A DNA stretch of 64,000 nucleotides from Deroplatys truncata (Eukaryota; Arthropoda; Insecta; Mantodea; Mantidae), in NCBI GenBank assembly GCA_030765065.1, contig CM060978.1, forward strand, positions 52,790,421-52,854,420, written 5' to 3'. Shown here in pieces: positions 1-64,000 of this stretch; the first letter of the stretch is position 1, and every line of letters begins with the position of its first letter. The position numbers and the translations under genes were made by a program. The notes below the pieces were generated by a model. The model ran no database searches and had not been told where the DNA came from. It worked only from the letters and a program-made list of their open reading frames with translations.

Positions 1-293
1 CTGTATCAAAGTTACGGTTTGGAAATATCTGTTTCCGCAATAAAAGAAACTCGTAGCTTAAATTGGCGTGAGTCGCTAAAATGCTTATCGGCGAGGCCTC
101 TCATAATAGCCGCGAAATCTTACTCAGACAAGTGCGTCACCAAGCTCTTAAAATATCACACGAGCAGCACGTATCGGTGACGGTAATAGAGTAATGTATG
201 CACAAACGACTGCAGTGTAGATTATGAAGCATGTTTGTTGAAAGTAAACAAATGCTGCGTGACCTCACTGCATTCATACAAATTTAAAAAAAT
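1..293. other. AT-rich sequence, nothing recognised
   Basis: No open frame of note and no match to the repeats seen elsewhere in the window. It ends in a short A-run that is the junction of the first R copy. Confidence 0.5.
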
Positions 294-1175
294 ATCTGAT
301 GTGTTACTTCTACGTGACTTTCTCTACTCTACTTATTCTCCATCTACTTCATGTTAATCGAGATAAACATTTGCAGAAACTATCTTATTGCTAATTTTCT
401 TGTAGATGTAAGGGGAATATATATTTACAAGGGCAATATAGAAATACAGTAGCCTTTAAGCACATTCATATCTCTTAATAGCTGGTTGCTAGGTGCAGCA
501 CCATTCCCTTTCCCACAGATTAATACTCTTTGCATATCCAAGACAAAAAATGAATAACGAATTTCCATTTGAGAAAATAAGCATTGAAAAATTTAAGGAA
601 ATAACAAGCAATATCTCGAAAATGGTACATTCAACAAAAAAAATGTATATGACATAAATTGTGTATTTTAACGCGATCTACATTTTTTGTGTAGTAAAAT
701 TTTGTCAATCTCTTATGGTTTACCAGTTATGCAAAAGTCGTTCAAAACGAAGAATACTTTTGGAGACATTCCCAGAAAATTCAAGATATACATTTTATTT
801 GTCATGAAAATATCTTAAACATATGATACTTTAATCAAAATCGTTAGAGCCATTTTAGAGAAAATTAAAATTTTTGAAAAATCTTCTATGTAAAAGGAAA
901 TCTGGGGTGGGGGAATTTTCTTGAAAGCCTTCGTGTCGCATCTCTGGAAGATACTGAACCCAAATACCAAGTTTGGTGTTTATTTGACTGTTCGTTTCTG
1001 AGTTATGCTGTTCACAGACACACACACACATACACACACCTGGATATGTTTCCAAAAATGCTTTTTTTTGGATTCAGGGGGTCTTAAAACATATATTTCC
1101 GGTGAAATCTCGGTATCGAATTTTTGGATGGAATACAATACTTCCCCTATTTACTATACGTAGTAGAGAAAGTAA
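294..1175 (+). repeat. R-I copy, long variant
   Basis: The left end is TATCTGATGTGTTAC followed by GACTTTCTCTACTC. The right end is ACTATACGTAGTAGAGAAAG with an A-rich junction. It belongs to the long variant, which carries a CAGATTAATACTCTTTGC segment in the left half. The CA microsatellite lies near 1017-1040. It is immediately followed by the right part of an older R copy, a pattern seen again near 51.36 and 57.46 kb. Confidence 0.85.
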
Positions 1176-1735
1176 AAATAACAAATTCCCACTTGAGAAA
1201 AAGTATAAATATTGGAAAATTCAGATGAATAACAGGAATATCTCGGAAATGGGTTACTCCACAAAAATTTATAAATCATGAGTTTTAACGAGCTTTACAT
1301 TTTTTGTGTAGAAACATTTTGTCTCCCTTAGGATTTGTCAATTATTCAAAAGCCATTCAGAAAGAAGAGGACTTTTGGAGACATTTTCAGAAAATTGAAG
1401 ATATACATTTCATTTCCCATGAAAGTATCTTAAACATATAATATTTTAATCATAATTGTTAGAGCCATTTTTGAGAAAATCAAAATTTTCGAAAAATGTT
1501 CCAAGTAAAGGGTAGTCTGGGGTGGGGGAATATTCTTCAAAATCGTGTCGTATCTTTGAAAGCCACTGAATCTAAATACCATGTTTAATATTTATTCGAC
1601 GTTTTCTAAAAGTGCTTTCTTTGGATTTAGGGAGCTCAAAACATGTATTTCCAGTGAAATCTCGGTATGGAATTTTTGGGTGGAAATTAATACTTTCCCT
1701 ACTTACTATATGTAGTAAATAAATGCTATCTGTGT
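1176..1735 (+). repeat. R-II copy, right part only
   Basis: It starts in the middle of the R body (AATTCCCACTTGAG) and runs to the right end (CTACTTACTATATGTAG). It is more diverged than its left neighbour. The left half of this older copy is absent upstream of 294, so it was truncated before or during the neighbour's insertion. Confidence 0.75.
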
Positions 1736-2090
1736 AGTATCAGTGTAGTAAGGCTTTGATTGGTCAACTGATTAGCACACTCTACCTTTATTGGCTAATG
1801 ACATATTGAGTACGATTATCAGTATAATCACTCTAATGTTTACAATTCGAGGATGATATCACGTTTTTGTACTTTTAGTGTAATCATTGCAGTGACTTAC
1901 CTTTTACATCTTTCTGAAGACATACACTAATTTTATAAGTTTTTATTCCAAGCAGAACCACAGATCCGAATTAAAAAATACAAGTAAGTAATACGTGTTT
2001 TAACCTGTTTTATAATCCAAGCAGAGATGATAGAATGCATTCGGCGCAAAACTCCGAGAATGGACTCCATGCCTCCTTTTTGTTAGTTTT
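1736..2090. other. unassigned gap with weak similarity to 2.99-3.2 kb
   Basis: No gene. Short stretches (AAGCAGAGATnATAGAAT and TTGGCTAA followed by TATAATCAC) recur around 3015-3200. This hints that the R-I copy at 2091-2895 sits inside or beside a duplicated older sequence, but the match is weak. Confidence 0.3.
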
Positions 2091-2895
2091 CACTTTCTCT
2101 ACTACGTATAGTAAGTAGGGGAAGTATTGTATTCCACCCAAAAATTCGATACCGAGATTTCACCGGAAATACATGTTTCTAGACCACCTGAATCCAAAAA
2201 TAAGTATTTTTGGAAACATGTCCGTGTGTGTCTGTGAACAGCATAACTCAGAAACGAACAGTCGAATAAACACCAAATTTGATATTTAGGTTCAGTATCT
2301 TCCAGAGATGCAACACGAAGATTTTCAAGAAAATCCCCCCACCCCGGATTACCCTTTACATGGAACATTTTTCGAAAATTTTAATCTTCTCAAAAATATC
2401 ATATGTTTAACATATTTTCATGACAAATCAAATGTATATCTGGAATTTTCTGGGAATATCTCCAAAAGTATTCGTAATTGTGTACAACTTTTGCATAACT
2501 GGTAAACCATAAGAGATAGACAAAATTGTACTACACAAAAAATGTAGATCGCATTAAAATACACAATTTATGTCATATACATTTTTTTGTTGAGTGAACC
2601 ATTTTCGAGATATTGCTTGTTATTCCCTTAAATTTTCCAAAACTTATATTTTTTCTCAAATTAGTTATTCCATTTTTTGTCCTGGTAATGCAAAGAGAAT
2701 GGAATGCTCCACACAGCAACCAGCTCTTAAAATATTTCACTATCGCTTAAAGCCTACCACATTCCCCTTGCATCTACAAGAAAATTAGCAATACGATTAT
2801 CATCTCGATTAACATGAAGCATATGGAGAATAAGCGTTTGTAAAAATAGTTTGTACAAGAGTAGAGAAAGTCATGTGAGTGTAACACATAAGATT
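2091..2895 (-). repeat. R-I copy, short variant
   Basis: Read on the minus strand it starts near CTTATGTGTTACACTCACAT and ends AGTAGAGAAAGTG. The body matches the short variant (CATTCTCTTTGCATTACC type), and the microsatellite is short. The junction with flanking DNA on the left is TTAGTTTT, again a T-run. Confidence 0.8.
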
Positions 2896-3204
2896 TTTGT
2901 ATTATGCGGAATTAGATCTTGTACCTCTTCTTTTATGTTTCGAGTTCGCTGATTTCCAAATCTGGTCATTTTCACAGTTTACACCAATCGCAATAGTGAG
3001 CAGGAAGATGCAAGAGAGCCTAGTTGAATCGAAGCAGAGATTATAGAATACAAAAATAAATGTAGGAGATAAAACTACCAGTTATTAGTTTTTGAGAGAA
3101 CCGTGCTTTAAAACCATTTATTGAGCGCGATTCTGATTGATAAATAAGGCATCAATGAGAGTTTGCATTGGCTAAAACGTGCTCGCGTATAATTATCACT
3201 TCTG

Positions 3205-3332
3205 CCTACAACGAAATGTGTAAATGTATAATGAAACTTTATCTCCATTAACAAGAGGTAGATGGAAGAATAGGTTTCTGTAAGAATAGTTTGTAAAATG
3301 TGAGTAGAGAAAGTTATGTGAATGCGACACTT
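3205..3332 (-). repeat. R-II left-end fragment
   Basis: About 125 bases matching the left terminal part of R on the minus strand, including AGTAGAGAAAGTTATGTGAA. It abuts the LTR-like repeat. Confidence 0.6.
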
Positions 3333-4021
3333 GAGGCAGTAACTATATATAAAAAGTGTATATTGCAGTAATTGTAAATCTTTATATTATTGTATCCATG
3401 ATTAATATTGTTATGTATTACGTAATTTAATAATGTAGGAGCTGTGAGAATAATAAGTTAAACGTTGCTAACAATGAGGTAACCTTGAGGCAATAATGAG
3501 TAAGAATATTTAATAATGCTACTAGTCATAATTGGAGCAATAATAATGTAATTTTAGTGGCAGTTTATAAAATAGCCAATCAACAACCAGAAAAAGCTTT
3601 AGTTAAATGAGGTATTCTATTGGAGTAAGATTAACCAATCAGAAACTGAAAAGGAGAAAATTTTACAAATTTAGAGATCAGTTGCCTGCAAACAGTGTTC
3701 CTAACCGGACGCAAAAAGGGTCCTCGAGAAGTATAATAGGTATTCGTGTGAGACGAAAATAGTTTACGTATTAAAAAGTGCAAGTATTTAACAAAAACAT
3801 CTCACAGCTCTCTCTGTATCAGTGAAGTGTTATTTAAATCGTATCAAGCATTAATAAAAGGAGTGAAGTAAAATTGTAATCTGTGTAAGCCTACATTCTT
3901 AGTTGCACCACAACCCTGCCAAGAGAAACGTGTCCCTAATAATAATACTGACGCAAACATAAATTTAATACTTAAAGAAACAGTCAAATTAAAAGGTTAA
4001 TATTTTTAAAAATTGGGGCAA
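3331..4021 (+). repeat. LTR-like fossil (solo LTR candidate), copy 1
   Basis: This ~690-base block is repeated in inverse orientation near 50.5-51.25 kb. It contains a CCAAT-like box (AGCCAATCAACAACC) beside TTTATAAAATAG, and an AATAAA-type signal near 3852, which is the usual order of promoter and polyadenylation signals in an LTR. Downstream, around 4098, TTGGCGTCCATACGTGG resembles a primer-binding or leader segment of insect LTR elements. No coding part is recognisable. Family assignment is tentative and it could be another dispersed repeat. Old, judging by the divergence of the two copies. Confidence 0.4.
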
Positions 4022-4760
4022 AGGCTACCGGGTACCATACGTGCGGTTGCAACTACTTCAAGTTCGGCTCCCCAACAGTTGAACTATAATCCAACTTCTT
4101 CAAATTGGCGTCCATACGTGGTGCTAATAACTAACGTAACAAACAAACCAACTTCACACATCACATTTTAAAGATCTGATGTAAACTTACGAAATCTCTT
4201 GTCCTTTTTAGATAGTGCCAAACGATTCTTCTCCACCCAGATAAACCTTACGCAAATCTGGAGCATTATTTCCGTCATACATATACAACAGCCGGATACT
4301 TGCACAATTTAGAAATAAACTACAGACATGCGTCATTAAAAATTCAATAACTGTTCCTTAGTACCATTTTCCGCGTAGATTCATGTCGTTTTCTAAGAGT
4401 TGTATTGCGTCTTTATTAAAACTTTCATCATGTTCGTTACTCATGATTTTTCTCCAGATAACTCTAAATTATATGCCTTTTTTCCTGCTTTTTCAGTCCC
4501 GTGGTTATGCTATTTGACTTTTCTTGCAGTAATTTTCAGTGCCGTAGCTTGATACTGCGTTCTGGGTATACTAGATTTTAAAAACTGAATTTAGAGTTTT
4601 TTAAGTGATGCTTGTGCACACATCCACTAGTGTTTCACAAGATAGTGTGAATTCTCTATTACGATTCGATTATTGTTGTTGTTTTAGTAATCATTAACAT
4701 CACTATTAATTGCCGAAATTGACTGAACATATATTTTAAACTAAACTAAATTATAAAAAA
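4022..4760. other. unassigned; possible leader remnant of the LTR-like element
   Basis: There is no recognised coding sequence. The motif CATACGTG occurs twice, near 4035 and 4109, in similar contexts. The rest is AT-rich and unlike the other repeats in the window. Confidence 0.3.
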
Positions 4761-5619
4761 ATCTGATGTGTTACACTCACATGACTTTCTCTACTCTTGT
4801 ACAAACTATTTTTACAAACGCTTATTCTCCATATGCTTCATGTTAATCGAGATGTGAATCTTATTGCTAATTTTCTTGTAGATGCAAGAGGAATATGGTA
4901 GGCTTTAAGCGATATTCAAATCTTTTAAGAGCTGGTTGATATGTGGAGTATTCCATTCTCTTTGCATGTCCAGGACATAAAAAATGAATAACGAATTCCC
5001 ATTTGAGGAAAAGTATATGTATTGGAAAAATTAAGGGAATAACAAGCAATATCACGAAAATGATTCACTCAACAAAAAAATGTATATGACATAAATTGTG
5101 TATTTTAACGCGGTCTACATTTTTGTGTAGTAAAGTTTGTCTATCTCTTATGGTTTACCAGTTATGCAAAAGTCGTTCACAATTAAGAATACTTTTGGAG
5201 ACATTCCCAGAAAATTCGAGATATACATTTCATTTGTCATGAAAATATCTTAAACACATGAAATTTTAATCAAAATTGTTAGAGCCATTTTTGAGAAATT
5301 TAAAATTTTCGAAAAATGTTCCATGTAAAGGGTAATCTGGGGTGAAGGGATTTTCTTGAAAACCTTCGTGTCGCATCTCTGGAAGATACTGAACCTAAAT
5401 ACCAAGTTTGGTGTTTATACGACTGTTCGTTTCTGAGTTATGCTGTTCACAGACAGAGACATACAGACACACACACGGACATGTTTCCAAAAATGTTTTT
5501 TTTTTTGGATTCAGGGGGCCTCAAAACATATATTTCCGGTGAATATATATATCTCGGTATCGAATTTTTGGGTGGAATACAATAGTTCCCCTACTTACTA
5601 TACGTAGTAGAGAAAGTAA
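4761..5619 (+). repeat. R-I copy, short variant, near full length
   Basis: Both ends are clear: AAAAAATCTGATG on the left and GTAGTAGAGAAAGTAATATAGC on the right. It is one of the few copies whose right flank begins with T straight after GTAA, as an A|T insertion site would predict. The microsatellite lies near 5450-5482. Confidence 0.85.
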
Positions 5620-6689
5620 TATAGCGTTAGGTGTAACTTTACAAAATACTGACAAACCGTTGTATGTTGTAAATCATGAAAACAATGTGGGTACTCACTT
5701 AGATTTTCTTGTATATAAGCAGTCGGCGATTTTTATTGCAAGCTTTTCTTTCAATGTTTTTAATATTTGATATTCCTTCAACACTCCATTCTTTTCCCCC
5801 GCCAAAAAGCAAACATACGAAGCAACACACTTTGTTATGAATGTAATTGCTAGTTAACCAATTAAATTTACTGTACCAGAATGCTTGAAATGTCCGTTTT
5901 TGGTTCTTTTCCGGGAAGACAATGTCAAGCTAGGGAATTGGTCTTTGGCCTTTAAGTTCACACTTTTTCTCATTAAAAGAGAAGTAATCCAATAAATCGA
6001 TGGAATTGTCCATATTTCTAAAATCATAAATAAAACACGCACAATGAAAACAATACACAGGTTCACGTAAAATGAATACTTTACTGCACGGCTGCACGCA
6101 CATAATGCTGGTTCACCAATAACTGAGGAATGAAGTGTTTATGTTACACTGCCTTGCCCTACTCTTGTCTTCAACCCCTGTTGTCCTGTTTCCGGACTTT
6201 GGAGAGAGCAAGTACACAGAGACTAAACACCTCATTAAACGTGTTAGATCTCTGCTGCTGCCTTTGTGCCCTTAATGCACAACAAAATATAGACATGTCT
6301 TCCTACAACGAGAGGTCGAAATTTAGTGGGAAAAGCTATATAAGTTCACCCTTGATGACACTTGCACTCGCTCAGCCATCCCAGTCTCTACTCGACTTTG
6401 TTCCCGCATATGAGATTTCGAAGCTGCCTAAGCACGCACCAATGGCGGAAAGCAAAAGCAGACCCAAGTTTCTCTATTACGTTATTAAATTTAACATCAA
6501 TTCTTAAGACAAAATAGAAAGTACAGAGATAGAAATAAGAACTTTAAGATGGACACGTGGGAAAAGTTGACCTTACAACTGATTAGAAAAATGTGCTGAA
6601 CTTTACAGACTTTTTTTTTCTTTTCACACTGAGTAAATTCCAGTTAGCTTAGTCCATATTCACTTACCGAAAGACAGACAGAAAACAGA
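5620..6689. other. unassigned unique-looking DNA
   Basis: Two modest open frames lie here, 5854-6066 on the minus strand (70 codons) and 6130-6507 on the plus strand (125 codons). Neither shows a domain, signal or composition that I recognise, and ORFs of this length are expected by chance. It is the least repeat-like stretch of the first 10 kb. Confidence 0.4.
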
Positions 6690-6792
6690 GAGAAAAAAGT
6701 ATATTATTCCCAAACAAGATTTGAACCCGGAAACTCTAAAATACGAGACGTACATGCTACCACGACACTATAGTGAAGACTTCATGTTTGCG
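6690..6792 (-). repeat. tRNA-derived SINE head remnant
   Basis: On the minus strand a box A-like TGGTAGCATG is followed about 35 bases later by a box B-like GGGTTCAAATC, the spacing of an internal Pol III promoter. The body is degenerate. It is too poor a cloverleaf to be a tRNA gene. Confidence 0.45.
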
Positions 6793-7189
6793 ACTTCGGC
6801 ACTGTCTTCTTTAGCTTACCGAATTCCTATAGCTGTGCAATTAAAGTATTCAATATTCTTAAAAATGTACTAATTACACTAATTACCTTCATTACTCCCC
6901 TTATTTCTGCCTTGTTCTTAGAACTATGCTTCTGCTGATATAATTATGATATGCAACGCCGTGATTGTGTGGATTTTTGTGACGTCTTGAGTCAGGATAT
7001 TTAAGGCACACGTCGCAAAAAGAAAAAAAAAAAAGAAAATTATGTGAAATAAAAGGCCTTAAGCATTAAAAATTACAAAGTACACTAAAGTAACTTTATT
7101 AGGATGTATCCATTGGCGAAAATGGAGTGTATCTATTTGTTGGAAATTCTAACCTATACTGTTCTGCCATTTTAACATTTCAGCACAAA

Positions 7190-7400
7190 TAAAGTTGGAA
7201 ATAATCGGTGAAAACCGGCCGTTCATGGCCGGTCAGATTTAACCGCGGTAAAATCCTCGATAAACTTTTACCGGCGTCGATGCACCACAAATGACCGTTC
7301 ACCGCGGTAAAGTCGTACTTTACCACGGTAAAATCTTGATCGAGAATGGTGCACACACCATTAGTGGTAGGGATTGGGGCGTTAGGGTAAGCTGCTGTGT
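7190..7400. other. cluster of CCGCGGTAAA motifs
   Basis: Within about 130 bases there are several variants of ACCGCGGTAAA (near 7241, 7302 and 7327), with GGCCGTTCATGGCCGG just upstream. The GC-rich palindromic cores stand out from the AT-rich surroundings. No protein is encoded. This looks like the end of an unclassified DNA element or a small palindromic repeat. Confidence 0.4.
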
Positions 7401-8349
7401 AGGTGATTGTATTAATAGTTTTTCATCAGTTGTTTGAGACTGTCTTTATTTATATGTTTAAAAATTTACTTACTTTCTTGGCAATTTATTTAGGTAGATT
7501 CTGTCTCAAAGTCTACCCTCACGCTACGCCACTGGTAATTTTGTGTGTAACGTACGTAGTAAGGATGGAACCTCGACACCGTCGATGCCTCGATACTCAG
7601 TGGTATTGAAGAAAGTCTAATAGAGATAAACCTTCGATAATTTTGCGATACTTTTAAATAAGTTTAGCATACTGAATTGTAACAGCATTACTAAAGTTTT
7701 TGCATTCAGCTTTATGCTAGATAAGGAATAAAAGGAGTCAAAACTTTATGTTATTGCCTCGTCGTGTCCCCAAAATGTTGCTGGACTATAGTTCTTGATA
7801 GACGCTGACTGCGTTGAATTAGTTTTTAGTACCCAGCACGTATATTGAAGGGACGTATACTCACTTGGCTGCGGAGGACCGAAACCTGGTGTGGAGTTTA
7901 GAAGAAGGCGTGGGTTTGGGGTTCCTACAATATTAAATATGAAAGGTGAGGGGAGATGTCCACCGCTCCAAAAGCCGGCTTGCACGCGCCATCCGCTTCT
8001 CTCGGAATACTCAGCAAGACAGACGCTATATCCCCATCACTCGTGTCCAGCAAAACTAGCAGCCAGGAGTGACGTAATAGCAGTCAACATCAACAACAAT
8101 GTATCTGGTAATGACAACGTAGAACAATATGTTTGGTAATGACAGTGAAACTCCCAAATTATTAATACAGCACACTATTATTCCCCATGTGTCATTTTTG
8201 TGAATATTTTTATTTGTTGTGTTATTTGTGAGCTTGTGAATATATCTTCCCGCATGCAGGTGGCATGTGTTGCAACATCACGTTATAGTTATGAGTTTGG
8301 CCGCTAACCTGTCAGAACCCACTCTCGAAGTCAGCATTATAGTACATAT
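7401..8349. other. unassigned, no gene recognised
   Basis: It holds short open frames on both strands around 7746-8139 that overlap antisense to each other and show no known domain. A more GC-rich patch near 7860-8050 may be an old repeat. Confidence 0.35.
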
Positions 8350-9005
8350 TACGAGGGTCACTCTAAAAGTTTTGAAAAGAATGCAAACATTTTGTTTAAA
8401 TTTACATTGCATCTTTTCAAGGTACTTTCCATTACATAGAATGCGTCTCATACTTTCAAACTATTTTTCAAATGCCGAACACCATTTTTCTTTGGAAAGA
8501 GTGCAAATACATTTTTCGTAAGCAGCTACCTCGGACGTTTCTTTCATTTTGGTGAATAGAAAAACGTCTCATGGAGTCAGATCTGGACTGTAAGGTGAAT
8601 GGGAAAGATATTTTATATCTGACTTCCACAGTAATTGGGTTGTATGCAGTGCAGTGTGAACAGGGGCGTTGTCGTGGTGCAACAGAACTGCACTCAGACC
8701 AACCTTAGGACGTTTGTTCTCAGTTAATTGAAGATTTGTGGCATGCATCTTATGGTGTACCATCTGGTAGTAACAGTCTTTTGTCCCTCAAGCGGGATTG
8801 TCACAATATGGCCGTTAGCTGAGAAGAACGAACAGGTCATCTTCTTGCCAACACTTCTTGGTCGCCTCACTTTTGTTGGGAAGATCCTCTCCTAGGGGAG
8901 ACCCAGACTGATGGCTGTCACTTAGTTTCTGGATCATACTGGTATATCCAGCTTTCATCACCTGTTGCGATGTTAAGTATGTTTTCGAATTTCCTTCATC
9001 TAATT
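8350..9005 (-). pseudogene. mariner transposase, catalytic half (mariner 1)
   Basis: The element end is TACGAGGGTCACTC at 8350. Reading leftwards on the minus strand from 9005, the catalytic domain of a DD34D mariner transposase is clear: TGDESWIYQYDPETK (first Asp), then HHDNAPVHTA (second Asp), then SPYSPDLTP with the third Asp two codons on, and the C-terminal CSAFEK tail. A mariner transposase is about 345 residues and cuts and pastes its own element at TA. This copy is dead: there are several in-frame stops and at least one frameshift between the first and second Asp. Its N-terminal half lies at 9915-10240 beyond an R-I copy. The two halves abut in register (EMLEK on one side, KFENIL on the other), so R-I landed in an existing mariner. 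Confidence 0.85.
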
Positions 9006-9914
9006 ACCTTCTCTACTACGTATAGTAAGTAGGGGAAGTATTGTATTCCACCCAAAAATTCGATACCGAGATTTCACCGGAAATACAAGTTTTGAGACCC
9101 CCTGAATCCAAAAAAAGCATTTTTTGGAAACATGTCCGTGTGTGTGTCTGTGTGTCTGTGTGTGTGTCTGTCTGTGAGCAGCATAACTCAGAAACGAACA
9201 GTCGGATAAACACCAAACTTGGTATTTAGGTTCAGTATCTTTCAGAGATGCGACACGAAGGTTTTCAAGAAAATCCCCCCACCCCAGATTACCCTTTACA
9301 TGGAACATTTTTCGAAAATTTTAATTTTCTCAAAAATGGCTCTAACGATTTTGATTAAAATATCATATGTTTAAGACATTTTCATGGCAAATGAAATGTA
9401 TATCTTGAATTTTCTGGGAATGTCTCCAAAAGTATTCTTCATTGTGAACGACTTTTGCATAACTGGTAAACCATAAGAGATAGACAAAATTTTACTACAC
9501 AAATAATGTAGATCGCGTTAAAATACACAATTTATGTCATATACATTTTTTTGTTGAGTGAACCATTTTCGAGATATTGCTTGTTATTCCCTTAGATTTT
9601 TCAATACTTATTTTCTCAAATGGGAATTCGTTATTCATTTTTTGTCTTGGATATGCTAAGAGTATTAGTCTGTGGGAAAGAGAATGGTGCTGCACCTAGC
9701 AACCATTATTAAGAGATATGTATGTGCTTAAAGGCCACTGTATTTCTATATTGCCCTTGTAAATATATATTCCCCTTACATCTACAAGAATATTAGCAAT
9801 GAGATAGAGGCTGCAAATGTTTATCTTGATTAACATGAAGCATATGGAGAATAAGCGTTTGTAAAATAGTTTGTACAAGAGTGGAGAAAGTCATGTGAGT
9901 GTAAAACATCAGAT
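9006..9914 (-). repeat. R-I copy, long variant, inserted in mariner 1
   Basis: A near-complete long-variant copy with its microsatellite near 9138-9175. The target is known from the interrupted transposase codons (GAAAAAATTAGATG). The junctions read GAAAAAA then TCTGATG at one side and GTAA then TTAGATG at the other. This is consistent either with insertion between A and T without duplication, or with a 3-base AAT duplication. The two models cannot be told apart here. Confidence 0.9.
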
Positions 9915-10240
9915 TTTTTCTAACATTTCCTGGTACTATTCCATATGTGCCCGTTTCTGCTCATTTGTGAGGTGGTAGGGGATTCGACTGCAGAGCTTCC
10001 TGATTTGAAGTTTTTTAAGGATGGTGTTCCCTGCTGCCGATTCAATATCCAGGGTTTCTTGAATCAGATATGTGCTGCGATGATCATCCCGCAACATGCG
10101 CCCTACTTCCAACACATTTGTATCCCTTGTTGCTGTAGCCGGTCGTCCTGCACGGTCTTCAAATTCGAGGAAATCCCTTCCTTTTCTAAACTATGTAAAC
10201 CATCGATGAATCGTGGATCGCAAAAGGCAACGGACCGATG
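9915..10240 (-). pseudogene. mariner transposase, N-terminal half (mariner 1)
   Basis: The minus strand encodes the second helix-turn-helix and linker of a mariner transposase. Visible are FEDRAGRPATATRDTNVLEV (the GRP linker motif follows the first helix-turn-helix), GRMLRDDRST, and an LIQETLDIESAAGNTIL helix-turn-helix, ending in EMLEK next to the R-I copy. Frames shift within it. It joins 8350-9005 as one element. The 5' terminal inverted repeat is not evident, so the far end is lost or merges with the repeat at 10340. Confidence 0.75.
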
Positions 10241-10339
10241 AAGTCTTACTTGAACGACTTTAAAATGCAACAAAATCATCCCATGGAAATGCTCTCAGTT
10301 GAGATCCATCCTAGCGTATGGGGTAGCAATAACTGCATG

Positions 10340-10505
10340 CACATAGTACACAGAAGTGCTGTCGTTGCACATTGTTGGGGCACATGTTGCTATAGTGGTT
10401 TCACTCTGGGCAGTCCAGTCAAGGCCAGGCATGGTTTATATTTGTCTCCTTCTGCAGTTTCCTCTCCGGTCCCTCCCTTTCTCAAAACTTGGGACCAGAG
10501 GTATA
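10340..10505 (-). repeat. inverted-pair repeat, left member
   Basis: The reverse complement of this segment matches 12736-12873. Shared blocks are CTTGACTGGACTG, CAGAGTGAAACCACTATA, GTTTTGAG and GAGGAAACTG. The pair brackets mariner 2 and the DD38E transposase, so it may mark an inverted duplication or the two ends of an older element. Family unknown. Confidence 0.55.
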
Positions 10506-10507
10506 TA

Positions 10508-11773
10508 CGAGAGTTGGAACTTAAATAGTGGCAACTATTTTTTTACAGCCTATACAAAAGAGTTACATGTTAGCAACATTTACTGCCCTTCAATGTAGTC
10601 ATCAGCGTTGTATATAACCCTTTTCCAGCCATGTGGAAGTCGTAGTATACCTTTAGCAGAGCTGTTCTGTTGATAGTGCGAATGGAGCGGTCTACTACCT
10701 GACGAATCTCTGGAACAGTTCTGAAGCGAATGCCACGAAGTGGTTCCTTCATCTTCAGAATCAAATCAAAGTCACAAGGACTTAAGTCCGGGGAGTATGG
10801 TGGATGGTACAGCACTTCACAGTCCCATTGACGTAACAAATCAGCCACAGTTTGCGCTGTATGCGCCCGAGCATTGTCGTGCAAAATGATGGGTGAATTC
10901 TGCAGAAAGTGTTGCCGCTTCTTTCTCATAGCTGGTGGCAGGTGGTGCTCCAAAAAGAACGATAATACTGTGCATTAACTGTCGTACACACGAGAATCAC
11001 CATAACTATCACATTGCTGGGGCTCTGACGAACTTTCGATTTTCCTGGCGACCCGTAATGACGCCACTCGTTCGATTGGCGTTTCAGTTTTGGCTCATAC
11101 GATTTGGCCCATGTCTCATCAGCGTTATGATATGGCGTAAGAAAGCCTCTCCTTCGCGCTCATAACGCTCCAAGTGCGTCCTAGCAGCGTCGTAACGCAA
11201 CCATTTCTGCATTTCCGTCAAATTATGCGGAACCCATCGTGATGCATCACCAGGCGTTCCTTCAGGATGTGAAGCACAGTCATATGCGTTAATCCGGTTT
11301 CTTGGGCTAGCTCACGAATCGTCTGGCGTCGATCACTGTCCAGCAAGGCGGCAAGAGCATGCACTTCTTCTTCACTGACGCTAGGACGACCTGCCCGATG
11401 CATGTCTGCCACAGTTTGCCGACCAACGTTAAAGGCTTTTACCCAACGTGCCACTGTTTTTTAAGGCAATGCAGATTCCCCACAAGCCTTTTGAAGACCT
11501 TGATGACACTGTCCAGCAGTAGGACCTCTGGCACATCCAATCTTGATCCAACTCCGTTGTTCCTGTTTCGAAAACATCGTGACAACACTACGTTAGACCG
11601 CTAGATCACAAGTGACTGTTTCTCTCGAATGTGCGCACGCAGGTGAAGTGGGAAGAGAGTCCATTTGCTCTGAGGTAAGGTAGGTGTGTAACTAATGTGT
11701 GCTATCAGCGACAATATTAGATTCCGTTGCATAGCGTCTCTACAGCAGTGTTGCCACTAAGTTCCAACCCTCG
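10508..11773 (-). mobile_element. mariner element with terminal inverted repeats (mariner 2)
   Basis: Flanked by TA at 10506-10507 and 11774-11775. The ends are CGAGAGTTGGAACTTA and, in reverse complement, CGAGGGTTGGAACTTA, with a further shared TGGCAAC. The length of about 1.27 kb is normal for a mariner. It is a different subfamily from mariner 1, as shown by its ends and its RPAMRKKR-type transposase. It is close to full length but inactive. Confidence 0.85.
10580..11577 (-). pseudogene. mariner DD34D transposase, broken (mariner 2)
   Basis: It starts MFSKQEQRSWIKIGCARG at 11577. The N-terminal helix-turn-helix is followed by VARWVKAFNVGRQTVADMHR, GRPSVSEEEVHALAALLD and a second helix-turn-helix (TIRELAQETGLTHMTVLHIL). 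The WVPH linker leads to the first catalytic Asp (DETW), which is out of frame after a one-base shift. The second Asp is in ILHDNARAHTA and the third in YSPDLSPCDFD, with 34 residues between them. A short block between KVMVIL and NAQYY is deleted, and the last ~25 codons run in another frame to a stop at 10580. It therefore has an in-frame stop, at least two frameshifts and one small deletion, and can make no transposase. Confidence 0.85.
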
Positions 11774-11924
11774 TACAATGCGTTTGTAATTCGGCCGGAC
11801 CGTTCCTTGGCGGTCTTGGACTGGGCAAGGTTTAGCGCGCCTTCCGCCAGAGTTACACATAAACGACCGAAAAGTCATAGGTACCGAACACTAACTACTG
11901 TACTAAGTTACATTAGGCTTACCT

Positions 11925-12520
11925 GCATCACAACAGATGTTGAAATTTATGACCTTCAGCGCGAACACGTTCCCTATATCTCCGAATACAATTCTGGTTT
12001 TCTCGAAAAAGTTCATGTTGACTGATTGCTCGTATTTCTCTCGTGATGTTGTCCTTCATTTCTAATAGCGTGTGCGGATTTGATGCGTACACTTTATTCT
12101 TTAACATTCCCCATAAATAAAACTCGCATGGAGACAGGTCAGGGGAACGAGGTGGCCACAATCCTCGACTTATTATTCTGTCACCATACACACTTCGCAT
12201 TTCATGCATAGAATTGGCAGCAGTGTGTGCTGAAGCTGAATCCTGCTGAAACCAGCAACACAACCTTTCATTTCTTGCTTGTTGCAGAAACAATTTATCT
12301 AAAATTGAATTTACATAAACGTGTGAATCAAATGTTGTGTCAAAAAATATGGGACCGATAATTCTACGCAATTTCACTGCGCACCAAACCCCAACTTTTG
12401 CCGCATAGTGAGGAACTTCATGAATAATATGGGAGTTTTTGGTAGTCCAGTATCTATTGTTCTGAGTAGAAACGTGACCCTGATGATAAAACTACGCTTC
12501 ATCAGTGAAGAACGTTAAAG
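11925..12520 (-). pseudogene. IS630/Tc1/mariner-type transposase, DD38E spacing, N-terminus lost
   Basis: The minus strand encodes the C-terminal ~195 residues of a transposase. FTDEA contains the first Asp and is followed by one stop codon. Next come a VGVWCAV-KLRRIIGPIFF block, WFQQDSASAHTA (second Asp), the RIISRGLWPPRSPDLSPCEF box (third acidic residue Glu) and YLWGMLKNKVY, ending in a GHKFQHLL tail. Counting residues gives 38 between the second Asp and Glu. The helix-turn-helix half is missing: homology stops at about 12520 where GC-rich unrelated DNA begins. Terminal repeats were not found. The catalytic part is well preserved (149 codons open), so it is younger than the mariners next to it or was truncated recently. 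Confidence 0.8.
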
Positions 12521-12565
12521 GTGCGGTAGCTACAGCGCTATTCTCTGGCGGCAGGCGCGCCACTC

Positions 12566-12702
12566 CTGCTGCTGCAAGAGAGGAACTGAGTGGAGTGGGT
12601 GAACGGTTGCAAAGCGGGGAAAATGTCCTTGAGTGGACTGGCGAAAATGAAAACACTACAAAGTGCCCCCCACTCCAGTTAGTTCCCCTCTTGCAGCAGC
12701 AG
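12566..12702. repeat. strong inverted repeat (stem-loop)
   Basis: The arm CTGCTGCTGCAAGAGAGGAA (12566-12599, continuing ACTGAGTGGAGTGGG) pairs with 12668-12702 (CCCCACTCC...CTCTTGCAGCAGCAG). The spacer is about 68 bases. With only a few mismatches over 34 bases it could form a cruciform or hairpin RNA. No gene is associated. Confidence 0.7.
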
Positions 12703-12735
12703 TAGCATTGCTGAGGCAGTAAAGTATTGTTGTAA

Positions 12736-12873
12736 CTCTGGTCTCACGTTTTGAGGAAGGGTGGGAGGGACTGGAGGGGAAACTGTAGAAAGAGACAGAT
12801 GTATAAAGCGAGAGTGGGGATTATCATGCGTGACCTTGACTGGACTGGCCAGAGTGAAACCACTATATTATCT
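12736..12873 (+). repeat. inverted-pair repeat, right member
   Basis: Partner of 10340-10505, in opposite orientation. It sits directly after the stem-loop. Confidence 0.55.
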
Positions 12874-13204
12874 GAAATTCAATTTAAAGATAACAAGACT
12901 TGCTTTCGCTTACCACGACTATTGTTGCCCATTTTCAAAACTTTCAAAGTGACCCTATGTACGAGACATAGGAATACCTAAGCAGTTATCTACACTCAAA
13001 CCATTATCACTACTAAGAATGTAAACAACAGAGGCCAAGGGTCACTGACAAGCAGGTAAAAACGGTCCTAATGTTGTCTGCAAACGCCAAAATACTGTGC
13101 GAGGGTTGATGGTTTGTTATCTACGATTTCCCTGCCTATAGCCCAATTACATTTCGGCCTTATTTCCTTCCGTCCTGGCTTTAATGCTTGGAAATCTTAT
13201 GCTA
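12874..13204. other. unassigned
   Basis: No open frame or repeat recognised. There is a short echo of the CCTATGTACGAGACATAGG palindrome near 12953. Confidence 0.35.
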
Positions 13205-13535
13205 GCATATTATCCTGTGGCACTAGAACCGCGAATGGCCGGGTCTGTCAAACGACTGCCGCCATCGTCCACTCATCCAACCGATACGGAGAGGTGATGT
13301 GGCCAACATCATGCATCCCCAGCCTGAAAGTTGGCTCACAGAGCCAGGACTGCTGCCTATCGCAGCTCCTCACTTTCCTCACGATGCTGAGTGGGCACCA
13401 GTCCTATACCCGGGACTTAAAATCTGCACCGCTATGGGTGGGATCGAATCTGGGTGCATTCCGTGAACGGGAACCTGAACTACACGCTCTAGCCCACAGT
13501 GCCACGGCCCAGGACATTATTACCCTGTTATAATG
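13205..13535 (-). repeat. tRNA-derived SINE
   Basis: On the minus strand, from 13535, a tRNA-like head has box A-like TGTGGGCTAGAGCG and box B-like AGATTCGATCCC about 40 bases apart. A ~260-base unrelated body follows. The GC content is well above that of its flanks. No second copy lies in the window, so its boundaries are approximate. Confidence 0.6.
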
Positions 13536-13778
13536 TTGCCAACGTTAGAAAATTCCAAAACATGAGCTCAGAATTTCCCGATCATGGAATGAAATGCTTC
13601 TGCCAAATAAAGTAAAAGCTGAAGAAAAGTTTAAAACTTTCAAAACTAAAATTAAGTAATTTATACATGAAAACCTTTATATACTGCAAATGTGCACCTA
13701 TATTTGTAAATAACGTATGCCTATGATTCTTTGATGTGTTCAGTATCAGCTATTAAAATGTAAAGTTTTGATAAAAAA

Positions 13779-14400
13779 TCTGATGTGTTACACTCACATG
13801 ACTTTTTCTACTCTTGTACAAACTATTTTTACAAACGCTTATTTACCATATGCATCATGTTAATCGAGATGTTAATCTTATTGCTAATTTTCTTGTAGAT
13901 ACAAGGGGAATATGGTAGGTTTTAAGCGATAGTCAAATCTTTTAAGGGCTGGTTGCTATGTGGAGCATTCCATTCTCTTTGCATGTCCAGGACGAATTCC
14001 CATTTGAGAAAAAGTATAAGTACTGGAAAATTTAAGGGAATGAAAATGGTTCGCTCAACAAAACAAATATATATGACATAAATTGTGTATTTTAACGCGA
14101 TCTACATTTTTTGTGCAATAAAATTTTGTCTATCTCTTATGGTTTACCAGTTATGCAAAAGTCGTTCACAATGAAGAATACTTTTGGTAAAAAATTCCCA
14201 GAAAATTCAAGATATACATTTTATTTGTCATGAAAGTATCTTAAATATATGATATTTTAATCAAAATCGCTAGAGCCATTTTTGAGAAAATTAAAATTTT
14301 CGAAAAAACGTATATCTTGATTAAAATGGAGAATAATTTGTATACCCACTGATAAACAGTAGAGGGTAGAGAAAGTCACGTGAATGTAACACATCAGATT
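13779..14400 (+). repeat. R chimera with the same terminus at both ends
   Basis: The left 530 bases are a normal R-I short copy (ATCTGATGTGTTACACTCAC...). After CGAAAAAA it switches to the opposite-orientation left end of R-II (CCCACTGATAAACAGTAGAG...CGTGAATGTAACACATCAGAT). Both outer ends are therefore the ATCTGATG terminus, giving about 34 bases of terminal inverted repeat. The usual right end with the microsatellite and stem-loop is missing. Confidence 0.8.
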
Positions 14401-14404
14401 ATTT

Positions 14405-14635
14405 TAGTACTATTTAACACCCTTTCTTACTACATAAGGTGGTACCGCAGGCAGTAACACTGGTGATAATGAAGATGATAAATAGGAAATAAATTTGTGA
14501 AGGAAACGTTCCGGGTTTAAGTTCCCCAGCATTTGCCGGTTATGAGGACAGAAGAAAACCTGGAAAAACCTGTCAGGGGGGAGTTTGAAACTTGCTGACC
14601 TCATGTTCACGAGCCTATGTCTTAACGATTTCGTT
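14405..14635 (-). repeat. SINE-like element
   Basis: On the minus strand there is a tRNA-like promoter remnant with box B-like GTTTCAAACTCC, a GC-richer body, and an ATCATCTTCATTATC-type tail. Evidence for a Pol III origin is weak. Confidence 0.35.
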
Positions 14636-14761
14636 TCCTGCCTTCATATTACATACTCTTTGCATTAACAAAGAAAGTGAAATGCTTAAAATATCGGAAA
14701 ATTAAAATATATACAACGGGAATTGCTAATGCTACGCAAAAGCTTATTTTATACAAATTAT

Positions 14762-15395
14762 ACAGGGTGATTTATGAAGAACTGACACAGTCATTTCTTT
14801 AATTGTTTCAAAACGAGTTATGCTAGCGACAACTTATTATACCTGAAATGCAGAGAAATTTTGGGAGATTATTTACCTCTGTAGCAAATATTGAAAATGT
14901 TCTCGTCCATCCTGCATAAGGCCCAACTCAAAACGTCTTTCCATGCTAATTGGCCACTCGGTGGAGTACTCTGTTATTAGCTTGAATCTCCTGTGTAAAG
15001 TTGTGCTTCAGATCGTCCAATGTCTGGGAACGTGTGACATAAACCCTGTCTTTTAAGTAACCCCATAGAAAGAAGTCCGGCGATGTCAAATCCCGGGATC
15101 TCGGTGGCCATAGGTTCTTGGAAATTATCCGGTCGTCAAAGAAACTTGCAATTAGTGCCATGGATTCATTTGATGTATGGCATGTAGCGCCGTCCTGCTG
15201 AAAATATCCTTGACTCAGCTCTACATCGTCTAGTTGCTCAGCAAACTCCATGAAAATCCGTCGGTTCTCTGCATGTTCACATTGTTTTAAAAAAACAATT
15301 GGTCCCAATATTCTCTGTGAGGATATTGCACACCAAACTCCGATTTTAACCGGGTGCATAGGTGAATAGCCAGATAAATGGAACTTTATACGTTG
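14762..15395 (-). pseudogene. DD38D transposon remnant (copy A), N-terminal half lost
   Basis: The element's 3' terminus TACAGGGTGATTTATGAAGA is at 14762, matching the ends of the fuller copy at 29985-31301. The minus strand carries KFHLSGY, then a jump to MHPVKIGVWCAI, RILGPIVF, YFQQDGATCHTS (second Asp), RIISKNLWPPR and DLTSPDFFLWG (third Asp), giving 38 residues between the two. About 22 residues between HLSGY and MHPV are deleted. The helix-turn-helix domain and first Asp are gone. It ends just before a palindromic MITE at 15428. Confidence 0.85.
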
Positions 15396-15427
15396 ATATG
15401 CACGTGCGTATATAACGCATAAAATTA

Positions 15428-15762
15428 CGAGGGGCGTCCAATAAGTAAGTTTCCCTATTTTATAAAAAGCATTACACACAATTGATCATGTTGAATTAAT
15501 TTTATTTATATTGTACAATCCTTCTGTTACTTTTCTACAGAGTCAACATGTTTTTCCAAGCATTTTTGGTGGCGCGACACAGGTTTTTCCAAGCCAGTGT
15601 TGTACTAGGTCGGGTCCTGTGCTCGTTAACCAGAAAAACATGCTGACTATGTAGAAGAGTAACAAAAGGATTGTACATTATAAATAAAATTAATTCAACA
15701 TGATCAGTTGTGTTTAATGTTTTTTTATAAAATAGGGAAACTGACTTATTGGACGACCCTCG
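15428..15762. mobile_element. palindromic mariner-derived MITE (fold-back, copy A)
   Basis: Flanked by TA (15426-15427 and 15763-15764). The termini CGAGGGGCGTCCAATAAG and, in reverse complement, CGAGGGTCGTCCAATAAG open inverted arms of about 120 bases, which run through ACAATTGATCATGTTGAA and TACAATCCTTTTGTTAC. Both arms derive from the same end of one mariner: in each, the sequence inside the 3' end reads towards the transposase C-terminus. The centre is short. A longer relative lies at 37042-37669. Confidence 0.85.
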
Positions 15763-15764
15763 TA

Positions 15765-16559
15765 CTTTACTATAGCTATACTAATATTTTGTGAAGTTGT
15801 TTAATCCTTTTCTTCCTTGTATCTACGCCCTTATTTGTCTAACCGCGTAGTTTTTCCTTACAACCCATAAATCGACAGCTCCTTCCTAATGACCCTCATT
15901 AGCCGAGTACGCTAATGGAAATTGACCATCGGCGCAATACGAATGTTAGAATGTTTTAAAAATCTTTGCCTAGCATTTTTTTATCCGGAGTTTATTCCAA
16001 AAATACTTCTTAGAGGATTTCAAAATGTTAATTTCCAGTGAATATAAGTTCCTAAAGCAGTAGTGAAAGCAAGTATGTCTAATGCAACGACCATGAAGAA
16101 AAATACTACGTAATACAACCATTTTTACTTACATTCTAATAAGGATCAAGTACTCCAATTACACGCTAGCTGAAACAAAAGAAGCTCGACACTGCTAATT
16201 ATCCAAGTCCGAACTAAACCTAGTAATGCCTTGTACACCCCAAGTAAGCGTGTGACCTTCCACGGAACTGCTTATCGAGATAACAGTGGCGTGACACCAG
16301 TTTTGAGATACGCTGTGTTCATACGAGGTAATGGGCATATTTCGTGGTTCTCCGGAATACAATAAAATTATAAGTAAGAACTGGCCAGGATAAAAATCTG
16401 GAAGGTAAAACGTTTTAAAAACCTTTTGCCACTTGCCTCCACTCCCAAGGTCCCAAGGGTGACTACTTCAAAAAATGAAAAAGAAAAGGTTAAATATAAA
16501 TAAAAAATGTCCATCTAAAGTATAGTTTACCGAGGGGGATAACCCCAAATTTCCTATTC
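15765..16559. other. unassigned, with a faint R fragment
   Basis: No gene. Around 15985-16070 the run CCAAAAATACTT...GGATT...AATTTCCAGTGAA resembles the right part of R on the plus strand and is probably an old fragment. Confidence 0.35.
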
Positions 16560-16911
16560 CTCCATTTTATCTGCATTCTCATTTCATTTTATCTTTCATT
16601 CGTTGGTCTCTTTCTGGATTGGAAGTGTCAACGATGGTGTTTCGGTGCAGCGTCGCAGGGGAAAAGGGTGCTCTTTGTGACTCTCTCCGTCCCTCGGCTT
16701 TCGGCTGGCTGCGGGAGTATCCAAAACCCCTTGAAGGGTGTTGGATCTCCTCTGTGCGGGGTGGGGTCCCCGACCTGCTCTGTCCGTCTGCCGGGGAGTC
16801 TCTATCTGGAAACCTTAGGGACCCTGTCATTCTTGTACCGTCACTCCTGGTTCCGGTCGCCCGGTGTCTCCTCTCGCCTCACCCTCCCATCCGTAGCCAA
16901 TCCAACCCAAA
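16560..16911 (+). repeat. GC-rich SINE-like repeat (S2)
   Basis: It matches the reverse complement of 25650-26000 over most of its length. Shared blocks are GGAAGTGTC, GATGG-GTTTCGGTGCAGCGT, CCGTCCCTCGG-TTTCGGCTGG and GTCTGCC. Long open frames here on both strands are a by-product of high GC. There is no protein evidence. Confidence 0.65.
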
Positions 16912-17192
16912 GAGTAGTTTGGGTTCGGGGGATTTTTTTGAAAATTTTCGTATGTCATGTTTTGAAGGTACTGAACCTAAATACCAAGTTTGGTGTTCAT
17001 CCGACGTTTCGTTTTGGAGTTATTCTGTTCACAGATACACAGGCAGACACACACGCGACCTTTCTCTAAAGATGCCTTTTTTATTATTCAAGGCTCTCAA
17101 AACATGTATTTCCAGCGAAACCTCGGTACGAATTTTTGGGTAGAATGCTATACCTTCTCTACCTACTATGTACGTAGGAGAGAAGATAAAAA
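16912..17192 (+). repeat. R-II right-end fragment
   Basis: It runs from the GGGGGATTTT segment to CTACCTACTATGTACGTAGG, with a CACAGATACACAGGCAG microsatellite. It directly follows S2, which probably cut or replaced the left part. Confidence 0.75.
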
Positions 17193-17705
17193 GTAAACAA
17201 AGCATTGGGGAATTCCAAAGAAACAACCTATCAGACAACGTAGCCGTAAAATTCCCACAGGGTGGGTGTTATGCTTGTAAAATATATGGTACATAGGGTC
17301 ACCAAAACCTTTTATACTTGGACTGGACTGAGACGAATGTCAATTTATGGTCTATTTATCAAGTTTCCGCGAATTATTTGCACGAATTATCTAGGTAAAT
17401 TTCATTTTCAAGAATTTTATAGTTTCTAAAGTTTAAGACAGAAGCAATTCTTTTTATATCATTTATTGAAAAAATTAAGTCATATGAAACGAATTCCATT
17501 TAAATATATTTGACAGATTTGAAACATTAAACATATCCTCCTAATTTCAGCAGGTGGTTCATTCGAAAGACCCAACATTCGGAGAAATGCTATACTATCT
17601 TACGTCTTTGAAAGGTATATGTAACAATCACGCGAGATTATCTCCCCATTAAAATTTATTTCCATAGCTATTCTAGAATTTCTGATGCGTTGCATTCACG
17701 TGGGG
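17193..17705. other. unassigned
   Basis: AT-rich, with no recognised repeat or gene. Confidence 0.35.
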
Positions 17706-18310
17706 TTACATTTGATACCAAGGTTTCACTGGAAATACATGTTTTGAGTACCCCGAATCCAAATAAAGCATTTTGGAAACATCTCCGCGTGTGTGTATCT
17801 TTGAACAGTATACCTCAAAAACGAAAAGTTGGATAAATATCAAACTTGGCACTTAAAATCAGCATCTTCCAAGGATGCGACACAAAGATTTTCAAGAAAA
17901 TCCCCCCACCCCAACATGGGGTTTACATGGAACATTTTTCGAAAATTTTGATTTTATAAAAAACTGCTCTAACAATCTTGATTAAAATACCATGGGTTAA
18001 AGATATTTTCATGACAAATAAAATGTATATCTTGAATTTTGGAAATAGCCTGTGAGTTCCAGTCAACATTCAGATGTTTCTCGTGATTGCATGAAAACAG
18101 TATGGAATTTTAAGGCCAGCATATAGCGTCCAGTTCTTAAACATTTGACTATCGCTGTTCCCTTTGTATCTATAACGAAATGTATAATGTAACTATTTAT
18201 GCAGAGATTTAGTTGGATTAAAATGTAGTAGATAGAAAATAAGCTTAGTATGAATAGTTGGTATACCCACTAATAAACGATAGAGGTTAGAGAAAGCCAT
18301 ATGAATGTAT
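17706..18310 (-). repeat. R-II copy, internally deleted
   Basis: On the minus strand the right-end block (TTTCACTGGAAATACATG) through the left end (GAATGTATCACATCAGAT) is recognisable. Several hundred bases of the middle are missing after TTGGAAATAGCC. Confidence 0.75.
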
Positions 18311-18324
18311 CACATCAGATTTTT

Positions 18325-18716
18325 TTATATTCCTTCTATTAACTACTGTTACAAATTATTATTTATTAAGCTACCTCATGCAAATCGCAATAAACGTTTG
18401 CAGAAATATGTTCATTACGTATTTCATTGTGGGTATAATAGGCATACAGGAGGCCGAAGTAAGTCAAATGTTTATAAAGCAGGTGGGTATATGATGGCCT
18501 TGGAATCCGTTACTCTTTCCATGACATCATGAAAAACAACTAAACGGTGACAGCACTTCAAAAAGTGACTAAGGATTGAAAAATTCAAAACAATTGCAAC
18601 GAATATATCGGAAATGTTTAATGCCACAAAAACTTCTTGTGAAATTAATTGTGTATTTTAAGGGGATCCGCAGTTTTTATGTAGTAAGTTTTTGCCTATC
18701 TGTTATTGTCTACCAT
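18325..18716 (+). repeat. R-II copy, left part, cut by the palindromic element
   Basis: It matches the left half of R-II from TTATTTATTAAG to GTCTACCATTATA. The continuation (CACTTCACAGGCTATT...) appears at 21016-21115, on the far side of the 2.3-kb palindromic element. Confidence 0.7.
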
Positions 18717-18876
18717 TATACAGGGTAGATCATTTAAGTTGAAACAATACAATATCTCAAAAACTAACAAATGCCTTGAATAAAAGTTGCTTGATATTGT
18801 GGGGGAAACTAAATGGCATTAATGGTGTTTTGTTTGGAGGACGTTATGATGATCATTTTAGAGTCAAGTTAATTTT

Positions 18877-19706
18877 TACTTTCTCTACTACGTATAGTAA
18901 GTAGGGGAAGTATTGCATTCCACCCAAAAATTCGATACCGAGATTTCACCGGAAATACATGTTTTGAGGCCCACTGAATCCAAAAAAGGCATTTTTGGAA
19001 ACATCTCCGTCTGTGTGTCTGTGTGTGTGTGTGTCTTTGAACAGCATAACTCAGGAACGAACAGTCGGATAAGTACCAAACTTGATATTTAGGTTCAGTA
19101 TCTTCCAGAGATGCGACACGAACGTTTTCAGCAAAATCCCCCCACCCCAGATTACCCTTTACATGAAACATTTTTCGAAAATTTTCATTTTCTCAAAAAT
19201 GGCTCTCACGATTTGAATAAAATATCATATGTTTAAGATGTTTTCATGACAAATGAAATGTATATCTCGAATTTTCTGGGAATGTCTCCATAAGTATTTT
19301 TCATTGTGAACGACTTTTGCATAACTGGTAAACATAAGAGATAGGCAAAATTTTACTACACAAAAAATGTAGATCGCGTTAAAATACACAATTTATGTCA
19401 TATACGTTTTGTTTTGTTGAGTGAACCATTTTCGAGATATTTCTTGTTATTCCCTTAAATTTTCCAATACTTATACTTTTTCTCAAATTCGTTATTCATT
19501 TTTTTATGTCCTGGATTTGCAAAGAGAATGGAATACTCGACATAGCAACCAGCGTTAAAATATTTGACTATCGCTTAAAGCCTAGCAATTCCCCTCGCAA
19601 TAAAATTAACATCTCGATATCTCGATTAACATGAAGCATATGGAGAATAAGCGTTTGTAAAAATAGTTTGTACAAGAGTAGAGAAAGTCATGTGAGTGTA
19701 ACACAT
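18877..19706 (-). repeat. R-I copy, short variant, in the left arm
   Basis: Near full length: TTACTTTCTCTACTACG on the left and GTAACACATCAGAT on the right. Flanks are GTTAATTTT and TTTTTTTAAATGGGAAC, so the target was a T-run. Confidence 0.85.
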
Positions 19707-19966
19707 CAGATTTTTTTTAAATGGGAACCTACATTTTGTATGTTGTTTTCTCATTAGAAAATGCTTTATAAAAAGCTGTTTATGACCAAATGACCATCCA
19801 TGGATGGCCCAACCGTTCATTACGCTTTTCGTACACAGCCATTCAGAATGGTCCTTGTTATTTACATTGGTGTAAGAACAATTGCAAAGTGCTTTATACA
19901 AATGTTGTTGAGTTTTTTATGGAGGTATTAAAACAACACAAAAAAGGTAAGTTCCCATTTTAAAAA

Positions 19967-20868
19967 ATCTGATGTGTTACGCTCACACGACTTTCTCTAC
20001 TCTTGTACAAACTATTTTTACAAACGCTTATTCTCCATCTACTTCATGTTAATCGAGATAAACATTTGCAGACTCTATCTTATTGCTAATTTTCTTGTAG
20101 ATGTAAGGGGAATATACATTTACAAGGGCAATATAGAAAAACAGTAGCCTTTAAACACATACATATCTCTTAATAGCTGGTTGTTAGGTGCAGCACCATT
20201 CCCTTTGCCACAGATTAATACTCTTTGCATATCCAAGACAAAAAATGAATAACGAATTCCCATTTGAGAAAATAAGTATTGTAAAATTTAAGGGAATAAC
20301 AAGTAATATCTCGAAAATGGTTCACTCAACAAAAAAAAAGTTATATGACATAAATTGTTAACGCGATCTACATTTTTTGTGTAGTAAACTTTTGTCTATC
20401 TCTTATGGTTTACCAGTTATGCAAAAATCGTTCACAATGAAGAATACTTTTGGAGACACTCCCAGGAAATTAAAGATATACATTTTATTTGTCATAAAAA
20501 TATCTTAAACATATGATATTTTAATCAAAATCGTTAGAGCCATTTTTGAGAAAATTAAAATTTTCGAAAAATCTTCCATGTAAAGGGTAATCTGGGGTGG
20601 AGGGATTTTCTTGAAAAGCTTCGTGTCGCGTCCTTGGAAGATACTGAACCTAAATACCAAGTTTGGTGTTTATCCGACTGTTCTTTTCTGAGTTATGCTG
20701 TTCACAGACAGACACACACACAGACACACACAGGACATGTTTCCAAAAATGCTTTTTTTGGATTCAGGGGGTCTCAAAACATGTATTTCCGGTGAAATCT
20801 CGGTATCGAATTTTTGGATGGAATACAATACTTTCTCTACTTACTATACGTAGTAGAGAAAGTAAAAA
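19967..20868 (+). repeat. R-I copy, long variant, in the right arm
   Basis: It lies at the mirror-image position of the left-arm copy (CCCATTTTAAAAA before it, AAATTAAATTGACCC after it), but belongs to the long variant. It is therefore not a simple mirror duplicate of 18877-19706. Confidence 0.85.
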
Positions 20869-21015
20869 TTAAATTGACCCTAAAATGACTACAACGGCCT
20901 CCAAATAAATCAGCAGCAATAGGATATAATATCAAGCAACGTTTATTCAAGGCTTTCTTTCTACAACGCTTAGTTGTGGAGATATTGTACAGTCTCAACT
21001 TTAATAGTCCACCCT

Positions 21016-21115
21016 GTATAAAAGTACACAACATTCGTGGGTAATGAAAAACACTTCACAGGCTATTAGCAGAAAATCAAAGATATAGTTTATTTGTATG
21101 CAAATATCTTAGATT
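21016..21115 (+). repeat. R-II continuation
   Basis: Short resumption of the R-II copy split at 18716 (CACTTCACAGGCTATT, then AGATATAG...TTTATTTG). It is truncated on the right. Confidence 0.6.
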
Positions 21116-21533
21116 ATAATATTGTATCTGGATCACCGCCACAACGTGCACTTGTCTTCTGTTTCATTCAAATTAATCGACATTCGTCTGTTACAAGATA
21201 TCTCGAAAAGGTTAACTACTCATAATACGAATGTACAATTATTATTTTGTAAGCCGAGTTTAGGGGAATCGCATTTAAATTCTTATTTTATTCGTCAAAT
21301 AGTTCTAATAAGTGCCACTCTGGATTGCCGATAAATGGGTGAATTTATCTGGAAAGCTGTAGTGGAGATGCCTTTATGCAGTCCATCGTTGTCCTGGGTA
21401 CTGGATTCGGCTCTGCTCCGACTCAGGATCTTATCGCCTCTTACTCTGCGATTCATAGTTACCTTATTTGAAATTCCCGCTTTGGAAATAGTCATCCGCC
21501 TGCTGTGACAGACTTGTAGATGTGGCGATATAT
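21116..21533. other. unassigned
   Basis: The 84-codon minus-strand frame at 21295-21549 has no recognised domain and runs into the mariner end. There is no repeat match. Confidence 0.35.
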
Positions 21534-21535
21534 TA

Positions 21536-22421
21536 CGAGGACTGATCAACAGAGACTGAGACTGATTTTTTCCTGTAGCTTCCGTGATAGTTTCGTATCT
21601 GTAACATAAATATTTGAAAAGAGCGGGTTTTTATGTATAATGTTGGTAGGCGGCAGCACTCTCGTATTGGTATGTTGGTAGTAATGCTCTATTTTGTAGA
21701 CCCTACGTGCATTTCGCTACCAGACAATGAAGGTGATGCATTTTTTAAATCGATTATCACCGGTGATGAGTCATGGCTGCATCATTATGATTCTGAAGGA
21801 AAACAAGCCAGCATAGTGTGGAAATCGCTAGGTTCTCCAACACCAAAAAAGGCAAAAGTTGTTCCATCATCTGCAGGGAAAGTGATGGTGATCACATTTT
21901 TTTGACTGTAATGGAATGATTTACCAGCATACCGTTCCCCCTCACACTACTGTTACAGCAGCATACTACATGTCAGTATTGGCTACATTGAGGAAGCACA
22001 TTGCAAAGAAACGACCAGAGCTTTCTCGGACTGGGTGGCGAATTCATCATGATAATGCACGGCCTCATGTCGCAAATCAAGTCATGCAGTTTCTGGCTCG
22101 ATTAAACATTACCTGTGTACCACATCCACCTTATAGCCCCGATCTTGCACCCTGTGACTTTTTTTATTCCCATCACTAAAGGCAAAGCTTAGGGGTATTC
22201 GATTTGAGAACTCTGAAGCAGTGCTCAAGAAAAGTGAGGCGATTCTCAAGGACCTGACAAAGAATGGTCTGCAGCACGTGTTCAAGGACAGGCAGAGACG
22301 CGATAAAAAGTGCATTGAAGTAGAAGGGGACTACTTTGAAAAAGATCTTGTAAACATTGAATTGGAGTAATAAACATCTGTGAAAAAAAAATCAGACTCA
22401 GTCTTTGTTGATCAGCTCTCG
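21536..22421 (+). mobile_element. mariner element, internally deleted (mariner 3)
   Basis: TA duplications lie at 21534-21535 and 22422-22423. The termini CGAGGACTGATCAACAGAGA and, in reverse complement, CGAGAGCTGATCAACAAAGA extend for about 35 bases (continuing GACTGAG-CTGATTTTTT). At 886 bases it lacks some 400 bases of a full mariner, namely the helix-turn-helix region. Confidence 0.9.
21640..22370 (+). pseudogene. mariner DD34D transposase, catalytic domain only (mariner 3)
   Basis: Reading rightwards: FFKSIITGDESWLHHYD (first Asp), VWKSLGSPTPKKAKVVPS, VMVITFF, then a frame change into MIYQHTVPP, IHHDNARPHVA (second Asp) and PPYSPDLAPCDFF (third Asp, 34 residues on). The C-terminal tail is out of frame, ending KDLVNIELE. 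The N-terminal DNA-binding half is absent and there are at least two frameshifts, so this copy could at most have been moved by another mariner. Confidence 0.85.
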
Positions 22422-22423
22422 TA

Positions 22424-23371
22424 CTATAGGAATTTAAGGGAAGTTTCACTTTAATTGGTGATATCTGTCCGGTTATTTATATGACTTTGAAATGTATATC
22501 AGCTAAGCAATAAACCAGAGTATTCGTTTATCTCCAAAGAATGTATAACGTGTTTTATAAAGATAAGGCAATTAATTACAATCTCAATAATGATTAACTT
22601 CACATAAAACTGTTTTATTTCTTTTGAAGAAATGTGCTTTATACAATAATCACCTTTTTTCTGGTTCCCATTTTACTTACTCATTTCATTTATTTAGCTC
22701 TATAGTTCACTTAATATCGTCAATGTTGATATTATTCTATTCAATATATTTAACAATAAAATGTTATACACCGGGGTGAAGCCAAAAGGTTTGCAGCTGA
22801 AATATTAAATTTAGTTACCCTGGCAAAAACATTGGGGACGTAGACTCAGATGCACACAAAGAGATACCAAGAACTTGCTGCACACACCTAAAGCGGACGT
22901 GGAATATTTATAAACAATACGTGTAAATTCACATATAACGCTGGTTTATTATAATATTATAATTAATAAGGTGCCCTACATTGTACACAAAAGGTTACTG
23001 ACAAACACTGGGGGAGATGTTCCACGCACACACACGGCAACATGCACTTCTACATACAAACCACACCTCAGAAAACCTACTCTAGACTGACGCTACTCAT
23101 AGACCCACCCTATCAGACAAAGAGGATCTTCCCTCAACTTGCCTTCACCCCTCTTGACTAGGAATTGCAGGGAAATATGCCGCGCCGGACAACAATTCAA
23201 CTCAAAAACGAAATAATTACTTCAACAATATCATTATACACAGCAATAATGTGTCCGACGCGACAATGCACGCACATACGCTACAATATTATGATATACT
23301 CTTGAAATTAATTCTCTTAAGATATGCTCAAGATGTATTCCTAAAAAATGTTATCAGAAGTATAAGAAAAT
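22424..23371. other. unassigned, ~950 bases
   Basis: No open frame above about 60 codons fits a known family. There is a GC-richer patch near 22990-23210 with a CACACACACGGC run. No recognised repeat. Confidence 0.35.
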
Positions 23372-24154
23372 ATCTGATGCCTTACACTCACATAACTTTC
23401 TCTACCCTTGTAAAACTATTTTTACAAACGTTTATTCTCCATCTACTTCATGGTAATCGAGATTAACATTGCAAAACTATCTTATTGCTAATTTTCTTGT
23501 AGCTGCAGGAGAATATGGTAGGTTTTAAGCGACAGTCAAATCTCTTAAGTGCTGGTTGCTATGTGGCGCATTCCATTCTCTTTGTATGTCCAGGACTAAA
23601 AAAGCGAATAACGTGTTTTCGTTTGAGAAAATGTATTGGAAAGTACCAACAAATAACCAGGAATATCTCGGAAACGGTTCAGTGAACAAAAAAAAAGTAC
23701 ATGACATAAATTGTGTGTGCGAACGTCCTTCAGAATGAAGAGGACTCTTGGGGACATTCCCAGAAAATTCGAGATATACATTTTATTCGCCACAAAAATA
23801 TCTTAAACATCTGATATTTTAATCAAAATCGTTAGAGCCATTTTTGAGAAAATCAAAGTTTTCAGAAAATGTTCAATGTAAAGGGTAGTCCGGGATGGGG
23901 GGATTTTCTTGAAAATCTTCGTGTCGCATCTTTGATAGATACTGAAACTAAATATCAAATTTGGTATTTATCCGACTTTTCGTTTTTGAGTTATGCTGTT
24001 CACACACAGAGACACACCACGGACCTTTTTCTAAAAATGCTTTTTTTTGCATTCACGGGGCCTTAAAACATGTATTTCCAGTGAAATCTCGATATTGAAA
24101 TTTTGGGTGGAATGCAATATTTCCTCTACTTACTATACGCAGTAGAAAAAGTAA
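23372..24154 (+). repeat. R copy, intermediate between R-I and R-II
   Basis: The left end is TATCTGATGCCTTACACTC and the right end TACGCAGTAGAAAAAGTAA. A short deletion in the body removes the ACATTTTTTGTGTAG region. The microsatellite is short (CACACACAGAGACACACC). Confidence 0.8.
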
Positions 24155-24408
24155 AAACAGGAGAAGATTTTGAATAGCGATATACAGGAAAATACGTTAT
24201 TATAAAGGGAAAAACATGCATTTACCAAGAGATATACGCAACAGAAATGTAAATGTGCATTTAAAACAGAAAATTAAATTAAAGTTATATAAAACAGAGA
24301 ATCAGATTGTTAATTTATTATTTGTATTCGCATGTAAATTGTTTACTGCAATTAACTTGTATTTATGTTAAAATTTATTTCGCAAGCATAGCAAGAACGT
24401 TCAATTTT
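24155..24408. other. unassigned
   Basis: AT-rich, with nothing recognised. Confidence 0.35.
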
Positions 24409-25170
24409 TGCTTTCTCTAGTACATGTAATAAGTAGGGAAAGTATTGCATTGTATCGAAAAATTCTATACCGAGATTTCACGGGAAATATATGTTTTGAG
24501 GCACCTTGAATTAAAAAAATAGCATTTTTAGGAAAAGATCTGAATGTGGTCTGTAAACAGCATAACTCAAAAACGAAAAGTCGGATAAATACCAAATTTT
24601 CAAGAAAATACCCCCGAACTACACTTTGCATTGAACATTTCTCGAAAATTTGAATTTCTCAAATGACTAACGATGTTGTTTAAAATATCATATATTTAAG
24701 ATATTTTTATGGTAAATGAAATGTGTATCTTGAATTTTCTGGGAATGTCCCCAAAAGTCGTCATAATTCTGAAAGAATTTTGCATAACTGACAAACCGTA
24801 AGAGATAGACTAAGTGTTACTACACAAACATTGTAGATCTCGTTAAAACACACAATTTATATCATACACATTTTTTTGTCGAGTGAACCATTTCCGAGAT
24901 ATTCGTTGTTATTTGTTTGAATTTTCCAATACTTTATGCTTTTTCTCAAATGGGAACTAGTTCGTTTTTTATGTCCTGGACATACAAAGTGAATGAAATG
25001 GTCCACATAGCAACCAACTCTTAAAATATTTGACTATCCCTTAAAGCCTTTCATATTCCCCTTGCATCTACAAGAAAATTAGCAATATCATGAAGTAGAT
25101 GGAGAATAAGCGTTTGTAAAAATAGTTTGTACAAGAGTAGAGAAAGTCATGTGAGTGTAACATATCAGAT
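24409..25170 (-). repeat. R copy, intermediate, internally deleted
   Basis: The right end, CTTTCTCTAGTACATG, is at 24409 and the left end, CATATCAGAT, at 25170. The segment around the step between the ACCAAA and ATGCGACAC blocks is deleted. It retains the short-variant left half. Confidence 0.8.
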
Positions 25171-25649
25171 TTTATTTTTACACAAAACAAATTAGTTTAT
25201 AACAAACTTTGTTTGCAAGTAATTTAAATCTTAATTCATAGCACTACAAATGTGTCAAGCATTGTTCATCTCTATGAATTACACTTTTTGCTTGCTTTTA
25301 TATCAGTTTAACTGCACAAGTCTCTTTCGACTCATTTAAATTCTACGTCAACGCACAGCCCTCTTGTGATTCACTGTGATAATTAATCCGTTAAATAGAT
25401 TATTCGGAGAGAGTTACGCACAGCATCACAATTACTGACGCAATTATGGGGAATACATTTAAAATTTTGTTTTCCTCAATATTGCAGAAGAACACTTCCC
25501 ATTTACAAAATTAGTACCTCGTGTTACAACAGTTATAAGGAAAATTATTGTATCAATCCCATTCTTGGAATAACAACTCTTGTCATTTTCTAAAGCTGAT
25601 GTTTGCACTTTCTCTGCTGCTTACTTACAATATCTTATCTTATCTTCCT
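25171..25649. other. unassigned
   Basis: AT-rich, with no gene or repeat recognised. Confidence 0.35.
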
Positions 25650-26440
25650 TAAAGGAGGAATTCAGCACCGATCCAGAGGGGATGTTGTATCTTCGCTCCA
25701 CGAGGAGGCCTCCCTGGAAAGAAGGAATGAGACGAGAGGAGTCAACAGGCGGCCGGGTCCAGGAGCGGCGGTGCAGCATTGAAGTTTCCAGAAGTAGACA
25801 CCTGGCAGACGAACAGGCGGACCCCGCCCCATACAGAGGGAAACCCCAGGAGCCAGCCGAAATCCGAGGGACGGAGGGAGTTTACAGAGAGTATGATTTT
25901 CCCCTGCCACGCTGCACCGAAACGCCATCACCGACACTTCCGACCCTGAAAGAGACCCAGGGGGTGAAGGATAAACGAAATGATGAATGGAACGAGATGG
26001 AGTTTGAGTTATTTTTATGGACGCTCTATAACTGCTTAGCGTCCCATTTAATATTGCTCGTGAAAGACTGGTAATTTTGCTCATAGCCCTCTTTATCAGG
26101 TCTGATGTAATTTTACGTGCCGTAAATCTACGACACGGGACCACCGGCTTTACATCCCTTTCAAAGGAAGCCACGCCGAACCAAAAAAATTCATCGCCCT
26201 CCGCCGATGAACCCGTGACCTGACCTTGGGAACTAGAGCCTAGCATGGTAACCACTACACCACGGAGTACGACAAACGAGATGGAGGGGCAGGAAATTCG
26301 GGGTTGAAAGAAACCACTCCAGCATTCGCCTGCCGACCCGGAAAACCCCCGAAAAAAACCCATGGGTCAGAATGAGCTGTAGTCGGGGATCGAACGCGAG
26401 CCACCGACGTTACCGCTAAGCCATCCCGCTCGGTTAGCTA
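25650..26440 (-). repeat. composite tRNA-derived SINE (S1 joined to S2)
   Basis: On the minus strand, a first tRNA-like head (GGGATGGCTTAGCGGTAACG, box B GTTCGATCCCC) is followed by a second (GTGTAGTGGTTACCATGC, box B-like GGGTTCATCGG). Then comes the S1 body (GGTCCCGTGTCGTAGATTTA) and then S2. The 233-codon minus and 164-codon plus open frames through here are products of the GC-rich SINE sequence, not genes. S1 recurs at 29806-31530 (split), 33160-33537 and 40831-41185. Confidence 0.7.
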
Positions 26441-26837
26441 CAGTAAGTGGAGGATGTTTTAAAATCCCCTGAACCCCCAAAATAATTTTCAGGAAGCAGT
26501 ATGTGTATGTGTTAACAGTATAAATCAAAAACAAAAGCACTGATTATTTCCCAAAGAAGCCACCCCCCCCCATCCCAAACTATTCATTACATGGTAAGCT
26601 TTTCGTTATTTTGGATTTTCTCAAAAATGGCCTCTTAACAGTTTTGATTAAAACATCTAATGTTTAAGAATATTCATGACAAATGAAATGCATATCTTGA
26701 ATTTTCTGGGAGTAACTTGTGTCCTCTTGATTTTGAATTCCTTTTGTATAATTAGTAAACCGTAAGAGAACTTACGTCACAAGAAATGTAGATTTGGTTA
26801 GCGCGTACAATATATGTTAGATAACAAGTTTTGTGGA

Positions 26838-27005
26838 TGGAATTAATTGTTCTTTCACACAAGCCGTGTGTTGGACAGGGTTGGAAAGGTAGAATCAGGC
26901 GACTGAAAAATTCAATGCCATGGCCGGGATTTGAACCACGGATCTTCCGGTCTCCGTCCGGTTGCTCTAACCACTGAGCTACCGTGGCAAACGCCGGCAC
27001 GACAC
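26838..27005 (-). repeat. tRNA-like SINE unit at left edge of composite
   Basis: From 27000 leftwards: CCACGGTAGCTCAGTGGTTA (A box region), GTGGTTCAAATCCCGG (B box), then a CATGGCA that nearly pairs with the 5' GCCACGG as an acceptor stem would. The D-arm GCTC/GAGC is intact. The anticodon loop ACGGAGA lacks the invariant U33, and the T-stem pairs poorly, so I call a SINE head and not a gene. The body ends AACAATTAATTCCAT. Confidence 0.6.
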
Positions 27006-27109
27006 TAAATTCTCCAGCTGTTTTTTTTTCGAGTGGAGGAAAAATACTTTTGCGTACTAACCGCATAAATGGGAGTGTGGGACTCCACCCGGCCCTACCC
27101 ACTAAAAAC

Positions 27110-28030
27110 CCTCCACCGGAGAGAATTCAGGTATAGGTGTGGCAGTACCGCTTATGCACCTGCGGATTTGAGGTGTTGGTATATTGGCCAGCCCTTAGGG
27201 CTAGAGCCGGTAAGGACAGGAGGCCGGTCGTAGCCATGACCAAAGCCCTGATTACGCCCTGGCGAATTAGGGAGTTTGGTGATATGTTAGTTCTTGTTCA
27301 CGCCGAGGCGTGTCGTCGTGTTATATTGGAGGTGTTGAGCATCACAAGTGCGCACTTGTGTGCGAGTCGGATCTTGAGCCGGAGGCTGCGTCCCTGAAAG
27401 AAATCATTCTAGGCATGCACAATACATATGTTTACACTTATTTGTATTAGTTGTTAGTTGTATAGAATAAATTGATTTGATGATTAGCTCTAATTTGGAA
27501 GTTCAAAAGTGTTGACTCCGCCTTGTGGCTTCGTCTTTTTATTGTGTATAGTTAGTGCTAATTTGTATTTTGATAGTGTTGTGCTCCGCCTGGTGGCGTC
27601 GTCATTTTCTTATTATGATTATTTTGTGCTTATGTTAGATTAATTATGAGTATTTGTTTTACAGCCGTTTGGCATCGTCCTTAGCTTTAATAAACTATTT
27701 CATTATCCATATTGCTAGCACGGTCGTATAGAGTGTGCACACGGCGTGCTGCCTGCCTGAAAATGCAGGTGCGAGCCAGTGCCACTCGAGGGGGATCCCT
27801 CAGTCCCCGGGGGCCGCCTTGACTCGGAGAGTAAGGACTTCGAGGGCTACCAACGGTCACGTGGTGAGGCTGTAGTCATGGGTATTATGGTAATGTTATT
27901 AATGAGTAATTTCGGGCTCCCCTAGGCCAAAGGTTCTGTCGAATAGTGACAGCGGTCGCTTGTGTTTGTTCTCGTGGGTTTCATATGAACCTGGTTCTTG
28001 TATTAGTCTATTCGTATTCTTTCCCTTGTG
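27110..28030. other. GC-richer unassigned middle of composite
   Basis: It includes an 86-codon plus-strand frame at 27137-27397 of no recognised family, and the GC-rich block 27760-27870. It may be 3' untranslated sequence of the LINE fragment, which reads leftwards from 28463. Confidence 0.35.
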
Positions 28031-28031
28031 C

Positions 28032-28463
28032 TTATAGAGATTGAAGCTTAGACTCTTTACGAATTCTTCGATAGTGTGTAGTTTTAATTCCTGGTGTAGT
28101 AGATATGCCAGCGCTAACGGCGTGTTTCGTTATTATTCGTATTATCCTGTTTTGCAGTGTTTGTAGCTTATGCATGTGCGTCTTGGCCGCATATCCCCAA
28201 ACAGGGGCTGCATACGTCATGATTGGCCTAATTAGCGTTTTGTATAGGGTGAGTCCCATATTTATTTTTAGTTGGTTATTTATGTTAAATATTGGGTACA
28301 GTCTATTTAGCTGACAATTTGTCTTGGCTCTGACTTTAGCAATGTGCTTATTCCAGGTCAGGCCCTGATCCATGATAAGACCTAAGTAGGTCACAGCTGC
28401 TTCGCATTTTTTCCCGACAAACCACAAGGAGATCTGAAATTGTATTGAGACGACATACCCCAA
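28032..28463 (-). pseudogene. jockey-like LINE, C-terminal part of reverse transcriptase protein
   Basis: The 143-codon frame has the conserved thumb and post-RT region of jockey-clade ORF2: VTYLGLIMDQGLTWNKHI, CQLNRLYPI, LYKTLIRPIMTYAAPVWG and LQTLQNRIIRIIT. ORF2 protein reverse transcribes element RNA at a nicked target. Everything upstream (endonuclease and the RT catalytic motifs) is missing, so it is a 5'-truncated copy. The frame after IRIIT reads LQSL and a stop, shorter than usual. Confidence 0.8.
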
Positions 28464-28533
28464 TGGCGACTTACAATGTTGTAAGTACTTTAAGTCCCGG
28501 GCTTCATAGTTTCAACCACTATTAGGTCAATTA

Positions 28534-28701
28534 ATGGAATTAATTGTTCTTTCACACAAGCGGTGTGTTGAACAAGGTTGGGAAGGTAGAATCAGGCAAC
28601 TGAAAAATTCAACCGGAGAGCACCCGGACGGAGACCGGGAGATCCGTTGTTCAAATCCCGGCTATGACATTGAATTTTTCAGTCGTCTGATTCTACCTTT
28701 C
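28534..28701 (+). repeat. inverted tRNA-like unit at right edge of composite
   Basis: A reversed SINE tail (AATTAATTGTTCTTTCACAC) runs directly into a forward head fragment (CACCCGGACGGAGACCGGGA, TTGTTCAAATCCCGG) and its tail (TTGAATTTTTCAGTCGTCTG). The unit is therefore itself a short palindrome. Confidence 0.6.
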
Positions 28702-28802
28702 CAAGTTTTGTGGAGTTAAACTTTCGGAGATGTTGCTTGTTATCGGTGTGAATTTTCAGATACGGTTTTCTCAACCGGTAAATCGCTATTCGCTTTTAAA
28801 TT

Positions 28803-29573
28803 TTTCTATCACATACATAGTAGATAGGGAAGCTATTGCATTCCACCCAAAGGTTTTATACCGTTATTTCCGGCAAATACATGTTTTGAGGCTCCCTGAA
28901 TTCAAAACAGTATTTTAGTAAAATGTCAGTATGTCTGTGAACAGCATAATTCACAAACGAAAACTCCAATAAACACCAAACTTGGTATTTAAGTCCAGTA
29001 CCTACCAAAGGATGCGAACAAGAGAATCCCCTACCCCTAAGACATGGAGCATTTTTCGAAAATTTTGATTCTCTAAAAATTACTAACATTTTGATTAAAA
29101 TACCATATATTAAAGATATTTACATGAAAAATAAAATGTATATCTTGATTTTTTGGGGGGAAATAGCCTGTGAATTCCTCTTAATTCGGAAGGAATTTTG
29201 TATAATTTTATATAACCGGTGAACGTTAAGCGATAGACGAAAACGTACTACACAAAAAATTTAGATCTCTTTATAACACACAATTTACTTTAAATAATTT
29301 TTTTCTGCAATAAACCATTTCTGAGATATCCGTTAGTTATGGTTCGATTTGTTAAATACAATATTATTTTAAGTTCTGACGATTTCCAGTTGGAAAAAAC
29401 ATCTGACTATCGCTGTTCCCTTTGTATACTAACGAAATACATAATGTAGCTGCTTCTGCAAAGGTTTATCTCGATTAAAATGAAGTAGATATAAAAATAA
29501 ACTTTTATGAGAATAATTTGCATAACCACTAATAAAACATAGAGGGTAGCGAAAATAATGTAAATGATTAGAT
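28803..29573 (-). repeat. R-II copy nested in R-II
   Basis: The right end is TTTCTATCACATACATAGTAG, whose terminal stem is CTATC/GATAG. The left end is AATGATTAGAT at 29573. It is inserted in a T-run of the host R-II copy (CGCTATTCGCTTTT). Confidence 0.75.
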
Positions 29574-29984
29574 TTTTATTTCTCGTGGTCGTACAAAGAG
29601 CATGGAATTTCAAAGCCATCAATAGCGACACGGTCATTAAAAATCTGACTATCGCTTTACTGTATCCCAACGAAATATGTATTGCAAGTTTAAGTATAAT
29701 AACAAGAAGCAAATAGAAGAATAACCTTCTGTAAGATTTATTTGTATAAGACAGGGTAGAGAAAGTCATGTGACTGCAGCACATCGGATTTCCCCCCCCC
29801 TCTCTTTTTGGCATCCCCGTCATCATATCTTTAACATTTTTTCTCTTCCGTTTGCAGAACCATATCGGCAGGAAAACTTATGCACTTTAATCTTGTTCCG
29901 GTTACTACCTTTATGTCCTTCCTCCTGAAAGGGAAAAGAATTTATTTTATGGATGCTCTTTAACTGCTGCGGCCCTTATCGTCC

Positions 29985-31301
29985 CAGGGTGATTGATGAA
30001 GAACTGACACATTTCTTTCTTTAATTATTCTGTTCAAAAATCACCCAATTCCCCAATTTTAGCACCAAATTAAGTAGAATGTTCTACAGTTTCGATTGCC
30101 TGTCACTAGATGCGCAGATGTTCATGTTTTATTCGTAATTATTAGTTTTATTGTCGGCAACTGTTTTTGAGATTTTGTTCTAGTCAACGTGAAAATGAAT
30201 ACACATTAAATGAACGACTCTTCCTTGTAAAGAAATACTGGATTACGAATTGAATTACAGCTACTCAAAGGGCATACCAAAGAGAATTTGGTGTTCGGAA
30301 TCTCCCCAAAGAACACAATACTGGGACTGGTAAGCAAATTGGAAACATCTGGATCTCTGGTGAGTGAAAAAGGAAAAACTAGTTCATCTAGGCTTCCCAC
30401 GGTTGTTGTTGACGTAAGGATCAGTCAACCAAAAATCATTATGACGTTTATCGCAGGAGACAGGGTACAGCTACTCAATGTGTCAGAGAGCTGTGAAAAG
30501 TGCAGGCCTAAGCCGTATAGGATTACAGTTATCCATCAGTTACAGGAACCAGATAAGGATAGACGGCTGAATTATTGTCTTGGTTTCAGGCGTTCATTGT
30601 GCAAAATCTTGCCATATTGACCATCACATGGTTCACAGATGAAACATGGTTCCATTTATCCGGCTATGTGAACTCAAATAACTCACTCCATTGGGCCAGT
30701 GAAAATCCACATGTTATTCATGAAGCACCTATGCACCCGGTTAAAATCGGAGTTTGGTGTGCAATATCCGCACAGAGAATAGTGGAACCATTGTTTTTTT
30801 AACAATGTTACAGAGTACCGACGGATTTTCATGAAGTTTGCTGAGCAACTAGAAAATGTAGAGCTGAGTCAAGGATATTTTCAGCAGGACGGCGCTACAT
30901 GCCATACATCAAATGAATCCATGGCAGTAATTGCAAGTTTCTTTGACGATCGGATAATTTCCAAGAACCTGTGTCCACCGAGATCTCCGGATTTGATATC
31001 GCCGGACTTCTTTCAATGGGGTTACTTAAAAGACAGGGTTTTATGGCACATTGGACGATCTGAAGCACAACATTACACAGGAGATTCCAGCTATTGACAA
31101 CAGAGTCCTCCAACGAGTTGCCAGTAACATGGAACGTGTTGAGTTGTGCCATATGCAGGATGGAGGACATTTTGAACATTTGCTATAGAGGTAAATCTTC
31201 CAAAATTCCTCTGTATTTCAGGTATAATAAGTTGTCGCTAGCATAACTCGCTTTGAAACTATTAAAGAAATAAATGTGTCAGTTATTTATAAATCACCCT
31301 G
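29985..31301 (+). mobile_element. DD38D transposon (copy B), near full length
   Basis: The termini are CAGGGTGATTGATGAAGAACTG and, in reverse complement, CAGGGTGATTTATAAATAACTG (about 25 bases, few mismatches). TA follows the right end; the left TA has been lost. The length of 1.3 kb is typical for an IS630/Tc1/mariner-type element. A truncated relative is at 14762-15395. Confidence 0.85.
30193..31188 (+). pseudogene. DD38D transposase, broken, all domains represented
   Basis: The N-terminal helix-turn-helix reads EYTLNERLFLVKKYWITN, one stop codon, then ITATQRAYQREFGVRN. The linker LGLVSKLETSGSLV leads to PYRITVIHQLQEPDKDRRLN. The first Asp is in TWFTDETWFHLSGYVNS. Next come MHPVKIGVWCAISAQRIV, FQQDGATCHTS (second Asp) and DLISPDFFQWG (third Asp). 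Thirty-eight residues separate the last two acids. The C-terminus ends LCHMQDGGHFEHLL. A full protein would be about 330 residues. I see one in-frame stop and several frameshifts, including one before NIFMKFAEQL and one at DRVLWHIG, so it is inactive. Confidence 0.85.
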
Positions 31302-31530
31302 TATATTGGGCGTGAAAGAGCAGTAATTTTGCTCAGAGGACTCTTTATTCGGCTTGAGGTTCTTTCACGTGTCGTAAATCTACGACACGGGACCACCAGC
31401 TTTACTTCCCTTCCGAAGGAAGCCATGCTAAGGATTGTTACGTTCCGAAAATCCATCGCCCTCCGCCGGGTTTGAGCCCACGAATTTGGGAACTGGAGGC
31501 TAGCATGATAACCACTACACCACGGAGAAC

Positions 31531-31812
31531 GACTCTGGTGATAAAGTTCTTAATAGTTACTTCATATAGAGATTGCTTAGGACACATTCTCTTCACAGTC
31601 CAGGCCAATACTCTTCAAAGTCTCCATAAATTTCTTCACTGGAAATTATTTTTCCAGATCCACAAATGCCTAAAAGTAGAGACATATAACTAAAGATGAG
31701 GGGTTTGTCGCGGTACGAAATACACGTTGACTCGACTGTCAGTGTAGGTAACAGTTTAATTTGAGTTTTATTTACGGACGCTCTTTAACTATTATGGTTC
31801 CTAGCGTCCCAT
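31531..31812. other. unassigned plus a short S1 tail
   Basis: 31541-31755 is unrecognised. 31760-31812 (TTTACGGACGCTCTTTAACT...GCGTCCCAT) is another S1 tail fragment. Confidence 0.4.
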
Positions 31813-31877
31813 TATACAGAGTGGACCATTTAAGTTGAGACTTTAGAATATCTCCAAAACTAAGCGTTGTAGAAAGA
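31813..31877 (+). repeat. end fragment of the TATACAGGGTG palindromic element
   Basis: TATACAGAGTGGACCATTTA and AATATCTCCAAAACTAAGCG match the outer arm of the element at 18717-21019, for about 65 bases only. Confidence 0.6.
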
Positions 31878-32066
31878 AATTTGTTTAATAGATGTGATGA
31901 TGGAGCTATTTGTAGAATGAACGGCAGTAAAAACTGGAGAATCCGGAGTAAACCCCCGCAGATGACGCTTCACCCAACACAAACACTACTGTGGGTCCCT
32001 GGGATCGAACCCGGACCATCATGATGGGCGGCCAGCAGTCTAACCACTAGGTCAGGGCACCGCCTT
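31878..32066 (-). repeat. tRNA-derived SINE (S3), short copy
   Basis: On the minus strand: GACCTAGTGGTTAGACTGCT (box A) and GGGTTCGATCCCAGGGACC (box B), then a body shared with the SINE at 52172-52553. The 3' part is lost at the junction with the TATACAG fragment. Confidence 0.75.
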
Positions 32067-32085
32067 GGTATGATATTCCTACCCA

Positions 32086-32930
32086 AAAATCTGAAGTGTT
32101 ATTACTTTCTCTACTACGTACAGTAAGTAGGGGAAGTATTGTATTCCACACAAAAATTCGATACCGAGATTTCACCAGAAATATATGAATCCTGAATCCA
32201 AAAAAAGCATTTTTGGAAACGTCCGTGTGTGTCTGTGAACAGCATAACTCAGAAACAAACAGTCGGATAAACACCAAACTTGGTATTTAGGTTCAGTATC
32301 TTCCAAAGATGCGACACGAAGGTTTTCAAGAAAATCCTCTCACCCCTGATTACCCTTTACATGGAACATTTTTCGAAAATTTTAATTTTCTCACAAATGG
32401 CTCTAACGATTTTGATTAAAATATCATATGTTTAAGATATTTTCATGAAAAATGAAATGTATATCTGGAATTTTCTGGGCATGTCCCCAAAAGTAGTCTT
32501 CATTGTGAAGGACCTCTGCATAACTGGTAAACTATAAGAGATAGACAAAATTTTACTGCACAAAAAATGTAGATCGCGTTATAATACACAATTTATTTCA
32601 TGTAGTACATTTTTTTGTTGAGTGATTCATTTTCGAGATATTGCTTGTTATTCCCTTAAATGTTTCAGTACTTATTTGCTCAAATGGAAATTTGTAATTC
32701 ATTTTTTTTGTCCTGGTAATGCAAAGAGAATGGAATACTCCACATAACAACCAGCTTTTAAAATATTTGACTATCGCTTAAAACCTACCATATTCCCCTT
32801 ACATCTACAAGAAAATTAGCAATAAGATTAACATCTCGATATCTCGATTAACATGAAGTAGACGGAGAATAAGCGTTTCTAAAAATAATTTGTACAAGAG
32901 TAGAGAAAGTCATGTGAGTGTAACACATCA
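32086..32930 (-). repeat. R-I copy flanked by a 9-bp direct repeat
   Basis: TCCTACCCA occurs immediately on both sides (32077-32085 and 32931-32939). The left edge reads AAAATCTGAAGTGTTA directly before TTACTTTCTC, and the right edge ends GTAACACATCA. Both edges therefore carry the ATCTGATGTGTTA terminus, unlike most R copies. This is the clearest target duplication of any R copy here. Confidence 0.8.
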
Positions 32931-33044
32931 TCCTACCCATGGTTTTTCGTGGTTTCTCTGGGTTCGGCATTGAATACTAGGGTGGTTACTTCTCTACCAC
33001 GATTTACCTTTCATTCCGTTTCCTTCACAACTTTCAGGTGTGCT

Positions 33045-33159
33045 TCTGGGATTCTTGGCGTTAAGCGGTGACGGACAGATAGCGCGGATGCATGCTCAAT
33101 GGATACCAGAGCGCTGCTCGATTGGTGGATCGTTCATAAATTTTTTTGGGGGTGGCATC
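33045..33159 (+). repeat. S4 repeat, left fragment
   Basis: CGGACAGATAGCGCGGATGC and CATGCTCAATGG match the start of the S4 copy at 33541. It is cut by S1. Confidence 0.5.
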
Positions 33160-33537
33160 TATCTCTGTCAGCATGTTCTTTAATATTTTATCTCTTCCTT
33201 TAGCAGAACCATATCGGCAGGAAAACTTATGCACTTTAATCTTATTCCGGTTACTACCTTTATTTCCTTCCTTCCTTTCCTGATAAGGAAAAGAAATAGT
33301 TTTCTTTTTTTATGGACGCTCTTTAACTGGTCATTAGCGTTCCATTCTATATTGGGTGCGAAAGACCCAATGCTCAGAGGCCTCTTTATCAGGCTTGAGC
33401 TTCCATTCCTGCCGTAAATCTACGACACGGAACCACCAGTTTTATCTTCCTTCCGAAGGAAGCTATGCTAAGGATTTTTACGCCCGAAAAAATCCATCAC
33501 CCTCCGCATGATTTGAATCCACGACCTTGGGAACTAG
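33160..33537 (-). repeat. S1 SINE copy
   Basis: The minus strand shows CCAAGGTCGTGGATTCAAAT (box B region), GGTGGTTCCGTGTCGTAGAT and the GAGCGTCCATAAAAAAAG tail. It extends into the ATATGGTTCTGC segment, as in the 29.8-kb copy. Confidence 0.7.
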
Positions 33538-33540
33538 AGG

Positions 33541-33800
33541 GTTTTGTGGTGTTAAGCAGTGCCAGACAGATAGCGCGGACGCATGCTCAGTGGAGTGGGT
33601 CGTTAATCACCCTAACTCGGCGGCTCCAGCAGTGGGACGGGTCTGCGAGCTTGGGAATGTTAGGGACTCCCGCGCGTCTCGGTGGCCTGTAGCCTCCTGT
33701 GGTTCCTTCACCTCATCCCTTCCTCCTGAGGAGTGGTAGCCGCAATAGATATGTGCAGGTCGCAGCGCTCGAGATGTCCCCCCTGAATTGAACCCCCTCT
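33541..33800 (+). repeat. S4 repeat copy
   Basis: It shares GCCGCAATAGAT-TGTGCAGGTC and TTCACCTCATCCCTT with 37836-38115, and in inverse with 62098-62415. No tRNA-like promoter is evident, so its class is unresolved. Several overlapping open frames here reflect its GC content. Confidence 0.6.
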
Positions 33801-33828
33801 ACCTCTACCCACTATGGTTACAAGACCT

Positions 33829-35404
33829 TATTTTTCTATTTCATGTTAATCGAGATAAACCTATGCAGAAGTAATTTTATTACTCATTTCGTCATAAGTA
33901 CAAACGGAATAGCTATAGTCGAACGTTTAAAAACTGCTGAATACATACTGGCTAGACATTTCATAGTCTTTCCACGACATCGTGAGAAACAACTGAATAG
34001 CGACAGCACTTTAAAGAAAACATGAAACAATTGAAAACTTAAAACCATAATAACGGATAGGTATCTCGGAAATGGCTGATATAACAAAAATAACTGTTTG
34101 AAATAAATTATGTACTTTAAAGAGATGCTCATTTTTTGTGAAGTAAGTTTCTTTTCTATCACTTATAGTTTACCAATTAAACAAAATTATACAACATTCC
34201 ATTCCCAAGCAATTCAAGATGTACACTCCATTTACCATGTAAATATCTTAAACATATGACATTCTAATAAAAATCGTTAGAGCCATTTTTGACAAAATCC
34301 AGAATTTGGAAAGATGTTCCATGTAAAGGGTAGTTTGGTGTGGGGAGGATTTTCTTGAAAATCTTCGTGTAGGAGCATTAGAAGATACTGAACCTAATTA
34401 GCAGGTTTGATATTTATCCCACGTGATTTTTGGTTATCTGTTCAGATACACCACACATGCATATAGAGACATTTTTATTTTCTCTACTACGTAGCAGAGG
34501 AAGTATTGTATTCCACCCAAAAATTCGATACCGAGATTTCACCGGAAATACATGTTTTGAGACCCCCTGAATCCAAAAAAAAGCATTTTTGAAAACATGT
34601 CCGTGTGTGTGTCTGTGAACAGCATAACTCAGAAACGAACAGTCGGATAAACACCAAACTTGGTATTTAGGTTCAGTATCTTTCAGAGATGCGACACAAA
34701 GGTTTTCAAGAAAATCTCTCCACCCCAGATTACCCTTTACATGGAACATTTTTCGAACATTTTAATTTTCTCAAAAATGGCTCTAACGAATTTGATTAAA
34801 ATATCATATATTTAAGATACTTTCATAACAAATAAAATGTATATCTTGAATTTTCTGGAAATGTTTTCAAAAGTATTCTTCATTGTGACCGACTTTTGCA
34901 TAACTGGTAAACCATAAGAGATAGACAAAATTTTAACTACACAAAAAATGTAGATCGCGTTAAAATACACAATTTATGTCATATACATTTTTTTGTTGAG
35001 TGAACCATTTTCGAGATATTACTTGTTATTCCCTTAAATTTTCCAAAACTTATACTTTTTCTCAAATTCGTTATTCATTTTTTTATGTCCTGGAATACTC
35101 CACATAGCAATCAGCTCTTAAAATATTTGACTATCGCTTAAAGCCTACCAATTCCCCTTGCATCTACAAGAACATTAGCAATAAGATTAACATCTCGATT
35201 AACATGAAGCATATGGAGAATAAGCGTTTGTAAAAATAGTTTGTACAAGAGTAGAGAAAGTCATGTGAGTGTAACACATCAGATTTTTTTCTCTTGTTTT
35301 CGATTTAGCTCAGAACATGTATTTACGGGGAAACCTCGATATCGAATTTTTGGGCGGAATGCAAAACCTCCTTTACCTACTAGGTACACGGTAGAGAAAG
35401 ATAA
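33829..35404 (+). repeat. R-II copy split by an R-I copy
   Basis: The left part is 33829-34482 and the right part 35287-35404. The right part ends ACCTACTAGGTACACGGTAG with terminal stem CTACC/GGTAG. The break is at the T-run after GAGACATTTTT, just beyond the CA microsatellite. Confidence 0.75.
34483..35286 (-). repeat. R-I copy, short variant, nested in R-II
   Basis: Flanks read ...ATTTTTAT before TTTCTCTACTACG and CATCAGAT before TTTTTTCTC. AAAAAT (minus strand) occurs at both junctions, either a short duplication or low-complexity coincidence. Confidence 0.85.
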
Positions 35405-35412
35405 AATCCCGT

Positions 35413-35530
35413 GTATAGCATTCATATGACTTTTCTACTCATCCTTCTACAAGGTACTTTTACAAAAGCAATTTTTTTTAATGTTCCATTTATATGCTAG
35501 CATTAATATCTCAGGTCATATCTGTGGCTT
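35413..35530 (+). repeat. R left-end fragment
   Basis: CATATGACTTTTCTACTC and TACAAGGTACTTTTACAAAA match the R left end. It is diverged. Confidence 0.5.
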
Positions 35531-36216
35531 TTTATTTTCTCTACTACGTATAGCAAGTGGAGGAAGTATTGCTTTCGACCGAAAAATTCGATACCGAGAT
35601 TTCAGGATATACATGTTTTGAGGACCTCTGAATCCAAAAAGCATTTTTACTTTCTCTACGTGTAGTAAGTAGGAGAAATATTGCATTCCACCCAAAAATA
35701 CGATACCGAGATTTCACCAGAAAATTGAGACCCCTGAATCCAAAAGAAAAATCACTTTTACTTTCTCTACTACAGGGGAAGTATTGCATTCTAACCTAAA
35801 TTCGATGTCGACATTTTACCGGAAATATATGTTTCGAGGCCTCGTGAATTATAAAAGAAGAATAAGCATTTTTACTTTCTCGACTACGTGTTGTAAGTAG
35901 GAGAAGTATTGTATTCCACCCAAAAATACGATACCGAGATTTCACCAGAAATACATGTTTTGAGACCCCTGAATCCAAAAGAAAAATCACTTTTACTTTC
36001 TCTACTAGAGAGAAAGTATTGCATTCTAACCTAAATTCGATGTCGAGGTTTTTCCTAAAATACTTGTTTTGAGGCGAATCCAAAAACAGCATTTTTACTG
36101 TTTCCATTACGTATAGTAAATAGATGAGGTATTGTGTTCCACCTAAAAATTCGATATCGAGATTTTACCGGAAATGTCTTTCGAAGCCTCGTGAATCAAA
36201 AAAGAAAAAAAAAGCA
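35531..36216 (-). repeat. tandem array of truncated R right ends
   Basis: Six successive units of about 100-125 bases begin near 35534, 35648, 35755, 35871, 35991 and 36092. Each starts at the R right end (ACTTTCTCTACTACG, minus strand) and stops at the same internal point, the T-run of GCATTTTT, where the next begins. Units 2 and 4 share AAATACGATACCGAG and AAAAGAAAAATCACTTTTAC. Units 3 and 5 share CATTCTAACCTAAATTCGAT. The array thus has a two-unit higher-order period of about 230 bases. A seventh unit at 36217 continues into a long R-II copy. Confidence 0.85.
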
Positions 36217-37695
36217 TTTTTACTTTCTCTACTACGTGTGTATTAAGTAGGGGAAGTATTGCATTCCACCCAAAAATTCTATACCGATATTTCAGTGGAA
36301 ATACATGTTTTGAGACCCTTTTGAGGCCACCTGAATCCAAATAAAGCATTTTTGGAAACACGTCTGGTGTGTGTTTGTGATAATATACCAAACTTTGTAT
36401 TTGAGTTATGTATCTTCCAGGGATGCGACAGGAAGGATTTTAACAAAATCCCCCCACCCCAAGTGTCCTTTAGGTGGTAATTTTCGAAGACTTTGTTTTT
36501 CTAAAATAGCTCTACCAATTTTCATTAAACTACCATATTTAAATATATTTATATGTCAAATAAAATGTATATCTTGATATTTCTGGGAATAACTCTTCAT
36601 TCGGAAGGAATTTTGTATAATCTATCATAACTGGTAAACGTTAAGTGATAGACGAAAAGGTATTGCATAAAAAATGTAGACCTCTTTAAAACACATAATT
36701 TATTTTAAATAACACTCTTGTGACATCGGTCATTTTCGGGTTATTGATTATTAATGTTTCCGTTTGTGCAGTACTTTGTCATTCGATTGTCACGTCACGT
36801 CGATTGTCAGTTGTTTCTAGCGATTACATGGAAACAGTATGGAATTTTAAGGCCAGCATATAGCGTCCAGTTCTTAATCATTTGACTATCGAAGTTCCCT
36901 TTGTATCTATAACGAAATGTGTAATGTAGCTGTTTCTGCAAATATTTATTTACATTAAAATGAATTAGATAGGAAAATACACTTTTGTAGGAATAATTTG
37001 TAGATATACTCAATAATAAACGACAGAGGTTGGAGAAAATACGAGGATCGTCCAATAAGTAAGCATCCCTATTTTATAAAAAAAAACATTACACACAATT
37101 GATCATGTTGGATTAATTTTATTTGTATTGTACAATACTTCTGTTACTTTTCTATATGGCCAACATATTTTTCCAAGCATTTCTGGAGACGTGACACAAG
37201 TTTTTCTAAGCCAGTGTTGTACCAGGTCGGGTCCTGAAGTGAACAGCTGGTTACGAGCATAGGACCCGACTTCTGGTTCACTTCTGATTCATCTTCATCA
37301 CGGTGTTGAAGTGTTTATCTCCATGATGACATTTGAGTCAGGGGAACATGTGAAGATCACTTGGGAAAAGATCTGGTGAATATGGAGGATGCAAAAAAAC
37401 TTCCCAGTTGAATCTTCTGAGCTCCGCCTGGGTTAATATTCAACTTGGAAGTTTTCTTATATCCTCCGTATTCACCGGAGCTTGCCCCAAGTGATTTTCA
37501 CATGTTCCTCCAACTTAAAGGTAAGCACTTTTAACACCGATGATGAAGTCAAATCAGTGAACAGCTGGTTGCGAGCACAGGACCCGACCTGGTAAAATTA
37601 ATCCAACATGATCAATTGTGTGTTATGTTTTTTATAAAAAAGGGAAACTTACTTATTGGACGACCCTCGTATATGGATTTAACACCTCAGACTTT
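36217..37695 (-). repeat. R-II copy carrying a fold-back mariner
   Basis: It runs from ACTTTCTCTACTACGTGTG through the body to ACACCTCAGACTTTTTAC near 37695. The palindromic element 37042-37669 interrupts it between GGTTGGAGAAAA and TATGGATTTAACACC. Confidence 0.75.
37042..37669. mobile_element. fold-back mariner derivative (copy B), 628 bp
   Basis: TA lies at 37040-37041 and 37670-37671. The termini are CGAGGATCGTCCAATAAG and, in reverse complement, CGAGGGTCGTCCAATAAG. The right arm encodes mariner C-terminal sequence on the plus strand (PPYSPELAPSDFHMFLQLKG). The left arm, read on the minus strand, encodes the same region and beyond (PPYSPDLFPSDLHMF, then DPTWYNTGLEKLVSRLQKCL). Both arms are therefore copies of the 3' end of one mariner, head to head, up to ~300 bases each. 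The arms have diverged and neither is an intact frame. There is no catalytic triad. Confidence 0.85.
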
Positions 37696-37835
37696 TTACT
37701 TATGTCTATAAAAAGTTGTATTTTATATATAAAGGTGTGAAAGAAATATAAATATTTAAATAAGGCCCCGGTTTTAGAAATTAGAGATCAGGGTGAAGTA
37801 TTACAGATTTTTTTTTTATTTTTGCTTCTATATTT
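37696..37835. other. AT-rich, unassigned
   Basis: Nothing recognised. Confidence 0.3.
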
Positions 37836-38115
37836 CATGGCGTATCGCAGTGCTGACAAGTAGGGCAGGTGCAGGCTCAATGGAAAGAGTATCCCGTGGA
37901 AATCAGAGATTGGTGTGTCGTTCTTCGCTCTCTCTCACAGTGGAGCGAGCTTGGTAGTGTCGGTGACTTCCAAGTCTTTGTGGCTTGTCTGCCTATAGCC
38001 TCCTGTGACTCCTTCACCTCATCCCTTTCTCCTGAGTGGCGGCAGCCGCAATAGATTTGTGCAGGTCACAGCTCACGAGGCATCCCCCTCCGTTGATTAA
38101 CTCTACGTCTACCTA
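37836..38115 (+). repeat. S4 repeat copy
   Basis: GCTGACAAGTAGGGCAGGTG opens it, and GGCAGCCGCAATAGATTTGT and CAGGTCACAGCTC close it. It matches 33541-33800 and 62098-62415. Confidence 0.6.
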
Positions 38116-38410
38116 TTACATTAGTCTGTATTTTCAAACTTTTTGTCAGATGATTTCTTAAAAGTAGGTGTTCTTAAATCAAGTTTTATGCTGATTATTC
38201 CAGAAATAACTTCGGTTTTTTTGTATCACGTCAGGTTTTACACAAAATAAGTAATATTTTGACGATTTTACTAATGAACGTAGAAAAGTATTCAAATACC
38301 ATTTCACACAAGGTACGTTTTTATTCAAGAAACATTTTAAGAATACTCTTAAGAACTCCCCTAATTTATTTCATGACTACATTTTAACAAAACAAGAAGC
38401 CAAAGTGTTT
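38116..38410. other. unassigned
   Basis: AT-rich. It may be the 3' flank of the ORF remnant that follows on the minus strand. Confidence 0.3.
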
Positions 38411-38990
38411 CATTTAATTTTTTTCAAACTGTCTCTTCTTTGACTTCCTTGCAGATCCTTGAAGATGACTGTCCCTCCTCAACATCCAACAGTAGTCGGC
38501 CATCATAGTTTCATCCCATCTCCCCTGGTACCTTCTCTCCATTTCCTTAATATCTTGGTGAAAACGTTCACCCTGCTCTTCACTATAATGTCCCCGATTT
38601 TCTGGAAAGTAGTCGATATGTGAATGCAGAAAATGCACCTTTACGCTCATGTTAAAACCCATCTTCTTGAAATTTTCCAACATTGTTTCGACAATGGCCT
38701 TGTAATTAGGATCTTTGTTATTACCTAAGAAGTTTTCAGTAACTGATCGGAAGGCGGTCCATGATTCTATTTCTCTCTCATACTTGTCTTCTCAGATCTT
38801 TATCCTTCATCAATTTCTTTATTTGAGGACCAACAAAAATTCCAACCTTTAATTTGTCTTGTGTAATGAAGGGAAATTTCTTGGTAAACTACTTGAAGCA
38901 GGGTCCATCCTGTGGTAGAGCCCTTACAAATTGCTTCATCAAGCCCAGTTTTATCTGTAGTGGCGGAGGCAATATCTTTATATCTGTATA
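38411..38990 (-). pseudogene. conserved arthropod multi-copy ORF, 3' part, broken
   Basis: The minus strand reads ILPPPLQIKLGLMKQFVRAL, FPFITQDKLKVGIFVGPQI, ENFLGNNKDPNYKAIVETML, FKKMGFNMSVKVHFLHSHID, YFPENRGHYSEEQGERFHQD, IKEMERRYQGRWDETMMADY and CWMLRRDS. I recognise this string of motifs from a protein family present in many copies in insect and other arthropod genomes, usually annotated as uncharacterised. Its many copies suggest it belongs to, or was captured by, a mobile element, but I cannot name the superfamily. The HFLHSH, SEEQGERFHQD and ADYCW blocks are the family's signature. This copy is broken in at least two places and lacks the N-terminal part. Confidence 0.75.
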
Positions 38991-39067
38991 TTTTTAAGTG
39001 AAATTGTTAAAAAAAAACTGTACGCGATAGAAAAAAACTAAAAGCAGTTCTGAAATTAGCATAAACA

Positions 39068-39284
39068 ATCTGATGTGTTACGCTCACATGACTTTCTCTA
39101 CTCTTGTACAAACTATTTTTACAAACGCTTATTCTCCATATGCTTCATGTTAATCGAGATGTTAATCTTATTCCTAATTTTCTTTTAGATGCAAGAGGAA
39201 TTGGTAGGCTTTAAGCGATAGTCAAATATTTTAAGAGCTGGTTGCTATGTGGAGTATTCCATTTTCTTTGCATTGCCAGGATGT
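39068..39284 (+). repeat. R-I left-end fragment
   Basis: ATCTGATGTGTTACGCTCAC through the short-variant segment to TTTGCATTGCCAGGATGTG, where a second R copy begins. Confidence 0.8.
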
Positions 39285-39286
39285 GT

Positions 39287-40249
39287 TCTGATGTGTTACG
39301 CTCACATGACTTTCTCTACTCTTGTACAAACTGTTTTACAAAGTCTTATTCTCCATCTATTTCATATTAATCGAGATAAACATTTGCAGAAACGATCTTT
39401 TGACATGCAAAGAGAATTACATTTTACACATAGTGACCAGTTCTAAAAATATTTGACTATGGCTTAAGGCGTACTATGTTCCCCTTGTTTTGTATTTGCA
39501 AGCAATATAGAAATACAGTAGTCTTTAAGCATAGACATATCTCTTAATAGCTGGTTGCTATGTGCGGCACATTCTCTTTGCCACAGATTAATACTCTTTG
39601 CATATCCCAGACAAAAAAATGATTAACGAATTCCCATTTGAGAAAATAAGTATTGAAAAATTTAAGAGAATAACAAGCAATATCTCGAAAATGGTTCACT
39701 CAACAAAAAAATGTATATGACATAAATTGTATACTTTAACGCGATTTACATTTTTTGTGTAGTAAAATTTTGTCTCTCTTGTGGTTTACCAGTTATGCAA
39801 AAGTCGTTCACAATGAAGAACGTTTGGAGACATTCCCAGTAAATTCGAGATATACATTTTATTTGTCATGAAAATATCTTAAACATATGATATTTTAATC
39901 AAAATCGTTAGAGCCGTTTTTGAGAAAATTAAAATTTTCGAAAAAATGTTTTATGTAAAGGGTAATCTGGGATGAGGGGATTTTCTTGAAAACCTTTGTG
40001 TCGCATCTCTGGAAGATACTGAACCTAAATACCAAGTTTGGTGTTTATCCGACTGTTTGTTTCTGAGTTATGCTGTTCACAGACAGACACACAGACAAAC
40101 ACACAGACACACACACGGACATGTTTCCAAAAATGCTTTTATTGGATTCAGGGGGTCTCAAAACATGTATTTCCGGTGAAATCTCGGTATCGAATTTTTG
40201 GGTGGAATACAATACTTCCCCTATTTACTATACCTAGTAGAGAAAGTAA
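39287..40249 (+). repeat. R-I copy, long variant, with an inverted internal segment
   Basis: The left end is TCTGATGTGTTACGCTC and the right end TACCTAGTAGAGAAAGTAA. Between about 39400 and 39500 the order is reversed relative to other copies (GACATGCAAAGAGAATTACA...GACTATGGCTTAAGGCGTAC), so the copy is a mosaic. The microsatellite lies at 40081-40120. Confidence 0.8.
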
Positions 40250-40830
40250 AAAGTGAGTTAGAATCACTTATTAGTTTTCAGTCATCCGATATCATGCAGA
40301 CTAGTGTTATAGGATGGCGGCAGAAAAAGTTAACATTTACTTCATATGAATATTGCCAAGGGCAGTAAAGGCGTCCTTCTGTGTACTCGCCCGTAAATAC
40401 ATCAGTTTTTATAGCTCACATAAACTGGCCTCACACTAAACGGTATGAATACTTGGAAAGGAATCGTTTGCTTGGGGATGGCATACATTAATATAATTGC
40501 TCCCGCTTTGCATGTGAAACGCTAATCCCGTATTTCACCTTTGTGACATTGGCAAGGGCACTAGTTTCGAGAAACACGAATGCTTATAAAGGTGATAAAC
40601 CTGTAGACCCCTTGCTGGGTTTACAGTGGCGTAGTAACCTGTTGCATACGTACTCAAGCAAGGCACAAAATATTCTTTTGTTTATCTCTGATAACAGCGC
40701 TTCCCTGTTGTTTTATGTAAATATGACGGCATAAAAGTGACGCTTTTCCCACGATAATGCCAACCTAAAGATAGCACAAATAAAGTGACTATTTAAGCAT
40801 TAACATAAAGAGCTTATAAAGCTAGTAATG
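40250..40830. other. unassigned
   Basis: A 63-codon frame at 40543-40734 has no recognised domain, and there is no repeat match. It is one of the longer unique-looking stretches. Confidence 0.35.
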
Positions 40831-41185
40831 GGGACGAAACCTTTGTGGGGCATGGGCAGTAACGTCTGAGGTCCCGGGTTCAATCCTCGGCGACTGCCCA
40901 GTCTGACCCGTGAGTTTTATCGGGAGTTTCCCGGGTCGTCAGGCGAATGCTAGAGTAATATCTTTCATCCCAGGAATCTGCTGTCCCTCCTTTTGCTCAG
41001 AGGACTTGAGGTTCTTTTACGTGCCGTAAATCTACGACCACCGGCTTTACTTCCCTTCCAAGGAAGACATACTCAGGGGTTTTATGCCCGAAAAAACTCC
41101 GACTTCCGCCGGGTTTGAACCCGCGATCTCGGGAACTGGAAGCTAGTATGGTACCCATAAACCATGGATTACACGCCGGACATTG
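40831..41185. repeat. rearranged S1-type SINE with tRNA-like units in both directions
   Basis: The plus strand near 40855-40905 has GGCAGTAACGTCTGAGG and box B-like GGGTTCAATCCTC. The minus strand near 41160-41095 has a second promoter-like unit with box B GGGTTCAAACCC. The S1 body (GTGCCGTAAATCTACGACC) lies between. Confidence 0.55.
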
Positions 41186-41349
41186 GGTGGGTCGCGCAGA
41201 ACGCTTAGAAAACTGGAACCTACTTTATGTACACAATACAAACATCACTTAGAAACAGATAGGGTAAGACACTTAGAAACAGAACCGGGTAGAGAAAGTT
41301 CGCTACGTATATTTCAGGCTATATAAAACTCTATCTACAAAGGAAAAAG
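41186..41349. other. unassigned with a short direct repeat
   Basis: CACTTAGAAACAGA occurs twice, about 30 bases apart (near 41247 and 41270). Nothing else. Confidence 0.4.
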
Positions 41350-42192
41350 TCTGATGTGTTTCACTCACATGACTTTCTCTATTCTTGTACAAACTATTTT
41401 TACAAACGCCTATTCTCCATATGCTTCATGATTAATCGAGATTTCGAGATGTTAATCTTATTGTTAATTTTCTTGTAGGTGCAAGGGGAATATGGTAGGC
41501 TTTAAGCGATAGTCAAATCTTTTAAGAGCTGGTTGCTATGTGGAGCATTCCACTCTCTTTGCATGGCCAGCCAGGACATAAAAAAAAAGAATAACGAATT
41601 CCCATTTGAGAAAAAGTATAAGTATTGGAAAATTCAAACAAATAACAAGGAGCATCTCGAAATGGTTCATTCACAAAAAATGTATATGACATAAATTGTG
41701 TGTTTTAACGATCTCTACATTTTTGTGTAGTAACATTTTGTCTATCTCTTATGGTTTACCAGTTTTGCAAAAGTCATTCAGAAAGAAGAGCATTTTTGGG
41801 GACATTCCCAGAAAATTCAAGACATACATTTTATTTGTCTTGAAAATATTTTAAATATATGATATTTTAATCAAAGTCGTTATAGCCATTTTTGAGAAAA
41901 CCAAAATTTTCGAAAAATGTTCCATGTAAGGCAGTCTGGGGTGGGGTATTTTCTTGAAAATCTTCGTGTCGCATCTTTGAAAGATACTGAACCTAAATAC
42001 CAAGCCTGGTATTTATCCGACTTTAGTTTTTGAGTTATGCTGTTCACAGACACACACAAACGGACCTTTTTCTAAAAGTGCTTTATTGGATGTGGGGGCC
42101 TCAAAGCATGTATTTCCGGTGAAATATCGGTTTGGAATTTTTGGATGGAATACAATACTTCCCCTACTTACTATACGTAGTAAAGAATGTAA
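41350..42192 (+). repeat. R copy, intermediate
   Basis: The left end is TCTGATGTGTTTCACTCAC. The right end TATACGTAGTAAAGAATGTAA has a decayed GAGAAAG. It is the short variant with a short microsatellite (CACAGACACACACAAACGG). Confidence 0.8.
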
Positions 42193-42861
42193 AAATTGGC
42201 GGGGGATGGGATATTTCTGGTTTCATATTTGGATTTGGAGATGCAAACACCTAAGAATCAGCAGAAATTGTTTATTTAATATTTTCATTGTTGATTATTA
42301 GAGTGATAAGTATTTTTACCTTAAATATTGTTTTCGTAAATTCCAAATCCTGATCCGTTATGGATTCGAGTGAAAAGTCTGCCATACCTACAAGATAAAA
42401 GCTAGACTACAGCTCTCCGTTCTTATCGCTTAATAAGCTTGCAGCAATAAACACAGTGATGAAGATATCACAGACGTAAGTACAGAAAATTAAAATACTT
42501 GTAAGAAATAGAACAAGCCCCCATCTATTTACATTTTCAATGTAATTAATGTCAATTACTTGCAATCAGAGCTTTCCAAGTTAGATGCTGGCACATATAA
42601 ATAAATGACTAACGGAAACAACAAAGTGAAAATAAATTTCGAGACAATTGAAGGTTACAGGAAAACTGTTGAATATTTAAAGACTGCAAATGCCAACTTC
42701 TACACGTCATATCTAATTAAAGTAGTTCAGAGTTGTTATCAGGAGACTGCATCCGTCCTGTGATACAGGCTTAAAGATGCAGGACATTTCTGAAATGGGA
42801 TTCAAGCATATTCAAATGATTCCTGTCCACCATTCTATTACAAAATATCGTTGCGTTTATT
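42193..42861. other. unassigned, ~670 bases
   Basis: No gene or repeat recognised. AT-rich. Confidence 0.35.
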
Positions 42862-43458
42862 ATTTTCTCTACCACGTACATACAGAAGGTATTGCATTCA
42901 TCCCAAAATGTTTTTAGGCCTCCTGAAGAAAAGCATTTTTAGAAAAAGTTCCGCGTGTGAGTCCGTAAACAGCATAACTTAAATACGAAAAGTCGGAAAA
43001 ATACCAAATCTGGTATTCTGGTTCCGTACCTTCCAAAGATGCGACACAAAGATTTTAAACAAAATTCCTTCCCCCAACTACCCATTTAATAGAACATTTT
43101 TCGAAATTTTTTATTTTCTAAAAATGGCTGTAACGATTTTGAATTAAAACGGAAGACATTTTGCATAATCTTGTATAACTGGTAAACGTTAAGCGATAGA
43201 CGAAAACGTTCTACACAAAAACTGTAGATATTTCAAAATACACAATTCATTTTTTGTGGCATAAACCATTTCCGAAAGATCCGTTATTGAAGGTTCGAAT
43301 TGCTCATTTCTTGGCCATTCTCTTAAAGTCCTTCAACATTCAGTTGTTTCTTGCGATTGCATGGAAACAGTGCGGAATTTTATGTCCAGCATAAGGCGTC
43401 CGGTTTTTAAACATTTGACTATCACTGTTCTCCTTATAATTATAACGAAATGTGTAAT
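42862..43458 (-). repeat. R-II copy, internally deleted
   Basis: TTTTCTCTACCACGTACATA on the left through CATTTGACTATCACTGTTC to ATTATAACGAAATGTGTAATG. It passes directly into the next R copy. Confidence 0.7.
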
Positions 43459-44263
43459 GCAACACTCACATAACTTTCTCTACTCTTGTAAAACTATTTT
43501 TACGAACGCTTATTCTCCATCTACTTCATTTTAATCGAGATAAACATTTGCAGACTTATTGCTAATTTTCTTGTAGATGCAAGGGGAATATGGTAGGCTA
43601 AGCGATAGTTAAACATTTAAGAGCTGGTTGCTATGTGGAGCATTGCAAAATTCAAATAAATAACTAGGAATATCTCGGAAATGGTTCACTCCACAAAAAA
43701 ATGTATATGACATAAGTTGTGTGTTTTAACGTACTCTACATTTTTTGTGTAGACAAATGTTGTCTAACTCTTATGGTTTACCAGTTATGCAAAAGTCGTT
43801 CATAATGAAGAATACTTTTGGAGACATTCCAAGGAAATTCAAGATATACATTTCATTTGTCATAAAAATATCTTAAACATATGATATTTTAATCAAAATC
43901 GTTAGAACCAGTTTTCAGAAAATTAAAATTTTCGAAAAATCTTCCATGTAAAGGGTAATCTGGGGTGGGGGGATTTTCTTGAAAACCTTCGTGTCGCATC
44001 TGTGGAAGATACTGAACCTAAATACCAAGTTTGGTGTTTATCTGACTGTTCGTTTCTGAGTTATGCTGTTCACAGACAGACACACACACAGACAGACACA
44101 CATACACAGACACACAGACAGACACACACACGGACATGTTTCCAAAAAGGCTTTTTTGGATTCAGGGGGTCTCAAAACATGTATTTCCGGTGAAATCTCG
44201 GTATCGAATTTTTGGGTGGAATACAATACTTCCTCTACTTACTATACGTAGTAGAGAAAGTAA
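43459..44263 (+). repeat. R-I copy, short variant, left terminus trimmed
   Basis: It begins at ACACTCACATAACTTTC, without the ATCTGATG terminus. The microsatellite 44078-44132 is the longest in the window. The right end GTAGTAGAGAAAGTAA abuts the next copy through only an A-run. Confidence 0.85.
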
Positions 44264-44266
44264 AAA

Positions 44267-44988
44267 ATCTGATGTGTTACACTCACATGACTTTCTCTAC
44301 TCTTGTACAAACTATTTTTACGAACGCTTATTCTCCATCTACTTCATTTTAATCGAGATAAACATTTGCAGAGACTTATTGCTAATTTTCTTGTAGATGC
44401 AAGGGGAATATGGTAGTCTTTAAGCGATATTCAAATCGTTTAAGAGCTGGTTGCTATGTGGAGCATTGCAAAATTCAAACAAATAACAAGGAATATCTCG
44501 AAAATGGTTCACTACACAAAAAAATGCATATGACATAAGTTGTGTGTTTTAACGTACTCTACATTTTTTGTCTAGACAAATGTTGTCTATCTCTTACGAT
44601 TTACCAGTTATGTAAAAGCCATGCCGAAAGAAGAGGACTTTTGGAGACATTCCCAGAAAATTAAAGATATATATTTTATTTGTCATGAAAATATCTGAAC
44701 ATATGACATTTTAATTAAAATCGTTAGAGCCATTTCTGAGAAAATAAAAAATTTCGAAAAATGTTCCACGTAAAGGGTAGTCAGGGGTGGGGAGATTTCC
44801 TTGAAAACCTTCATGTCGCATCTTTGAAAGATACTCAACCTAAATACCAAGTTTGGTATTTATACGGCTTTTCGTTCTTGGGTTATGCTGTTCAAAGTCA
44901 CACAGACACATACATGAACCTTCTTCTAAGAGTGCTTTTTTTGGGTTCAGGGGACCTGAAAACATGCTGTACGGAGTAGGGAAAGTAA
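44267..44988 (+). repeat. R copy in head-to-tail tandem with the previous one
   Basis: ATCTGATGTGTTACACTCAC starts four bases after the neighbour's GTAA. The right end is shortened (ATGCTGTACGGAGTAGGGAAAG): the GGTGAAATCTC segment and stem-loop are deleted. Its left half matches the neighbour closely, including the loss of the TTCCATTCTC...GAGAAAAAG block. Confidence 0.8.
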
Positions 44989-44995
44989 AAAGTAA

Positions 44996-45076
44996 TAAGT
45001 GGTAAGAATAGCTTGTATACCCATTAATAAACGATAGAGGGCAAAGAAAATCATGTGAATGTGTAACATCAGATAC
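44996..45076 (-). repeat. R-II left-end fragment
   Basis: TATACCCATTAATAAACGATAG through TGTGAATGTGTAACATCAGAT. Confidence 0.7.
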
Positions 45077-45475
45077 TTTTTCTTAGATCTCAAACTTGAT
45101 CCCATAAACGACAAAATTAAGGTATTCAACCAGCTCTACAATGCTGTTATTAAAGACGAACCTCCTAAACCAAAACGTTCTGCACTTCGGTGTATGAGAT
45201 GTCAAGGTCATGGTCACAGTACCATAGCTGGTCGTCCTTACTTGAGCTGTGTCAATTGTGATGGGACACTTATAACCTCTAGCTGCACCAAAAACATAAG
45301 CTCTCCTCCAATTTGCGTGAATTGCACGGCACAACACATTGCTAATTACAGAGGATGCCCTGTCCATAAAGATATACAGGAATACACGCAATAAATAGAA
45401 CACGCAAGTAAATACTGACAAACCAAGCAAACTGCTGCGACAATCAGATGAAACTTTTGCCGACATTGTTAAAAG
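45077..45475 (+). pseudogene. jockey-like LINE ORF1 (gag-like zinc knuckles), C-terminal part
   Basis: An open frame from 45059 to 45394 encodes LDLKLDPINDKIKVFNQLYN and then three CCHC-like knuckles: CMRCQGHGHST, CVNCDGTLITSSC and CVNCTAQHIANYRGC. NYRGCP is the usual end of the third knuckle in jockey-clade ORF1, an RNA-binding nucleic-acid chaperone. The first knuckle has lost its last Cys. Beyond the stop, another frame reads KLLRQSDETFADIVKRY, the typical ORF1 C-terminal stretch, so there is at least one frameshift. It is cut at 45475 by R-II, and ORF2 sequence resumes at 46760. Confidence 0.75.
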
Positions 45476-45482
45476 ATATTCT

Positions 45483-46759
45483 CATGTGATACATTTACAC
45501 GACTTTCTCTACCTTCTATCGTTTATTAGTGGGCATAAAAACTATTCTTACAATAGCTTATTACTTTCTCTACTACGTATAGTAAGTAGATGAAGTATTG
45601 TATTCCACCCAAAATTTCGATACCGAGATTTCACAGGAAATACTGTTTTGAGCCCCCTGAATCCAAAAAAAGTATTTTTGGAAACATGTCCGTGTGTGTG
45701 TGACTGTGTCTGTGAACAGCATAACTCAGAAACGAACAATCGGATAAACACCAAACTTAGTATTTAGGTTCAGTATCTTCCAGAGATGCGACACGAAGGT
45801 TTTCAAGAAAATCCCCCCACCCCAGATTACCCCAGATTTTAATTTTCTCAAAAATATCTCTAACGATTTTGATTAAAATATCATATGTTTAAGATATTTT
45901 CATGACAAATAAAATGTATATCTCGAATTTTCTGGGAATGTCTCCAAAAGTATTCTTCATTGTGAACGACTTTTGCATAAGTGGTAAATCATAAGAGATA
46001 GACAAAATTCTACTACACAAAAAATGTAGATCGCGTTAAAATACACAATTTATGTCATATAATTTTTTTGTTGAGTGAACCATTTTCGAGATATTGCTTG
46101 TTATTCCCATAAATTTTCCAATACTTTTTCTCAATTGGAAATTCGTTATTCATTTTTATGTCCTGGACTTGCAAAGAGAATGGAATGCGCCATATAGCAA
46201 CCAGCTCTTAAAATATTTGACTATCCCTTAAATACTACCATATTCCCCTTGCATCTACAAGAAAATTAGCAATAAGATTAACATCTTGATTAACATGAAG
46301 TATATGGAGAATAAGCGTTTGTAAAAATAGTTTGTACAAGAGTAGAAAAAGTCTATCAATTACATTTTAATCCAAATAAAGATTCGCAGAAATAGCTACA
46401 TTACACATTTCGTTATAGATACAAAGGAAACAGCGATATTCAAATGTTCCGTGCTGTTTCCTTGCAATCGCGAGAAACAACTGAAAGTTGACTTTCGAGA
46501 GAACGACCAAGAAATATTGTGTAGTACGTTTTCGTCTATCGCATAACGGTTATCAGGTATACGAGATTAAACAAAATTCCTTCAGAATGAAGAGGACTTC
46601 ATAGGCTATTCTCAGAAAATTCAAGATATATATTTTATTTGTCATGTAAATATCTTTAATATATGGCATTTTAATCAAAATCATTGGAGCCATTGTTTAA
46701 AAAATAATAAATTTCAAAAATGCTCCATGTAAAGGGTAGTTTAGGGCGGGGGATTTTAA
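45483..46759 (+). repeat. R-II copy split by an R-I copy, inside the LINE
   Basis: The left end TGTGATACATTTACACGAC is at 45483, the host resumes at 46354 (CTATCAATTACATTTTAATC), and it is truncated at GGGCGGGGGATTTTAATGG. Confidence 0.7.
45562..46353 (-). repeat. R-I copy lacking the outer left terminus
   Basis: TTACTTTCTCTACTACG at the left and GTACAAGAGTAGAAAAAGT at the right. The outer 23 bases (CATGTGAGTGTAACACATCAGAT) are missing, and the R-II host resumes at once. The element here is bounded simply by ACTTTCTCTACT and its inverse. Confidence 0.8.
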
Positions 46760-48111
46760 TGGAACTGTCACTCTTTATGAAAAATGTCTAAGTATCCACT
46801 TTATAAAACTAATTACAATAGAGCTATCAGAAATTTAAAAGAAGCACTAATGGAAGAAAGGAAAGAAGCTGTCAAAACCAGCGGCTATCGTTTTATACTA
46901 CAAACTGCTCACTATAGAGGAAAACTAAATTTATCACAAAAGCCATTTATAAAGTGAAAGTATGAAACTCCTGGAAATGCACATCAGAAAAAAGTAGGTG
47001 TTTTCTCTGACATGCTAGTCGAACAGTTTCAAACTAACAGAACTACCAATCCCAAGTTTGAGAGAAAAGTCGCTGAGGGATTAATAACACCATTGCAACT
47101 TTCACCTTTCTCTACTTACTTCACGCCAGCTCAAGTAATCGCGTGATGACCCATACGCCAATTAAGAAGGCACCAGGTCATAATCTAATAGTGCAATCAA
47201 TGCTTAAAGCATTTCCTACGAAGGTGATAATATTCCTGACACAGGTATACAATGCAATTCTACGACTAGCTTATTTTCCGAAGAGTTGGAAGCATGCCAT
47301 TATTGTAATGATTCAAAAGCCTGAAAAACAAAGGAATGATCCCAGAGCTATCTTCTTCCTATTTTATTCAAGATATTTGAACGTGCTACTTCCACGACTT
47401 TCGGATTTACTTCGAAAAAGTGTCTAGAACTTTTCGAAAATAGGAAGACTTGCCTAGGTGTCCTATTGGATACAGAAAAAGCTTTCGACAAAGATTGGCA
47501 TAATCGCCTCTTATTTAAAATAAAACCACTGGTCTCTGACATATTTTTCAGAATAATAAATACTATTTCTCAAACATACCATTTACAGTGAATCACATGC
47601 ATACAACTTCCAAAGCTAGAACCATAAAATTAGGTGTTCCACAAGGAGGTGTACTTGGACCGTTCATCTACATACTTAATTTTTGTCTCGGATTTTCCTA
47701 AAGACTAGATCATAATGATTGCATAGTTTGCAGATGATATTGAGTCCTTTGTAGAGATGCGTATTTGAAACAAGCAACATAATGCAGCAGTTTCTAACCA
47801 CGGTGGATGAAGTGTGCAACAAGTGGAAAGAAAAGTTGAATCCCAAACAATCACGTGCTGTAGATTTTTCACCTACAAAAATAACCTTCAATATGAATCT
47901 ATCATTCTTCAGGATGAGGAAATCTTGCACGCTGATTAGTGAAATACATAGGATTACATATGGACGCCAAACTAAACTGGAGAGTGAACATAAATAATTT
48001 AATTTGAAAACTTCGTAACAGACTGTATACGTAAGCTCCCCGTGTAAGGTTCTTCTCTTTTGCCATTCACCTAAAAGAATAATACCTATATTTATGTTTT
48101 CTTTGTATTTA
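46760..48111 (+). pseudogene. jockey-like LINE ORF2, reverse transcriptase region
   Basis: Scattered over three frames: YNRAIRNLKEALMEERKEAV (pre-RT), FSPFSTYFTPAQVI, KAPGHNLIVQSMLKAFPTKV, PKSWKHAIIVMIQKP, VLLDTEKAFDKDWHNRLL (RT motif A, Asp present), LGVPQGGVLGPF (motif B) and FADDIESF (motif C, catalytic DD). The thumb region is partly visible (WKEKLNPKQSRAV). The endonuclease domain is missing upstream of 46760. Multiple frameshifts and stops show long decay. The 3' part lies beyond the Tc1 element at 49203-49640. Confidence 0.8.
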
Positions 48112-49200
48112 CACTATGTGATTAAAAGTATCCAGACACCCCACAAACATACGTTTTTCATCATAGGTGCATTGTGCCGCCACCTACTGTCTGGTACTTA
48201 TTATCCGCGACCTCAGTAGTCATTAGACGTCGTGAAACAGCAGAATGCGACGCTCCGTGGAACTCACGGACTTCGAACGTGGTCAGGTGATTGGGTGTCA
48301 CTTTTGTCAGATGTCTGTACGCGAGATTTCCACACTCCTAAACTCCCTAGGTCCACTGTTTCTGATGTGATAGTGAAATGGAAACGTGAAGGGACATGTA
48401 CAGCACAAAAGCGTACAGGCGACCTCGTCTGTTGACTGACAGAGACCGCCGATATTTGAAGAGGGTCGTAAAGAGTAATATGCAGACATCTATCCAGACC
48501 ATCACACAGGAATTCCAAACTGCATCAGGATCCACTCCAAGTACTGAAGAATCACGGTACACAATGTGGCGATCCGATGACAGGGTGTGGGGATGGCGAA
48601 TGCCCAGTGAACGTCATCTGCTAGCGTGTGTAGCGCCAACAGTGAAATTCGGAGGTGGTGGTGTTATGGTGAGGCCGTGCTTTTCCTGGTGGGGGCTTAC
48701 TCCTCTTGTTGTTTTGCGTGGCACGATCACAGCGCAGTCCTACATTGATATTTTAAGCACCTTCTTGCTTCCCACTGTTGAAGAGCAATTCGGGGATGGC
48801 GATTGCATCTTTCAACACGATCGAGCACCTGTTCATACTGCAGGAGCTGTGGCGGAGTGGTTACACAACAATAACATCCCTGTAATGGACTGACCTGCAC
48901 AAAGTCCTGACTTGAATCCTATAGGGCACATTTGGGATGTTTTGGAACGCCGACTTCGTGCCAGGCCTCACCGACCTACATCGATACCTCTCCTCAATCC
49001 CGCACTCCGTGAAGAATGGGCTGCCATTCCCCAAGAAACCTTCCAGCACCTGATTGAAAGTATGCCTGCGAGAGTGAACGCTGTCATCAAGGCTAAGGGT
49101 GGGCCAACACCATATTGACTTCCAGTATTACCGATGGAGGGCGCCACGAACTTGTACGTCATTTTCAGCCAGGTGTCCGGATACTTTTGATCACGTAGTG
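48112..49200 (+). mobile_element. Tc1-like element (copy 1), inserted in the LINE
   Basis: TA lies at 48110-48111 and 49201-49202. The terminal repeats CACTATGTGATTAAAAGTAT and, in reverse complement, CACTACGTGATCAAAAGTAT agree at about 26 of 30 positions. It is shorter than a full relative because of an internal deletion. The LINE continues on both sides. Confidence 0.9.
48245..49118 (+). pseudogene. Tc1-like DD34E transposase, deleted and mutated (copy 1)
   Basis: MRRSVELTDFERGQVIGCHF starts the paired-type helix-turn-helix. VSDVIVKWKREGTC and TDRDRRYLKRVVKSNMQTSI follow after frame changes. Compared with the copy at 63360, about 57 codons between GSTPST and ESRYTMW are deleted, taking out the first catalytic Asp. 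FGGGGVMV, CIFQHDRAPVHTAG (second Asp), SPDLNPIGHIWDVLERRLRA and AAIPQETFQHLIESMPARVN follow, to KAKGGPTPY. The third acidic residue, Glu in NPIE of active relatives, is Gly here. One stop interrupts before AQSPDLNP. It is therefore dead at two of three catalytic positions. Confidence 0.9.
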
Positions 49201-49202
49201 TA

Positions 49203-49646
49203 TATGGATGCATGGCTGTGCAATATGGGGATCTGCATCTGTCAAATAAAAAGAGTTCAAATATACAGAATCGGGCACTTCGAGTTATAACGGACGTGCC
49301 GTGGTACATCCGCAATGATAACCTGCAGATGCCTAAACATATCTACCCATTGTGGAACCAACAATACACTCCTGTTATATATGTATTTACAGTTTATTGG
49401 AGGACCATCCAACCAATCTGCTCAACAGTATTCCAGTACAACTTCCACATCTCAGTATCTAGAGGGTTAAAAAGAACGACACATACCGGCCTCATTGACA
49501 TGTAAATGATCATATTGCTTTTCTTATATCTACGCTTAGGGACAGTGATAGGACTCCTACGTCAAAACATGCGACTTTATGTAATTACACAATTGTATTG
49601 TATATTACCGTAAAATAAAATTATCTATATTAAAAATACCAAAAAA
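49203..49646 (+). pseudogene. jockey-like LINE ORF2, 3' end
   Basis: The continuation of 46760-48111. HGCAIWGSASVK and, in the next frame, SSNIQNRALRVITDVPWYIR and NDNLQ match the post-RT region of jockey ORF2. AATAAAATTATC and an A-rich tail near 49613-49646 may be the polyadenylation end, directly followed by an R-II copy. Confidence 0.75.
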
Positions 49647-51363
49647 ATCCGATGTGATACAGTCACATGGCTTTCTCTACCCTCTATCATTCATTAGTGG
49701 GTATACAAACTATTCTTACTAACCCATATTTTTCTATCTACTTCATTCTAATCCAAATAAACTTTTGCAGAAACAGTTACATTACACATTTCGTTATAGA
49801 TACAAAGGGAACCGCGATAGTCAAATGTTTAAGAACTAGACGCTATATGCTGGCCTTAAAATTCCATACTGTTTCCATGACATCGCGAGAAATAACTGAA
49901 TGTTGAAAGGATTTAGAGAATGACCAAGGAATGAAAATTCGAATCTTTAATAACGGATATCTCAGAAATGGCTTATGCCACAAAAAAGATTATTTGAAAT
50001 AAATTGAGTGATTTAAAGAGCTCTACATTTCTTGTGGAGTACGTTTTCGTCTATCGCTTGACGTTAACCAGTTATACAAGGTTATGCAAAATTTCTTCCA
50101 AATGAAGACTTCACAGGCTATTCTCAGAAAATTCAAGATATACATTTTATTTGCAATATGAAACATTTAATATGCGGCATTTTAATCAAAATCGTTAGAA
50201 CCATTTTTCAGAAAATAAAACATTTTGAAAAATGTTCTATATAAACAGTAGTTGTGGTGGGGGAATTTTCTTGAAAATCTTCGAGTCGCATCATTGGAGG
50301 AAGATGCTGAACTCAAATACCAAGTTTGGTATTTATTCGACTTTTCATTTTTGAGTTATGCTGTTCAAAGACACACAGACTCACTCATACGGACATGTTA
50401 CCAAAAATGTTTTTTTTAATTCAGGGTTTCAAAACGTGTATTTCCGATGAAATCTCGGTATAGGTAGAATTAGAAGTAGCTAAATTTAGGTAGGAGATAT
50501 ATTGTCCCAAATTAAAAAAATATTAAGTTTGTAATTTGTTTGTTTCTTTAAGTATTAAATATTTATGTTTGCCTCGGTTGCGTCAGTATTATTGTTAGAG
50601 ACATGGAAGTCTTGGCAGGGTTGTGATACGACTAACAATGTAGGCTTACACAGATTTTAAGTTTTAATTCACTCCATTTTTATTAATCCTTGACACAAAT
50701 TAAATAGCACTTCACTGATATCGAGAGCTGTGAGATTCTTTTATTTAATACTTGCACTTTTTAACACGTATACTATTTTCGTCTCACACGAATACATAAT
50801 TAATTTCTCGAGGACAGATCTCGCTTCTGGTTATGAGCACTGTCTAAAAGCAACACGTCTGGTTATGAGCACTGTTTGGAGGCAACTGAGTTGATTTCAA
50901 CCGTCTAAACTTGAAATACTTCCAATAGAATATCTTCATTTAACTAAAGCTTTTTCTGGTTGTTGATTGGCTATTTTATAAACTGTCACTAAAATTACAT
51001 TGTTGTTACTCCAAGAATCACAAGTAACATTTAAACTTACTAATTCATTATTGCCTCAAGGTTACCTCATTGTTTCCTATTGTTAGCAATTTTTGACCTA
51101 TTTCTCACAGCTCCTACATTATTATATTACGTAATGCATTCACATAACATTATTGAACATGTTTACAATAATATAAGTATATGCAATGACTGTTACATAC
51201 ATTTTACAAATTATTACATACACATATTGCTTCAAGGCGGGCTGTTATTGAGTTTACATATTATATAATTTGACTGAAATCATTTAAGTGTTAATAATAC
51301 TGTCTCAAATTTTTGGGTGGAAAGCAATACCTTTTCTATCTACTATGTATGTGGTAGAGAAAA
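49647..51363 (+). repeat. R-II copy split by the LTR-like fossil
   Basis: The left end is TCCGATGTGATACAGTCAC, continuing to GATGAAATCTCGGTA near 50463. The right end resumes at 51302 (TCTCAAATTTTTGGGTGG) and finishes CTATCTACTATGTATGTGGTAG. It gives the best full-length view of R-II. Confidence 0.75.
50464..51301 (-). repeat. LTR-like fossil, copy 2 (inverse of 3331-4021)
   Basis: 50507-51246 matches 3331-4021 in reverse complement, including the CCAAT-like/TATA-like block and the TTTTTATTAATCC inverse of the polyadenylation signal. It interrupts R-II inside CTCGGTATCGAATTTTT. No internal coding region is present, as expected of a solo LTR. Terminal bases and a target duplication are not clear. 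Old. Confidence 0.45.
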
Positions 51364-51784
51364 TACAAATAATAACAAGGAATATATTCTTGGAAATGGT
51401 TAACTCCACAAAAAAATTGTATACTTTAACGAGATCTATATCGTAGTGTAGTAAGAGTTTGTCTATCTCCTAGTTTACCAGTTATACAACAGACATTCAG
51501 AATGAAGAGGGCTTCAATGGCTATTCCCAGAAAACCTAAGATATACATTTGTCATGTAAATATCTTTAATATATGGTATTTTAATCAAAATCGTTACAGC
51601 CAGTTTTTGGAAAATCAAAATGTTCGAAAAATTTTCCATGTAAAGGGTAGTTTGAGATGGGGGATTTTCTTGAAAATCTTCGTGTAGCATACTTAGAAAA
51701 TGCTGAATTTAAATACCAAGTTTGATACTTAATCGATTTTTCGTTTATGAGTTATACTGCGCACGGGCACACACAAATGGGCCT

Positions 51785-53098
51785 TTTTACTTTCTCTACT
51801 ACGTATAGTAAGTAGGGGAAGTATTGTATTCCACCCAAAAATTCGATACCGAGATTTCACCGGAAATACATGTTTTGAGATCCCCTGAATCCAAAAAAAG
51901 TATTTTTGGAAACATGTCCGTGTGTGTGTCTGTGTGTCTGTGTGTGTCTGTGAGTGTGTCTGTCTGTGAACAGCATAACTCAGAAACGAACAGTCGGATA
52001 AACACCAAACTTGGTATTCAGGTTTAGTATCTTCCAAGGATGCGACACAAAGGTTTTCAAGAAAATACCCCACCCCAGACTACCCTTTACATGGAACATT
52101 TTACGAAAATTTTAATTTTCTCAAAAATGGCTCAAACGATTTTGATTAAAATATCATATGTTTAAGATATTCTCATTCATTCATTCATTATCTGTTTACC
52201 CTCCTCTTATGTAGGACTTACACCCCCCAGGACTTACAGGCGGGTGCCTGGGGTCAGAGGCACGTCGAGGAGCTGACACTCATGGATCAGACAGAGCATC
52301 CAGGATGGGTGATCAGCCCGATGCCTGGTATGGGATGAAGGAAGTAGATGAAACGAAATGTTGGTGAAATGGATGAAAGGAAAGGTGATGATGGAGCAGT
52401 TGGTGGAATGAATGGCGGGGGAAACCGCAGAACCCGGAGAAAACCCGCCCAGACGCCGCTTCGTCCACCACAAATCCCACATGCAGGTCCCTGGGATTGA
52501 ACCCGGTCCGCCTCGGTGGGAGGCGAGCGGTCTAACCACTCGGCGCCGCCCCGTAAGATATTTTCATGACAAATAAAATGTATATCTTGAATTTTCTGGG
52601 AATGTCTCCAAAAGTATTCTTCATGGTGAACGACTTTTGCATAACTAGTAAACCATAAGAGATAGACCAAATTTTACTACACAAAAATGTAGATCGCGTT
52701 AAAATACACAATTTATGTCATATACATTTTTTTTGTTGAGTGAACCATATTTTCGAGATATTACATGTTATTCCCTTAAATTTTTCAATACTTATTTTCT
52801 CGAATGGGAACTCGTTATTCATTTTTTTGTCTTCGATATGCAAAGAGTATTAATCTGTGGCAAAGGGAATGGTGCTGCACCTAGCAACCAGCTATTAAGA
52901 GATATGTATGTGCTTAAAGGCTACTGTATTTTCAAATTGCCCTTGTAAATATATATTCCCCTTACATCTACAAGAAAATTAGCAGTAAGATAGAGTCTGC
53001 TAATGTTTATCTCGATTAACATGAAGTAGATGGAGAATAAGCGTTTGTAAAAATAGTTTGTACAAGAGTAGAGAAAGTCATGTGAGTGTAACACATCA
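51785..53098 (-). repeat. R-I copy, long variant, nested in R-II and carrying a SINE
   Basis: TTACTTTCTCTACTACG at the left and GTAACACATCAGAT at the right. The microsatellite lies at 51920-51966. It is interrupted at TTTAAGATATT by the S3 SINE. Confidence 0.9.
52172..52553 (-). repeat. tRNA-derived SINE (S3), full length with 9-bp target duplication
   Basis: TAAGATATT at 52163-52171 and 52554-52562 flanks it. On the minus strand the head is GCGCCGAGTGGTTAGACCGC (A box) and CCGGGTTCAATCCCAGGG (B box). The body follows and the tail is a TGAA-type repeat (AATGAATGAATGAATGAGA). A short degenerate copy is at 31878-32066. It is the youngest layer of a triple nest (R-II, R-I, SINE) and so probably the most recent mover here. 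The 127- and 101-codon frames across it are spurious. Confidence 0.9.
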
Positions 53099-53222
53099 GA
53101 TTTTTTTAAAGTGATTTGTTTTTGGTTCAGGGGGCCTCAAAACAGTGAAATCTTAATACCAAATTTTTGGGTAGAACACAATACCTCTCCTACTTACTCG
53201 ACTCAGATATTCAAAGATTTAA

Positions 53223-53320
53223 TGGTCCCTTTAGCCTCTATTCCTCTTATTCCTGCAACGAAATGTATATTTAAACTTTCTGCAAACATTTAGCAGATTA
53301 GCTTAAGTATATGAAGAAAA
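53223..53320 (-). repeat. possible R-II fragment
   Basis: TATTCCTGCAACGAAATGTA resembles the R-II left part on the minus strand. It is short and uncertain. Confidence 0.35.
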
Positions 53321-54579
53321 ATCTGATGTGTTACATTCACGCAACTTTCTCTACCCTCTATCATTCATACAAACTATTCGTACTAAACCATATTTTTCTA
53401 TCTAGTTCATTTTAATCCAAATAAACTTTTGCAGAAATAGCTACATTATGTACATTTCGTTATAAATACAAAGGCAACAGCGATAGTCAGATGTTTAAGA
53501 ACTGGACGCTATATGCTGGCCTTAAAACTCCATACTGTTTCCATGCAAATGCAAGAAACAACTGAATGTTGACAGGGCTTCATGAGAATGACCAAGTAAT
53601 GAATAATTCGAACCATTAATAACGGATATCTCAGAAATGGCTTAGGCGATAAAAAAGTTATTTGAAATAAATTGTGTTTTAAAGAGATCTACATTTTTGT
53701 AGGGTACGTTTCGTCCAATACTTACGTTTGCCAGTTATACAGGAGAGTCAAAAGACTACGAACCGGATATCCTTTACTTGGAACAACTTTATGAAAGTGT
53801 GTTTGAGGACAGAATTATTAGCAGGCCCCCTCGCTCCCCAGACCTAACCCCCTGCGATTTCTATCTCTGGGGTAACTTAAAAACAAAGTGTACAAGACAA
53901 ACCCACACACCCTGGAGGAATTAAAACAAAATATCCGCCAGGAAATTGCCAGCATTTCTCAACGTGAACTACGGCGAGTGATGGATAGTTTCGTAAAGAG
54001 GTGCTAAAAATGTATGGACAACGACGGTGGCCAGTTTCAGTATCTCCTTTCATAAAGTTGGTAAGTAAAGCCTTTAAAAGTAGTTTTAAAAATGTATGTT
54101 TGCATCCGCGCCTTTCTATGATAGTGGCAGACGGCAACGAGCGCCGAGGACGCGGACAGGAAAAACACCGGTTCGTAGTTTTTTGCTTACCCTACAAGAT
54201 TGTACAAAATTCTTTCCGAATGAATAGGACTATTCCGAAAAAAATTCAAGATATACACTTGTTATGTAAATATCTTTAATATATGGTATTTGAATCAAAA
54301 TCGTTACAGTAATTTTCTAGAAAATAAAAACATTTCGTAAAAGGTTCAATGTAAAGGACAGTTGGGATGGAGGGATTTTTTTTAAATATCTTTCTGTCAC
54401 ATCTTTGTAAGATACTGAACTTAAATACCAAGTTCAGTATTTATCCGACTTTTCGTTTTTGAATTATTGTTTTATTCAGAGATCTTCAAAACATGTATTT
54501 CCGGTGAAATCTCGGTATCAGATTTTTGGGTGGCATGCACTACCTTCTCTAACTACTATGTACGTGGTAGAAAAAGTAA
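53321..54579 (+). repeat. R-II copy split by a DD38-type deletion derivative
   Basis: The left end is ATCTGATGTGTTACATTCAC and the right end AACTACTATGTACGTGGTAG. The host pieces are 53321-53737 and 54195-54579, and they join in register at CCAGTTATACAAGATTGTAC. Confidence 0.8.
53740..54192 (+). mobile_element. internally deleted DD38-type transposon
   Basis: TA is at both edges (53738-53739 and 54193-54194). The ends GAGTCAAAAGACTACGAACC and, in reverse complement, GTAAGCAAAAAACTACGAACCGG are matched. The plus strand keeps only the transposase C-terminus: RPPRSPDLTPCDFYLWGNLK (third Asp), a frameshift, then LEELKQNIRQEIASISQREL and RRVMDSFVKRC. About two-thirds of the element is gone. It is a MITE-like non-autonomous copy of a lineage related to, but distinct from, the two other DD38 elements. 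Confidence 0.8.
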
Positions 54580-54664
54580 TAATCATTTGCAAGAATAGTT
54601 TACACAAGAGATAAAAATAAATCATAGTGGGTAGAAAGTCATGTGAATGTAACACATCAGGTTT
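54580..54664 (-). repeat. R-II left-end fragment
   Basis: AAGAATAGTTTACACAAG through GTGAATGTAACACATCAGG. It abuts the right end of the previous R-II copy. Confidence 0.65.
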
Positions 54665-55311
54665 TTCTGTCCGGTCATACTCTTTACTTAGTGATTATGG
54701 ACCACTTTTCTTATAAAGTGTTAAAATTTACGCTGCGTCGATACGTAATGACGGAATTCCGGTGCCAAATTGTGGAGAATCATCTCGTCTTCAGAGAGAT
54801 ACGTCACGTCATCCGGATAGGAAGCCAAAGGCGCATGCGCGGAGCAATTACGTACTATGTATGACGTGTTAAAACCGGTTAGCTGGGGCTTCATTTCATT
54901 CATCAGAGAGTAGATGATATGCCTGCTGTCAGACGTCAGTTATATTACGACAGTGGTAGTCTTGTATTTGAAATGGGGATTTCTGTGATTCATTTAATTT
55001 GTATTATTCAATCAACAAAATGAGCAGATACGTAGCGGAAATGATTTCCCATTACAAAAGTGGGAATTTCATTTAATGTTGGGATATGAACAAGTACTTG
55101 TGAATGGAAACACATTCGTCATAATTACAAAGCTGCAGAGAGAGTCTTGAAAAATGACTGGGGGATTTTGTAAACAAGAAACAATTGAACTGTATCAGAG
55201 AATGATTTGAAGGAATATTTCTGCTGTGTTGTTGGACGTAAAACAAATGAGTAAACATATACATCCAAGCCTTCTTAGATTCAGACTGAAACTTAAATCT
55301 AAGATTTACTA
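54665..55311. other. unassigned, ~650 bases
   Basis: Small frames at 54643-54864 (+) and 55073-55264 (-) are not recognised. A higher-GC patch at 54730-54860 is unlike the repeats. Confidence 0.35.
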
Positions 55312-56117
55312 CTGATGTGATACATTCACATGACTGTCTCTGCCCTCTTTATTAATGTGTATACAAAGTATTCTTACTAAAGTTTATTTTTCTATCTACT
55401 AAATTTAATCCAAATAAACCTCCGCAGAAATAACTACATTAAACATTTCGCTATAAATACGAAGAGAACAGCGATAGTCAAGTGTTTAAGAACTGGACGC
55501 TATACCCTGGCCTTAAAATTCCATACTGTTTCCATGACATTGCGAGAACTTTAAAGGAAAGACAAGTATTGAACCTTTAATGACGGATATCTCAGAAACT
55601 GCTTATGCCACAAAGAAACTTATTTTAAGTAAATCCGGAGTTTTAAAGAGATCTACAATTTTTGTATGGTACGTTTTCGTCTATCACTTAACGTTTACAA
55701 GTTACACCAGATTATACAAAATTCCTTGCGAATGAAGAGGATTTCAAAAGCTACTCCCAGAAAATTCAAGATATACATTTTACTTGTCATGTAAATATAT
55801 GGTATTTTAGAGACATTTTTTAGAAAATAAAAAATTTCCAAAACTGTTCCATGTAAAGTGTAATCGGGGGTTGGTGGATTTTGTTAAAAGTCTTCTTGTC
55901 GCATCCTTGGAAAATACTAAACTCAAATACCAACTTTGGCGTTTATCCGACTTTTTGTTTTTGAGTTATGCTGTTTACAGACACACAGACAGATATACAG
56001 ATATACACATGGACATGTTTCCATTCAGGACGCCTCAAAACACGTATTTCCGGTGCAATCTTGATATCGAATTTCTGGTTGGAATGCGATACTTCCCCAT
56101 ACGTAATAGAGAAAGTA
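55312..56117 (+). repeat. R-II copy
   Basis: CTGATGTGATACATTCACAT to ACGTAATAGAGAAAGTAAAC. The right-end stem-loop is deleted. Confidence 0.75.
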
Positions 56118-56129
56118 AACAACTTTATA

Positions 56130-57455
56130 ATATTCACATGACTTTCTCTGCCCTCTATCGCTTATTAGTGGGTATACAAATTATTCTTACGTAAGTTTAT
56201 TTTCATATGTTTAACGTTTACCAGTTGTACAAGATTATACAAAATTCCTTCCGAATGAAGAGAACTTTTCAAGTTATTACCAAAAAATTCAAGATATGGA
56301 TTTTATCTTTCATGTAAATATCTTTAATATGTTGTATTTTAATCAAAATCGCTAAAGCCATTTTTAGAAAATAAAAAATTTCGAAAAATGTTCCATGCAA
56401 ATGGTAATGGAGTGGGAGAATTTTCTTGCAAGTCTCCCTGTCACATATTTGGACGATACTGAATTAAATACCAAGTTTGGCATTTATCCCAGATTTTCGT
56501 TTTGAGTTATGCAGTTCAAAGACAGACATACACACGGACGATTTTCTAAAAATGCTTTTTACTTTCTCTACTACTATAGTAAGTAGGGGAAGTATTGTAT
56601 TCCACCCAAAAATTCGATACCGGAAGTACATGTTTTGAGACCCCCTGAATCCAAAAAAAGCATTTTTAGAAACATGTCCGTGTGTGTGTGTGTGTGTCTG
56701 TGTATGTGAACAGCATAACTCAGAAACGAACAGTCGGATAAACACCAAACTTGGTGTTTAGGTTCAGTATCTTCCAGAGATGCGACACGAAGAAAATCCC
56801 CCAGATTACCCTTTACATGGAACATTTTTCGAAAATTTTAATTTTCTCAAAACTGGCTCTAACGATTTTGATTAAAATATCATATGTTTAAGATATTTTC
56901 ATGACAAATGAAATTATATCTCGAATTTTCTGGGAATGTCTCCAAAAGTATTCTTCATTGTGAACGACTTTTGCATAATTGGTTAACCATAAGAGATAGA
57001 CAAAATTTTACTACACAAAAAATGTAGATCGCGTTAAAATACACAATTTATGTCACATACTTTTTGTTGTTGAGTGAACCATTTTCGAGATATTGCTTGT
57101 TATTCCCTTAAATTTTCCAATACTTATACTTTTTCTCAAATGGGAATTCGTTATTCATTTTTTTTATGTCCTGGACATGCAAAGAGAATGGAATACTGCA
57201 CATAGCAACCAGCTCTTAAAATATTTGACTATCGCTTAAAGCCTACCACATTCCCCTTGCACCTACAAGAAAATTAGCAATAAGATTAACATCTCGATTA
57301 ACATGAAGCATATGGGGAATAAGCGTTTGTAAAAATAGTTTGTACAAGAGTAGAGAAAGTCATGTGGGGCCTGAAAACATAAATTTCCGGTGAATTCTCT
57401 GTATTGAATTTTTGGGTGGAATGCAATGCCTGCTCTGTCTACTAGGTATGTGGTA
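56130..57455 (+). repeat. R-II copy split by an R-I copy
   Basis: The left part 56130-56566 (starting ATTCACATGACTTTCTC, with an internal deletion after TATTTTCATATG) and the right part 57368-57455 (GGGCCTGAAAACATAAATTT to GTATGTGGTAGAG). The break lies in the T-run after AAAAATGC. Confidence 0.75.
56567..57367 (-). repeat. R-I copy, short variant, nested in R-II
   Basis: TTACTTTCTCTACTACTATAG at the left. At the right it stops at GTAGAGAAAGTCATGTG, without the outer ATCTGATGTGTTACA, as in the 45.6-kb copy. The microsatellite lies near 56678-56702. Confidence 0.85.
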
Positions 57456-58045
57456 GAGAATGTGAAAGTGACAAAGTATTGAACAATTTAAACCAATAAT
57501 AGGGGATATGTCGGAAATGGGTGATGCCATAAAAAAGCTATTTTAAATAAATGTATGTTCTCAAAAGGTATACTTTTATGTGCATTTTTTGCCTGTTTCT
57601 CATGGTTTACCCGTTATATGAAATCATACAAAATTATTCCCGAATGAAGAGGAATTCAAAGGCTATTCCCAAAAAATTAAAGATATGCATTTTGTTTATC
57701 GTGTAAATTAAATAAAGTAAATATACAGCATTTCAGTCAAATTACTGAACCATTTTTGAGAAAAATTAGAAAATATTGAACAATATCCATGGAAAGGGTA
57801 GTTTGAGTTTTTTTTGGGATTTGCTTAAAAATCTTTGAGTAGCATATTTGGGAGATACTGAGCTTAAAATGATGGTATTTATCAAACATTTCGTTTTAAA
57901 GTTATGCAGTTCACTAAGTTTTTCTTTTTTTATTGAGGGGTCTTTTTTATTTAAGCTGTGCAATTTTGGCAGCGAAGTTTCGACTGGAGTACAGTAATTT
58001 TTGGGTGGATTTAAATACTTCCTCTACCTACTGGGTACGTCTGGG
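57456..58045 (+). repeat. R-II copy, right part, strongly diverged
   Basis: It begins mid-body after the previous copy's right end and ends CTACCTACTGGGTACGTCTGG. It has lost its microsatellite. Confidence 0.6.
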
Positions 58046-58059
58046 TACGTCACGAAATG

Positions 58060-58372
58060 TACTTATAAACATAAAAATTGGTATTTATGTTCAATACTTT
58101 TTAAGGAAGCAACACGAAGATTTTCAAGAAAATCTCCCACCATAAAGTACCATTTAGATGGAAAATGTTTCATTTTTATTTTCTCAAAAATGGTTCTAAA
58201 GATTTTGATTAAAATACCGTATGTTTATGCTTCTGTGTGACAAATAAAACGTGTATCTTGAATTTTTTACTAATAATTTTGTGAACTGTTAATCCATAAG
58301 AGATGGACAAAAACTTATTACCTATACATAAAATGTATATTTCTTTAGAGCACACAGTTTGTAGGTATAGGT
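58060..58372 (-). repeat. R-II internal fragment
   Basis: GAAGCAACACGAAGATTTTC, CAAAAATGGTTCTAAAGATT and CATAAGAGATGGACAAAAAC match the R body on the minus strand. Confidence 0.65.
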
Positions 58373-58904
58373 GATTCAGGATGGAATTCATAGTCGTCGC
58401 TTATGTGAAAAGGAGATGCTTAAGCAATAAGTTTTTCCTTCTGATAAGGAAACGCTTATTACGATTTGTTATACATAAATGGTACTTACGCGCTCAGCGC
58501 TAAACGCTTACTTATTTCCGAAGCACGTGTGGCAACATGGTTCAGCTGTTTCAAAGCCACTCGGATGCGCGAGAGAATGTGTAAACGAACATGCAGGTGA
58601 CCACATAGCCAGCCACCATTTCCGTATTCGTTGTTATTTTGTTCACAACAGCTGTTGAGCACGTGGTAGGAGTTTGCGAGTTTTAAATGGTACATTTATT
58701 AATTAGCTAACTTTAGTTTACAATCAACTAGATTGTGGATTTAGTTAAGGTTTGTAGTATTAGTTAAACAGTTACATTAGGTCGAAAACATGCCAAAAGG
58801 AAAAAAATTCAGGAGCGGGAAAGAAACTAACTATAGAGTTGGGGCTGAGATACAAAGACATCGTACAATGCAGGCAACCGGACGTTGTGTGATATACTGG
58901 GTCA
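58373..58904. other. unassigned; small open frame next to an element end
   Basis: A 40-codon frame at 58790-58912 begins MPKGKKFRSGKETNYRVGAE after an AAAC context. It could be a first exon or transposase start, but it is cut by the element that begins at about 58912 and I recognise no family. A GC-richer patch at 58490-58680 has a 70-codon minus-strand frame, also unrecognised. Confidence 0.3.
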
Positions 58905-60866
58905 TATGAATAAAAAACAAGTGCTTACTCAAAGTTTATACTCATGAGTATGAACACTTTCTGTGACTATATACTCAGCTCAATGAGAACATACTCGTTT
59001 TCATAAGAATAAAAGCCTACTACCTCACACGAGTATATACTCATCTCCACAGCCATCTTGTTCACTTAAATGTAAGTATATGCTCATGTCATCTACAGTC
59101 TTTGACCATATACTAGCTTCGTTGAGTGTGTGGTAATGTGTTATTTGGCATTCTGAATTAGAGAGAAGTAGTTTTTGTTGTATTTGGTTCTGTCCCATCT
59201 AAACTGCTCAGGAATTATCCTGTGTTTTATAACAAGTTTCAGCAGAAATGTTAGGGAAATATTAGGTCCTTCAAGAAATGAAAAATTAATTGAAGCAACA
59301 CACACAAAAGCATAGATGTAAATGAAATTACCAAAACAACAAATAAAATAAAATAGTAAAAATTCTATTATCAATAAATCAGGCAAAAAGAAAATATTCC
59401 CGGATTCTTAAGTCATAATTATAAGGTGCCAGATGAAAATTCAAGTCAGACTGTTTCTAGAATCCTGAGATATTTACACTATTTTTCTACGAAACAGATT
59501 TGTTACAAGTAACCCAACGTCTTAAGTAACTGAATTTTGGTGTTAGTATTTTACATTGTAAGCTTAATTTATTTATTTGTGCTAGCAATCTTTCTTAGAA
59601 TATGGATATACATCAGCCCAAGCTGTTATCTTGCCATATTCTACCCATATTACATTCTTTAGTTATAACTAAAATGATGATAATAATAATAATAATGAAA
59701 ATAATAGCAGTAATACCAAAATAATAATCTAATAATACTAATATTATAATAATGATAATATAATTACATAACTTAACATCACATGATGAAACTAATTCAC
59801 ATCTCTTTTTATTGTCCATAACTATTTCCTTTTTACTTTGGACAGGTACTCTCCTACCTTTTTACTGTCTTTGTTAAAAATCTTGCTTAAGGCTACTTTC
59901 CTGTCCAGTTTTAACCATTTCCCATTTATAGCTTGCTTTCTCCAATGCTGTGTGCCTTTACAATAAAAAACGATATGTTCTAAATCTTCTCTTTCCCCAC
60001 ATATTGGACACTGGTTCTGTGGGAACCCATTTCTTATTCCTATTAGTCTCCATACACCTGCTCGTACCCAGGCTATACTTTCTCTTTGTTCCTTATTTGA
60101 GCTATCCACATACATTTTTATTAATATATATGATTCCAAGGAATAAATCTGACTTTCAATAATACTTTTAGGTTATGTTTTCATGCATGTAATACAGGAT
60201 TTTGAAACTCCTTGAATGTTCATGGCAAAGCTAAAAAACCAATAAATAAAATGGTTATAAGCAAAATTAAAGGAATAATTATGGATTGGAAAGCCATAAC
60301 TCATGAGGTGCTGGATGAGCTCATTCGACTCTTTTTAGAATCCCAGGATATTTACACAATTTAAGTATACTATGAAACGGTTTTCTTATAACGTTATGAG
60401 TAGGTAACTGGATTTTAAGTTAACACTTCACATAGTAAGGTTAATTAATAAAGTTGACTTTCAATGTTATTTCTAGGTATGTTTTTCTGAAACAATACAG
60501 GATTTTGAAACTTCTTTAATACATATAGTTATGTTTGTAACTTTTCCATTAGTACTCTACAGCTCATAAACTGTGTCATTCTCTTCATATTTAGGTTTAA
60601 GTAAAAAAAATCAATACATACTCAGAAGTGAGTATGCATCTAACCATGCTCAGCACGAGAGGAGAATGAACTCATAAGACTGAGAACATACTAGCCTTTA
60701 TTCATACCAAATAAGAGTACATACTCTTGTAAGATGGATGCCTGAGTATGTTCTACTCTGCTTCCATTACTTAAGCATGTTCTCAAAATTAAGTAGATAC
60801 TTAGATGGTTTTATTCTTACCAAACCGAGTATTTACTTGAAAAAGTGAAGCATATACTATATACTC
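58905..60866. mobile_element. unclassified element rich in GAGTAT/ACTC motifs
   Basis: The left end is TATACTGGGTCATATGAATA, and both flanks (58940-59110 and 60610-60866) are dense in ACTCATGAGTATGAACA-like words. In reverse complement the right flank has GAATAAAACCATCTAAGTA and GAGTATGTACTCTTATTTGG, loosely mirroring AAGAATAAAAGCCTACTACC on the left. Inside, a ~270-base unit is duplicated in tandem (59401-59600 with 60140-60240, and 60272-60560). The first unit is interrupted by a LINE tail. No transposase is visible. Confidence 0.5.
59620..60150 (-). pseudogene. LINE 3' end: C-terminal Cys/His domain and ATT-rich tail
   Basis: The minus strand encodes ESIAWVRAGVWRLIGIRNGF, CPICGEREDLEHIVFYC (a C-C-H-C knuckle near the C-terminus of many non-LTR ORF2 proteins), WRKQAINGKWLKLDRKVALS and FNKDSKKVGEYLSKVKRK, then a stop. 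The downstream 3' region is a degenerate ATT/TAA repeat (59680-59770). It is a strongly 5'-truncated insertion, in frame over 105 codons, so fairly young. It is a different LINE from the jockey-like ones, with no RT part here. Confidence 0.7.
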
Positions 60867-60871
60867 TTTTT

Positions 60872-61715
60872 TACTTTCTCTACTACATATAGTAATTAGG
60901 GGAAGTATTGTATTCCACCCAAAAATTGATACCGAGATTTCACCGAAAATATATGTTTTGAGGCCCCCTGAATCCAAAAAAAGCATTTTCGGAAACATAT
61001 CCGTGTAGATATGTGCCTGTGAACAGCATAACTCAGAAACGAACAGTCGGATAAACACCAAACTTGGAATTTAGGTTCAGTATCTTCAAGAGATGCGATA
61101 GGAAAAATTTCAAGAAAATCCCCCCCCCACCGCAGATTAACTTTACATGGAACATTGTTCGAAAATTTCAATTTTCTCAAAAATGGCTGTAAAGATTTTG
61201 ATTAAAGTATCATATGTTTAAGATATTTTCATGACAAATGTAATGTACGAGTATATCTCGAATTTTCTGAGAATGTCTCCAAAAGTATTCTTCATTGTGA
61301 ACGACGTTTGCATAACTGGTAAACCATAAGAGATAGACAAAATTTTACTACACAAAAATGTAGATCGCGTTAAAATACACAATTTATGTCATGTACATTT
61401 TGTTTGTTGAGTGAACCATTTTCGAGATATTGCTTGTTATTCCCTTAAATTTTCCAATACTTTTTCTCAAGTGGGAATTCGTTATTAATTTTTTTTTTAC
61501 GTACTGGACATGCAAAGAGAATGGAATGCGCCACATAGTAACCAGCTCTTAAAAGATTTGACTATCGCTTAAATACTACCATATTCCCCTTGCACCTACA
61601 AGAAAATTACCAGTAAGTTTAACATCTCGATTAACACGAAGCATATGGTGAATAAGCGTTTGTAAAAATAGTTTGTACAAGAGCAGAGAAAGTCATGTGA
61701 GTGTAACATATCAGG
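60872..61715 (-). repeat. R-I copy, short variant
   Basis: TTTACTTTCTCTACTACATA at the left and GTGTAACATATCAG at the right. It is inserted at the very edge of the GAGTAT element (ACTATATACTCTTTTT). Confidence 0.85.
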
Positions 61716-62097
61716 GTTTTTTTCAAGTAAACCTGTCTCACGTTGCGACTTCATAACCTCTATTTGTTAAGGTTACGTTGTTTAGTAGAGACATTAGATT
61801 ATTACAACAGCGCCTTTGGTAAACCGATATCACTTCTTAAATTCAGCATCCCTATACCTTTCAAGTGAATTCTGCAAATCACGCAAATACGTTTATTAAT
61901 GCGCAGTGCAATTTCGTTGTGAAATTTCATACGCTCCACGAAATCGCTATTATCATTAATTCCGTTATAGGCAGTTGATGCAAGATGGCGTCGGCTCACC
62001 TTATTGCATATAAGCGGAGGTCGGACCTTCTTTATATGAATAAGCATTTTCTTATTTGCATGTCTGTGTATTGAAAATCGTTGCTAAAAGACTACCT
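61716..62097. other. unassigned
   Basis: An 81-codon minus-strand frame at 61802-62047 is unrecognised. No repeat match. Confidence 0.35.
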
Positions 62098-62415
62098 TGA
62101 AATAAGTGACGACTATGAATTCGACCCCCAATGGAGGGTACACTTCGCGCACCTACACAACTCTATTGCGGCTACCACCACCCAAGAGGAAGGAACCACA
62201 GGAGGTACAGGGCATAGACAAACAAGCTACAGAGACACGAGGAAGTCCCTAACATTTCCAAGCTCGAAAACCCGCCCCATTGCTGGAGTTGCCGAAAGAG
62301 GACGAAGATCGACCCACCAATTAAGTAGCCCTCTGGTGTCTACGGTGAGTATTCTTTCCATTGAGGATGAATGCGCTTCATCTGTCCGTTACCGCCATAC
62401 GCCTCAAAACCTAGA
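62098..62415 (-). repeat. S4 repeat copy
   Basis: In reverse complement it shares GCGTATGGCGGTAACGGACA, CTCAATGGAAAGA, AATGTTAGGGACT and TAGCCGCAATAGA with the S4 copies at 33.5 and 37.8 kb. Confidence 0.65.
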
Positions 62416-62459
62416 AGTACATAAGACACAAGGGGACTCTGACCCCACGTGACCCTGGG

Positions 62460-62975
62460 AGCAGTGTATCATCCGAGTGAGATTTCTTCCCCGAGAGAGC
62501 TTTTCCTGTGTGTCGACATTTGAAACTGTTAATCCGCCCCCGTATTACAGGGTGGAAGTGGAGACGCCACCTACGCGCGTCAACCCCCAAAGAGGAAGAC
62601 TGCCTACCGGCTCTCCAGTGCGGCACCGGAGGACCTCTCACAACCCCACCTGGATGGAAAACTGCACAGACGTACCATATCTCCTGCCCACCGAGTCCAA
62701 CCCAATCCAAACGACACCCTGACGGATGGGCCTCGGACGTTTGCCCCAGCGTACTTCTAGTAACGTCAGAAGTACCGTGATTGCTCAGGGTCCGTAGTGC
62801 GCGCACCATGAACCTAAAAGCATACCTGAAAGGTGAGAAAGAAACGGAATAAAAGGGAAATGGTGGAAAAGAAACCGTTCCAAGATCAGAAACCACACTC
62901 ATGTGTCAGAGTGCACGGTCGACAGGGACTGAACCGAATGCAAGTCGCACACGCCGCCGCCTCACTCGGTCCTTA
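62460..62975 (-). repeat. tRNA-derived SINE-like repeat
   Basis: On the minus strand from 62975, GAGTGAGGCGGCGGCGTGTG leads to box B-like TCGGTTCAGTCCC. A GC-rich ~400-base body follows. The 163-codon minus frame and two plus frames are not supported as genes. There is no other full copy in the window. Confidence 0.5.
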
Positions 62976-63203
62976 TTGATAAAGTTATTTCTACCCCATG
63001 TCAGATGATGGCGATGTGAACAACTTTTTCAAATGCAGTCCTAAAACAATCGAAGGAAATATCTGTCACCGAAATACTCCGAGAAGGTATGTTTTTTTAA
63101 CGCCACATATTTATGTTACAATATTCTTGGATCTATAGAGTGGAAACACATAGACTCCAAAAATTATGTATATCACAAAGGAATATAAAAACAACTTAAT
63201 AAT
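62976..63203. other. unassigned
   Basis: Nothing recognised. Confidence 0.35.
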
Positions 63204-63357
63204 TTTTACTTTCTGTGACACTTACCTATGTTAGGTAGAAGAAGCATTTCATTCTACCCAAAACTTCGACATGAAGATTTCACAGGAAACGCACGTTTTG
63301 AGATCTCCTGAACTATCCAAAACATACAGTTTTGGAAAAAGGTGTGCGTGAAGAACG
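63204..63357 (-). repeat. R-II right-end fragment
   Basis: TTTTTACTTTCTGTGACACT, CATTCTACCCAAAACTTCG and TTTCACAGGAAACGCACG. It is cut on the right by the Tc1 copy. Confidence 0.65.
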
Positions 63358-63359
63358 TA

Positions 63360-64000
63360 CACTATGTGATCAAAAGTATCCGGACACACCACAAACATAA
63401 GTTTTTCATCTTAGGTGCATTGTGCTTCCACCCACTGCCTGGTACTCATTATCCGCGACCTCAGTAATCATTAGACATCGTGAAACAGCAGAATGGGACG
63501 CTCCGTGGAACTCACGGACTTCGAACGTAGTCAGGTGATTGGGTGTCACTTATGTTAGAAGTCTGTACGCGAGATTTCCACACTCCTAAATCCACTGTTT
63601 CTGATGTGATAGTGAAGTGGAAACGTGAAGGGACATGTACAACAGGCCGACCTTGTCTGTTGAGTGACAGAGACCGCCGACATTAGAAGAGGATCGTAAA
63701 TGGTAACAGGCAGACATCTGTCCAGACCATCACGCAGGAATTCCAAACTGCATCAGGATCCACTCCAAGTACTATGACAGTTAGGCGTGAGATGAGAAAC
63801 CTTGGATTCCATGGCCGAGCGGCTGCAAATAAGCCACACATCACGCAGGAAAATGCCAAACGACGGCTCGCTTGGTGTAAGGAGCGTCAACATTACACGA
63901 TTGAACAGTGGTAAAACGTTGTGTGGAGTGACGAATCACGGTACACAATGTGGCGATGCGATGACAGGGTGTGGGTATGGCAAATGCTCGGTGAACGTCA
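63360..64000 (+). mobile_element. Tc1-like element (copy 2), runs off the window
   Basis: TA at 63358-63359, then CACTATGTGATCAAAAGTAT. It has the same family and same orientation as 48112-49200, with high identity in the leader and first codons. It retains the region deleted in copy 1, so it shows where that deletion lies. Confidence 0.9.
63493..64000 (+). pseudogene. Tc1-like transposase, N-terminal part (copy 2)
   Basis: MGRSVELTDFERSQVIGCHL opens the first helix-turn-helix. VSDVIVKWKREGTCTTGRP leads to the second (TSVQTITQEFQTASGSTPS, TMTVRREMRNLGFHGRAAAN). KRRLAWCKERQHYTIEQW precedes the first catalytic Asp in VVWSDESRYTMW. Three in-frame stops (after CHLC, after DRRH and at EQW) and at least one small frameshift make it non-functional. 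The catalytic second half is outside the window. Confidence 0.85.

Follow-up and report, generated by a model that had tools for sequence, protein, structure and literature searches.

Tandem 5' ends of a non-autonomous Helentron in the genome of the mantis Deroplatys truncata and their likely founding by self-insertion

The question raised by this locus of the mantis Deroplatys truncata is how one end of a transposable element came to be repeated head to tail in front of a single element body. The window, i.e., the whole stretch of DNA analysed, is 64,000 nucleotides long (C4:52790421-52854420 of a 4.29-Gb genome) and contains copies of an element termed R, 16 of which were used to build a unit profile and a body profile for nhmmer searches. 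By the unit profile, the window contains 33 runs, 32 of which consist of a single unit; the sole array (35530-36352, + strand) consists of seven head-to-tail R 5' units of 102-135 bp each, all of which start at the R terminus. A sequence-only reading of the window had described six truncated units of the R "right end"; the six truncated units stand, while a seventh unit belonging to an R copy brings the total to seven, and the usual naming of Helentron ends makes the unit the 5' end. The array and its neighbours are as follows:

33797-34475, - strand: older R body, apparently parted from its unit by the R at 34473-35287 (profile)
34473-35287, + strand: younger single-unit R beside the array (unit 34473-34590, body 34593-35287; profiles)
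35293-35405, - strand: unit on the far side of the insert at 34473-35287 (profile)
35530-35647, + strand: unit 1, an R 5'-terminal unit (nhmmer unit profile)
35644-35755, + strand: unit 2, pairing with unit 4 at 92% (profile match to 35748; nhmmer profile and unit comparison)
35756-35871, + strand: unit 3 (nhmmer profile; halves compared with units 5 and 6)
35870-35990, + strand: unit 4, pairing with unit 2 (profile match to 35983; nhmmer profile and unit comparison)
35991-36095, + strand: unit 5, pairing with unit 3 (nhmmer profile and unit comparison)
36093-36220, + strand: unit 6 (nhmmer profile)
36218-36352, + strand: unit 7, joined to an R body (nhmmer profile)
36385-37002, + strand: old, diverged R body completing the element, model positions 69-681 of 724 (body profile)

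R belongs to the non-autonomous Helentrons (HINEs), and the array unit is its 5' end. Full copies in the window measure ~770-920 bp and consist, in order, of a T-run, the 5' unit, GCATTTTT, a TG/TCTG microsatellite, the body, a subTIR, a short hairpin sequence and a further T-run, with unit and body meeting at a T-run (GCATTTTT/GGAAAC). The subTIRs (ACTTTCTCTACT at the 5' end and AGTAGAGAAAGT near the 3' end) are exact complements over 12 bp. The portion of PMC4067079 available gives as HINE features subTIRs of 12-15 bp, a palindromic 5' subTIR, a 3' stem-loop, a T-rich or TT target without target duplication, and an autonomous partner. The 5' 43 nt of R fold with z = -3.9, none of 200 shuffles being as good; the 3' hairpin (ATGTG...CACAT) is present in the sequence with a weak energy (z = -1.1, equalled by 31 of 200 shuffles). 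T-runs flank both ends of the R copies in the window, and nested R sites run from 5 T to 5 T on each side, so that a 5-T target duplication is indistinguishable from the element's own Ts. The 3' subTIR lies ~27 bp from the R terminus, compared with the 38-60 bp given for mite families in the same portion of PMC4067079, a distance treated here as a variant rather than as a hallmark of the superfamily. No function is indicated beyond that of the transposon's own ends. The idea that R is a MITE bearing long inverted arms was rejected, the large palindromes being two R copies head to head.

The genome also contains an autonomous partner with the same ends. Helitron_like_N has 152 genome matches (150 of 291 candidates scored), and among the matches listed are 18 open frames of at least 2,000 aa (2108-2543 aa) carrying this domain. 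The one copy examined (L071/L072, C4:200718501-200734500, 16 kb when joined) contains a 2324-aa frame, the last 2082 aa of which match Helitron_like_N, PIF1 and DUF6570; the C-terminus matches an Exo_endo_phos_2 endonuclease (28.3 bits versus a cut-off of 27.4), and the helicase part matches, among others, the sequence of the solved Helraiser chain. Its Rep motif is GSPHEH, the S of which is a Helentron mark in the available part of PMC4067079. The copy thus combines Rep/helicase and endonuclease with the ends of R, namely the 5' unit plus body to model position 609 at the 5' end and the last 39 bp of R at the 3' end. On the gene strand, the order from position 2085 is unit-body (1-503), unit-body (1-500), unit-body (1-609) and the 2324-aa frame, followed by the last 39 bp of R (to 13188), body (498-723) and body (497-722). 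The locus reads as an autonomous Helentron inserted in an R that is itself inserted in another R, its heads and tails being properly ordered. The N-terminal part of the frame contains a K-, E- and R-rich tandem repeat.

Within the window array, four of the six unit-unit joints are GCATTTTT, and units 2 and 4 have an altered ending (ATCACTTTT) at the same point, which bears out the fixed internal joint noticed earlier. The two-unit period is likewise borne out by identities of 92% between units 2 and 4 and 82% between units 3 and 5, and by an ungapped 91% match between 35725-35840 and 35960-36075. The pairing of units 3 and 5 holds for the 5' half (94%); unit 3 is a mosaic whose 5' half is 94% identical to unit 5 and 61% to unit 6, and whose 3' half is 55% identical to unit 5 and 75% to unit 6. 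The diagnostic words of the 2-3/4-5 dimer and of the mosaic unit are confined to the window array among the loci scanned. The dimer and the mosaic unit point to later duplication and exchange on the spot, in agreement with the earlier claim that a dimer was amplified later. Counting against tidy local growth, mean identity inside the array (81.4%) is barely above the mean identity with other units (80.4%). Units 1 and 7 are closer to single R units than to most of their array neighbours, and only three of the seven units have their nearest relative inside the array; some may therefore be separate insertions, or may have been converted from other R copies. Unit 7 looks younger than its own body: it stands at 92.6 to the consensus where its body predicts 85.0 (z = 2.4 relative to 59 single copies), a gap left unaccounted for by one old insertion. 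Unit 7 and L078 (z = -3.0) mark the extremes of unit-versus-body age in the set of 19 copies that have a unit upstream. Chance or assembly artefact was discarded on the grounds that the window units differ pairwise by 8-30% and that reversed-pattern controls gave 0.

If one R inserted in another at the unit/body T-run, the cut-off body of the older copy, i.e., a remainder beginning at its first positions, would be expected on the + strand right behind the 3' end of the younger one. As the sequence-only reading had noted, none is identified by the profiles after 37002 within the window. That reading set the missing remainders against nested insertion at the array; as an argument against nesting in general, their absence is not sustained by the genome-wide data. 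Junctions were counted as exact patterns on both strands; since the patterns differ in length and allow a few spacer letters, ratios among the counts are rough, and the reversed-pattern control returned 0 for all ten patterns counted. Exact matches number 106,579 for the unit-to-body junction, 355 for the unit-unit junction (involving ~0.3% of exact unit ends) and 367 for the remainder junction (R 3' end to cut-off body start), the last counted with a replacement for a stricter pattern that needed six T and proved too narrow (60 places). A crude model of uniform insertion in T-runs, using the T-run density of the window, expects 56, 162 and 520 junctions for runs of at least 4, 5 and 6 T, respectively. 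An R 3' end is directly joined to an R 5' end at 6,585 places. The unit-unit junction is found at other loci, and a refutation based on its being unique to the locus of the window array therefore fails.

The two kinds of junction are also paired. The comparison covered the 87 unit-unit junctions that lie no further than C4:141.9 Mb (from 100 listed, out of 355 counted) and 100 listed of the 367 remainders. For at least 25 of the 87 (at least 22 of 82 loci), a same-strand remainder lies downstream within 4 kb, and 16 of these 25 remainders are at 851-962 bp, i.e., one R length. Upstream and opposite-strand controls gave 0, and shuffled positions gave a mean of 0.02 and a maximum of 1 in 200. 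Because matching was exact, the figure is a lower bound; the other 62 of the 87 listed junctions have no exact remainder. The profiles display the order unit-unit-body-remainder at L010, L012, L020, L029, L032 and L048, and do not display it at L027/L045 (truncated body), L031 (no body) or L047. The balance of 355 to 367 and the downstream remainders at 25 of 87 junctions indicate that simple self-insertion into an internal T-run is a frequent source of unit-unit junctions.

Longer arrays occur elsewhere in the genome. Runs of at least three units were taken from scored candidates (40 of 16,495) and from junction loci, all picked by junction or similarity and not randomly, and represent a selection, not a census. 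The 24-mer GCATTTTTACTTTCTCTACTACGT was tried as an array marker and given up: it occurs at 4,542 exact places, but 19 of 30 loci read have no unit directly upstream, R being simply inserted next to GCA, and a longer marker with GAATCCAAAA was used in its place. The collection comprises 20 runs from the window and 17 loci (L078 and L087 with two runs each; L086 and L087 as parts of one array on C14), and outside C14 the runs range from 3 to at least 17 units (L075, cut by the end of the stretch). Nine units precede one full body at L002, and at L084 three units are followed by a body and one remainder. A later body start at L075 and L079 is a possible remainder, and at the other array loci no remainder was seen within the stretches read. 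The nearest relative lies in the same run for 93 of 161 units over the 20 runs (expected shares 0.01-0.13), with at least one such unit in 17 runs and none in L030, L081 and one of the two L078 runs.

The largest array, C14:207877550-207921570, comprises ~44 kb of R 5' units ending in one full R body (L086). Units are found throughout the ~26 of 44 kb read, including two stretches skipped by the profile that are plainly units; the reading covers the array except 207878101-207892949 (matched in the initial scan) and 207910009-207913442. At ~115 bp per unit, the array would contain some 380 units. Classical satellite DNA has long arrays of hundreds of units, a length that the seven units of the window array do not reach; the C14 array appears to be the satellite born from a transposon end that was envisaged earlier. 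Unit types alternate in the part of the C14 array inspected by eye. Tandem composites of head plus body were also observed, with periods of ~1680 bp (C1:24211802-24215205, L015-L017) and ~778 bp (C1:17240773-17241582, L012 and L013).

With unit-unit and remainder junctions similarly frequent, and with a downstream remainder at 25 of 87 listed junctions, nesting is the likely founder of such arrays. No remainder is left at the window array, and founding by nesting at this locus must therefore be inferred. R inserts in T-runs and itself carries T-runs, one of them at the meeting point of 5' unit and body; an R landing in this T-run of another R gives the order unit-unit-body-remainder. At the window array, the remainder may have been lost when a composite bounded by the outer 5' end and the first 3' end transposed, or when the two adjacent bodies recombined. 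The resulting direct repeat of ~118 bp would then have grown on the spot to seven units by unequal exchange or conversion, a process that would include the one dimer duplication and the one mosaic unit observed, and the same course carried further, from dimer to long array, could have produced the C14 satellite. As a full explanation, the combination of a nesting founder, loss of the remainder and growth on the spot is considered reasonably probable, though well short of assured. End capture of the rolling-circle or template-switch type, which the sequence-only reading had also considered, is a possible mechanism as well.

Three other origins have to be weighed against it. In the plant model of Xiong et al. 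2016, as retold in the portion of PMC12628747 available, a circle lacking a 3' terminator is copied repeatedly, and a string of 5' ends is inserted as one piece with a single 3' end. Such a concatemer is unlikely here, even though many 5' ends with one body are what is found at L002 (nine units), at L086 (the end of the C14 array) and in the window: the dimer, the mosaic unit and the unequal divergence of the units would all require later change, and the remainders at 25 of 87 listed junctions require no circle. Slippage between the terminal and internal T-runs could have made the first dimer without any insertion, and five T common to both joints and the lack of a visible remainder at the window array would suit it; slippage leaves no remainders, however, whereas the genome-wide match between head and tail counts and the remainders paired downstream show that insertion is frequent, and this origin is given little credence.

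Six successive self-insertions, each at the newest unit and with all six remainders later lost, appear less credible still. The insertion site is indeed used genome-wide (355 exact junctions), and one remainder is kept by L084 with its three units and possibly by L075 with at least 17, but only ~0.3% of exact unit ends carry a junction, which makes six in a row without a remainder improbable. No array of at least three units has n-1 remainders within the stretches read, and the 2-3/4-5 pairing already suggests that unit ages have no order along the array.

The internal T-runs of R are not used equally. The T-run near model position 500 (~497, 6 T) counts 17,725 heads and 10,707 tails as exact matches, far more than the T-run of similar length 92 positions upstream (model position ~405, 7 T in the consensus), with 931 heads and 938 tails; heads and tails balance at the latter and at the unit/body T-run (355/367), and not at the former. 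The surplus of heads near position 500 hints that nested composites are mobilised again as new, multi-headed elements. A broader and decidedly tentative idea is that R bears its own landing pads, and that insertion into them is the engine of terminal tandem repeats and finally of satellites. Tails occur in tandem ~232 bp apart (e.g., C1:24690184, 24690416 and 24690648), and the spacing of heads is often 610-670 or 443-451 bp.

Comparisons with known systems rest on the parts of the cited papers that were available. R and HINE/DINE-1 elements (PMC4067079) have in common short subTIRs, a palindromic 5' subTIR (mite set), a microsatellite, a T-rich target, lack of coding capacity, very high copy number and an autonomous partner with the same ends; R differs in repeating the 5' terminus itself, before the microsatellite, and not a central repeat. 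Fusarium Helitrons (PMC5148889) have multiple 5' termini and one 3' terminus, a structure for which the proposed cause is self-insertion, with reading as far as the first 3' end. They resemble the R arrays in the repetition of a short 5' segment (typically < 200 bp) and the single 3' terminus, but have one or few extra termini, compared with at least 17 units and a ~44-kb satellite in R; self-insertion is a proposal in Fusarium, whereas in R the intermediate, remainder included, is present at 22 or more of 82 loci. Plant centromeric Helitron arrays (Xiong et al. 2016 in PMC12628747) likewise have many 5' ends, in several to hundreds of repeats, and a single 3' end; they are Helitrons for which rolling-circle amplification is proposed, while R is a Helentron and its arrays show signs of local exchange. 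Oyster Cg_HINE elements (PMC7492417) also bear short arrays, some related to a classical satellite, although these follow the microsatellite and are flanked on both sides. Two scenarios for their origin are discussed there, and whether tandem repeats inside Helitron-like elements arise by capture or by growth from the element's own sequence is debated (PMC7492417). Since plants and Fusarium already provide examples of Helitrons with multiple 5' ends and a single 3' end, the R arrays are a well documented addition to a known phenomenon. No report of balanced heads and tails or of a favoured own T-run was found in the literature searched, which does not prove absence. One genome here holds the candidate intermediates together (single R, self-nested R with remainder, short arrays and a long satellite), and the self-insertion route becomes countable and testable, beyond a mere proposal.

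Several further features of the window were observed. Within 33797-35405, the younger R (+ strand) apparently landed in a T-run complementary to the A-run of the unit of the older R (- strand). The only Rfam match in the window is a tRNA (26916-26988, - strand, 52.8 bits). The body of the array is followed by an inverted repeat at 37036-37672, with related copies near 15422-15768, which is presumably mariner-like, and the open frames at 10570-12491, 14946-15485 and 48390-48893 look, by their motifs, like remains of mariner/Tc1-type transposases. The oppositely oriented R copies at 18872-19717 and 20869-19962 have similar flanks, as if the same site had been hit in two copies of one host repeat.
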